A DNA stretch of 64,000 bases from Phoenix dactylifera (lineage: Eukaryota > Streptophyta > Magnoliopsida > Arecales > Arecaceae). A program made the translations under genes and the position numbers. Every line of letters begins with the position of its first letter. Within the stretch, counting starts at the first letter, position 1. The DNA lies in contig NC_052392.1 of assembly GCF_009389715.1 (NCBI RefSeq), positions 31,265,575 through 31,329,574 of the forward strand. Reading direction: 5' to 3'. Below the pieces are notes generated by a model. It ran no database searches, was not told where the DNA came from, and worked only from the letters and a program-made list of their open reading frames with translations. Shown in pieces: positions 1 through 64,000 of this stretch.

Positions 1-2196
1 GCTGTTCTCTCAAATGCTCCTTACATTTTGAATGTTGACTGTGACCATTACATAAACAATAGCAAGGCCCTACGAGAAGCCATGTGTTTTATGATGGATC
101 CCATATCGGGAAAGAAAGTTTGCTATGTTCAATTTCCTCAGAGATTTGATGGAATTGATCGACATGACAGATATTCAAATCGAAATGTTGTGTTTTTTGA
201 TGTATGTATTAGTGTTTCTGGACTTGCCTGATAATATTCTCTCTGATTTTTAATTTATTGTCTATCTACACTTTCTGAAGTAAAATTAATCAATCTTGTT
301 TCCTCCTCTGAAAATCAGATCAACATGAAAGGCCTTGATGGGATCCAGGGACCAATATATGTTGGGACAGGATGTGTTTTCAGAAGGCAAGCTCTATATG
401 GATTTGATGCTCCTGTTAAGGAGAAGTCCCCAGGGAAAACCTGCAATTGTTGGCCAAAATGGTGCTGTTGTTGCTGTGGATCTAAAAGAAAGAACAGGAA
501 AGGGAAACAGAAGCAAGAGAAGAAGAAGAAGAAAAAGACAAAGCACAGAGAGGCATCTACTCAAGTACATGCACTTGAGACTATTGAAGAGGAGGCAAAA
601 GGTGACTTGAATACTCGATTTGTTTACTGAATTGGACTATCCGTACCTAGCAGAGTAATTGATTCTATTATCTTTTATACAGGACAAGAAAGTGAGAACT
701 CAGCCTTGGTGCCCCGGGAAAAGCTTGAGAAAAGATTTGGGCAATCATCTGTGTTTGTAGCTTCGACACTTCAAGAAAATGGTGGAATTGCAGACGGTGT
801 GAGTTTTGCTTCGTGTCTAAGTGAGGCTATGCATGTAATTAGTTGTGGTTATGAAGATAAAACTGAGTGGGGAAAGGAGGTATGCTTGGCCTATCCTGAG
901 AGTTAATGCGATTTTACATTGATTGCTTGTGTCTAATCCTTAATTTTCATGCTTGTGCAGGTTGGCTGGATATATGGATCTGTTACGGAGGATATTCTGA
1001 CAGGTTTCAAGATGCATTGCCATGGCTGGCGGTCTGTTTACTGCATACCTAAAAGACCAGCATTTAAGGGGTCTGCTCCAATTAACCTCTCTGACCGTCT
1101 TAATCAAGTCTTGCGGTGGGCCCTTGGATCTGTTGAGATTTTTCTGAGCAAGCACTGCCCCATATGGTATGGCTATAGAGGTGGCTTGAAGTGGTTGGAG
1201 CGGTTTTCCTACATAAACTCAGTCGTATATCCTTGGACATCAATTCCCCTGGTTGCATACTGTACTTTGCCAGCAATCTGTCTTCTCACCGGGAAGTTTA
1301 TTGTGCCTGAGGTATCCAACTAGAACTGCTATTTCTTCAACATATTTTCTTCTCGAAACACAATTAAGTCGATCTTTTTTGGTAGCTATAATCCAAAGTT
1401 TTTTTCATGTCATGGAATTATTCTTCAATGTCCTTACTGGTAATTTCATTAAATATTTACTAGATGTGTTTCAGTGCTAAAGCTGGCAAGAACAAATAAA
1501 ACGTGTTTTAGAGCAATAACATGAGTGATATGCAAGATAACTATTCTGTGCTGCATGATTTTGATGTCGTACACACTAACTGAAACTTGTGCATGATTCC
1601 TTTGTTTACAGATCAGCACCTATGCAAGTTTAATATTCATAGCTCTCTTTGTCTCCATTGCTGCAACCGGTATTCTTGAGATGCAATGGGGAGGGGTGAG
1701 TGTTGATGACTGGTGGAGGAATGAGCAATTCTGGGTGATTGGTGGTGTCTCATCGCACCTCTTCGCCCTCTTCCAGGGTCTCCTAAAGGTTCTAGCTGGA
1801 GTCGACACCGACTTCACCGTCACATCCAAAGGAGGAGATGATGAAGAATTTGCAGAGCTTTATCTCTTCAAGTGGACCTCCCTATTAATCCCTCCGTTGA
1901 CGCTGCTTATACTAAATATTATTGGTGTTGTGGCTGGGGTCTCCAATGCCATCACCAGTGGGTATGAGTCATGGGGTCCGCTGTTCGGCAGACTCTTTTT
2001 TGCATTCTGGGTCATTATGCATCTCTATCCATTCCTGAAAGGAATGATGGGGAAACAGGATAGAGTGCCCACCATCGTCATTGTTTGGTCTATACTTCTT
2101 GCTTCAATATGTTCACTTCTATGGGTTCGAGTGAATCCATTCACAAGTAAATATGATGGGCCTGTATTAGAAGTTTGCGGGCTAAATTGTGATTGA
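1..2196 (+). CDS. CESA4: Cellulose synthase A catalytic subunit, secondary-wall type, 3' part (5' end off window)
   Basis: Catalytic subunit of the plasma-membrane cellulose synthase complex (UDP-glucose to beta-1,4-glucan). Exons read as 1-201, 319-601, 683-879, 961-1311 and 1612-2196, all GT-AG and in phase, giving the last 538 residues. Visible GT2 landmarks: DCD at 37-45, TED (VTEDILTGF) at 985-993, QVLRW at 1105-1119, FTVTSK in the last exon, then about six C-terminal membrane segments. The class-specific region has a Cys run (WCCCCCGSK) followed by a Lys-rich stretch. The C-terminus [10 protein letters not shown] resembles Arabidopsis CESA8 (GLDCL end) and the rice CESA4 clade, which makes xylem/fibre secondary walls. 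The symbol uses monocot numbering; the Arabidopsis counterpart is CESA8. The family is about 980 residues long, so nearly half lies left of the window. The reading frame is intact. The clade assignment is by recalled similarity only. Confidence 0.95.
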
Positions 2197-2880
2197 AACA
2201 TGCATGGGAGTTTAGATGTTTTTTGGCAGCAGGGACTTGCAGATGGGTGTTCTACTTCCAGAGGAATGAAAATTCTCTCTTGACTATTTTTCCATGATGA
2301 CAGTCAAGAGAGAGGAGGAAAGTTGAAGGAAAAGGTAAAAAAGAGAGAGAGAGAGTGGAACAGAAAACAGGGTTGTGGTTGTGTAGATAAAGGAGATGGA
2401 AGCTGACACATTGTTATTTTGTTATTTATAATGTTTTATTGATTCATTCTTGATATTGGACACCTTCTTCTGGTTGTTTAAGGGGATGATATGCTTAGAT
2501 GTGTGGTATTTTACTTTTAAGATGATATAATCGATCTGAATCTATATTTATTCCTTGATCTGCATTCCCTCCATTGCTATGTAATTCCTGCTTTATGAAA
2601 AGCTTGGATCTGGTTGGGATTCTGTTTTTCATTTTTTGAAATCCCTCTCCCCCATCTTTCAAGTAAACTTCTAAAGCTGAAACACCTCCAAGAGACTTAC
2701 AGGTGTGTCTGGAGTAATGGTTGGAATCATATTGCTACAGAGATTCTTCAAAAGGTAGGTGTTTTGCTTGAAGATTGTTTTGAGCTAATAATGGTTGCTG
2801 TATGGAAGACTCTGCTGCTGCTTGTTTGTTACTTGTTGGGTACCAGATTTTGTGCCATTTTGCTTTTATGATCCAAAGAA
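2197..2880 (+). other. CESA 3' UTR and immediate downstream region, with an 11-bp perfect hairpin
   Basis: Follows the CESA stop codon. Contains the inverted repeat CTCTCTTGACT (2275-2285) / AGTCAAGAGAG (2302-2312) with a 16-nt loop, then a purine-rich GAGA tract near 2343-2356. No canonical AATAAA placement could be fixed, so the 3' end is unknown. The rest is T-rich with no convincing gene. Confidence 0.5.
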
Positions 2881-4740
2881 AGAGGTCTTTTTTTTCCAGA
2901 GGAATGTGTGGTACAAAAGATGTTAATTTTGTGCATTCCCTATGCTAGTTTTGAGGGTAAGTAACCTGTGCTCCAACCTGAACAGGCAGCATACTGTCAA
3001 AGAACTTGTCATCACATCTCAAGCAATGCCTTTGTGAAATTCTGACATCCTTCTTAGGTGCTCATTCAGATGTCCTGATGAATATCTTTAGTGGCCTAAG
3101 TCTGAGCCAGTGATCATCACACAGGAACTTCTTTATACACCTGCAAATCTTTGCAAAACCCTTTACACCAAACATTATGCACCTGCAAATCTGTCACTTT
3201 CATCGATCTTGCTATGTTGGTAGCTCAATGTTTTCTTATCTTCCATCAATTGGATAATTTGTCGGCCAATTTAGCTGACCATCTCTATTATTGTAACAAA
3301 TATTATACCCTTATTTTATGATCCTCGATCATCCTTCTATGTTCAACTATTAAGGCTTGTACATGCATGAGTTGAGCTATATGTATCCACTTCATCAACA
3401 AAGATTGTGTTTAAACTGTAATTCTTACTAAGGGAGAGAGAATCCAAGTTATGTAATTTAGCTAGTGCAGTTGTCAAATGGAATCCTACTTACTAATGTC
3501 TCCTCTCATGTGATTACAACCATCTATGCTTCCCCTCATATCTTTTTGTTTTTAAGGGGGTTAAAAGAGAAACAACCCCCTGGAATGGTATCAACAAGAA
3601 CGTACATATCTTATGCTATCAAATTGAAGCACCAAATCCAACTCCAAGTGAGAAGTAGCATTTGCGGGGATATCACAATTAAATACTCTTCTTGCTGACC
3701 AATCTGCTGGAAAATTAGTCTCCCTAAATGCATGATTTGTAGAGCTGGATGTGGGCCGGCCTCGGCCATGCCTTTACCTGAAACCTGCCTGAATTTGATT
3801 TTGGAGGTTTGGGGCCGGGCTTAGGCCCGAAAGTTTTTGGATAATTCAGGCTTGAGCCCGAATTCGATGGGGTCGGTTCGAATTACTTGTTTGACCCAAA
3901 AATAGGCCCTACTCGAATATGATTGAAGTTTAATGTTTCATAATATTGTTTCACAAGTAAATGAGCTAGTTAAAAATTTGACTTTTCCTATAAAACAAGC
4001 AAATAATACATGATACACTATTCTGGACGAAATCCATTTTAATTTGTCCTTTACTTTTTTATTATTTTTTTTAAATAATAATATACAAAAAAAAATTTGA
4101 TTTGGGTCTGAATTTGGGCTCTATTTTGAGCCTTCTTTAGGCTTGGGCTCAGGCCGGGCCTGGCTCAAAAAACCAATAAGCTCTATATTTAAGCCTAAAT
4201 CCAATTTAAACTCTTTCTAACCTAGTCCGAAACTCCGATCGAAGTTGGCTCAGCCCGATAGGCCTTGAGCCAGCCCAAGCCTATTTCGAACCCTAAATCG
4301 ATTTGCTTAGAGAGAATAGAGAGAGAATATCAAGAGGTAGAGGATTTGATGGCTTTGAACGAGACCTCCGATCAAGAACAACAATAGAGTCATCTTCAAG
4401 CAATAATCTCCTACATTGCAAATTGATTGTATGTGCCTAACACTAATTGCTTACATAAAACAAATTTTGTTCTTGAATCACACCATGAATGAGTAGATGA
4501 TACGGTCTTTCACGGAAAACTGAAATGCCAATTGCTAGCCCTCTCAAAACTCACTTCACCCCGCTAAGCACATATTCGTCAGAACGATCAGCGGACGAAG
4601 AGTAGTTTATTTGGCCACGCCGATAGCACTCTCCTCCTCAAGAACGCTACGCGAACGACAAATCGACGAATGGACGGCCGACACCATTTCTAACCTTCTC
4701 TTCTCTTCCCTGTGGCCCCACCTTTGTAGCTCTCAGCTGT
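2881..4740. other. Intergenic, no gene seen; degenerate GGGCTTGGGCC-type repeat at 3741-4290
   Basis: No coding region could be supported. From about 3741 to 4290 the sequence repeatedly returns to words such as GGGCTTAGGCCCGA and AGGCCGGGCCTGGC on both sides of an AT-rich core, as in an old non-autonomous repeat. Similar wording recurs at 7545-7710 and 36660-36800. Family not identified. Confidence 0.35.
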
Positions 4741-4902
4741 TAAAAATTTAGTAAAAATAAGTAAATTATTCCACGCTCGTCAACACGCGCCTGTGAAACC
4801 CAACAAAACAAAACAAAACAAATCGCCAATGGCTTCCTCCCTCCTCTAACCTCCATCTCCTCCACCCTCCCCCTCTCTCTCTTCCTCACGAGAGCGAATA
4901 AG

Positions 4903-4911
4903 AAACCCTAA
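4903..4911 (+). promoter_or_regulatory. Telo box (AAACCCTAA) upstream of YIP4
   Basis: AAACCCTAA lies 85-93 bp before the YIP4 start codon, in a CT-rich leader. This motif is common near the start sites of plant housekeeping genes. No TATA box is evident. The (AAAAC)n run at 4804-4822 lies just upstream. Confidence 0.5.
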
Positions 4912-4995
4912 TCACCAATCCTTCCCTCCCTCGCTTTCTCTTCTCGTCCAAGTCCTCGCCGGATCCGTCTTTGGCGCCACCGATCGCCGCCGCGG

Positions 4996-7900
4996 ATGGC
5001 GAAGATGTCCCACGGCGACACCATTCCCCTCCACCCCTCCTCCCAGTCCGACATCGACGAGATCGAGAACCTCATGATCGCCGGCCCCGCCAACGTCCTC
5101 CCCGCCCGCCCCCCAAGCCCTCCCCGCGCCTCCATCCCAGTCTCCTCCTCCCCCTTCCTCCCCTCCAACCTCCCCCCTCCTCCCCCCTCTGCGCCCGCCG
5201 CCGCCTACCACAAGGCCCCCATCTCCGCCTCCCCGCCAGACGCCGCCTACCACAAGGCCCCGATCTCCGCCTCCCCACCAGCCGCCGAGACTTCCCGCGG
5301 CGGCATCGCCGCCGATGGCTTCGGCTCGCTGCCCAATACGCTGACGGAGCCGGTCTGGGACACCGTCAAGCGGGATCTGTCGCGGATCGTGAGCAATCTG
5401 AAATTGGTCGTGTTCCCCAACCCCTACCGGGAGGATCCGGGAAAGGCGCTCCGGGATTGGGATCTCTGGGGGCCCTTCTTCTTCATCGTCTTCCTCGGGC
5501 TCACTCTTTCTTGGTCGGCGTCCTTGAAGAAGGTCGGATCTCGTTTCCCTTTCCATCGTCTTGATTGTTGTTTTTGTCTTATCGTGATCTTCGGTTAGAT
5601 CTTGTTGTTGAAACATAAAGAACACTTGGGTGATGAGTTACATAGAATGCAAATAGGAATCAAGGATAATTGGACTTTAATGGAAGGAAATTGGGCAGAC
5701 GAAGCATGGAATGTAAGATTTAGGTTCAAACTGGTACCCATGGAATTAAATCAAAGTTAGTGCAATGGTCTTTGTCCTTGAAAGAATAAACTTTATGTTT
5801 TGAAAGTTAACAGATGACTGGAATTCCAAATAAATTATACAAATTCAGGTGCAGTGATATCAGGGTAGTGATGGTAGGTTCCAGGAGTAAGAGGATGATT
5901 CTAAGCTATGGTGGATCTGGTACCCTGCGGTCAATATTTCAGAGAAAGAACAATGTTACCAGTGAAACAAGGGACCTACACTGAGGCAGAGCCGATGGAC
6001 TGCAGAAGATAATAATGACATTTGTTACAATGACATCTTGGTCATGCTTGTTTGATAAATCTGATATACTGGTTAATCTTATTTTTATAGATTAAACAAT
6101 CTCTATTTACTTCCCATATTCTTTTAATAACTGATCATCTTCTTTGTGTCATAGACTTCCATGTCCTTCATTACTTGATCATTTGTGTTATTAAGTTTTT
6201 TAAAATCATATAAACCATGGGAAGAACTGGAGTTGAATATAAATGGGCAAACATAAGTTATAGGTTGGTTAGAGTTTGAAGCATCTTGGCTTGCCTTTTA
6301 TACAAGTTTTAATAATCTACCTGCATTTTGACTTGCTTAAGTGTTCATAATTAAAAACTTAGTATCTTGGTTGGTTCTGGCTGAATATTCTTTCGTACTC
6401 GTAGTCTATTTTTTCTTATAGGACTAATTTCAAGATTTTTTTTTGGCCGTAATTGTCGGGCGGTGGGGGAGAAGGGGCAATGTGAAATGGGTTAATTATA
6501 GCTTATTCGATTTTTTTATCTAGTATTGGAAAGCATAGCTAATTTTACTTAAAACTAACGTTTTTGCAATTTAAATTAACTATTGGGTGCTGTCCAAAAT
6601 TTATTGTTCATACTCTACATGCATTGTTGTTAGAGAGTTGATAAAAGATATCACTAAAAGTTAGTATGATATGGTTTTCATGTCGCCTTTTTTGGTTAAC
6701 AGAAGAAAATCAACACAACTAAGGCTTTCAAAGCCATATTCTTAGGCATCAGTTTCAGCCCTATTACAAACTCTATAGCAAGCTATCAGCAAGGGTTTGG
6801 CCAAAACCAGAACCTTTTGGTTTTGGAGTTTTAAGTGAACCTCCAAATCGTTGTCCTTAAACACCAACATTAAACAGCAGTCATTCTAGAGCTTCATTAT
6901 ACAATAAGTTGAGTTTTTCTTTTAAGCTCAAGAATTCATTTGGTTTGGAGGAGTGTTCTAGCATATATGTTACTCAACAAATTATCAATCAAGAAACTAA
7001 TAGATCATCCATATTAAATAGGCATTGGTAGATGGACTAAAGGAACTATGAACAAGTAATTGATCAATCATTGATCTATCTTTTGGGGGTAGAGGGAATA
7101 TCTCTTTTTGATGTTGCAACCTTACAATCTTTTTCTTGGGGGAGAGAGGGAGGAAAGCCTATCCGAATCGTGATTTCCTACATCCAAATCTTAGAGATGC
7201 ACCATTCAGGACTCGTACTTAGATCATTTGGTTGCTAAGCAGAGAGGTGTGACTATTGGGGCAAGCCTCATAGTGTTAGATGAAACTTTGGGTTTAGAAT
7301 TTAATTAGGGATTTTGCAAGAAATGCCACTGTTCTTTTTCACAAAAATAGGTCATCTTTTTTTATGCGTAGAAACAATCCATTTTATGCTAAAATTGGGC
7401 TATTGTTTGCCTTCCCTTCCTTCGTGACTATTTTGAGAATATTTTTGCTTGTGCACTAGCCTTTATTAAGTTTGCATTTGTGCATCTATGAGCTAGTTGT
7501 GTAAGTATGTTATCAATGTTATATTTTATTATATAATTTGTATAATAAATTGGGCTAGGTTGGGTTGAAAAAAATCTTAAGCCAAGTCTAGCTTGATGTC
7601 ATACCGAGTACCTGGCCTAACCTATCAAATGGATAATCGTAGCCCAAGCCCATCAAAATTTGGCCAGATCAAGCTAGGTCAAATGGGCCAGGTTGATTTT
7701 GCACAGGTCTAATCACAACTGTGAAGTCCTCCGGCAAAACTACGAATCCATATTCACCCTTTTGTGTGCATTCAATAGTCATAAATTTAGTTGAGTCAAG
7801 ATAAGGTATATTAATGGCTCAGAATCGCATAGGTTCCTCTGGATTCAGGTTAATATGGTCTATCTATAGGGATGAGTCCATCCGTAAAACATTGGAAAAA

Positions 7901-10165
7901 GGTAATAAAATTTCAGTATGCGATATATTTGGTTTCTTTCCTTTCCCCACATGGGATTGTATGCTTATATCTAGTATGTCTTGAGCTTGAGGAATCACCC
8001 CTTAGATTGCAGGTTCAATCAAATTCATCACCTCCCTCTCTCTTTTCCGAATTATGATCTATGTTCATAATAATACTTTTCGTAGATTCAAACATAAAGG
8101 CAGGGGCGGCTCAATATATTCTGGGGCCTAAGGCGAATCCAATGAACGAGGCCTCTTTTTTTTTAATAATAATTTTTTTAATAAATATAAAATACTTAAA
8201 AAATATATAAAAATAGATAGCCAGCTCCCTTCCATCAAGGGGGAAGACTCGTAGCCAGCTCCAGATCCCATTTTATATGGGGCCTTTGCTTCCTTTTGGT
8301 CAGCCTCCCGGGGGCTTTCCATTGACCCGGGGCCTTAGGCGACCGCCTCGGTCGCCTAGGGCTCGGGCCGGCCTTGCATAAAGGATTCATCTAGATTACA
8401 GTGTTGGCAAGATCGCCGATGATGGGAATTTTGTTAGAATGATTAAATTAAAAAAATTGCTTCTCTATTACAATTTTGTTATTACATTTGTCATTTCCCC
8501 AACTATAGCGGCATTCATCCTGAAGCAAGAAAGCCATGAATCTTGCAGAAATTGGTTCTTTGTATGGTAAGCATGTTCTTGTGGTCTTTAAATGTACCTA
8601 CTTGTTGTTATACAACTTCAGTGTGGAGCCTGAGATCAGGGATTAGTAATTGGAGGAATAGTATATTAGGAATAATTAGGGGTCAAAAAAAAGATTTTTC
8701 TTTGGGTTGAGGAAAGGGAGGGATTTACCTCCCTCCCAACCACCTAGGTGTATGCAGGATTGGAATCCAGGTCATTGGGTACCACAGCCTGATGACTTCG
8801 CCAACTGCACTAAACACCAGAAAAGATGGGGCGGGGTCAGGGATTTGTTGTCCTCAACTTGCATTATGACAAATCATGGCATTCAAGAAGGCTAGAAAAC
8901 ATTTTAGAAGAATCATCATGTTTAAATCAATAGAAAATGAGTTAAAACTGGTCATCGTGATTAAGATAGATGACTTAAGGGATCTTTGTGGGATTTACAA
9001 TGAATCAGGCAGATAGAAAAATGTAAGAAGGAAAATGCTGGATATCGATGGATAAGTTGGGTCACAGCATACCTTGATTCTTTGTATAGTCAAACTGGTT
9101 TCTCAAAAGAAATTCTTTTTAGGGAGTCTTTTGATAAGTGAATAAAACATGACAGGGCTAGCTGTACATCTTTGTTAAACACAATGAGAGTATTATGTGT
9201 ATTGCAAAATGAGTTAATATTTCAACTTCATAGATTTATTTCTCGAACTGAGTTTTGATTCGATAGTTCCCTAGCCTTCCATGTTTGACTTATTTACATG
9301 TTTTCTGCATCATTAACCATGCAGCACTTTCTCTTTTAATTTCTTTTTGGATCCATATTTTCATATGTATCGTAATTCATAGGAATATGCTATGGTGTTC
9401 ATTTATAAAAAAAATCTAGGCTTATCATATTGCCTAGTACCAAGTGCCTTTATATGCACAGTTTTCTGTTCTTATTTTATGTTCATGCACACGGAGAGAA
9501 TCAAATTGCTTTTGAATGGAAGATTATCAGCAGTGGTTCTGTTCGTATTTTAAATGTCTTGCTAAGTGCAATAATTTCTTCTTTCTCAAGAAGCTTGTAT
9601 TCTTAATAATTAAAGTAGCTAATTCAATTATTCAAGTAGTGGACTGTCTCACCGCTCTGGAGGTGATTATTTTGAAAATTAAGATGTTTATATCATGTGT
9701 CAAGGTGGTTGAGGTTGATATGGTGAGGCTCTTAATTGTTCTTGTGCATGTGAAGGTGCCTAGGCTTTGGATATTCCCATTGTGTTTATTAATGAGGCTT
9801 TATCACGATCATCTTAGAGGCAGTAGTCAATAATTTTGGGCATCAAAAAATGAATCTGTTTTCATTTCCTAGACTGTTTTGTTTTTTATTTTTAAATGAT
9901 GAAATTATCATCCTTGTTTTTCTCGTTCTTTTTGGCTTTTGTAGATAGAAACCTCTTCCTTAGTACTTTCTTCCTCCTGTTATTGTTACATATCACTTGA
10001 CCAATTGGAAGATACTCTGATATTGTCTAAGAAAATGAAAACATAAGATCTACATCTTGGAATTAGCATTTCAATAATTGCATATACTTATATATGTCGA
10101 TCTCTCTCGTTGAACAAGTTACATATACATATAAAATGACTTGTATTATATATACATACATACAT

Positions 10166-10221
<56 letters not shown>

Positions 10222-11138
10222 TGGCTGCACTCTAGTGGATCTCTGCTCAAATCTGAGATTTGATCAAGTGTAAATCGGACAATGGGGGTTCCACATGTAT
10301 AATCCAAGCCATTGGATGTGATCTACTATTACCAAATTGCTTACGCATCAAAAATCATGTCATTTGGGGATTCTAGTTCGTGTATCAAGTGGTCGAAAAA
10401 TATGTATTGTTTCATATTATTTAAACTAATCAATTTTTTGACTACTTGATGCATAGGTTAGGAATTCCAAATCACATAATTTTTAGTGTGTAAGCAGTTT
10501 AGAGATAGCAGATTACATCAAATGGTTTGGATTATCAATATGAGACTTCCATTGTCCAATCTAGACCTGACCAGATCTAAATGGAGATCTGCTCGAGCGA
10601 AGCCATCTCTCTCTCTCTCTCTCTCTATGCATATATATGAACGATTTGATAGTTTCATACAATGACTCACCTTCCCTTTTTTTTCTTTTTTCCTTTTTTT
10701 TGCTGCAGTCTGAAGTATTTGCTGTTGCATTTGCTGTCCTTGCAGCTGGTGCTATTATTCTCACATTAAACGTTCTACTTCTGGTAAGCAGCTTTATCAT
10801 ATAGAACTCGCTTATGCTATTCTGCAGCCTAATCTTGTATGCAACCTCTTCATGATATTTTTGATTTACAATTACAGGGCGGGCACATAATATTCTTCCA
10901 GAGTCTGAGTCTTCTTGGATACTGTCTTTTTCCTCTGGACGTTGGAGCTGTCATTTGCATGCTGAAGGACAATGTCATAATCAAGATAATTGTGGTGTCT
11001 ATAGCATTGGCATGGAGCTCATGGGCAGCATACCCATTTATGAGTGCAGCTGTTAATCCAAGACGGAAGGCCTTGGCTCTGTATCCTGTTTTCCTCATGT
11101 ATATCTCTGTTGGCTTTTTAATCATTGCAATAGATTAA
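4996..11138 (+). CDS. YIP4: YIP4-type Yip1-domain protein (Golgi/TGN)
   Basis: Complete gene: exons 4996-5532, 10709-10783 and 10878-11138, giving 290 residues. Plant YIP4 proteins sit in the trans-Golgi network, partner ECHIDNA and support secretion of wall polysaccharides. The N-terminus [20 protein letters not shown] and the core [20 protein letters not shown] match what I recall of Arabidopsis YIP4a/b. A Pro/Ser/Ala-rich cytosolic head is followed by the Yip1 domain ([19 protein letters not shown]) and about five membrane segments ending [12 protein letters not shown] 4996 (GCGG before it) and ATG 5005 are both in frame; 5005 gives the MSH start usual in the family, so either may be used. 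The Ala/Pro-rich head carries a 14-residue tandem duplication. Intron 1 is 5.2 kb; the other intron is 94 bp. Confidence 0.95.
5199..5282 (+). repeat. 42-bp in-frame tandem duplication within YIP4 exon 1
   Basis: Two successive units encode [14 protein letters not shown] and [14 protein letters not shown] in the disordered cytosolic head. The length is a multiple of three, so the frame is preserved. I do not recall this doubling in Arabidopsis YIP4. Confidence 0.85.
8093..8384. mobile_element. hAT-type MITE (276 bp) with 8-bp target duplication CATAAAGG
   Basis: The element runs 8101-8376, starting CAGGGGCGGCTC and ending GGGCCGGCCTTG (imperfect terminal inverted repeats). It is flanked on both sides by a perfect 8-bp CATAAAGG (8093-8100 and 8377-8384). 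An 8-bp duplication with CA..TG ends is typical of hAT transposons. No transposase is encoded, so it is non-autonomous. The interior contains an AT-rich stretch and GC-rich blocks near the right end. Confidence 0.85.
8690..8835 (-). mobile_element. tRNA-derived SINE-like block in YIP4 intron 1
   Basis: On the minus strand the segment reads TAGTGCAGTTGG (an A-box match) followed about 30 nt later by GGATTCCAATCC (a degraded B box), the internal RNA polymerase III promoter layout. The block closes near an A-rich and T-rich stretch at about 8690. No target duplication was identified. Family unnamed. Confidence 0.5.
10196..10628. mobile_element. Foldback MITE: almost the whole element is one long imperfect inverted repeat
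   Basis: The left half (from the GA-repeat and ATGGCTGC at about 10200) and the reverse complement of the right half (ending GAAGCCATCTCTC) align along roughly 200 bp each. Shared words include GGACAATGG, TAATCCAA, GCTTAC and ATCAAGT. The loop lies near 10410-10425. GA/CT microsatellites form the outer edges. The length and structure suit a foldback or Mutator-like MITE, but no clear target duplication can be read because the flanks are simple repeats. It ends about 80 bp before the YIP4 exon 2 acceptor. Confidence 0.7.
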
Positions 11139-11467
11139 GGAGTCGATCTGTCATCACTTTGCGATTTTCGTAGGCTGCGAACCCCTTTTTCATTTAGTCA
11201 CCAAGACATATACAAGTATAGATAGACATTTTGTTGTACTGGCCTCTTTGGTCTTGTTTTGTAGTTGTTAGAGAATTGTACGCACTTCTTGGCTTAAAGT
11301 TGGAAAATGCTGGTTGCTGCTGGCTTTGTATCTTCGAGGGTTCCATATTGTAGGTCCGGAGTCTCACACCTGGCCACAAGAATCAAGATGCCTGTATATT
11401 TTCATTTGGTTAAAACCAAAGAACTTGTGCGAAATGACACTGAATGTTTTGTCTTCCCACGGAAATG

Positions 11468-11470
<3 letters not shown>
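11139..11470 (+). other. YIP4 3' UTR region
   Basis: Ordinary T-rich sequence after the TAA at 11136-11138. No definite polyadenylation signal was fixed. The (TA)n tract begins at its right edge. Confidence 0.4.

Positions 11471-11550
<80 letters not shown>
11470..11550. repeat. (TA)n microsatellite, about 40 units
   Basis: Uninterrupted TA dinucleotides for about 80 bp. Likely hypervariable and prone to cruciform extrusion. Confidence 0.95.
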
Positions 11551-11552
<2 letters not shown>

Positions 11553-11984
11553 ATTTGGATAAATAAATTATTGTCATCTTCCAGATTTTGTTCTATCACT
11601 GTTTATGTCCAGACTAATCCTTTTTGGTTATATGAATGTCAGCTTTTCAACGTGTCCAATTATTTCATTTCTCATCAATTTATCACTTCAGCATCATATA
11701 ACTAGTGCCAAATCTCTGTTATATGCTTGATACCATGACCATACTGCATATACTAAATCAATTCTCTGACTATTCTGATATCACTTTAGTAACCTAGCTG
11801 TCTTGTACCAGCTTTTCGCCCTTTATCATTCTCAATGATGCAAAGTCTAATGCTTTCTGACTTCCTGTCAGGTGATATTAGGCCTTGTGGTAATCTTTTC
11901 TAAATCAATGCAAGCCTCCTTCCAAACATAATTCTGTTTTGGTCATGCATATTTTATTTGAAATAGAGGGTGTATAAGGTTGTT

Positions 11985-12095
11985 TCATTATGACCCGCAC
12001 ACTCTTTGTATGTGGGAGTAAGCCAGTGTATATCCGACCGTTTCTAGAATCTGCACCTGCAAGAGCCTCGTGCCCCCGGCTGCTCTTTTATGTTT
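11985..12095 (+). mobile_element. 3' part of an Au-type SINE (relic)
   Basis: The string around GAGCCTCGTGC, followed by GGCTGCTCTTTTA and preceded by GTATATCCGACC, matches my recollection of the 3' half of the angiosperm Au SINE family, which ends in a pyrimidine run. Several substitutions indicate age. The 5' tRNA-like part is not convincing here. Confidence 0.55.
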
Positions 12096-12099
12096 TATT

Positions 12100-14200
12100 T
12101 GAAACAGCAGAAAAAAAAAACCTTGTGTTTAATATTAATTGGTTTAAATTCATGTAAGTACTAAATTATGGTTTGTGAATATATTTTTGTCATACAGCCG
12201 TGTTTCTTTTTTACTTTTCTCTTTTCTTTAGGTGGAATAAGTAGGTGGGGTAAGGGATACTTGTCATGAAACCTCTAACCTCAGTGTATGACTAATCACT
12301 ATATTGCTCATGTATATGCTTCAAAATAAGTCAATGTATAGCATAGAAGATTTTGTTGATATTATTGGCAATCTGATATTGATAGCAGAGAAAATTTGGT
12401 GAAGTGGTTCATATATGGTCCAAGGGCTGAATACTGCCGCCTCTCTTCACCCAAGTCATCTTGTGCGCAGCATTTCCGATTTTGAACTTTGAACTACATG
12501 GGAGGTCTCTAAATTAAGAACATTTTTGCGCAGCATTTCACATTGCACTATTAAACATTTTTGCGAAAATTTTTGATAGGCTTCTCTCTTTTGCTTGCTT
12601 TAACCTTATGTCTTCCAATGCTTGCTGCTTTATTTTACTTTTGGAGTCATGCTCCATGCTCCAGGAATAATTCTTTTGCTACGTGGCGCAGGGGGATTGG
12701 TACATTTCATGAGATTTATTGCTGAACGATGGAAAGATCAATTAATTGTAAAATTACTAAATTAACAGATATTTGAACTTTTTAGTGCATATGGTGGGTG
12801 CTCCAGAGCTTTTTTCCTTACTTTTGTATATATGATGCGAGAGGCAGTGGTTGGTGCAGAGCCATTTAGACGATGTATCAATCACTTAATCTTTGACCCA
12901 AGAGTTTCATGCAGAACAAATTTGAACAAAGACTCGATTTTCTGCTGTCTTTTGAGTCATCAAGTCCGTTGTTTGACTAGGACCGAAACAGTTTGGTGGT
13001 CGCAACTTTTCCGAGTATCAAAATTCTGGCATCTAGTGTCACGAGAATAGCAAATCATCAGCACGAAGTGCCCAGAGAATTTATTGAATGAGGAAAAACA
13101 GGAACAGCTAGTTACAAAGAAAGCAGCAAAAGAAAGAAGGTAATCCTACAGGGTTTAGTAATCCTAGAGAAGGAACGTAATTTGGTGGCATTGTTGGTTG
13201 TAGTTGCACTAGTTTTCGACTCGAGCCATTCACTATTGTGATGGTTTGTTTGGTTGACTCAATGACATCAAGAGGATGCGATCGAAGACTCTTGGAATGA
13301 AGAAATTTATACATACATACACACATACATATATATGTATGTCTTTCTTTTCTACGCACTCAAGCTTGGTCGGATTAACCATGAATTTGTTTAAGAGTTG
13401 ATACATGTCTCCAAGTAAACATACGAATTTTTGATGTCAAGCAGGGCAGGTGAGATCGTGTAAGCAATTACACCACAAACGTGCCATAAGTGTCAATGGT
13501 ACGTCAACAAGATTCCAGCCCATGACTTTCTGGAAAACCTCTTCCTCTGCTAATATAAGATATGCTTTTAATGTAACTTGATAAAAAGAAAAAGGTTCTC
13601 ATTGACCTCAAGACTCAGCTCAGTAACGTTAAAATAATCATCAACAGAGTTTACAGAATGATCGAGCGTAATCTCCTGTCCACAGCTTGACCGAGTCAGA
13701 GTCGGAATTTTCAAACACACGTCATTCCGCAGAAAGAAGGTAATACCATCTGCGAAACAACGGAAATCGGTAATTTTCATCAAACAAATAATTCAAGCAT
13801 CATATATGCGGGTTTTTTGGCACAAGCAAAATATTCCAGAGCCAAGCCGTACGAAGTGAAACTCCCCGGATGGTGTTGAACTCCACTTTGACCGATTTCT
13901 GAGGATGTGGGAACAGATAGATTTCATCCACTTACACGTCACGATAGCTCAAGCAAAAGAGTAGAGAGAGAATCCAACCAAAAAAAAAAAAAAAGTAGAG
14001 AGCGAGAGAGAGAGAGAGCTAAGCGATCAGATATATCTATTAGATACGTAGATGTAGATAGTTTGAAAGAGAATATGAGAAAGGCAAGAAGAGGAGACCC
14101 GGGGGAGTCTTCCTACCACCTTCATCTCGTCCACTCGCCAATTTCTTCTTTAAATTCTCTCTCTCTCTCTCAAAACGCGGTCTACCACGGCCAAAACCTC
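12100..14200. other. Intergenic, no gene recognised
   Basis: AT-rich with short chance reading frames only. Contains (GA)n-type runs near 13990-14020. The last few hundred bases may be promoter for the small gene at 14383. Confidence 0.4.
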
Positions 14201-14201
14201 C

Positions 14202-14210
14202 TATATTTAA
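14202..14210 (+). promoter_or_regulatory. TATA box (TATATTTAA) of the small charged-protein gene
   Basis: TATATTTAA about 175 bp before the start codon, followed by a CT-rich leader (CTCTCTCTCTC at about 14236). This implies a start site near 14235. The leader holds a five-codon upstream ORF starting at ATG 14360. Confidence 0.5.
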
Positions 14211-14382
14211 ACACCAAAGGAATCCAACCTTCCCTCTCTCTCTCTCCCCAAAACTTGGACGAGGAAGGGGAGGAGAAAGGAAGGCACCTTCTCCTTCTTC
14301 CCAAAGTAGCCTTGCATTTCTTCCAAACTCTTCTCTCTCTTCTTCCTCTCTACTAATACATGCAAAGACGTGTATAGGACGG

Positions 14383-14733
14383 ATGGAGGAGGGGCTGACA
14401 GAGCCGGACAAGGAAGCAGCGCAACAGCTGGTTCATCTGAGTGGAGGAGATGAGGAAGGAGAGAGCAAAGGATTAGAAGACAGTGATCACCAGAAGAAGA
14501 AGAAGAAGAAGAAGAAGACGGAAGAGAATGAAGAGGAGGGGAAGGAGATGAGAGCTGAGATCTCAGAAAGAGGAAAGGAGGAAGAGGAGGAGGACGAGCA
14601 CCGGCCGAAGAAAAGGAAGCGGTTTCGGTCCTTGGCATCTATTTACGAGGCGACCAAACCGATAAGCAATGACCATCATGGCAGTAGGAAGAAGCGCAGG
14701 CAAAGAGGAAAGGAAAAAGGATTAGGAGATTAG
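14383..14733 (+). CDS. Small, highly charged, probably nuclear protein of unknown function
   Basis: A single-exon frame of 116 residues. Acidic/polar first third, then Lys/Glu runs, then a basic block with PKKRKRF, which looks like a nuclear localisation signal, then RSLASIYEATKPI, the only segment that looks conserved rather than low-complexity. The tail is again basic (KKRRQRGKEK). Support for a real gene: a TATA box at 14202, a plausible leader and an uninterrupted frame. Against it: heavy low-complexity composition, and an overlapping open frame on the other strand that arises from the same GA-rich sequence. The RSLxxIYxxT segment loosely recalls a motif seen in several plant proteins, but I cannot name a family. 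Function not assigned. Confidence 0.55.
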   Translation: MEEGLTEPDKEAAQQLVHLSGGDEEGESKGLEDSDHQKKKKKKKKTEENEEEGKEMRAEISERGKEEEEEDEHRPKKRKRFRSLASIYEATKPISNDHHGSRKKRRQRGKEKGLGD

Positions 14734-16129
14734 AGAGGAGGTGCAGGTGAGGGTATATATGATCGTTTTTAGTTATGATGTAGTTAATGTTTAGATGGTG
14801 AGAATGATGAAAACTTACGAAGGACAAGAAAATTTTGGAGTTTTTCGTGGGTCGATCTAGTTTCTGGCATTTTTCCTTTTAATGATAGCAAGGATAAAAA
14901 TATTCATTATAGTCTGGATTTGGATCTCATATCTCCTTTCCTTCATTATTATATTGTTGACTATGATAGCGATAACATAGATGATGATCAAACTGACAAT
15001 GGCGAGATTTTTTTAGTTGATGATGCACAAGTTTGCTTCTTGTCGGACACTGTTTCTTCTACTCAATTGTCATTCTTGCGTTTGTCTCCTGAGATGAGAA
15101 TTATAAGGATGATGATTACAATGACAATGACACATCCAAACTCTTATGCACTACTTCGATTCTTGTGTTGCCCATGTCTTCTTCTATTCATGTTTTTTCT
15201 ACCTTTATAATTTGTCCTTTCCTACATTTGATAAAATGAAAGAAGAGAGAGAAACCCACTATTTTTTTTATTTAGTATCATTAGAATTTCTTATTTACAG
15301 GTGAAATGCCTGAAAGGAATAAAAAATCGTGATTGGGAAAAGTCATAATAGCAAAAGCCATTGGAATTTATATTTCACCAATCCACATGCTAAATTCACT
15401 CAACTTTTCTTGCTTATCTAAACAATCCTCATTCAAATGTCCCTTGGCTCCATCAATATTTCAATGAGAGAATGAATAAACCCTCCATGAAACCCTCTAT
15501 GTTGTAAAAGAGATGTCGACATTATATGTGAATATTCTCCAGCATTTTATTAGACCATGACCATCCAGCCTTGTCCCAACTATTTGGGCGGCCGGCTTCT
15601 ATAGAATTTAAACTTGGAAGCCAAATGTCACAGGTCAGTCTCTAAGGTTCAGTTATAGAAGATTTTCCTGATCTTCTGGTAAGAGTCTTCAGTTTAGTTT
15701 CCCTATCTCAATGTATCCAAGGTAGCACTAACTAGTATACTAATACCCGTTAATTGATTTTCTTTTGCAAGTTTGAAGGTGATGATTGATTATATGAATT
15801 TTAAAGCCAAAAAGCAAGACTACCTAACTATGGTGGAGATTCAAGAAATCTTTAAATTTCGTTCCGCGAGAACTTCAAGAGGTGATGCTTCAATATGGAG
15901 AAATCCTACGATAAATCAGCAATCCATGGAGACCACGGTTTCATCGGCGGCGCATTCGGACTACTGTGTATCCAATTGCCACTTGCAATTTTAGATATAC
16001 CAATAGAATATAAATTGGATTTAAGTAGACCACATTATTATGCAGATTCTTCATCATTGGTAAAAATATTATTATGACTCTCGAATCTTGATGACTAGCA
16101 AATAAATAGATACAAACATAGATGGATGG

Positions 16130-16130
<1 letters not shown>
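14734..16130. other. Intergenic; RTE-LINE 3'-end scrap near 15545-15600
   Basis: No gene recognised. The minus strand at about 15560-15600 reads GCCGGCCGCCCAAATAGTTG-like text, resembling the 3' terminus of RTE-type LINEs (compare 43690-44070). The rest is AT-rich. Confidence 0.35.
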
Positions 16131-16161
<31 letters not shown>

Positions 16162-18780
16162 TTCAACATGAAACTTCTTTTTTTTTTCTTTGAAGAAATA
16201 TGGAGCCCTAATTTATTGGTAACAAATGTGGAGAGGTTAGGGGAGAGATGTTACAAAAGGTATACGAATTACATGGACAGGGAGGCCAAACTATTTGGAG
16301 ACAGTCTTGTGGTTGTCAGAAGGCATGTAGAACCTTAAACAGAACAGAAGAAGCTAAGGTCTTTTTCAAGAAAATCCTGGCATTCATTTCGTACCCCATA
16401 AGAGCCATGAACACCTGATCCCATCCTTTTCTCGAGGTAGATTTCCTACTCCTACAGGAAGTCTAAAAGGCCGGAAGGTTATGAGGCAGGCCCCAATACA
16501 ATGGTACCGTTTGGGCGAAAGGGCATCTGAGAAAGAGGTGAGAGAGTCTCCGAATGGAGGACAACCAGAGCTAATCCTCCATCCTCTAAGAAGTTCGACA
16601 TGAAACATTAGTCAACAAATCAAATCAGCCATGCAAAAATGATTAGGTGACTGCATAGCTAGAAATCACTCATTGCTTAAGAGTTGGCTGTCAACAGGCT
16701 AAAAGGTTGTTTCATCATGGTGCCAGCAAGTTTCAAATCTTGGGCAACCACTATTCTTCTCCTACTTTGTTGGTAATGTTGAAGAAACGCAGAAAGTTAC
16801 TACTGATAGATTTGAGAAGAACATATCATGAATCAGCTCCCATCCTGCTCGGTAGTGAAAGGTGTTTAATTCTCATTTGAAAGCCATTAGCTGCTCGAAA
16901 GAAGTAAACATTGAAAGGCAGAATGGTGAGATCCCAGATGTGGCATCAAGACAGGTCTCTGTATTGCCGGCTCTCTCACACAAACCAAGGCTCGAGAGTC
17001 TAACCCTGATTTTATATTAATAGTATTTTTGCATTCTCAAATTATTCGTCGATTCTTGGATTGGCCAGATTACTCCCCAAATTATTCATGTAACAAGTTC
17101 ATCAAGAATTATTTGATAAATCATAAACTTCATGATATAATCACCAAGTATTAATGATCTATTCAAACAAGACTACAAATTACAAATATAATGCGTTTTG
17201 TTGTTGTCCATGGTAGGTTTTGCAATTGTTTGCTGTTGTTTCTCTCCTCTTATTGTTTTTAATATGAATAGTGTATAAAATATATCAATATCTTTCCAAT
17301 TTTTTATGTTCTAAAATTACTTTCTAAATATCTGGTAATCTAAATTCCTTTCAAACTTTTGCTCTTGTATTTTTGCATTTTTTCAGCTTTTGAATCCTCC
17401 TCCATTCGTGAGTCGATCCCAAACATTGAATTTTTTTTCCAATATACATGATTTTCACATTTATGACACTGCTAAGCCACCTCCTTATAGGGCATAGGGC
17501 AAGAGAGAGAGAAACCTCCTGAAATCCTAAATGACCATCTGATAGTTTCTTTTCATCTCTTCAGAGGAAGCATGCCACATGAAGAGTGCAAGGAGATGGA
17601 ACCCTTCTCCCAAATTGTCAATTTTCCTAGTGACCACGTCCTCCAACCCAAGCCAGTAACTTACAGGTCAAGATTCAAGCTATCAAGAGAATGGAATCAA
17701 ATTAAAATCAGCAGCTTTTCGCTCCCTATTTATAGCCAAAGTGCTCATCCATATGCATGCGATACTTAGGAAAGGTACAAGGATATTGTAAGCTCTTTCC
17801 ACAGAAGGGAGAGGACCAAGATTATCCTACGCTCATGAAGCTTACATTTGTATCAACTTCTTCAAAATAAGCTGATAAACACAGGCATCCATGAACATCC
17901 TTACATGGCAACAGCTGACAAAGTATGGAGAGCCTGCCAAGAGAGGAAGAGAACATCTGAAATCAATCAAAATACTGAAGCTCACAGCTGGGCAACTGAA
18001 CCCAACAATACTCATCTCAACAACCCAGTGATCTAACAACTGAGAAGATGCATTGATTGTTGGAGGATGAGCAGAAATTTTGTCTATTCCCATGAAGAGT
18101 TTTGATCATACTTGCAGTACCAATTGTAACAAAATGGTAATCATTGGTTACAAATCAAATGAAAGTTCAAACTGTGCCATCTTTCCTGCAGAACAGAAAT
18201 TTACAATTAGTGTTAACCGATATGGAACGACAACAGTTACAAAGGAACAGCATTGCCTAACCTTGAGTAATGTTTAGCTCTCCAGCCAATGACCGGCTAG
18301 CTCAACCATAAGAACATTCCGTTTCAATTCAACCCTTCTGTAGAAAAGTCATGCCAACCTCAACAAATTAAAGTGGTTGGAGGGGCCATCTTCATGACAG
18401 GCATGTCTTGCCCTCAGATTCATTTGCACGTCACATTTTGAGACCTCAAAGAACTAGGAAACTATGTGATGATGTTATCCTTGACCTTCTGTGTCTTGTA
18501 TTTCCATGCAAAATCAAATTATAGAACAAGATCAAAATCAAAAAAGAACTTGCTGAGGCAAAAATTTTGTCACATTTATATGAAGAGAAATTGAACTTTT
18601 ACATGAAACGGTTAGCATGTCTTCACACAAAGACTTCTCTTAACACCTGTGGTCCTCAAGAACGTGTTGATTATATGCGGTGATTATATTCTAAAAGATC
18701 ACTAAAGACTGATGTCTTTGGTCGCTGCCTTCAACTACATCATCCTGCTAAGACCTTTGCTCTTCAAGAAAGTGTTGATT
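16131..18780. other. Intergenic; moderately GC-rich unclassified block at 16200-16620
   Basis: Starts with TA and GA microsatellites (16131-16162). The block up to about 16620 is less AT-rich than its surroundings and may be an old transposon fragment, but no domain could be read on either strand. From 16620 to 18780 no gene was seen. An approximate direct repeat containing GTGTTGATT occurs at 18664 and 18772. Confidence 0.3.
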
Positions 18781-19723
18781 CTATTCCTCCTTAAAGATAA
18801 ATAGGGCCTGCACATACAACTCATTATCAATGTCTCTCACGAGATTAAGCTCTTCCAGGCATTCATCAAGTAGGCTCAACTTTTCATCTTTAGCCTCTTC
18901 TCTTGATATTCGTCTCTTTGAGGCTTATGTGATTTCCCTCAAGGCTAATAATGCATCATTGACATCGAGACTTCCTACTATTTCCTCTTGAGGTATTTGA
19001 AGGTGAAGCTCGATGGGTGTTGACATTTTCTGTTTCAGGAATATCTTGAGGCACCCCTGCATGTACATCAGTAGATGTAGCTATGGGATCACTAGACGTT
19101 TGTGGGGTATCCACAAAAGAGTTCAATGTCCCATTACCTTGACCCAAGTTGCCATTTGTGTCCATTTTTCAACATCACGAATCCTAGAAGGGGATGCATC
19201 GTTGCCTTTTGATGATGACGATCCACAAATAATCTCCAACTCCTTAAAAAAAGGAGCTCAACTCATCCAGTATGACTTTGTTTCAGGATTTTTCTGCAAG
19301 ACATAATATTGCAAATATTTCAATTTGGTTATCGTACAAAATATTAAAACTTTCAAAAGGTTTAGAATCATACTGCAACATATTCATCCCATTCAGCATT
19401 ATCTGCAATCGCCATTTGCATTTTATGATCCCAAGTAAAATCTACATAGTTCTTTATACCACTAACTACTCAAATTCCCTTTTATAAAATTTCAGACAAT
19501 TTTTCAAATGATCAACATCATAATGCAGCATTGTACAATCACTGAAGCTATCCACCATGTCAAACCAGGCATCCCTTGTAAAGCCCGAACCTGCTTTCGC
19601 ACCAATAAAATTTTCCTCTACCATCACCTCAACAAGCACTCGATCATGCTGTCTTGTCCGATATACTTGTGCTTGTTTTGTCCTTGTGACTTCCTTCTTT
19701 TACTGCTGTTCTCCATTCTATAG
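18781..19723 (-). pseudogene. Decayed Myb/SANT-like domain gene (Myb_DNA-bind_3 type)
   Basis: Read on the minus strand, the pieces show the plant Myb/SANT-like pattern: DRVLVEVMVEENFIGAKAG, then GFTRDAWFDMVDSF, DHLKNCLKF, VDFTWDHKM, and AEWDEYVA. A GT-AG intron of about 85 bp follows, then KNPETKSYW, FFKELEIICG, and a Ser/Thr-rich linker. The C-terminal piece is ECLEELNLVRDIDNELYVQA, ending at TAG 18781-18783. Such proteins include L10-interacting MYB-like and At2g29880-like genes, some associated with Harbinger transposons. At least two in-frame stops (one after SYWMS, one after LREIT) and one frameshift before VVSGIKNY interrupt it, so I call it a pseudogene. The intron position is still intact, which indicates a DNA-level copy rather than a retrocopy. 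Confidence 0.7.
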
Positions 19724-19729
19724 GTACAG

Positions 19730-22700
19730 ATAAATAAATGGAATCAGCAATACCAGACTTAAGACACATGAATTGCAAATTAACAAATTAAAAGAGAAGG
19801 TAGCAGCTTAATCCTTATAGTGAATGCATGGTGATAAGTAGGTTTACAGTGTTAAAGAATCAAATGCCAAGTCCTGAAATACATCAATAACCATGGACGA
19901 CATCTACAATGGATCACCCGTTGTAAGCAACATAGAAAATATAATGAAAAATATGGGGTATATAAAAAAAATACACTAACAGAAGAACTTAGAGAGTGTG
20001 TCTAATCAAAAGCATGAAGCCACAAAATTTGGAGAGAGAGTTCTTCAGTTGGCTTTATTTAGAAAACTGACACAGTCTTTCAGGCCTGGAATGGCTAACA
20101 AGTTACACAAAACTAGTTAACATAAAATGCTACAGAAAGCCATGATCGATTGCCATTATAATTTGCAAGCATGGGAAGCGAGCAATATTACAGTTATGTA
20201 GATCTGAAATTTAATTGAATCATATAATCATCAGAAATATACTCTAGAATCTCTCTTATAATGGTTCGTTCATGGTTTCAGGGATAATGGCCTCATACAT
20301 ATGAATTTTCATAGCATGGCGCAACCACGACTGGTCTAAAGCAGGCTGATGCAAGGAAGAGGAGGCCTCAAGAACATGTGACAATGCCAATAGTGAACAA
20401 AATTACAAGCAGAGAACCAAAACTGGTTGTTGACTAGATGACTTAGCATTTTAATTACGATATTTATCTTGTCAAAACTACAAGACCGAGCTCTGCATCT
20501 ACTGGGCCAATAAAATGCCCCGTAATCCATGTTTTTTCCATTCATTCGGACTTACTTTTGTCAAGGTCATGACCCAGAGGTCATGATTGTGCTCCAAGAG
20601 TCAGAAAGAAGTAAAAACAATATGGACCTAGGAACCTTGGTAGCTAGAAGTAGAGATGTAAGAGAAGTGCATATATATCAAAATACGCATAGTAGAAATA
20701 GAGGTAGCAATCATAGTTTGACAACTATCTATAATGGCTGCAGAGAAATAAAGATGTGAATTGGTTTGAGCAAAATAAATATCATGTAAACCAATATGAA
20801 GATGAATGTGGACAAGGTAAACAGCAGAATTCTGGCCCTTGGGCTCGCATTGTTAGCAGGCCCATGACTTGATGGCTGTTTATCTTATAAATGGATCCTG
20901 ATTTGCTCGCACATGAAACTATATATATATATGTTTCATATCCAAGAGCAAAAATAATATATTCAGTTCCGTTTTCATCGCTTCCTCAGGTTAACATGAA
21001 ATTACTGCCCCCAGACAAGGCCAGTAACTAAATAATGCCAGGTTGGAGGCAAAGAAAGCTGAAGAGAATGGGGAAGGGAAAAAGAGATCAGAGTAGGAGG
21101 GAACAACTTTCCCTCCTAACTTATCTTGATATTCTAATTATTGATGGAAATCTGCAGAGTAGATTTGTTTGGGGCAAACAGAGAACTGGATCTCCAATAG
21201 ATTGAAGGGGGCAAGGGTTGATGGTTGATGAAGGAACTTTCATCCTCGACAGTCTAATTGAAGCAGGTGCGGCAAAAAAGACACTGATATCCCACGACGA
21301 CAAAGACAGAAGGGGAAAAGGAGGCACCATTATGCAGCTCGAAGCACTTGACTGCTGATCAAAGCTGTGTTGAGGAGGCCTTTTTACATATAATTAGGAG
21401 TACTCTCTCAGTTGCACGTGGGAGTTGCATAGAGAAGATGAGTTAGAAAGAGATGGAAAGAGAAAAAAGGGAAAAGAAAAGGTCGGCCAAGAGAAAGATG
21501 TCTGCTCCAACCTTCTGTTATGGATGAAAGGAATTGCGATATCAACAGAATACCTTAGACCATCTTGTTGATGGAATATCAGATGGGTTTGTTTTTTAAT
21601 TATCTTATCCTCCCGAGACAGCATATCCCTTTAAAACTTACATTTCTCAGAAGACCACAATGGAATGCAGAATTGAATGCTATGACTGGGTAACAGGGTC
21701 GATATTGACATCAAAAGAGGCCCCAAAATTTTGAGAAAGATGAGAGAGCAATTTGCATGAAGCTCAAGTGGCGTTTGAATTTCAATATTTCAACTTGGAT
21801 AACATATCGTCCCATGAGCAAAAGTAATAACAATCATACTCAATGCAGAAGTTACATATACATGGATGATGGGTCTTTATTACTACCATGTTTTTAATTG
21901 TTTGAATAATCATATAAGAAAGCATTACAAAGAAGAATGCTCTCCTTGTTTCAGACAGAAAACAAAAAAAGCAACCATTGAAGTAGAAGATAATCTCACA
22001 ACCTACTGAGATCAGGGAATATAGAATGAAGCAAAATCGGCTCAGCAATCCATATTCGTATCTGCCAAAGTTTAACAGTCCCAAGTGATACTCTGGAAAA
22101 AGTCAGGTGTGTCAACACGTTCAAGCATATCCAAATTCTTCTACGGGCCTAATTCTATGACCTATCTCAACAAAAAAAAAATTGAGCCAGGCTAGACCTC
22201 ACAATCAGCCCTCTGGCATCCTTTCATGAAGAAAACTTGAACACGAGGCAAAAAACACACATAAAACAATTTGATCAGATATCTCGGATGCTCCTTATCA
22301 TTGATAGAGTCCAACTAGGACTATTCAAATCATGAGTTCCCTGGTTTTCTACCGATCTATTACAAGTATTAAGACATAAACACATGCAGAACATGGTCAA
22401 TAAAGATCAACTGCCAAGGCCATTAGAAGTGCAACCAATTTTTGACAGAAGCAGATCGTAGCTTCAACTTCTATTACGAATTGAAAATGAATTAGATCAA
22501 AAAGTATGGGACATTTTTGCAGAACATGGTCAATAAAGATTGGGCATGCGAAAATATTGCTTTCAGTACCAACTATTGGTGGCCAGAGACACTTGTTCAG
22601 AAAAATCCTCCGACAATCAGCAGGAAAGGAAGGTGGTAGACAAAACACAAACACAAGAGACCTAAGAATTGTTAGAAAAAAATATTGACTTGAAGCAAAA

Positions 22701-22910
22701 TGAAAAGTTTTACAATTGTTGCATCGAAATGAAAAGTTTTATAATTGATCCCTCTTTTTATTCAGCTTTTACCAGACCAAGCAAATAGCAACTTCCCAGA
22801 CGGCACACATTCTTTTGCAATTGAACATTCACACCATCAATTAAGATGTCTATCAGATTCAATCACCTCCTATGCATGCATTATATGTGTTTGAACTTCA
22901 ATGCATGGTT
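19730..22910. other. Intergenic or downstream part of the minus-strand snoRNA host transcript; nothing recognised
   Basis: AT-rich with short chance frames. No domain, RNA or transposon terminus could be supported on either strand. Confidence 0.3.
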
Positions 22911-22925
22911 ATGTGGTGTAAGCTT

Positions 22926-23008
22926 AGCAAGTCAGAAATCTCGTGTGGAGTGCTGTTCATTGCATTGAAAAATGCTGCACTAGCACAAGATCCTCATCAT
23001 TCTAGTTT
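22926..23008 (-). ncRNA. Box C/D snoRNA copy A (guide for 25S rRNA 2'-O-methylation)
   Basis: On the minus strand: box C ATGATGA (22994-23000), conserved GATCTTGTG just after it, a C'-like AATGAAC, the guide TCCACACGAGATTT, then box D CTGA (22932-22935). The guide is complementary to the plant 25S rRNA segment AAATCTCGTGTGGA as I remember it (14 bp). The nucleotide five upstream of box D pairs with the C of AAATC. The terminal stem is degenerate in this copy. It belongs to a tandem duplication with copy B (unit about 142 bp). By family rule it acts in the nucleolus with fibrillarin. Confidence 0.8.
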
Positions 23009-23065
23009 ATATATTAAAAATTAGTGCTAGCTTACATACATGAATAGATGAAATGTGGAGTAAGC

Positions 23066-23151
23066 TTAGCTAGTCAGAAATCTCGTGTGGAGTGCTGCTC
23101 ATTGCATTGAAAAATGCTGCATTAGCACAAGATCTTCATCAATCTAGCTTA
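23066..23151 (-). ncRNA. Box C/D snoRNA copy B, with perfect 6-bp terminal stem
   Basis: Box C TTGATGA (minus strand, 23036-23042 + 100, i.e. 23136-23142), box D CTGA (23074-23077), and the same TCCACACGAGATTT guide. The closing stem is AGCTAG (minus-strand reading of 23144-23149) pairing with CTAGCT (23068-23073); it lies directly outside box D and one base outside box C, as expected of a processed C/D snoRNA. A C'-like CAATGAGC lies inside. This is the best-formed of the three copies. Confidence 0.87.
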
Positions 23152-23199
23152 TATATTACAAAGTAGTGCTTGCTCACATGCATTAATAAATGATAACCA

Positions 23200-23990
23200 T
23201 CTATACATCTAATGAACTTCACCCTGCAAACCCACTTCGTAGGGGTTCGCTAGCACCTCAAAAGGATTCCATGAAAGAGGATAAAAACTAGTCCAAGCAC
23301 CATATAAATGAGTTTTATCTAGACCCACTTATGAATTATTTCAGAATTCAATAGAACAACATCGAGGAAGACTCCTTGTAAACAAAGAAACAAGCAAAGT
23401 AACCGCATGAAAATTATTATACAAAATTTTCCATATTAAATTTAAAAAGTTAGACTCATTTATGCAAATTAATTTAAATCATCTAATGCCCAACTTCATA
23501 ATTTACATCGTGACCTCCAAATATTTCACTACAACTAGTTTCCTTGAAAACTCTGTATGAACGCCTCTCATAGTCCAACAGATGACATGTGGTCAGATGT
23601 GCAAATGCAATCCCAAAACCACTTGAACGAGAGAACTATTAAGCAAATCTTGCTCTGACAAAAGCATCATGCATACAAATAAATATGCAAGCCATCGTTG
23701 GTTAAGAAAAGCACCATTCAATTTTGAGGATCAAGATTGGATTAGACTAGAGACTTAACTACCTGAAAAATTCAAGCTTGGAATCAAGAAGTTCAATGTT
23801 AATTAATGAAAAAATAAATGTTTAAGAGTTAATGGTTAGCAAATATTTTTTGTTTTACATCGAATTAGATGGAGTGGAATAGCAAGCAAAAATATCTGGT
23901 ACATATCTTATTCATTAAACTTCAAATCAACTTTTTAAAAAAAATCTTCCAATAATTGAAATAGGTCGATGAAAAAAGAATTATTTAGAA
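23200..23990. other. No gene seen; intron-like AT-rich sequence between snoRNA copies
   Basis: No domain or RNA was recognised. Presumably an intron or spacer of the minus-strand host transcript. Confidence 0.35.
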
Positions 23991-23992
23991 GG

Positions 23993-24196
23993 TCATTCGT
24001 CAAAATACTGACTCCACATCCCCTCAATGATTGTGACACACCCCTGCGGATGAGCAACAAGGCAAAGCTGTAGGCATTTGTCAGAAGGTGGCTTTCTAAG
24101 CACTGCTCTAGAACTATTCGCTAAAGATGCATGCTGGGCATAGATGCACATATGAGCTAAAGGGTGCCTGATGTGCTTTAAGCTGCACAACCTCAC
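23993..24196 (-). CDS. Unrecognised 67-residue frame inside the snoRNA host region; possible exon
   Basis: An open frame MRLCSLKHIRHPLAH... to ...IIEGMWSQYFDE, preceded by CTGCAG, which could be a splice acceptor (about 24198). It has a balanced composition (Cys, His, Trp) unlike the low-complexity chance frames nearby. It lies between snoRNA copies B and C on the same strand, so it may be an exon of the host transcript or part of a dead gene. I do not recognise it and assign no function. Confidence 0.25.
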   Translation of the reverse strand: MRLCSLKHIRHPLAHMCIYAQHASLANSSRAVLRKPPSDKCLQLCLVAHPQGCVTIIEGMWSQYFDE

Positions 24197-24551
24197 TACT
24201 GCAGGTACAGTGTATTAAAGGTAAACCACATGCATGTATATCTTAATTACAGAATTATTGGCTACAGTTAAAATCAAAAACCAAAAGTGATCAGAATACA
24301 TTCTTCTGTTTTAGATAAACCTGATGAATTAAAAAGTAAAAAAAAAAAAAGAGTACTACTTTGTTTGTTAGCAAAAGAAAATTAACAAAAAGAGAGAATT
24401 TCTTTCTATAACACTCCATAAACAATCAAATCATTGGCTTCAGACCCACACACAGTCCCACGAACAATATTAGCATTAAACTACAGTTATAAAATCCTCA
24501 TAAAGACAAATAAATAGAAAATCAAATAAAATCCATCATTAAATACTCGGA

Positions 24552-24632
24552 AAATGTCAGAAATCTCGTGTGGAAACCACCATTCATCGTATCCAAAGAT
24601 GCTCTACAATCACAAGATCTTCATCACTCTAT
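24552..24632 (-). ncRNA. Box C/D snoRNA copy C (promoter-proximal, diverged)
   Basis: Box C GTGATGA (24621-24627), box D CTGA (24557-24560), and C'-like CGATGAA in the middle. The interior differs from copies A and B, but the box D guide is kept and extended by one pair (TTCCACACGAGATTT, 15 bp against 25S rRNA). The AGATCTTGTG after box C is also kept. It lies about 280 nt downstream of the inferred minus-strand transcription start. Preservation of exactly the functional blocks in an otherwise diverged copy argues for selection. Confidence 0.85.
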
Positions 24633-24870
24633 TCACACTGCTCAAAATAAAAATGATACCAATGCAAAGCATTTCATCACCAAACTCAAAAAAGGGAAGA
24701 AACAAAGAGGTGGCGAGAATCATATAACCTTGACATTGCTACGATTCGAGAAGAAGAGAAGAGGAATCGAGTCGATCTCAATAGCTCTCACAAACCCGAC
24801 GCAAGAACTTTCCCTTGCTCGCTCGCTCGCTATATCCAGAGAGGTTGACGCACTATAATCCTCACAAGCT

Positions 24871-24879
24871 AAACCCTAG
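24871..24879 (-). promoter_or_regulatory. Telo box (AAACCCTAG on +) just downstream of the snoRNA start site
   Basis: A telo-box variant placed 25-35 nt after the inferred start. TATA plus telo box is a known arrangement for plant snoRNA and ribosomal-protein genes. Confidence 0.55.
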
Positions 24880-24928
24880 ATTTTATCTCCAATCTTCATC
24901 ATCCGCTGCGATCCCAACGATCGGATGG

Positions 24929-24935
24929 TTTATAT
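24929..24935 (-). promoter_or_regulatory. TATA box of the snoRNA host transcript
   Basis: The minus strand reads CCATATAAACC. An expected start site about 30 nt downstream falls near 24900-24905. The telo box follows within the leader. Confidence 0.6.
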
Positions 24936-25019
24936 GGTCACAGAAAGACGTCGAAAGACGAGAGAACAATCAAACCGAAACCAACTCATAAGAGTGAGAA
25001 GAAAATAGACATAAAATTT

Positions 25020-25395
25020 TAAAAAAAAGAAATAGGGGCGTCCGATGTTGATAGAACGGACACCGAGCGGCAGCCCGAGAAATGACGGCACCGATCGGTG
25101 TCCGAAGGCCGGCGCCTTTCGTGCTGGTCGCGAGCCCCTCGCCGAGCCCTCCTCCCCGCCGTCCGATCCATGATCTCCGGCGAGTTCCAGCAAACCCACT
25201 TACTCTATCCTCCCCTCGCTCAAGCGGGTCCTGGGAGGGCGGAGGAGATCGGCGGGGAGAGTTATGGTTAGGGTTAGGGTTAGGGTTTTGGAGGGCGCCC
25301 CGTTGTGCGAGCTTCGCGGACGGCGAACTCTGTGTTTTGTGGAGTACTCGTTGGGTTCGCAAAAATATTTTTCCTCCAGCACTGGAATAACAGTT
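25020..25395. promoter_or_regulatory. CpG-rich island with a triple telo-box tract
   Basis: Sharp GC and CpG enrichment compared with both flanks. At 25266-25289 the plus strand carries GGTTAGGGTTAGGGTTAGGG, i.e. AAACCCTAA-type repeats on the minus strand. It looks like a promoter or first exon, but no domain-bearing frame continues from it on either strand. The snoRNA TATA box lies about 90 bp beyond its left edge and about 330 bp from the telo tract. The Harbinger-like element abuts its right edge and may have cut it off from a former gene. Confidence 0.45.
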
Positions 25396-25589
25396 TTAGG
25401 CCCTGTTTGGGAGAGCTGTTGGCAGTAGAGTAGAGCCGTTGAAAGTAGAGCTGTTATAAAAAGCAGTTTGTTGTTTGATAACTACATTCGTAATGTGCTG
25501 TGGTACTTTGTTTTGTGTTTGATAAACAAACTGAGAAAGTACTTTTATATGACAAAATTACCATAAAGGACATTGCATAGTATTATACA

Positions 25590-26830
25590 ACACAACATAA
25601 TAAAACATAACATAAATTAATACATAAATATACGATATAGTATAATATGATTGTAATATAAAATAATATTATGTTAATATAGCATAATAGTAATATAATT
25701 ATTAGAGTAAATTAATATTTGATAATATAACATAATATTAAATTATTTAACATAACATATTAATGTATTATGATATAATGTAATATATATTATATTTATA
25801 ATATAATACAATAATAAAAGTATAAAATATTATAATTATTAGTATAAATTAATTTCTCATAATATAACATAATATTAAATTATTTAAAATAACATATTAA
25901 TGTATTATAATGTAATGTAATATAATACAATATTTATAGTATAATACAATAATAAAAGTATAAAATATTATAATTAATATTATAAATTAATTTTTCATAA
26001 TATAACATAATATTAAATTATTTAAAATAACATATTAATGTATTATAATGTAATGTAATATAATACAATATTTATAGTATAATACAATAATAAAGGTATA
26101 AAATATTATAATTATTAGTATAAATTAATTTTTCATAATATAACATAATATTAAATTATTTAACACACCATATTAATGTATTATGATATAATATAATATG
26201 ATATTATATTTATGGTATAATACAAAAATAAAGGTATAAAATATTATAATTATTAGTATAAATTAATTGTTCATAATATAACATAATATTAAATTATTTA
26301 ACATAACATATTAATGTATTATGATATAATATAATATGATATTATATTTATAGTTTAATACAAAAATAAAGGTATAAAATATTATAATTAATATTATAAA
26401 TTAATTTTTCATAATATACCATAATATTAAATTATTTAAAATAACATATTAATGTATTATAATGTAATGTAATATAATACAATATTTATAGTATAATACA
26501 ATAATAAAGGTATAAAATATTATAATTATTAGTATAAATTAATTTTCCATAATATAACATAATATTAAATTATTTAACATAACATATTAATGTATTATGA
26601 TATAATATAATATGATATTATATTTATAGTATAATACAAAAATAAAGGTATAAAATATTTTAATTATTAGTATAAATTAATTTTTCATAATATAATATAA
26701 TATTAAATTATTTAACATAACATATTAATGTATTATGATATAATATAATATGATATTATATTTATAGTATAATACAAAAATAAAGATATAAAATATTATA
26801 ATTATTAGTATAAAATAATTTTCCATAATT
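25590..26830. repeat. 138-bp AT-rich minisatellite, about 8-9 units, inside the Harbinger-like element
   Basis: The anchor AATATAACAT recurs at 25724, 25861, 25999, 26137, 26275, 26413 (one change), 26551 and 26689, a spacing of 137 then 138 bp throughout. Units fall into two types by the stretch after TTAATGTATTA: one with TAATGTAATGTAATATAATA, one with GATATAATATAATATGAT. They alternate in a pattern suggesting higher-order duplication. Confidence 0.9.
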
Positions 26831-26891
26831 ATTTTCCATAATTATTTAATAAAATAATTTTCTGCGGTCCAGGGGCTCTTCTTCATGGTCC

Positions 26892-26931
26892 ACGCTCGAG
26901 GAGGACCTCAGCGTGGGCCGCGAGGTTGATG
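26892..26931. repeat. GC-rich hairpin in the Harbinger-like element
   Basis: GGTCCACGCT and AGCGTGGGCC flank GAGGAGGACCTC, itself a small hairpin. This is an island of GC in an AT-rich element. Confidence 0.6.
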
Positions 26932-27303
26932 ATAAAAAAAAAAAACAATAGATTGATTTTGGAAGGTATAGAAAAGGATTAAAAATTTTTTTCTTCTAAA
27001 ATGTGGTTCAAGAGATGCATACAAAAATTGAAAAGAAAAATACCTTTTCTTACGGAAGGGAGTCTGACGGCTTGGGTTCTTGGCTCCAGCAGATTTTTAG
27101 GTTTATACAGGGATAAACTATGTAATTATGTTATTTTAATATGGGCATTTTTGTCAAAAATATAGCTTTCCGAAAAAGCTGAAACAGCTTCCTCCCAAAA
27201 GCTCCAAATTGGAGCTTCCTCCCAAAAGCTGTTTTCAGCTTCCCGCAAAAGCTGAAACAGCTTTTTGAAAAATTTACCAAACATAGTTTTTCATCTAAAA
27301 GTA

Positions 27304-27343
27304 CTTTTGGAGGGCCAGAAAGTGCTTTCTGGCCCTCCAAAAG
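27304..27343. repeat. Perfect 19-bp inverted repeat with 2-nt centre at the element's right end
   Basis: CTTTTGGAGGGCCAGAAAG at 27304-27322 and its exact reverse complement at 27325-27343, separated by TG. It lies 17 bp inside the right terminus. Confidence 0.95.
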
Positions 27344-27409
27344 CTCCCCCAAACAGGGCCTTAGTATGTTTTTTTTTTTGCTGCAGTCTACCGAGCACTG
27401 GAATAATAG

Positions 27410-29166
27410 TTTTAGTATGTTTTTTTTTTTTTTTTTTTGCTGCAATCTACTATTCGCCTTCCGGTACATGTGTGTAACCTAATGGGATACACACTCTACC
27501 AATAGTCTATCAATGACATGGAGCAATGGTCGGTCCTCAGCCAGGCGGCCTCGACCCCGAATCCACTTGATCACCGTGGCTGAGTCTCCCTCTAGGATGA
27601 TATGGTCCACGCCCAGTGTCCGCCTCGCAAAGAAGACATCCTCCCAGGCCGCTTGAAGCTCGGCGCACGCCACTGACGAGTCGAATATCCGCCGCCCCCT
27701 GCCGCTACCAATCTGGCGTCATGGTCTCTGATAACGAATCCCACACTGCCACCTTGTTCATCCTCGATGACACTGCCATCGAAGTTCATCTTAAGGAAGC
27801 CAGGAGGTGGGGGCACCCAGGAGACGTATACAATCCTGGACACTGCAATAGCAGAATGGGAGCCCTAGATGTCACTAGCCAACCCAGCAGGTGAAACCTC
27901 GATGATACCTAATATCTCTGTTGCATGCACTAACGCTCGGGGCGCCACTGCCCTCGGGTGAAGGTCGTCGCCCTCGAAGACTCGGGCATTCCTATTCAGC
28001 CAGCAATGATAGGCTAGGTAGGCAGCATGAATCCTCGAGTCCTCGCGGCCATGCCCCCGAGTTGATGCCTCTAAGAACCGCAGGAACACCTCGATGGACG
28101 CCCATATCTACCACTGATCAGGGTGAGCCGAAGCACTCCTCCATATCTGACTGGACCTCGGGCACCCAAAGAGAGTATGGTAAATGGATTCCTCCTCCGC
28201 CGAGCACGTCATGCAGTCAGCAAGGATCCTCATTCCCCGCCGCACCAGCACACCTCTAGTAGGTAATCACTCCCAAGCCATCTTTCAGAGGAACATAGCA
28301 ACTCAGAGGTGGATGTGCATCCTCCATATCCAGCCACCATCAATCTGTCGGGATGCAGGTCCCCTAACCACCTTCGAGAGGTCTCCGGTGCTCACCGTTG
28401 TCCTCCCAGTCCTGCTCCACACACTCCTGTCCGCTGTCTCTGCCGCAGGGATCGACAGTGCTAGGACCCACTCGGCAAGCTGCTCCCCAAACATCCGCCC
28501 GACTAGATCCTCATCCCACCTCCGCTCCCCCTGGACAAACAAGTCATGCACTCTGCGGCCCTCAAGTTAGCTATGATCAAACATAGTGGGCCAGCCTTGC
28601 AGTGCCACCTCGGATAGCCACCTGTCCTCCAGAATATTAATTGCCCTGCCATCCCCAATCTCCCACTTGATCTCTGGTAACATCCCCGGGGCACAAGCAC
28701 AAATCTCCCTCTAGATGAAGGAAGCTCCTCGTCCACACCGGAAGGCAAAAGGGGTGGTTGGGTCCCCATACTTTGCCCTCAGAAGAGTGCCCCACAGACT
28801 CTCCTGCTCCAAGAGAAACTTGGCAGCCATCCTCGTCGCTAGTATCTCCCTGCGCTCAATCAATGAGTGGACGTCCAAACCTCTCCTGCTGGTCAGCTGG
28901 CAAATGGTCTCCCATGCTAATAGGTGGATCCCCCTATCTCCCCGTTGCCCCTAAATGAAGTTGCGGAAAAGCCTCTCCACACCCAAAAGCACTACTAGTG
29001 GAACCAAGGTATTGGAGAGTAAATAAATGTGAATGGAACTTAAAACTAACCGTACTAAAATGGCTCTGCCCATCATCGACTGAGCGCTCGCCTGTCAACT
29101 CTTCAATCTGTTTCTGATACTCTGCCCTATCGTCGTGCACTCCTCTTTGCGTGTTTTAGTATGTTT
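27410..29166 (-). mobile_element. 5'-truncated plant L1-type LINE with RNase H domain, 13-bp target duplication
   Basis: Flanked by TTTTAGTATGTTT at 27410-27422 and 29154-29166. The poly(A) tail is the T run after 27422 on the plus strand. Reading on the minus strand: the C-terminal part of reverse transcriptase (about 29150-28700, with WEIGDGRAI-like text), RWDEDLV (about 28520), a zf-RVT zinc knuckle with CMTC..H..C (about 28210), then RNase H with MNFDGS, ACAELQA and LEGDSATV, whose D-E-D catalytic residues are visible, ending near 27479. An RNase H after the RT is known in plant L1 elements. Frame changes and stops break the ORF, and the 5' part (endonuclease, most of RT) is absent. Confidence 0.85.
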
Positions 29167-30850
29167 AGTTGACGACGGAGAGTGGCATATCGGAGCACAA
29201 CTATCTTTTTTTTAAAAAAATATAAATTTCTTTTTTTTTTCCAAGGCACGGGGTGTATATTCTGGCTCCATCACTATTCACTGCGATAAATGCCGAAGTA
29301 TTATGGGGTCAAATTATTTTTTTGATTTTGGACAATTGGTGAATCAAATCAGAGGATAACTAGGGAACATGCGGTTCTTTCAGCTATATTCTTATTAACC
29401 TTGCTTGCCTTCAAATTTCTAGTTCTTGTCTAAACTAGGTCTTTCGGTCATTTTGACAACGTAAACCCAAAAATATAAAAAGAAAAAAAAATATTATTGA
29501 GTACGTTCCATACCATACCTCTATTATTTCCAAGCAATCTATGCAAGTGAACTTTTTCTTTTATTCATGACCAAAAACTTTTGAATATCTTTTATAACTA
29601 TACTTTTAGGACTGAACAAACCTCCCATATAAGTGTGTCTAATCTACTAATTTAAAAGGAGAGGTCTTTCCATCAAAAATTAATTTACATGCTCTAATGG
29701 AGTGGTCGAGGCCTATTTGGCATCACTCATAATTTTTTATTTTTTATTTTTAAAATAAAATTTTAAAAATATGATAAAGATATATTTGGTGCTACTAGTT
29801 TTTGGTGCTATTTGATGCTATTAGTTTACATAACCAAGATTTCAACAATATGTCGATACAGAGACACGCATACAAAATAGATCGATTAATAAGTCAATTA
29901 CTTATTTTAGTGATAAGTGGTGTATGTGGTACGATGTTATTTAAATTTTTCTCAAGCCTTATTTTTCCCATCAAAATTCATAAGAACTTTTTCATCCATC
30001 TTATAAGCCAAAAAATTTGCCACCTTCTGTATCAAAAAGATTTTATTTTAATCTTCTACTATCTAACTAATGTAGGACACATGAACATCTGTGTCTTATT
30101 TTGATTAGAGAAATATTTAATTTAATTGTTGAAAAGAGATCTAAGTAGACAAACAAAATGCGCTCCAAGAATTAGTTGGACTTGCTAATATTTTGGCTTC
30201 AAATCGAACCAAACCAACTGATTTCGATTGAAATTTTTAACCCAACTTTTATTTTTTATTTTTTTTGCTAAAACAGAAGTATCATACATAACGTGTACAA
30301 ATACAACCAAAAAAATCAAAAAGCAAAACATTTCGGAGCGCACTAGGCAACTCCTCCTCTTCTACCTATAGATGGTTCTCCGAATGGTTGGTAACAAATG
30401 AAGTCATCTAATCCGCAGCTCCATTGATTTTTCTCAACACATGCTTCGCCTGGATCACCAGCCCATCACGGCCCATGGCCCTAATATATCTCAGCCCCCC
30501 CCCCCCCCCTCTCTTCATTTTTAGATGAAGAAGGGGTTCTAACCTTGCTTCTACTTCATGTTAACAGATGGAATAACAGGATCTGAAAAGAGAATTGATG
30601 CCCTATAAAATTGAACCTTTTCTTTGTTGGCAAGAGATAGTATTATCTGAATTAAAATTCAATGGTTCAGCTTGCCTGATTTTTTACTTACTGCATTCCT
30701 CGGGTTCTCAATGAACCATGCAAGCCTGACCAACGGTCAAGTTGGTGTGATATTGGGCTATGGCTAACCCAAGCCATTTCAGCTTGAAATAAGCTCCAAG
30801 ATGAGGACTTTTTAGTCTTTTCCACAGTATAACACCCCGGGCGCTCTCTG
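29167..30850. other. Intergenic upstream of RPL3; C14 homopolymer at about 30497
   Basis: AT-rich, no gene recognised. Contains a run of about 14 C near 30497-30510. TGGGCT at 30754-30759 resembles a site II element, often seen with telo boxes in ribosomal-protein promoters. Confidence 0.4.
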
Positions 30851-30859
30851 GCCCTCGAG

Positions 30860-30866
30860 TATATAA
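30860..30866 (+). promoter_or_regulatory. TATA box of RPL3, followed by a telo-box-like CTAGGGTTTTA
   Basis: TATATAA at 30860-30866, with CTAGGGTTTTA at 30874-30884. The transcription start is expected near 30890-30895. A non-coding first exon then runs to AG|GTAATG at about 30942, and a 5'-UTR intron ends at TTTCAG near 31687. Confidence 0.65.
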
Positions 30867-31692
30867 ACCATCGCTAGGGTTTTAAGGAGCCGCCCGGTGC
30901 CATCGCCGCTCGGAGAGGGAAAGGGAGTGGCTGCGATCCAGAGGTAATGATCCAGTCTTCCTTTCACTCTATCTCTGAGGTTTAGGGTCAGGGTTTCTCC
31001 GTTCCATTTCTGCCCTCTCGATTAGTGATCGAAATCTCAATCGAGGGATTTCGATCCACTCGATGTCAGATTGCTATCTCGTTTCTGAGGAGATTCCAGT
31101 GTTTGTTCGCAAATTGTGGTTTTGATTCTCCTCTTGTGAACGGTTTAAGCTATAACAAAGACGCCGATGTTATCGTGTCGTTAACTCTCGGATCTGAGTT
31201 TGATTTCTTATCAGATTAGTTGTCCTCCTATAATTATTTTGGTAGAAATCGTTGTACCTATTTGCTTTGGATCTGTGATTTTCCTTTTGATTCTTCTACA
31301 GTTTTAGTTTTATTGGGTTAAATTCTTATCTTTGAACTTGTCATCTGGATACTCGGTGTGCTGTTTATGTATTTGATTTAGGATTTAATTTTTGTCTACA
31401 AAATTCCAACTTTTGTTACATAGAAAGTGATTTATGATGAGTCATTCCTTCTATCAGTATGAATGATGACGATCGAAACGCTGAAAGAAGCTATTTTTAA
31501 TTTGCGATGTGCTGAAAATAAATTAATTTGTTTGTTTTACTTCTTTGGGTCAAATAATCAATTTTTTCCTTTTGATTGATATTGAAAGTCTCGGAGAAGT
31601 GATGGAAGCCCTGATAGCTAATCCTGGATTTTGTTGTGTGATTATCTCCTGTTTTGGTTTATATAACTATAGCTTTGGGTATTTCAGGGTGA

Positions 31693-35625
<3,933 letters not shown>

Positions 35626-36640
35626 ATTGTCTTTGCCAGCAAGGCAATAGGTTATTTGACTCGATGAGTGTCTTTATTTGAGGATCTGTCCTTTGTTTTG
35701 CTGGGGGTTTTATGTTCTCTTTTAACTTATTAAAGATCGGAAAATTGGACCTAGTGCTGAGATAAGCTACTATTCGTACTTGTTTCCCCCCTTCTGATGT
35801 GACGACTTTTGAGTTCATTTGGGTAAATTTTGAACTTCAAATAATTGGCTTTGCATTAGTCTTTTCTGCTTGACTGTCTTTCAATAAATTGAAGTTGGCC
35901 TCTGGCAAAAATAAGCTGAAGCTGGATTTTAATAGCTTATCATATCATTGATTATTTTGTCTAATGTGGTCTGCCTTTTTCGTTGATATCAGTCCATTGT
36001 ATGGCTTGCGATATCAGCATTCGACAAGGTTTAGCTTGAGGTTCATGATGAAAGACTCATCATTCTTTGAAGGATGATATTGGGCGTTCTGCTCTAGAGG
36101 TGTTTATTAGAGGGGATTAATTCTAAATGGTTTCTGCTTGAATGTGTTCGGATATGCAAAGTTAATGCTTTATATCATTTCCTTGGTGAAATTGAGCTGT
36201 TTACGAGGCTTTTGGTAATTCCTCTCCGAGTCTTCAAAGGTCTTCATATTTTTGTGGTGCCGGAAGATCTACTCTTAAAGCTTTGAGAGCAGACCTAAAT
36301 TGGGTTTGTATGGTTTGTGGTAGGAACCTCGAAATTGGGTTGAAACAAGAGTTTCATCAATTTCCTAATGTGTTAATGTCAGCCTGATAATAAATTCATT
36401 ATTTTGTAATAGAGTCTTTATTCTGATAAGTCCTCTGATGGCTTTTTTTTTTTTAAGTAACCATGCATTCTTTCTTAACCATCGTCGTTCTTGCCTTCTC
36501 TTTTGTGATGAAACATCTTTCCTACCTTTTATGTATCTTTCACTAGGAGTCTGAAAATTGTTTGGTCTGTGGATCTGGCTGTCTCACGTTGATCCACTAA
36601 AAGAAAAGGGTGAAGGTGGGTACCAACTACTTAGAATTAG
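35626..36640 (+). other. RPL3 3' UTR and downstream, no further gene
   Basis: The 3' UTR probably ends within the first few hundred bases (AATAAA-like words near 35884). Beyond it is T-rich sequence with nothing recognised. Confidence 0.4.
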
Positions 36641-38942
36641 GGATGTTTTTTGGCTATGTTCTTATATAAATCCAGATTAGACATGCCAAATCCAAACTTA
36701 AGCCTAAACTCAATTTATACCCTACACTTTGACCAATGATAAACCAAAAAGAATCGGATGTTTATTGGTTCATGGGTTGTTACCAACTATTTATTGATCC
36801 AATTCAGACTTGATCTTAATTAAGATAAGCGGTGTCTATCATTTTTTGCTTTGTTATCAGGTATTTTTACCAGTCTTAAGACTTAACTGAGGAAAATAGA
36901 AGGACAAGTGAGAGGGTGGATCGTGGAGGGGCAAAAGAATCATCACAATTTGTTATTTTCTCATTTATCATACAGATGCTCACTAAATAATTGCTGCTTT
37001 CACCATGAGAAGAATTCTTTTCTTCTGCTAATACGAGGAAATAAAAGAGAAAAATTAAGGACACCATATAGAAAGATATATTATATAATCCAACCCGAAT
37101 TTGGGTATGGTTTAGGTTTTATCCAAATGGTCCTAAGAATCTGGGTCTACCTAGGTCAGCTTGATAACTCGATAGATCAAAGTTTTAAATCCGAATCTTG
37201 TATTTTTATTAGGTTAGGAGCAAAATTCACCATCTTGGTATCGGATTCTATACTAATACCATCTTATTACAGTCCCGGTAGGTACGGAACGAGATGGTGA
37301 GATATATTGATTATTGATACGTACGAAACTTTATGCCGGTTCGATACTAATATGGTACATTCGATATGTATGGTTATGAGGAATGGTATAGTATCTAATA
37401 TTGATACGATAGATAGATTCAATTTTAAATGAGCGAATTTTCCTGTTTCTATCCTAAAATACTTTGTTCAATTTGTAGAGGATACAAGTATCATAAAACC
37501 CATCAGTCACTTCGAAGATGCAATCCTAAAAATTTGATCTCTATTTTTACAAACAAGCTAAAACAACTTATCATGATAGAAAAAATCAACCCTTTTGCTA
37601 CAATTAACTCTTTTAATTTAAAATTGAATCAGAACCAAACTTCCATCATTTAAAGATGGAGAGAGAGGAATCACTTGAAGCAAGGTTGTAGCATTGGTAT
37701 TGTAGTTTCTATCCTCCCTTGAGTCATTATCCAAATCTCGTTCTTGATGGTCAGCTCCTCGGCCCTTGCCTTCTCCACCCTCTAGTACTGATCCATCCTT
37801 GCACATAATAATTGAAAAAAAATCGATCAATAGATTTGAATTAAGTCAAACTCCAAACCCTGATTCCCAGAGTTTGGGGAAGATTTCCCGGGATTAGATC
37901 TAGGATTAGGGTTTCAAACCTTCCCTATCTGAGCTCCCTCTCGGCGCGCGGCTCGTGACCTTATTTTATACCAGCCGATGGGAGAGTCTTTCAAATGAAG
38001 GTTGGATTGGATCCCATGAGTACTTTCTTCCGCTACATTCAATTAAATCATCAGCCGTCTGTTCAGATGGGTCCCATGGATCAACCGATACAAAAAGCAT
38101 GTGGAACATGTATTGATATGGGACCCGCAGAAATTGATGAAACCCAATTAAAAAAAAGATCTCTACAGTATGAAGATACGAGCTGATCATAAAAACTGGG
38201 CCTCAGGCCTAAATTTTATTTATTTTTAATTGTTGGAATTTGTGTAAATTTTGAAATTTTCTGCGCCAAGTCCGGCCATCATCAGCTATCATGAGCGGTG
38301 GGATCCGCTAAAGAGGACAAGTGCAGCAAATAACGTGTCGCATGTCATGATCAGTCCAGTCCTCAGGTTCATGATGGAAGGACCATTTGTCTTGATGTAT
38401 TGGATTGACAGTGCATCGTTAAACATGAAACAGCAAATGGTCCCTCCAGAAGTTGTCCAACGAGGAAACGAAAGATTTCTGAGGTTTTGGTGTGGGCCCC
38501 ATATTGCTGCTATTTTTTTTTTTTCTGCGGTTAGAGAGTGCTGCTTCGTGTTTCGAGTGTTTGACTGACTCTTTAATTTTGGCTTTTTTCGGTTCCTTTG
38601 ACGTGGCCCGCACCAACGTAAAAAGCAGGGTCACATGCCCATAGATTCGGCGGCGGTCAGGTTGTTCTTTTCTTCCTTTTTTTTTTGTTTTTTTTGGCGA
38701 TCAAGTTGGGTTGGTTGAAAAATCGGTCATTCAAGCTTTTGCAACATCTTACGTGCAAGGCCACAAATAGATTAAATTTATAGGCATTTGTAAAATTAAA
38801 AATATTGGATTGATTTTTTTTCTCTCTTAAAATTGCATACATGTGTATATATATATATATAAATTTTTTTATTGTACATTTAGTCTCTCAATGTTACAGT
38901 CTATGGACGATGTTAGTTTTAACCAGCATTTAATTAAGAAGT

Positions 38943-38978
<36 letters not shown>

Positions 38979-40700
38979 TTAAAAAAGTCTATTTGGATGA
39001 TTAGGCTAAATTTTTTTATGAGATTTATAGATTGGGCCGGTACAACTAGCAAATTTTAGGATTATAGATTGGATTGGACGTATATTCATAAGTACCTAAG
39101 AGTTGCTTTGGAGAGGCCGAGAGAGAAATTTAAAAGTTTGTAAAAAATGAGATGAGGCATTGCTGGCCGATAATTTGACAATAATGAAATTGATGACAAA
39201 AATCATATCCATGTACTAATAAAATTCTTGATATTTTGTATTCAATAAATATTGTACTATTGCATGATTGGATTAAAATATTTCTATGAATGGGGAAGTA
39301 GATTTGGCATGTTTAACATGGCAATATGCTAGCTGGCTTTGTTTTTTGTAAAATTACAGTGTATTGGATAATGATGAGATGATTCATGTCATACTATCTT
39401 GGCCAAAATTTCCCTTATCATTTCTCAGAAAAAGAACTATAACAAAGTGTGTGTAGGATGTAAGGCATATATTCCTATATAAGTTAATTCTGTGCTATTT
39501 TAACCCTCCTAATATTTTAGGCTAGTATAGAAGGCCAGGAAGTCAAACTTAACATAAAAAACGGTATACTTCTAGTAATTTATGATGCGGCTAAACCTTT
39601 TTATTTGGTAAATACCATGTTTAAATTGATATAATAGACATTATAAGAAAATTGTTAACGTGTGAACAACACATTTTTCTTCCACATAATACATTATGGG
39701 GCTTTCACTTCTACTATTCTTGCTCCCGGCATTCACTTTTTGCCGATGACATTTGCCTGAGATTGACCTCGATGCACATCAATTCTGCTAGTGATCATTA
39801 TTTTGCAAGCCTTGTGCCATTCTACCTCCAATATTTTCGCTCACTGATTACATAGTTAAGTAAGACCGATATTATTATTATAATTACACTATTAAAATAC
39901 AATATTTATGTTTGTCCATATCTACTAAGAAACAAATAGTGCTGCCAGCTGGATTATTTTCTTTGCTGCTCATCATGCTAGAGGGTTTCTTTAGGAGAAC
40001 TAAGCGTCTATTCCTTCTTCTCTTCACGAGCTTCTTTTTTCTGATTTTATTAACTACACTCATGCATGTTTTATGTGAGGCGCCTTTGTAACAAAAAAAA
40101 CATAATATTAATTAACTCATTTTATTAGCATACGAAATTATGTGATCAACAATGTGACTTAAGACAACAAAAAATTGTTACATGGCTGATGTGTTTTTGT
40201 ATTCCTTTATTCTTTATAAGAGGGCAATTTCATGTTTACGTTGGAAAATAATGGGAATTCTTCCCCGCTTAAACAGGAAGATTTCCACACGAACCATTTA
40301 TACTTCAATCAATTCTGTCCTACAAAAGTGATTCCCTAATTTGATCCAACATTTTCCTTTAACAAAAATCTCCATTCCAGGGGAAGTAATTTCCAAAAAG
40401 CTGTACCATTAGATATACCATGGGCCCGAAATGGTCCAAGGGACGGCGAACTACAGTCCCGCCGAGATAACTTACGCCGCAGGTCCTAATAACAGCCACG
40501 CAACCACGGCGCCCCTTCAAATATTTGACGTCGATTTTACCACTTCCGATGCCATCGAACGGCCAGAGTTTTCCTATCTGATGCCTATGCCAATTTACCA
40601 ATCAAATCCCGGGAAAATAGAGAAAGAATCAAGCGTTCGTTGTTCCTTCGGGCACCATACGACTTCTAGTCGGAGGTCGCGTACTGGATAAAAGATCGAG
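36641..40700. other. Intergenic between RPL3 and PTB3; repeat scraps and TA microsatellites
   Basis: No gene supported. Seen: a degenerate AAGCCTAAACTC-type repeat (36660-36800); a block rich in GGTACGGAACGA/GATACGTACG words (37200-37400), of the same flavour as 46190-46260 and 59650-59880; a short GC-rich patch with ATTAGGGTTTC at 37890-37960; TA runs at about 38845 and 38948-38977; and an inverted repeat GGACCATTTG/CAAATGGTCC at about 38381-38442. The last 300 bp are GC-richer and probably the PTB3 promoter. Confidence 0.35.
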
Positions 40701-40796
40701 TGCTAGGGCAAGGGAAGGGGACGCTCCGTTGCGCCGTTTCGAGCTCAGTCTCGTCCGCCGATGCGCCATTTCTAGGGTTCGAAAGAGAGCCGGAGG

Positions 40797-40802
<6 letters not shown>

Positions 40803-40836
<34 letters not shown>
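40803..40836. repeat. (GA)n tract in the PTB3 leader region
   Basis: About 16 GA units upstream of the non-coding first exon's donor (AAG|GTGAGC at 40940). GA repeats near start sites can bind BPC proteins in plants; relevance here is inference. Confidence 0.8.
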
Positions 40837-40838
<2 letters not shown>

Positions 40839-41200
40839 GGAGAAGGACCCTAGCGAAACCTCATGCTCTGGATTTCATTGAGCTAGCTCGGCTTCCAACT
40901 TCTCGGAACCCTCGCAGATCCTCGGAGTTCTCGTCTCCCAAGGTGAGCTCTTGCACTCTCGTTCATTCGTCAGAGAATCGTTGGGTTTCTCCATCTTTCT
41001 CTTCATTTCGCTCCGTTTCGGTGTTCTAATTCGGTTTTAAGAACCCTCTAGGGTTTGTGGCGGTTCCGATTTTTTTTCTTATTACTTGTTCCGTCTCTTG
41101 GAATTGAATATACTATTTATAGTTGGTTTTTTGGCAAAAGAAGTTAAGAAATTGGACATTTTTTGCTGCTAGTTTTGTTTGCAGAAGAGATCGAGCGAGG

Positions 41201-44200
41201 ATGACGGAGCCTTCCAAAGTCATTCACATTCGAAATGTTGGGCATGAAATATCCGAGGTGTTTTTTTATTTTCTTTTTTTGAATGCATTTGTTGAGAGAA
41301 AATCATGAAAGCTTCTCTCTTTTCAGTCAATTTGACATCTTTAGTTCTATTCTTACAGAATGACCTTCTCCAGTTAGTTCAGCCATTTGGCCCTGTCAAC
41401 AAGCTTGTGATGTTACGGGCTAAAAATCAGGTTTTTACACTTTATTGTTTTTCTTTTTGTGATGATTTGTATGGATTGATATTACTCATGGGTTAGCTCT
41501 GGTATCTTCCTATTATCTCAGGCTCTTCTCCAGATGCATGATTTGCCTTCTGCTGTTAATGTCCTGCAGTACTACTCAAATGTTCAGCCAAGTGTTAGGT
41601 ATTGTTATGGATATTTCCCCCCATTTGTCTCTTTTGCTTACGTTTCTCTAAAGGGATGTTACATTATGGAGGGGACTTTTTTTTCGTTCTTTATTTACAA
41701 GCTTATACGACTATTCTAATATGCATATGATGGTCCAAGGTCTGCTTATGCTGCTGCTGTTCGTTTGAGAAGCATAACGTACAATGGACTATTTTTTTTT
41801 AAAGAGGATTCAGGACGAAAATGATCTAGTATAGAAGTAAAGTTGTTAAGTGGACAAAGAATGCACATTTTTATATTTTTATTATTTTGAGAAACATGTA
41901 CAAAAGTACCATAACGGGTACATTTTTGGGCATTGAGATGGAGTAGTTCTACCATAATTAACACTCTGAGAATTAAATTGCAGGAAGTGGGTAGTGAATT
42001 AGAAATTGGTTCTAAAAATCTGATGATATATGAGATGGATTTGAGAACTAATAGCAGTAAATGAGAAATATAGATGAAGTCTCAGGGAAACCACTGCATC
42101 AGTTATCAGTGGTTCTCTTGCTGTTTAGTCAAAATTGAACCACATTTCCTTGTTGATCTTGATTAGCTATGATTTTTTTAGAAGTTTCTCACACCATTGT
42201 CGTGTTTTCTGGAAAGTAAGCAAGATCCATCTCTCAACTTGATTTCTTTTGAACTTCTAGTAGGAGACAGATTATGTTCCAATATAAGCTAGTAACTTTG
42301 CAAACAAGTCAATTATGAACCAAATGTTCTAGGAATTTATGCTACAATATAATGAAAACAATTAGGTTTTCGAGTTATAAAAAACTTTAGCAATATTGTA
42401 AATAGGTGCAGTATGTGGGTGGTCAAGGAACCTCATAGTGCATATGCATTACTGCATATATGCATAATATTCTAAACATTTTAAAAAAATATGAATATAT
42501 TGTATATAATGCTAATAGCAATAATATATAGTAATTAGTGATTTCTACTTAATACTTGATTCTTGCTAGTAATAATTATAGCATAATTAACATATAAACA
42601 TTATTATATACATGTACTTGGCCTACTTGAAACCCACATTCAACCCAACCAGGAGGTTGCACCCACCTTGTTTGAATGAGCCTACATAAACTGATCATAT
42701 GTATATGGTTGCACAATGCTAAAAGGGCAATATATGCCGTTACATAATGATAAGTAGGCTGCATATTCAACTATAAATGCCAATCCTACTACATATATGT
42801 CTACAAAGTAGTAATCAAACTGTCTTTTTAGTCCATATTTGGCTCGAATGTATACAACATAAACTAGCCATTTATATGCTTTATGGTGCAGCCAGTGGAC
42901 CGCGCACGCATAGGCAGTTACCACATTTTAAAGCAATAAAATTTATAGTCATGTTAGTTGTCGACCTAAAGAAAACAACACTGCAACGAGTTCTAGATTT
43001 ATATGCTTAAGAATGACATAATTCTTCCTTCGAAACTCTAAAAATGTTATTCAAATTGGTGCTGCCTTGCATTCTAATAATGAATTCCCAGTTTTTGGTT
43101 AGTCACATATATCAATTGCTTGTTATTAGATAACAAAGATGCTGGAATTTCTGTTATAAGTACTTGAAAAATCTCATAAAGGGGATTGTTCTGTGAAAAT
43201 CAATGTCAAAACAAAAATAAATGAAAGAATTAATTCTTTACAATGTTTTCATCGATAAACCTCTCCTTTTTATCTCAAAGATCTTAAGCCATATGATTGG
43301 TAATACCACATAAATGTGCACTTTATTAGTGTTATTTTAGTAACTTATGTAGGCTATCATGTGCCAGGACTTCCTTCTGACCCCAAATCCAACTAAAAAC
43401 TTTGGGTGCCAGTTCAAACTACAAATAAAAAACAAGTGAAGCTTTAGGCATCTTGCTCACACGTCACATGTGGAGACCCATTTAAACACAGATTTTTTGA
43501 AGGCATTTTCTGATAGAATTCTTATTTGTCTGTGAGTTTTCTTTTGAGGTCCTTACTGGGGTTTCCTTTTGAAAATTTCAATCCAGCATTTTCCTTTCTC
43601 AGATACTATAGGTTGCCCTTTTTTTGGTACTTAAATATACATTCTTGTCAACAAATAATGTTTTGATTTGATTTAATTTGCTACGAGTGAATGATGACCA
43701 TAATCTTAACCATTGATTGTTGTCCCAACTATTTGGAGTTGGCTTTATGAATTCTCATTTTCCAAGCACTCCTCTTCAGGCTTCCTTTGATATGGCAACA
43801 CACTCTTCCCTATCCTTTTTAACTTCCACATATGTTACCCTAGGTTTTCCCTCCTCTTCATAAGTTTTCTTATTCTTTAGTGCATGTTAAGATGCCTCTC
43901 CTTACTTGAATCCTCTTAGATTTTTTTTTTTAAAACATGCCTATACCATCTTAGTTTGATTATTCCTTGCATTGTCCTTAAGTTGTGCAACTCATACAAT
44001 GTTTTTACTCATTTCTTCCTATATTCTACCTAGTTTTACTGCATATCCATCTCAACATTCTTATTTATGCTATACATTTACGGACCTTCTTTATTGCCCA
44101 AAATTTCAAGGGATGGAAAACTTTTGCTGGCAAGTTCTGAAAAATTGAGAACACATTTTATTTTCCCTTTTTATTTGAATCCAAATGAGATCCTTGTAAT

Positions 44201-47200
44201 CGGTTTTCTTCTCTCACCATCACTTAATAATATTTATGATGTGGTTTCTACTCCACTAATCACTAGCTGGCTGTACCTAATGATTTGCTCATTTAATAAG
44301 CGAATATCCACATACTGTGTTATCATGTTATTTGATCTTAAATAGAATAAGTTGAATGCCAAACACATCCTATTCATTTGGAAGATGAGAAGGGGGAGGG
44401 ACTTAAGTTGGTGCTTGACGAATCCTTTGGCTGTGGTGCTACCACATAATGACTATGCATTGCATCATTTCAAATGCTTAACTATGTGGAATTGAAATAA
44501 AAAAGGGGGCACTGCATGATTATCTAAAATTTGAACATCCTTTGTTTTAGATTGATTTTAGTCATGCTTTATATTGTCTGGTCCCTATTCCACACTTTGC
44601 AGCTAGTCTTTTAGGATTCCTCCATTTTCTTGAGGTATGAAGTGTGAACTTTCAAAGTGTATCAAAGATAGCTAGGTTAACTCATGGAGGCAAATCTGGC
44701 AGTCATGATTGTTGGATCTATAAAGCTGGTTGCCATTGATTAACTGAGCCGGTAAACTTGTTCTAGATTCTCTCAAGGGGTACTTAATGTTGGCTGAATT
44801 TGAAATTGAATTTGAGCCCAGTTGAAGTTTAGATATTTTTGAGTTGTTTGAAATTTGATTACTTGAAAATATTACTAGGTCTTGTTGAGTGGTGATGAAA
44901 ATTTCTTTGTTGAATTCTAGATATTGAGATGAATGAAATGATACAATTGGTTTCCACACTAATGGTGCCAAGAAATTGGTGGCAGTGGATTGCCTTTGAC
45001 ATGGGAACATTGTTAGTGCTAGTCATGTTCTGTTGATATATAGTTTGGTGGCCATGAGCTTCATTGACACTTGAAGCCTACCGGGCCCTACATGACTCCC
45101 TTACATGGGTCTAGGTAACTGTTTGGTGAGTTTTGCTATAGTATATTGGGAAAGAAAAGGGGCTCTATCAATCATAGAAATTGACTTTGCTATATGATCC
45201 TTGAAAAGTGGTGTATATATGAGGGACAATTTCAGTATGGTTTGCGCAAAAGAGTAGCCTCTATTAGATACCTTCATGGTTTAAGTCAAATAAGTCCATT
45301 GAAATGCTTGATTCTTGGTGTAAGCAATCACGCTTCTTCCATTTCTTTAAAGCAAGCAACTTTTTTATTTTGTTTTTTGATAATCTTTTGAAATTTGTTG
45401 ATCACCTTTCTTTGTAGAAGTATATGTAATTGTGTTCATGTTTTGAAAATAAATTTGTATGTGACACAATGATTCAATATCTCCTAGATCACTTATTATT
45501 TGCCTATTAGATTGTAAAATCTTGACCTTTATTTTTTTGTTTGACATGCATCATTGTCCTTCCTAAATGCGGAACTCCTCAAACTTTGTCTCACACACAA
45601 TGAATGGCTTCGGAAACATCCCCAATCTCACATAATATAAATCAAGATTAGCCAAATTGGTATTAGGGCGCATATTGTCTGACGACAGTTTTGGTATGTT
45701 ACCAGTACATATCGCACCAAGCTGAGGTGTACCGAAGCCAAAAAAAAATAGGAGAAGAGTGGGGAGGGGGAGAAACATTAACCCTAACCCCAACCTTAGA
45801 AGGAGGAGAACTAGGGGAGAGAGAGAGATGAAGAGGAGAATGAGGGAGAGGGAGAGGGAGAAGAGGGAGGAAAGGGAGGGGGAGAGAGGCGTACCGAGGG
45901 ACAAGCATCGACCTCGATCAAGGGCGATGGCGTTGGTACTGATTGAGGGCTTGAGAATAGTGCCGGATTATGGGAGAGGGCATTGGCATCAACATCGATT
46001 GCAGGAGAGATCGTCCGAACTGTTGATTGAGGAAGAGGGTGTTGGTGTCCGCATCTATCGAGAGATCGCCAGGGGGGCGAGAGAGAAGAATTGAGAGAGC
46101 TAGAGAGCCGGAGAGAAGCTTCGAGAGGCCGCTCGATGATTTTATATTAAAAAAAGAAGAAAAGGAACTGGATTGAATCGAATGGCTGAACCATGCTGGT
46201 TATTGGCCGGTCCTATTCGGTACGTTTGCAACCGCACAGTGCAGCACAGTTCGGTAGTCATTGGTATAAACTAAGGAACTCTTAAGGGTTCTTGTTATTT
46301 TCAATGCTTTAAGTTTCTTTGAAATGGCATTTTTTAGCTTTCCATCTGCAGCTGTCATGGCCATCATGTACATAAAATATTATAGGGCAATGGCATAGCT
46401 TGTGATGTATGTTTGCTTGTAATATCTAACGGCTAGTGTTCTGTATGACTTGGTATTATTTGTTTGGTTCTCTTTGACTGTGGATGATTGGAGCCCTGAG
46501 ATTTAACTGAAATGGGTTAACTCTCATATGCGAAAAACCCTGTCTTAGATTCAATACTACTTTTTATTTTTATTTTTTTTAAATTTCTTCTAGAAAAGTT
46601 TACAAGTTTCTGACTTTGGTTGAATATCAAAAAAAGTTATCTGACCTGGGTTACAATTTTGCAATTTAAGGGGAAGGAATGTTTACATCCAATTTTCTTC
46701 GCATCAGGAGCTGACTACAGCAGACCAGAACTCTCAAGGACGGAGGGGAGATCAGGTTAGCAATTGAATTAGTGAATTAACTTTAGTTGTATGTACAAAT
46801 GTGATTTTATAATTCCATATTCGAGAATGTTAAATTTCAAAAGAGGGCATCCTACTTGTTATCTTCATGTTTATTGACTGTTTGAGATGGTTTGGACAGT
46901 TTATTAGCAATGGGCAACCTTGATAGACTACAGCCTGAGAATTATTGTGCCCCCTCCTACATTTCTGTTGTTATGTCTTATATTGAACTTAAGAACCTAT
47001 CCATTATGGTATCATTTGTACATCAATTAGGAAATATAGGCCCACGATTTTCATGCAGCACAAAAATGATTGCTTGGCAGTTATTCTCCCCACCTTCTTT
47101 CGAGTCAAATGTAGTGTGCATTCATTCCCTTTTCAGCAAAATTGTCCAGTTCTTGGCTATGATAATGAATTTACAAAATTGGATTTTCTTGGTTCTTATA

Positions 47201-50200
47201 GAAAAAGTCCACTCTTGAATACATCTGACCAGTTTGTGTTTTGCGTACTGAAAGTACTTTGTAAACAGTAGACTAGGTAGTAGTGTCTACAAATTGCATT
47301 TCGATTTTAAATTGTAAACCATTTTTGCTGAAAGGAACTTTAGTGCTTCCCAACCAACCAACTTATAAGGGGTTGTGTTGAAAAATGTGGATCATGACTT
47401 ATTGACAGAGTCAATCTCATGCATATGGGAAAAGGCTTAGTCAAGGGTGTTATAGGAGAGTCAATCTCATGCATATGGGAACCAGCCAAATCAACATGGT
47501 ATCCTGCGAAAGAACAGAGAATCAATGGGTTGTGAATCATACAGAAATAGAGGCTCCCTGCCTTGAGCCTGAAGTCATTGGTGGAAGCGCAGATGGTTGG
47601 AACGTTGCAACCATCATCCTTGGACCCAGAATATAGAGCTCTTCCCTGCAACCTGGAGGATGGAGATGAGCTCAAGATAGATTAAAGGCAACGAAATCGG
47701 CATATATAAAAAAGCACTCTTACAGAGGCAATGACATCGCGTACTCCGTATGCATCTTCCAGAGGATCATCCCTTTTTCAGAGTGGGGAACTATCACAAT
47801 GTTAGATCCTCATATAAACATATCAGCAAATGTTCCATCCATGTCATATCATCCATGTCAAATGTTCCAAACATGCCTATGCAGTCCTTTAGCTATTGCA
47901 GGATAGAGCTGCTGTTTGTGATCAGCAATTCATGCTAGATATATTTGGCATTGAGAGGACTATTTGGTTTTTAATGGCCGAGAAAGTGTGTAGTTTTAAT
48001 TATGTAATTGTGGATTTGATCGTTAATGCTATTTTTGGAAGGTATTATTATTAAATCAACAATTAGTCATGAAACTTAGTATGATCTTTGGTATTTGTTG
48101 CTCTGTTAAGCATTTTGATTATAGAACATTACTTCTCATGTTTCAGATAACTGCTAATAGTGGATGCTATTTTCTTATCAAAAAAAAAGAGGATGCTATT
48201 TAGTGACCTGCTATGGTTTGTATGTATTTTAGAATTGTATTTTATGGATTGACATCCTGGAAGATCAGTAGTATTTTCTGTAGCTATTAGAAAACCTGTG
48301 TTTACAAACTCTAGATAATGTGTATGAGGTTGAATTATCAATGTATTATGGGGAGCATATCCGGCATACTTAATTAACTTGGAAAGTGCTTATAGGGCAC
48401 TTTGTGTGTGTGTTTTTTTTTTTGGGGGGGGGGGGGGGGCGTTCTATGTAAATGCTCAGGCATATATTGCATTCTTATTGGTCATTAATTATATTGTTCT
48501 AGGCCAACTGTGAGAGACATGATCAGGCATATCATTTGTTGCCAAACTTGTTGATAATGGTAATAATGATTTGATCTAGTTACAGGGTTAGTTGCATGAC
48601 TGGGAGCAGAGAAATATTTTAGCAAATTTTGCTTGAGGACTTTTTAATAATTTATCTGTTTCTCTATATCTATCTTATTTTTTCACCTATCTATTCGCCT
48701 CTATACAAGCTTATGCATGGCTGAATATTTTAGCAATTTATTCTCTCTACACTTTCTGCTCGTTTCAACTATACATTCCTCTCTATTTATTCTTCTCTCT
48801 ATGTCTCTATGATTCTCTGCTATTGGTTACTCAGGATTCACAACCCAACCGAATCCTCTTGGTTACAATTCATCACATGCTTTATCCTATAACAGTGGAA
48901 GTTCTGCATCAAGTGTTTTCTCCTCATGGATTTGTGGAGAAGATCGTTACATTTCAGAAGTCAGCTGGTTAGTTTCTTCAAGTCTTCTCGCCCTTTTTCT
49001 CTTTTAAGTCTATGGTTTTTAGTATCTGCTTGGGTGGATCTTGTATTATATTTTTGGTTGTATATTTGTTTAAAATATTTTCTCCCAGTTTGATTGCTCC
49101 CTGTAATTGCTGATTTAGATTTCATGATTCCTGCTTTTTTTCATGTAAGGAAGACTGTTCAGTTGATATTTAAAATGTTCCTTTGTCTAATTGTGTAGGT
49201 TTTCAAGCCCTTATCCAATATCAATCACGACAGAGTGCTCTGCAAGCAAGTACTGCTTTGCAAGTATGAAAATTTTATTCTGTTTAGTTTCTGTATTTGT
49301 TTGAAGCCTTTGGACCAGGAACCTGATATTAATGATGGTACGGTTACTTCTGTAGGGGCGCAATATATATGATGGTTGCTGTCAGCTAGATATACAGTTT
49401 TCGAAGTAAGTTCCTGTTAGACTGACATTTTTTTTGATTATTTCTTTTTTCCCCATGATATAGATTTCTTACTGGTTTCTTTTCCTGTTCAAATCCAGTC
49501 TCAATGAGTTGCAAGTTAATTACAACAATGAGCGCTCTAGGTATGTTGATAAGTGAAATGCCGTTTGATTTATTTGATATTAAGAAAAATGCTGTATTTG
49601 ATTATTTGATGTCAGTTCAAGCAAACTGACTATTGTGAGAAGTCTATTGTTAACGGTAATTACATTTAAGTTGGCCAATTCTTTTTTTGTGGACAAGAAA
49701 CAAAAATCAAAATGTATGAGAAGATGCCAGCAAATCCTTTCAAATATTTGACAAAGGGTAAAAAAAGAACCAAAATTAATATGATTTTTTTTGTGGGTGT
49801 TTTTTGTTTTGTTTATTTTTTGGTTGGGGGGGGGGGTTAAGAATAGAGGGACACTTTTAGTGAAAAATTGTGTCCTCTTGCCTATCACCCATGAGAACAC
49901 CTATAGGGCATTGAAAGCTTTGTAAAACGCTATGCCAAAATTACCTCCACTATTCCTTATCCATATTCTGAATTATATGGCATTTAGTATTCAGGCTTAC
50001 ATGCTCCTATCTTCCACTCTCACATTTAATGTTAGATTGGCTTAGATTTTAGGCTTTTCATTGCCAACAAGGAGAACAGGAACTTGAGTTGATCAAGCAT
50101 ATTATCCTAAATGGACTTGATGGTCTGTAATCTTGTCCCCTACGAAGAGAGCGATGTTTTTATGTTAAATGTTGACTTCTTTTTTTGCAATGATATTAAT

Positions 50201-53200
50201 TGTGAGGTTTCTTTCCGATGTAATTGTACCACATAAAAGGCTTGAGTTTTGTGGGGATCATGGGATTCCAGCAACAACCTATAACCTTCTTCATTTGATA
50301 CTAGTCAATTTAAAGGAATTAGGTATGCTATTTGCATATTTTTATGTTGTTTTATAATCTGCTTCCAATGTTAACTACCTGAATTAGTGCCTTCTTCCTG
50401 GACGTCTTTTTATGAGATAGGGGCCTGTTTTGAAACTAGAAGGCTTACTTATGTGGATGGAAACCCGAGTTCTGGGTTATGTAGTTTAATGCATTTGAAG
50501 AGGATTTCCAACTGATAGCATTAAGTACCTTTTTTTTGTTAATAACAAGAAGGGCTAATCCCCACCTACTATCCTATACCCACCCCATCCCACTTAGTCG
50601 AGAACCTAGTCTCCTGTGCATACCGAGCCATTGCTCATAGAACCGGGGATTTACTAATTGGGCCGTAAAACAAGGGTGTTGGGACCCACAATCGAACCCA
50701 TGACCTCTTGCTTGGAGGGCAAGAGGAGATACCATCCAAACTAAAGTTCGGTGGTGTCGCATTAAGCACTTTACCACCTCGATAGTAATAGATCTTTAGA
50801 AAGCAAGAATGGAAAATAATCCCCCGGCATTTCATACTAACATAATCTGTGCTATCATAGAAAACATGCAGTTGACCTTAAATCTTCTCATCTCCTTGGG
50901 TTTATTTAACAAGTTCTATACACCACCTCTGCTGCAGAAGTAAACCAATAATCACTAACTGATGCCTAATAATCTAAGTGCAACATTAAAAACTTAGACT
51001 AATCAACTCCTTATTGTCAAACTAAAACCTACTTTTCTGTCCTTTCAAACACTAAAGCTCATCAATGCGTCAAACCACTTAGACCTAGCCATGTACTTAC
51101 ATTTCCCTCAGATAACCGGGTCTCTCCATCTTACTCATTTATTCATACGCCTATGTCTGCATGCTAAATCCTCCTGCATTCATTTCCTCTGTTATATTCT
51201 GCAATGGCAAGCCACTTTTTCCTAATTGACAAGATGACTCTAGCGTTGTATTATTCACCTCCATCCAACACTAACAACCCTGGTAAAAGAAAGCCAAAAA
51301 AAGGACAATACATTAGAATGTTTCTTGAAAAGGCCATGGCTTAAATCTAATTATTGGCGAATAAATTAGTGGAGGATTGGCATGAAATTATGCCCATAAA
51401 AAAAGCTTCAAAACTTGATATGCATTCTAAATCTTTATCAGTATGGAAACTCAAGTTCTTATCTTAAAACATCAAATAGCCATATCAAAGCACATACGAA
51501 TTCAAGAGGATCTGTACTCCAAATCCAGTGAGATGCCTGAAGTGTCATATTTCTCTTTTGTTGTTAATATTTGTTTCATCTTCTTTCTTCCCCTACTTTA
51601 TCCATTACAGTATAACTAGTTGGATCCATTTTCTTGTCAGAAAAATTGTTATTATTATTTTTTGTTTCAAGAGTAGGTATTTCAATATTTGATATGATAA
51701 TGGTAAAGAATAACTAATTCATATCTACTTTTACTATTATTGCCGAACAATGAGCATAAAGTGGTCAAATCTAAATTGTAGCGTACATTCACAAGTTTAT
51801 GGGATTTGAATGGATTATCAATAGATTTAAAATATTTTTATTTAATCATGCATTTGAAATATTTTTATTAATATCAATATGCCATTATTTAGCATGGTTC
51901 AAATACTGGACATTACAACAATTTTGAAAAAATTCTATCATGTTAAAGGATACACAATTTGCAAATTTTATTTGTTATATATGCATAATCACTGCTATAA
52001 TGCTATTATAGAACTATGATAGTCGCCATAATTTGATAGTGTCAAGCATTCAAGAGTTTAACGCAATAGAATTTGTATTTCAAAAATAATTTTTCTAAGA
52101 AGCAATTATTTTGTTGCTGTAAGCCATTATGTTTTCTGGAAACTGTCACAAACATATAAGAAATCTATTGTTAAGTTAAATCCAAAATGTTTTTATAATA
52201 ATTCATCAAATGAAATTATGACAGTTTATAATGATTTTAGATCATTACCATTACATAGCGATAGCAATGTTGTTATAATCACGTGGTCTCATTGTTTTTC
52301 CATTTTTTGTAGCCCCCAACCCATGGTGGCCCCTTTTTAGGAAAAGGAGAAAAGAGGCTGCAATCTTGCTGTGCCCTTGTACAAAATCAAGTTGGTGATT
52401 GTCATTTAAAAGAAAGCACTGGTTCCCTTAATTGACAAAATGATCTTATTCGACGTGGCCATATCTAACACTTCCACTTCTTCAGTCAAGTTACAACCAT
52501 TCCCCTTCATCATATAAGCTGGAGGCTTAAATGTGTGATATTTACTAATGATCTCATGATCATCTATTTCAATTTCATTTGAAAACCTCTTAACTAAATT
52601 TCAGTGAAAAACTAAACATCCACTTAAATTAGAGTAGGGGGAAATTGATATTGGGCGATTTTCTATGAATGTTGTTTTTCAAAGCAAGAGGGCATCATTA
52701 TATGTTTGAGGGGTTCGTATTGAAGTTGACCCTCCTGTGACTTTTCAATGCAGCTTACTTAGACTGCTCCCTTTCTTCTGGTAAGCTTTTTTACAGAAAA
52801 ACTCCCATCACCAGGATTTCTTTTGAGGTTGTCCAATTTTAGTGTTGGTTTGATTAATAACTATGTTATGTAAGGAACAATAAATTATTGTATCTGGGTC
52901 TTTCTTTTTGTTCATTTGTCGGCTTCTCTTTGTATTCGATGTTCTTTTCATTTATCTTAATACAGATTTTGTTATTTTGTTGAATGTGTCCATTGTCTTT
53001 GTTCAGAGATTTCACAAATCCATCATTACCTACCGAACAGAGAGGAAGATCATCACAGGTGCGTTGCAGTTTCATTGCCTTTGTTTATTCTTATTCATCT
53101 ATCTTTAGCATCTCGCTCTAGTAGTCAAATCTAAACATGTAGCTTTTTCGAAGCTTAATTTTTCTCTTAATATTTTGTATCGTTTATTATCTCATTTCTT

Positions 53201-55303
53201 TGTTTTGTTTTGTGACAGTCTGGATATGGTGATGCTGGGGGTCTGTACGCACTCCAACCTGGAGCAAGAGGTGCCAATTCTAAGCTTCTCTCTCACTGAA
53301 ATCTTTACTCATCATCCATTTGCTGATAGGTGCTCTTTTTTTTTGTTCTTTTGTTTCAGTTGCATTTGCACAGGTGAGTATTACTCAGCCAAGTCTGAGT
53401 TGTTAACATCTTCTGTTTTTTTGGTGATGCCGTTTTCTTAATTTCTCATATTGTTAATTTGAGTAACGTGCAGCTTCATTTACATTTTTGCATGTGATGC
53501 TATAACTGTTTTCATTAGATGGGCAATGCTGCGGCAATTGCAGCTGCATTTGGTGGTGGTTTGCCTCCTGGAATAAGTGGTACTAATGACAGGTGCACAA
53601 TCTTAGTCACTAATTTGAATCCTGATGTAAGCCCAGCCCTCCCCATTCTATGGTTTTTCTCCTTGCTCTAGCTCCCACAAGGCTACTCAATCCTTCAATT
53701 TGTATTTTTACTGCAGCAAATTGATGAGGATAAGCTTTTTAATTTATTTTCAATATATGGCAACATCATGAGAATCAAGCTACTGCGCAATAAACCAGAT
53801 CATGCACTTGTTCAAATGGCGGACGGATTTCAAGCTGAATTGGCTGTACATTTCTTGAAGGTTTGATTGCTCTTGCCATTTTTTTAACTTTATTAGCTGT
53901 AATTGTAAAATCACCATTTGATCTCCGAGATATGGATGATGTCGGTAAAAAAATTAGTCACAAGAATGTTAATTTTTCTTCAATTGAATTTAACAAGTCA
54001 TTAAATCTCAGAAAATATTCACTTGCTGGTTTCCTAACTGTTATGTCTTGACATGATTGGTAAACCTGTATGGTGGATGAGTCCTCCTATGGACTTGAGA
54101 ATGAAAAATGACAGAGGGCAACCATAGACAGACGAAAGGGTGATTCTCGGCAATAGTTATTTTTGTTTTTCTATAACATGCTCGAATAACTCAGTATTGA
54201 TATTCCATGACAATTTGGAGTTTAATTACCTGCTGTCCTACCATGCTTTAAAAACCTTGTCAATTTATCCACTAAATTTAAAAAAAGCCTTTTAGTTTCT
54301 GATGTAACTGTGTGATGTCATGCTTCTTTTTACTTACTGTGACCTGAATATCCTTTATTCATCAATTTTCCAACTTTTCTACTTGTGCCATCAATAGAAG
54401 CATTTTTGTCATGAATTCCATGTCTCTTTTGTCAGAATCTTCAACCGTGTTTCGATTTTCATCTCTAGCATCTACTCTTAAGCCTGCACGCTCTGCTGAA
54501 ATAGATAAAGCAAGCCACTGCATTACTTCTTCCCTTGTGCATGCCTCATGTCACAGACAGAGTGCTTATGTATGCAATGTGAAACAAAAGATCATCCGGT
54601 ACCTTTATGACTCCTACTCAATGCTATTGTATGAACCATTTGCACGAATAGGACCAGCAAGCACAGAATGCTCCAGGATGTCCACAGGCACAAAGAAACA
54701 AAAATATAACTTTTCATACAATACATGTTCCTGTGAATATAATAAATTCCTTTCCCTTCTCTCTCATCATAATTTTGAAAGTTGGCTGGCTGGTCTAACA
54801 CTGATGCTTATAGCTTACCTGCTTGTTTCTGGCTTGATCTGGCCTCATTACTTTGAATAAGAAATACCTTGCATCGTCCTGTTTGATTTCATTTTTTCCC
54901 CCTACTATGGCAGGGTGCAATGTTGTTTGGGAAGAGGATGGAGGTGAACTTCTCGAAGTATCCAAACATCACGCCAGCCCCTGACACCCACGAGTATGCT
55001 GGGTCCAGCCTTAACCGCTTCAACAACAATGCAGTTAAAAATTACCGATATTGCTGTTCCCCAACCAAAATGATCCATGTTTCAGCTCTCCCTCAAGACA
55101 TCACAGAGGATGAAGTTGTAACTCACCTGGAGGAGCATGGCACAATTGTGAACAGCAAAATTTTTGAGGTCAATGGGAAGAAGCAGGCCCTGGTTCTGTT
55201 CGAGAATGAGGAACAAGCTACCGAGGCTCTTGTATGTAAGCACGCAAGCACCATTGACCGGTCAGTCATTCGGATATCCTTCTCCCAGCTCCAGAGTATT
55301 TAA
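41201..55303 (+). CDS. PTB3: Polypyrimidine tract-binding protein homologue, PTB3 type, complete
   Basis: Coding exons: 41201-41257, 41359-41430, 41522-41598, 46671-46755, 48835-48967, 49199-49263, 49356-49405, 49499-49540, 53007-53058, 53219-53270, 53360-53373, 53519-53626, 53717-53860 and 54914-55303, totalling 446 codons plus stop. A non-coding exon ends at 40940. Four RRMs: SKVIHIRNVGHEISENDLLQ; RILLVTIHHMLYPITVEVLH; RCTILVTNLNPDQIDEDKLF; TKMIHVSALPQDITEDEVVT. The sequence tracks Arabidopsis PTB3 (At1g43190) closely as recalled, including NKPDHALVQMADGFQAELAV and the end ISFSQLQSI. It binds CU-rich RNA and regulates splicing. The exon of 14 nt (53360-53373) encodes part of VAFAQ. Intron 3 is 5.1 kb, intron 8 is 3.5 kb. 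The acceptor at 46670 (GCAATTTAAG) is unusual in lacking a pyrimidine before AG. Confidence 0.95.
41599..46670 (+). other. PTB3 5-kb intron with LINE relic and GA-rich block
   Basis: Holds the RTE relic (43690-44070) and a purine-rich block (45740-46140, ending in GGTACG-type text to 46260) that is probably an old transposon. A small hairpin AACCACTG/CAGTGGTT sits near 42090. No exon was found between the flanking coding exons, although such long introns of PTB genes can hide regulatory exons. Confidence 0.7.
43690..44070 (-). mobile_element. RTE-type LINE, 3' end relic
   Basis: Minus-strand pieces read LRWYRHVLKKKNLRG, RVTYVEVKKDREECV and PTPNSWDN, matching the C-terminal layout of plant RTE LINEs (LRWxGHVxRR ... 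GRPRxTWxEVVKKDM ... DPxxWD). Several stops and frame changes are present. The plus-strand CCCAACTATTTGG near 43724 is the typical 3'-terminal text of the family. Confidence 0.65.
47400..47485. repeat. Short direct repeat, period 50 bp, in PTB3 intron 4
   Basis: GAGTCAATCTCATGCATATG occurs at 47408 and again at 47458. It lies in a somewhat GC-richer block (47340-47760) that may be transposon-derived; no family recognised. Confidence 0.7.
48411..48440. repeat. T12-G18 homopolymer junction
   Basis: A run of about 12 T directly joined to about 18 G in a PTB3 intron. Long G runs can form quadruplexes and are error-prone in sequencing, so the length is uncertain. Confidence 0.8.
50530..50770 (-). 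mobile_element. tRNA-derived SINE in PTB3 intron 8
   Basis: The minus strand shows an A-box-like TAGTTTGGATGG, then the B box GGGTTCGATTGT about 40 nt on, a tRNA-unrelated body, and a 3' end CTTGTTATTAACAAAAAAAA. This is the complete SINE plan. Family name not assigned; no clear target duplication. Confidence 0.75.
53360..53373 (+). other. 14-nt microexon of PTB3
   Basis: TTGCATTTGCACAG between TTTGTTTCAG and GTGAGT. Needed to keep the frame from GARG to AFAQMGN. Its two flanking introns are 89 bp and 145 bp. Confidence 0.85.
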
Positions 55304-56420
55304 ACCTTGGAGATATAGGGGAGAAAATGGTGAGTGTGCTCCTTTTTTTGTTCTTCTTGGTATTAGCAAACATTGGTTGTCGTCGGAAGATGGCTGTGGC
55401 ACATTTTTGGATTTGTATTTTAAGTTGGGTTTCTACAACAAGTCAGAATGACAATGGCTTTAATTGGTATGTATTTGTTGGATTCTAGGCATCTTTGACA
55501 TCCTGAGTGGCGTTAAGTTCGTGTTATTGAAAGGCTTCTTTTCAGGGTTATTTTGGGGCGGAGGAGTTCATATGTAGTAATGGCATGTGTTCTTTTTAGG
55601 ATTTCTGTTTCTCATATTTTGTTTTGAAGAATGTAGGATAGGGACAATCATTTCAGAAGAAGTCAACACGCTAGCTGCTACTAATAAGTTTCTACCAAAT
55701 TTGCTCATCTCTGCCCTTGTCTCGCAGTTACTTCCTTCGTGATGTTTGATGCCTTTTGTCAACAATACAAATTTATAATTCTATAGACTGTCATTTTTAT
55801 CCCACAAGACCTCGTTTGCCAATCTACTACCTTCTCACCTTGCTTTATTACACCTGCAATTTGTGATATCACCTACTCACAACCCTGTTAACTTGTGGTA
55901 CTACCACTGTCGTCACCATTCTAAAGCACAATTAGGTGTTCCCATAATCACATCGATTCACCGAATCTTTGTAATTAGACTCCAGTTAGTGCAATGGCTC
56001 ATATGTCATCATCACTATGGCATGCGGCTTATTAACATTTACTGTGGTGTGCAACGTCTCCCAATACCATTTTTACTTCTCTCTGAAATTTTCTTGGTTA
56101 ACGAGACCTACAAAGTCTAAAACTTCAGCCCATTGGATGCACCCAAACTGCAGTAACCAAAAGGTGAATGGTTAGTCGAAGAAGGGCTTGAATAAGCTTT
56201 TTGTCAGATGCCAGAAATTTAGAAGGTCGCGGGGAAATGATTATTTTTATTGTTTAGACCTTTTTTAATTGGGTTGGTGCAGTATTCTACAACGTTGCCT
56301 GGCAGCACGACGTTTGCATTGCTTTTTTACAACTCTATTTTTACGGTTTAGGTTGCTCCCATTTAGCCTGCCGCTACTATAGAAATCGTTTTTGCCTTCT
56401 TTTTCTCTGGCTACCTTATT
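55304..56420 (+). other. PTB3 3' UTR and intergenic spacer
   Basis: T-rich 3' UTR of a few hundred bases, then AT-rich spacer. No gene recognised. Confidence 0.4.
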
Positions 56421-56429
56421 TTTCAGTTT

Positions 56430-57420
56430 GCCATGTTGTCTCTCGTCGGAGCAATGGAGGGGCTAGTAGAGTGCACCCGATTTCTTGGGGGATGGAGTGC
56501 CTGCCCCTGCGGGAAGGGGGCTTGGGAGTTTACTCCGTGTTGATCAGGCTGGAGGCTTGCTATGAGATATTTGCTAGAGCCAACAGAACCTTTGGAGCTC
56601 TGGCAAAGTATGGCCTACATACGTCTCCTATGATGGTGCGTGCTAGGCAGAACTACTCCATCTGGAAGGAGATTTGCGGGCATGCCGCAAGGATCATGGC
56701 CAATGTCATGTGGACTATTGGTGATGGTCAGGCAATGAAGGTCTTGGGCGATGCCTTGTTTTCTAATTTCTAATTTGCTCCTCTCCTAATGGCCTACTAT
56801 GGTTAATACTGAGGTCAATGCCGACATATGAGTTTGTGAGCTGATCACCTCGAGGGAGAGAAAGTGGAATTCTTCTCTTGTCACTCGCGCTGCTACCCTG
56901 ATTCCAGGCCAGCATCGTGGACAGGAGGGTTTGGCAGGCAACCTGCAGTATGAAGGCAAAGGCCAGTAATCTGTACCATATGTTTAAAGAGAAGATCGAG
57001 TAGATTTGTGACTCTGCGTGGGTCTAAAGGTTGAGTGCCCACCCTAGGGACACCCAGTTCATCTCGAAGGTGGAATGAGGCCGCCTACCTACCAAAAGTT
57101 TATTTGGAAGGTGGAGTGAGACTGCCTTCCTACCAAAAGCATTCCGAGCAGATGTGGGATGTTGTCTCCCGCCATTGTGTGATTTTTGCCATGTTGAGAA
57201 CTTGGTGGCCCTACGTCCTCTTTCAGTGTTATTGTGCGGTGCATGTTTGGAGACTCCTTGGTGGATCCCAGGTCTTCCTTCAGCCTGATGCGCATGTCGA
57301 GGGCTTCCTTTCCTACATGACGGACTGCTTCAGGAGAGCCTCTACAAGAGTCCTGGGCATCAGGACAAGGCGTATCACATTTGGCTAATTGGAAATAAGC
57401 GTGCATTTGAACGGCGCTGT
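56430..57420 (+). mobile_element. LINE (plant L1-type) internal fragment
   Basis: HPISWGMECLPLREGGLGVY, then YSIWKEICGHAARIMANVMW and TIGDGQAMKVLGD match the C-terminal RT region of plant LINEs (compare WEIGDGRAI in the 27.4-29.2 kb element). The 57035-57390 stretch matches the following zf-RVT region in shifting frames. There is no poly(A) tail and no target duplication, so it is a decayed internal piece. Several stops and frame changes. Confidence 0.75.
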
Positions 57421-58156
57421 CACCCAAATTCATTGCCGAAAGGGTCCTTATTCAAACAGCTGAACCTTCGGAGAGCCTATTATAGCTAACGACATCTGGA
57501 ACTTCCTTTCTGCTTCTGCTTCTGAAGCGTCCAGAATGATCTTACATGTAATCAGGGCAATAGAACTGTCTCCAGTAAATTACCTCAACATGAAAACCTA
57601 GACAAGAAGAGGGCTGTTCAAATAGCATAAGATACAATCATATCCCATCCATTTGGTTCACACAGGTTGATCAAAGACGTCAGGCGAATGCCTCCATTCG
57701 AACCTCGAAGTGCAGCACAACACTAACTGGAAATACAGTACCAAAGAGTCTATGCTTCATATATGCAGTAATAATGCCTCATCTTTTTGTACATTAAACA
57801 ACAAAATATGAAAAGAAAGCAACAGTTTTACAATACCAACGAGGTAAAACTGCACGTCTAACCACTCTTAAGGTATGTTAGAGAACATCAAGCTCAAACT
57901 TCTTCCTTTTTTCCTTGCTTCTTTGTGCTGCAAAGCCATGAATGCACCACATAACAAGACACTTCAAATAACAGCACAAGCTAAGATTTGAATTTATGGA
58001 GCTTCCCATGATCCAACTCATAGTTTTATTTAGCCTGACATAAACCAAAGTGTAGCAGATTTAACTGATAATATACACATTTTCTAACCAGCACATATTA
58101 TTCACATTTTATAACCAGTAAGACTGACAAATAGTGTGAGCATGCTGATCACCTTG
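57421..58156 (-). other. Probable 3' UTR of the LIKE COV gene, with a possible 3'-UTR intron
   Basis: On the minus strand the coding exon continues TAGCAAG|GTGATC, a usable donor 4 nt after the stop codon, and TTTGCAG|CACAAAG near 57934 would be its acceptor. No other gene was seen here. Confidence 0.4.
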
Positions 58157-61100
58157 CTATGGAATCCTGTTTAAGCGAATGCTCTGATTCTTGCGCGGGA
58201 TCTGTTCTAGAGGAGCAATCATTTGCGGCATTGTCATCCCCCCAGAAACAATGATCTCTGAATAATGTTCGATATACCATAAAAATGTCAGAGAAGAACA
58301 ATGCATACTGATTAGATCTTGTTTGAAGATGACTTGACAATTTAGTCTGCTCAGTTTACTTAATATCCTTGTGCTGATACTTTGAGTGGTCGATGATACT
58401 TAAGAAATGTACAGATAAACAAAAATCTAACACAAAATTACCAAAACTCCAGTTAAAAAAATTTAAATGTATCTAATTATTTTTCAAGCTTACCTCCACC
58501 AAGTACATTCAGCAACAGTGTTAAAAATAAATCCACAAGTAGCAAATCTTTACATGCTTATTAACATATTAGGAAACTGAGCACAGGCACCTAAAAGTAC
58601 CCAGGTGAGGAGAGAAAATGTGACAACTCACAAAATAGAGTAATTCATGAGCAGAACAAATATCTTGCATGCATGTCACAATAACCTTGTCTTACCTTTA
58701 GCTGAAATCCTTATGAAAAGGAAAAAAATATATACAATCAGCCAAGTTGTAGATAGAAGGGTTTAGCCACCACCAACATGGGCTGCTGAATTTTCACCCT
58801 TCTCAATGACAGTCCCATTTTCTATGAAGCAAATACTGGCTAGATTTTAGCAAAAAAAAAAAAAAGACTGGCTAGATTAAGATTTCTCAATTTCTTACTT
58901 GATTTGAGACAAGATAGATAATGAAACATATGATGGGAGCAATCTGAAGGAAGGCAACGCTTGTGCAACACTGTGGATACATTTAGACGTGCATATTTTT
59001 CTAACGAATAAAAAGGGATGATAACCCTATCAAAGAGAAAAATGGACCATAGGCTAACAAATAGGAAAGATACACTTCTTGGATAAAGTGGTGGTAGTTG
59101 ATATCGCTAGCTCTCTAGCATTGCTATCTACTACGTTAGGCCCCATACTGTCTTTCAATAGAACAGCTATTAATTTCTTTTTTTTTTCTTTTTTGTTCAA
59201 GAAAAAAATGAGCTGGCCCTAGAGAATACATTCTTCACTATCTTTGTGTTTATATGAAGCCACGTCATGGTACTCAACACACAGCTTTCTTTTCTCAATT
59301 GTCACCCAGTCAACAATGAGACTATTGCATCAGATCTCTCAAGATTTAAAAAGCAAATAAAAAATGTCCTTGGATTACTTGATCGTTCCTCTCAAGTTTG
59401 GCATCCCCTACCCCATTCTGTTCTAATTGAAAGCAGTAAAACACCTATTATGACACCAATTCCCTAATCAATAAAAATCCCATTTTTCTTAATTAATGCA
59501 ATCTCTTTTAGACAGCCCCCCTCCTCCTCCTATCTCCCCCATTCTCTCAACTCATGTTTGTGTGCATTTAGCCATTATATTAAAAGAATAGAACAATCTC
59601 ACAGACCACTCTCCACTTCGATCCACAACGATTTCAAAATAGGCAGATCAGTATGGTACCATCAGTACCATACCATTCCAAATGCAAAACCAACATCAGT
59701 ATAAGTGCCAAGATGCCAAAACTATTCATATCAATATGTATCTACCCACAATGATGATACTGTAGTGACTATATCAGTTAGTACTAATGGTTTTTCATTC
59801 TTTTCCATGCTATCACTTTTACATACCGCATCGATACCATACCATTCCAGTGGAAAAAAGGTTTAGGATGCCGTACTGTATTTAAAACCTTGCCATCCCC
59901 TTTTGTCTAGAGAGACCGTAAAATTAGCCAAATGGAAGCCTAATTCTTCTATTCCTCGCTATTTCTCTATTATGTCTTTTTAACTAAATAAAATTACAGA
60001 AGGAATTACGCTGTTATGCTTTCCAAAGCAAAGTTCAAAAAATGCATTAAAAACTAGAGGACATAATTTGCGATTCTATTGACAACTCTAATGGGTGTTA
60101 AAACTATTTTTCAGTTTTACAATGACTTTTTATATTTGGACTTGTGGTATTCTCATGGTTATTAGACAGATATCAGGCTGGCTGACAGGACCAGAAAATC
60201 AGTGAACCAGACCCCTGGTGAATCCAGTTTCCTAATGGAGCAGAAAGACATTTGGACCAGTAGAAAATATCCAAACCAGCTGGTTTCTTGGAAAATCCGG
60301 TGAACTAGACAAGCGAACCATGGGTGAACCAGGTATTGTAAGGCTTAAACAAATAGTGTTTAACATGGGATTCAAACAGCTGACTTCTAGTACAACATAA
60401 AGCCTCTCAAGCACTGCACTAGCAATGTGTTTTCGTTTCATTAGGATACTTTATTATGTATACATAAGATGAAGCTATTTTAAAGCTTTACTATTTTTTT
60501 AACAAAAAAAAAAGATTCCACAAAAAAAAAACATAATCATTTTTTCATTTGGTAGAAAATGAAATATGAATATTGATTATCTTTTTTGAATGTTTTCAAA
60601 GCTTTACTAGTTATTATTAAAAATATTAGTAAATTTCAACATTTTTACCATTTTCAAAAATTAAATGATTCATCATTACTTTCTATTTATGCTATGATTA
60701 AGGAATAGAATAAAATATTGATCCATGTGATTTATAAAGAAGTATTTAACAAATTATACATATTTTTATTATATTAATTTTATTGCTATATTTTTAGCTT
60801 TTAAATATGTTTTAATGTAGACTTGGTCCAAGTCATTGACTTGATGATCGGACCAGTGACCTACCGAGCCCATTGGCCGAGTTGGTCTCGAGTAGTTTAA
60901 TAACCATGGGATTCTATTACTGACTAGGCTTTATGGCTTTAAGCCATGCTTCGCCTTTTGTGATCTCATATCTTTTAAAACAAGGGAGCCAAGTTTTGGA
61001 TTTTTCTTCTTATATATTTATTACTTTACTTTTGATGGATTTCTATGATGCACTTGTAAGTAGGATGTACTACATGGAGGTAGAGCTACAAGATTAAGGA

Positions 61101-63882
61101 TGATAGCAGTATGGCACTATGAGAGTTGGTGACTACCAGCAAGAATGGGAGGTCAGAGTCTTATGGTGCCACAAGTCAAAATATTTTAACTAAAATTTGG
61201 GTTTTTCATTGAAATATAACAATTTAAATTAACAAGCTAGCATTTTAAAGACTGTTTGTTCTTGAGATTGAGAGGGAATATTAATATATACCTATTCGTA
61301 TGGTCGCAAGGGTGTTATAATTAATCTACTCATTCTTAGAAACTTTTAAGTTTCATGTGCTCATTTCGTAGCATTTTAGAATGTTTCAGATTATCTAAGT
61401 TACATGGAAGGATTCACCATCTCCTTCAAGTACCATGTAAAATTAGAGATGCTAAATGAATGAGATTTAGGTAATCATCCCTATTATAAGCTCTACCATT
61501 CCATCTATTGCCTAATCAATTATTTTAACTTTTGTAATTGTATCTCATTTTGTTCTAATATTTTTCTTTGTATTTTTCCATTTATTTCATTTATTTGTTT
61601 ATATTATATCATGTGTTCTAATTAACTTATTTTCTATTATTCTTTTTATATTTCTTGGTATTTTTTGCCTGATTCATTATTGACTATTTTTTTATTTTTT
61701 TTTATTATTTTATACTTTCTTTTTTATGTTTTCAAATCTGATTTATTTATTTTTCAGATTCAATTTATTTTTTCAAATTAATATAGGTGGATAATTTATC
61801 ATATTTCTATTTTTCTGCACGTGCTTGTTTGCTAGTACTTATCTAAAATTACAAAGGATTTTAGTGTTACAAATTTTTAGGGTATCATTTAATTTACCAA
61901 AACTATTCTCTACTTAATCATTATAAAATATTCACTTACTTTTTAATACTAGACAATATTTAACAAACTTTTAACTGTCTCAATTTATTAATTATTATTT
62001 TTTGCGAGTACCTCATTAGAAGTCAGAATATAATAAGATTTTAAAAGAAAAGCTGCCATAAGAAACATAAGATAGTACGTAGAAGTACAAAAGATAAAGA
62101 AAGAAGAAAAAGAGCAAAAGGAAAGGGGGGAGAGGAAGAGAGAGTTAGCTATACTGATCAACACTTTGTCCGAATTTGTTTCTTATCAAAAGGTAGTTTA
62201 ATAGTGTATCGAAGGAAAATCACTGTGTAGCTTATTGGCCACCATTATTTGTTAACATGCTATATAAGCCTTTCTTGGGCAGCCAAACATGAGCAAAGAT
62301 GGTAATAGATTCTCAACTGCAAATATGCAGTAAATGCAATATGAGCATGACATCCAAGTACCAACTTCAAAAGTATTTGAACAATTTACTAAAAAGGTAG
62401 ACTGATAATATATGTCAAAAGAATAAAGTAAAAGGTGACCAAGGAACAAGAGAAATGGCAGAAACAGAAACGTGCAGGGGAACCAGACCTATGCCTTCCC
62501 GAATAGACAGATTTGGTCTAATGATCTCTTGAGAGTTAACCAAAAATATATCTCCGATATATAGATGGTTTGTTGGGACATAAACACTGCATAATTCTTC
62601 ATCACCTTTATCACTCTGCAATGAGGAAAGGAAAGAAAATAACAAGCTAGTTAAACTCACAAAAGATATTGGAAAGACCTGAAAATCAACCAAGTCCAGT
62701 TCCTATATGCATGTAACAAGGAACCAAATAGAACATGTAGGGCATAAACCAGAGTACACAACCCAGATACAGTATTTATTTGAAATACCATTTTAGGCTA
62801 TCAGACATATTGCAGAACACAAAAATTTATCATCTAATAAAAGGATAATCTTTGTTTAAACATGTAGGAGAATAAGGGGAAGACCTAAGATAACATGGAT
62901 GAAAATTGTGAGAAATGATATGGATAAGCTTAAAATAACTTCATAAGTAGCCCTAAAGAGGAAAGCTTGGCAAACAAGGAATATAAAGTTGAGCAAATAG
63001 TTGGAACAAGGCTCAATGGAAACAACCCAATAGCATGAAGAAATACAATTGGACATGTATGTCAGCCAGCAATGAATAAGCCACCCACCATGTAAGCCCC
63101 GGCTTCCTGTATTGATAAATAAGAGCTCTTTATATTGTTAGAAAAGAACATATAGTGCAGCTGCTCTATTCAGATGCTATGATTTCACTGAGGTCCTTCA
63201 CCAATCATTCTCCTTTCAGATGTCTCGCTTCATATATCCACATAATATGGTGATCATAGGCGGCTCAAAACTATAAGAATCGGAAAATGTAATTGCAAAT
63301 ATTACGGCAATCAATCTACATCTATGCCTATGGTTCTTACCTGCCTTACTATATTATGTACTGGATGTTTATTTTTTCATACTTCCTCATCTTCCACCAC
63401 TTTTCGGATCAGGGAAATTAATATTGACGATATAAACAGAAAGTAAAGAGTGCTGGTTTGCTTCCCCAAGAACCTTACTGAAGGGGATGGGTGTATCCTG
63501 GTTTTTTGGGGCAGTGCATGGGAGTTTGAGGATAAATTTGGGCTCTTGCCCTTGGTGAATACTAAAAGAAAATTTTTACAGCCCTTCTGGGCAGCTTTTT
63601 AGGAGACGGCATTTTCTGAAAGAAAATGATGTACTTAGAGAATAAGCAGATTTAATATCTTATGACCAATAGAACATGATGAAAAGCCAGAAAGAATCAC
63701 TGACTGAAGACAGCTAAAGCAACAATTCTAAAGGTCAACTTGCAAAGACCAGATCAATGGAGAAAACCATCTTAAATGAAGTACCTGAAGGATCACCGAT
63801 GATGTGATGAAACCAAATGCATATTCACCGACACGTGGATGACGAATAATTGCAACCTCTTTAAAAGCTGCAGCATTTTGAT
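58157..63882 (-). CDS. LCV: LIKE COV membrane protein (DUF502), last three coding exons; 5' part off window
   Basis: Exons on the minus strand: 63882-63785, 62615-62489, 58257-58157, joined in phase. Translation begins DQNAAAFKEVAIIRHPRVGE, continues YAFGFITSSVILQ, SDKGDEELCSVYVPTNHLYI, GDIFLVNSQEIIRPNLSIRE, and GIEIIVSGGMTMPQMIAPLE, ending IRLNRIP-stop (TAG). These are the signature blocks of COV1/LIKE COV proteins, which in Arabidopsis are Golgi/TGN-associated membrane proteins affecting vascular patterning. About 109 codons are present of a family length near 260; the membrane segments encoded by earlier exons lie right of the window. The intron before the last exon is 4.2 kb. Convergent with PTB3. 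Which LCV paralogue it is cannot be decided. Confidence 0.92.
58258..62488 (-). other. LIKE COV 4.2-kb intron
   Basis: AT-rich. Contains a GGTACCATACC-type repeat block (59650-59880) and the TIR element at 60154-60907. No gene recognised. Confidence 0.75.
60146..60915. mobile_element. Possible hAT-like TIR element with near-8-bp target duplication
   Basis: The left end CATGGTTATTAGAC and right end GTTTAATAACCAT are inverted repeats. The flanks GGTATTCT (60146-60153) and GGGATTCT (60908-60915) match 7 of 8. The interior near both ends is rich in GGACCAG/ACTGGTCC-type words. No transposase. The right edge could be off by one. Confidence 0.45.
62616..63784 (-). other. LIKE COV intron carrying an RTE LINE scrap
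   Basis: Apart from the LINE scrap at 62860-63060, nothing recognised. Confidence 0.7.
62860..63060 (+). mobile_element. RTE-type LINE C-terminal relic
   Basis: The plus strand reads RRIRGRPKITWMKIVRNDMD, then VALKRKAWQTRN, the C-terminal GRPKxTWxxxVxxDM ... ALxRxxWxxR pattern of plant RTE LINEs. Two in-frame stops in 60 codons. Opposite in strand to its host gene LIKE COV. Confidence 0.7.
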
Positions 63883-64000
63883 CTGTATAAAAAGAGCATG
63901 TTACACCACGACTACTCTACCAGAATTTTAGGCAGACCATAGATCTAAAACAGGGGTAGCTAATATTTATGGAGGTTCCATGTAGTGACTAACATATTTT

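Follow-up and report, generated by a model that had tools for sequence, protein, structure and literature searches.

Three predicted SnoR148-type box C/D snoRNA genes clustered in Phoenix dactylifera, with a shared guide for the 25S-Cm2683-equivalent position

In Arabidopsis, 2'-O-methylation of 25S rRNA at C2683 is assigned to the snoRNA SnoR148, the sole guide listed for this site in Table 1 of PMC8053127. A single row of the comparative table in PMC11542601 groups Arabidopsis Cm2683 with tomato Cm2686 and tobacco Cm2685, while the human and yeast columns of that row are empty and Cm2429 stands in a column that we read as archaeal. At the level of gene organization, a telo box is reported at 37 of 40 non-intronic Arabidopsis snoRNA loci and at 57% of rice snoRNA loci (PMC3022908). 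Phoenix dactylifera is mentioned in a survey of plant snoRNA families (PMC5122169), whose supplementary family alignments possibly already annotate the genes described here.

We analysed a 64,000-nucleotide stretch of the P. dactylifera genome (hereafter the window, to which the positions below refer unless stated otherwise) with three related segments, A, B and C. These are very probably SnoR148-type box C/D snoRNA genes that belong to a minus-strand host transcript, probably to its introns, and that would guide methylation at the equivalent of 25S-Cm2683. Both the site and its Arabidopsis guide are known. The palm genes are most likely additional members of a known plant snoRNA type, and they probably supply a guide in a monocot for a site that has been mapped in Arabidopsis, tomato and tobacco. 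A text search of the literature with the sequence of the guide and box D returned no match, and among the titles listed in broader literature searches none dealt with this snoRNA cluster. The three copies are laid out as follows:

22926..23008, minus strand: snoRNA copy A (box C 23000-22994, guide 22949-22936, box D 22935-22932)
23066..23151, minus strand: snoRNA copy B (box C 23142-23136, guide 23091-23078, box D 23077-23074)
24552..24632, minus strand: snoRNA copy C (box C 24627-24621, guide 24574-24561, box D 24560-24557)

All three segments were located on the minus strand where the first-pass annotation, made from the sequence alone, had placed them, each with a box C, a box D and the same guide. 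The 14-nt guide, TCCACACGAGATTT, is identical in A, B and C and is followed immediately on its 3' side by box D, which reads CUGA in every copy; from box C to box D the copies measure 69, 69 and 71 nt, respectively. Box C is a perfect RUGAUGA in two of the three (ATGATGA in A, GTGATGA in C), and in copy B it reads TTGATGA (UUGAUGA), departing from R at position 1. Between the two boxes A and B are 94% identical, B being a tandem duplicate of A, and C shares 73-75% identity with either. The earlier description of copy C as diverged everywhere except in box C, the conserved block, the guide and box D is therefore somewhat overstated: the named elements are indeed kept, but at this level of identity other positions, such as AGCAT, are common to the copies as well.

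The perfect terminal stem attributed to copy B is present, with 6 bp and -8.5 kcal/mol, whereas the corresponding stems are weak in A (-1.1 kcal/mol) and C (-1.9 kcal/mol). As judged by eye in the alignments, the internal C' box is recognisable as RCRAUG(A/U) and the D' box is degenerate (CUAG in A, CUAA in B, AUUG in C). One compensatory change (C-G to U-A) is seen in a short stem joining D' and C', in which one of five pairs is broken in two of the five full copies that we found in the genome; in the minimum-energy folds, a D'-C' hairpin is formed by only two of these copies (A and the copy on C14, described below). The overall stability of the five folds is ordinary, with z between -0.51 and -1.45. 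The ordinary stability, the weak stems of A and C, the degenerate D' box and the scarcity of the hairpin count against the snoRNA assignment.

To evaluate how often such an arrangement arises by chance, we used first-order Markov sequences as control. A 14-mer resembling the guide with up to four mismatches and followed by CTGA occurs three times in the window; each occurrence is exact and preceded by a box C. Over 100 Markov sequences such 14-mers averaged 0.22 (0 with up to two mismatches), and 0 at both thresholds when box C was included. The combination of box C and CTGA alone, on the other hand, is not significant, with six occurrences in the window against a mean of 3.7 in 30 Markov sequences, and the case thus rests on the guide. 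Scanning the window with Rfam gave no match at gathering level, so that the cluster sits where no Rfam model detects it; relaxing the threshold to E values of up to 10 between 22500 and 25000 produced three weak matches, none of them to a snoRNA.

The five full copies were used to build a covariance model, which was searched over 106,002 bases. It recovered those five copies (copy A, from which it was partly built, scored 98.1 bits), followed by a copy lacking the guide on contig 22 at 29.1 bits and by three further matches of at most 17.2 bits. The best of these, at 14796-14875 (17.2 bits, E 0.098), has an ATGATGA with neither guide nor CTGA and was taken as chance, as were the two weaker ones (14.4 and 10.8 bits).

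Across the 773-Mb genome, the 17-mer formed by the guide and box D, CCACACGAGATTTCTGA, is found exactly four times, in A, B, C and a copy on another contig (C14); all four places are in such genes. Allowing one mismatch, the limit of this search, beyond which diverged members may be missed, added ten places: the contig-22 counterpart of copy C, an unrelated repeat (seven places), and two sites with no box C within 75 nt upstream. The contig-22 counterpart of C carries one A-to-G change in this 17-mer that retains pairing as G-U. Outside the window there are consequently two more full copies (on C14 and the contig-22 C) and an incomplete one, the contig-22 counterpart of A, which is shortened and keeps box C and the conserved block while its guide is missing.

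The contig-22 stretch aligns with window positions 25327-14100 in 13 BLAST pieces, as expected of a duplicated block. With gaps counted as mismatches, copy C and its contig-22 counterpart are identical in 88.9% of 81 columns, against 51.3% of 113 columns in the intron before and 47.2% of 163 columns after. In the stretches compared, what C14 has in common with chromosome 1, where the window lies, and with contig 22 is limited to the snoRNA and at most about 80 nt of flank; its host gene was not identified from the ORF lists. The conservation of copy C over its flanks and the confinement of C14 sharing to the snoRNA fit selection on the snoRNA itself. Together, the anatomy, the conservation and the near absence of the guide elsewhere in the genome support the assignment of the three segments as predicted box C/D guide RNA genes. 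As a separate observation, minus-strand positions 24265-24185 match contig 22 in about 88% of an 80-column bin, a level equal to that of the snoRNA, within otherwise diverged surroundings, and possibly correspond to an exon or another RNA.

It is conceivable, although we think it unlikely, that some copies, A or C being the foremost candidates, are pseudogenes or silent duplicates, with B or the C14 copy being responsible for methylation. The weak terminal stems of A and C and the truncation of the contig-22 counterpart of A, which has no guide, would agree with such a loss. However, weak stems are not peculiar to A and C, since the C14 copy (-1.7 kcal/mol) and the contig-22 C copy (-3.7 kcal/mol) have them too; moreover, A, B and C all keep the exact guide and box D, and copy C is strongly conserved with respect to its contig-22 counterpart.

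Three minus-strand features around the cluster bear on its putative host transcript:

25266..25288, minus strand: telo-box array AAACCCTAACCCTAACCCTAACC, a possible promoter element of the host transcript (from a motif scan and by analogy to plant snoRNA telo boxes)
24729..24967, minus strand: probable leader exon of the host, with AG|GT at its end, lying immediately upstream of copy C (suggested by the conservation between the window and contig 22)
18784..19717, minus strand: downstream Myb/SANT-like (PF12776) exons with stops and frame changes (open in the contig-22 counterpart)

In the motif scan, site II motifs were absent upstream of the cluster on chromosome 1 and on C14. On contig 22 a single site II motif is present but no exact telo box AAACCCTA, and C14 has two telo boxes, only in reversed orientation. 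Because site II and telo-box content differs among the three places, a shared standard promoter is disfavoured. With respect to the protein exons, the contig-22 Myb/SANT-like locus (404527-405520 of that contig) has a first exon open from its ATG, at 98.9 bits, and a second exon open across the 531 nt read, whereas on chromosome 1 the exons are broken by stops and frame changes in the assembly as given and the first fragment scores 37.1 bits. On chromosome 1 the snoRNAs look as if they had outlived the adjacent protein exons. That A, B, C and the Myb/SANT-like exons share one transcript is a putative arrangement only.

Other features of the window include a plus-strand exon of a ribosomal protein L3 gene at 34594-35244 (PF00297, E 9.2e-69), a plus-strand cellulose synthase exon at 1597-2193 (PF03552, E 1.9e-94) and, as seen by eye, a very AT-rich region with a repeated unit at about 25600-26850. 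A plus-strand open frame of 223 amino acids at 14062-14730 is partly conserved on contig 22 (51% over 189 aa) and has no Pfam match.

Besides the boxes and the guide, a further element is conserved in the D' spacer of each copy, as defined by alignment, pairing and folds:

22984..22992, minus strand: conserved D'-spacer block GATCTTGTG of copy A, complementary to its own guide
23126..23134, minus strand: conserved D'-spacer block of copy B
24611..24619, minus strand: conserved D'-spacer block of copy C

This block lies 3' of box C and is invariant across six aligned sequences save for one base in C14. Read as AGATCTTGTG, it can pair with the guide of the same gene in each of the five full copies, forming 9 bp that include two G-U pairs (8 bp in C14), and the resulting helix is used in all five single-sequence folds as well as in the consensus fold. 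When the letters of the block were shuffled 2000 times, pairing with the own guide gave P values of 0.0105 in A, 0.006 in B, 0.0145 in C, 0.0035 in the contig-22 copy and 0.003 in C14; these come from related copies, with three partners tried, and are uncorrected. A structural role of the helix finds no backing in covariation, since eight of its ten consensus pairs are invariant and, of the remaining two, one is absent from C14; the ordinary overall stability of the folds speaks against such a role as well.

These data lend modest support to the block possibly being a guide-closing element. The predicted duplex of the guide with rRNA (-22.8 to -23.4 kcal/mol) is far stronger than that of the block with the guide (-9.7 to -13.5 kcal/mol), and rRNA could therefore displace the block. 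Going further, we tentatively propose a scheme that we consider improbable as a whole: the block AUCUUGUG would mimic the rRNA target AUCUCGUG, keeping the guide self-masked until opened only by the better-pairing rRNA, and the duplicated host locus would have split its tasks, with chromosome 1 holding three snoRNAs and having lost the protein, and contig 22 holding the protein and one full snoRNA. The conserved self-complementarity between guide and D' spacer is, in any case, a small oddity open to test.

A rather doubtful alternative is that the block acts as a second guide, for instance for U2 snRNA G26 or a second 25S site, instead of clamping the D guide. It does adjoin the degenerate D' box, no guide is listed for U2 G26 in Arabidopsis, and pairing with the first 76 nt of U2 reached P values of 0.045 in A and 0.006 in B in 1000 shuffles. 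But the same comparison gave 0.489 in C, 0.16 in the contig-22 copy and 0.745 in C14, so that pairing with U2 is not maintained from copy to copy (0.006 to 0.745). The other region covered in this second-target scan was the part of 25S just upstream of the methylation site, where pairing is not maintained either (0.189, 0.555, 0.232, 0.115 and 0.122 for A, B, C, the contig-22 copy and C14, 1000 shuffles; range 0.115 to 0.555). Pairing with the own guide is instead retained in five of five copies, at P values of 0.003 to 0.0145.

Starting from the 25S target proposed in the first-pass annotation, we used a 122-nt plant 25S rRNA segment as an assumed reference for both target and numbering. Against this segment, complementarity directly upstream of box D extends over 14 bp in A and B and 15 bp in C, which bears out the proposed extension of pairing in copy C, by one base pair. 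An intact 25S was not found in the genome assembly by exact pattern, and one exact 25-nt pattern of plant 25S had no match in either the genome or the viral contig collection. The assumed segment itself matches six places, four of which Rfam labels as LSU rRNA: an exact 41-nt fragment on contig 22, starting AAATCTCGTGTGGAACAAAAGGG, and five degenerate copies (L022, L023, L024, L025 and L027, on C321, C2, C354, C10 and C45), among which the identities are 83, 82, 80, 80 and 77%, in no assigned order. L022 and L023 align ungapped over 121 nt and L024 and L025 over 112 nt, each pair being near-duplicates, and L027 aligns with gaps; the spacing of the assumed segment is thus ungapped against four of the five own-genome rDNA copies. 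None of the five keeps the exact 14-nt target. Such degenerate 25S rDNA copies (77-83% over the segment) are scattered across the genome.

With no complete 25S recovered from the assembly, the 41-nt fragment and the sequences of other species are the basis for the palm target, and the assumed segment is the basis for the site number. A jute 26S rRNA primer, GTTCCACACGAGATTTCTGTTC, contains the guide sequence (PMC5758602). A Lilium EST primer contains it too (PMC5571923), but since it is labelled as a cytochrome P450-like TBP protein we did not count it as rRNA evidence. The jute primer and the own-genome fragment together back 25S rRNA as the target.

The presence of 25S fragments and degenerate rDNA copies in the genome would also allow the guide-like stretch to be a chance match or a transposed antisense piece of 25S rDNA. 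We regard this as very improbable: the likeness to the assumed rDNA does not reach beyond the guide and the adjoining three bases of box D, the five full copies have box C, box D and their spacing in common, and outside the pair formed by chromosome 1 and contig 22 sharing is confined to the snoRNA with a short flank.

To number the target, the second G of CTGGGGCGG, which we take to be G2620, was set to that Arabidopsis position. Counting from this anchor along the assumed segment, the nucleotide at D+5, the C in AGAAATC, is Arabidopsis 25S C2683, and positions 2641, 2651, 2652 and 2683 read A, U, G and C, in agreement with the listed Am2641, Um2651, Gm2652 and Cm2683. The anchor nucleotide G2620 corresponds to E. 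coli G2251 (PMC8053127 Table 2). The C that had been predicted to be methylated by the D+5 rule thus coincides in position with the mapped plant site 25S-Cm2683. Orthology with U35/snR73, which guides Cm2960 of the same rRNA in Arabidopsis, can practically be discarded, because the target, counted from Gm2620, is C2683, 277 nt upstream of C2960.

Mechanistically, a minus-strand host transcript would release A, B and C, probably from introns, and each RNA would, as expected of its class, assemble into a fibrillarin snoRNP. The 14-15-nt guide upstream of box D would then pair with 25S rRNA AAATCTCGTGTGGA(A) and direct 2'-O-methylation to the C at the D+5 position, which is equivalent to Cm2683 of Arabidopsis 25S.

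Compared with the described systems, the closest is Arabidopsis SnoR148, which has the same predicted target nucleotide by the D+5 rule, a comparison made at the level of the target. The two differ in organization: the palm locus holds a tandem pair together with a third copy, and the genome has more copies outside it, while SnoR148 stands without a multiple-variant mark in Table 1 of PMC8053127. U35/snR73 (25S-Cm2960/Cm2959) is likewise a box C/D guide for a Cm of the same rRNA, but its site is 277 nt downstream of the palm target. Finally, the locus resembles the homotypic and intronic snoRNA clusters of rice and Arabidopsis in having several snoRNAs per locus and a telo box upstream (PMC3022908, PMC5122169), and departs from them in that no site II motif is found upstream on chromosome 1 and that the neighbouring exons are Myb/SANT-like instead of those of a ribosomal-protein gene.
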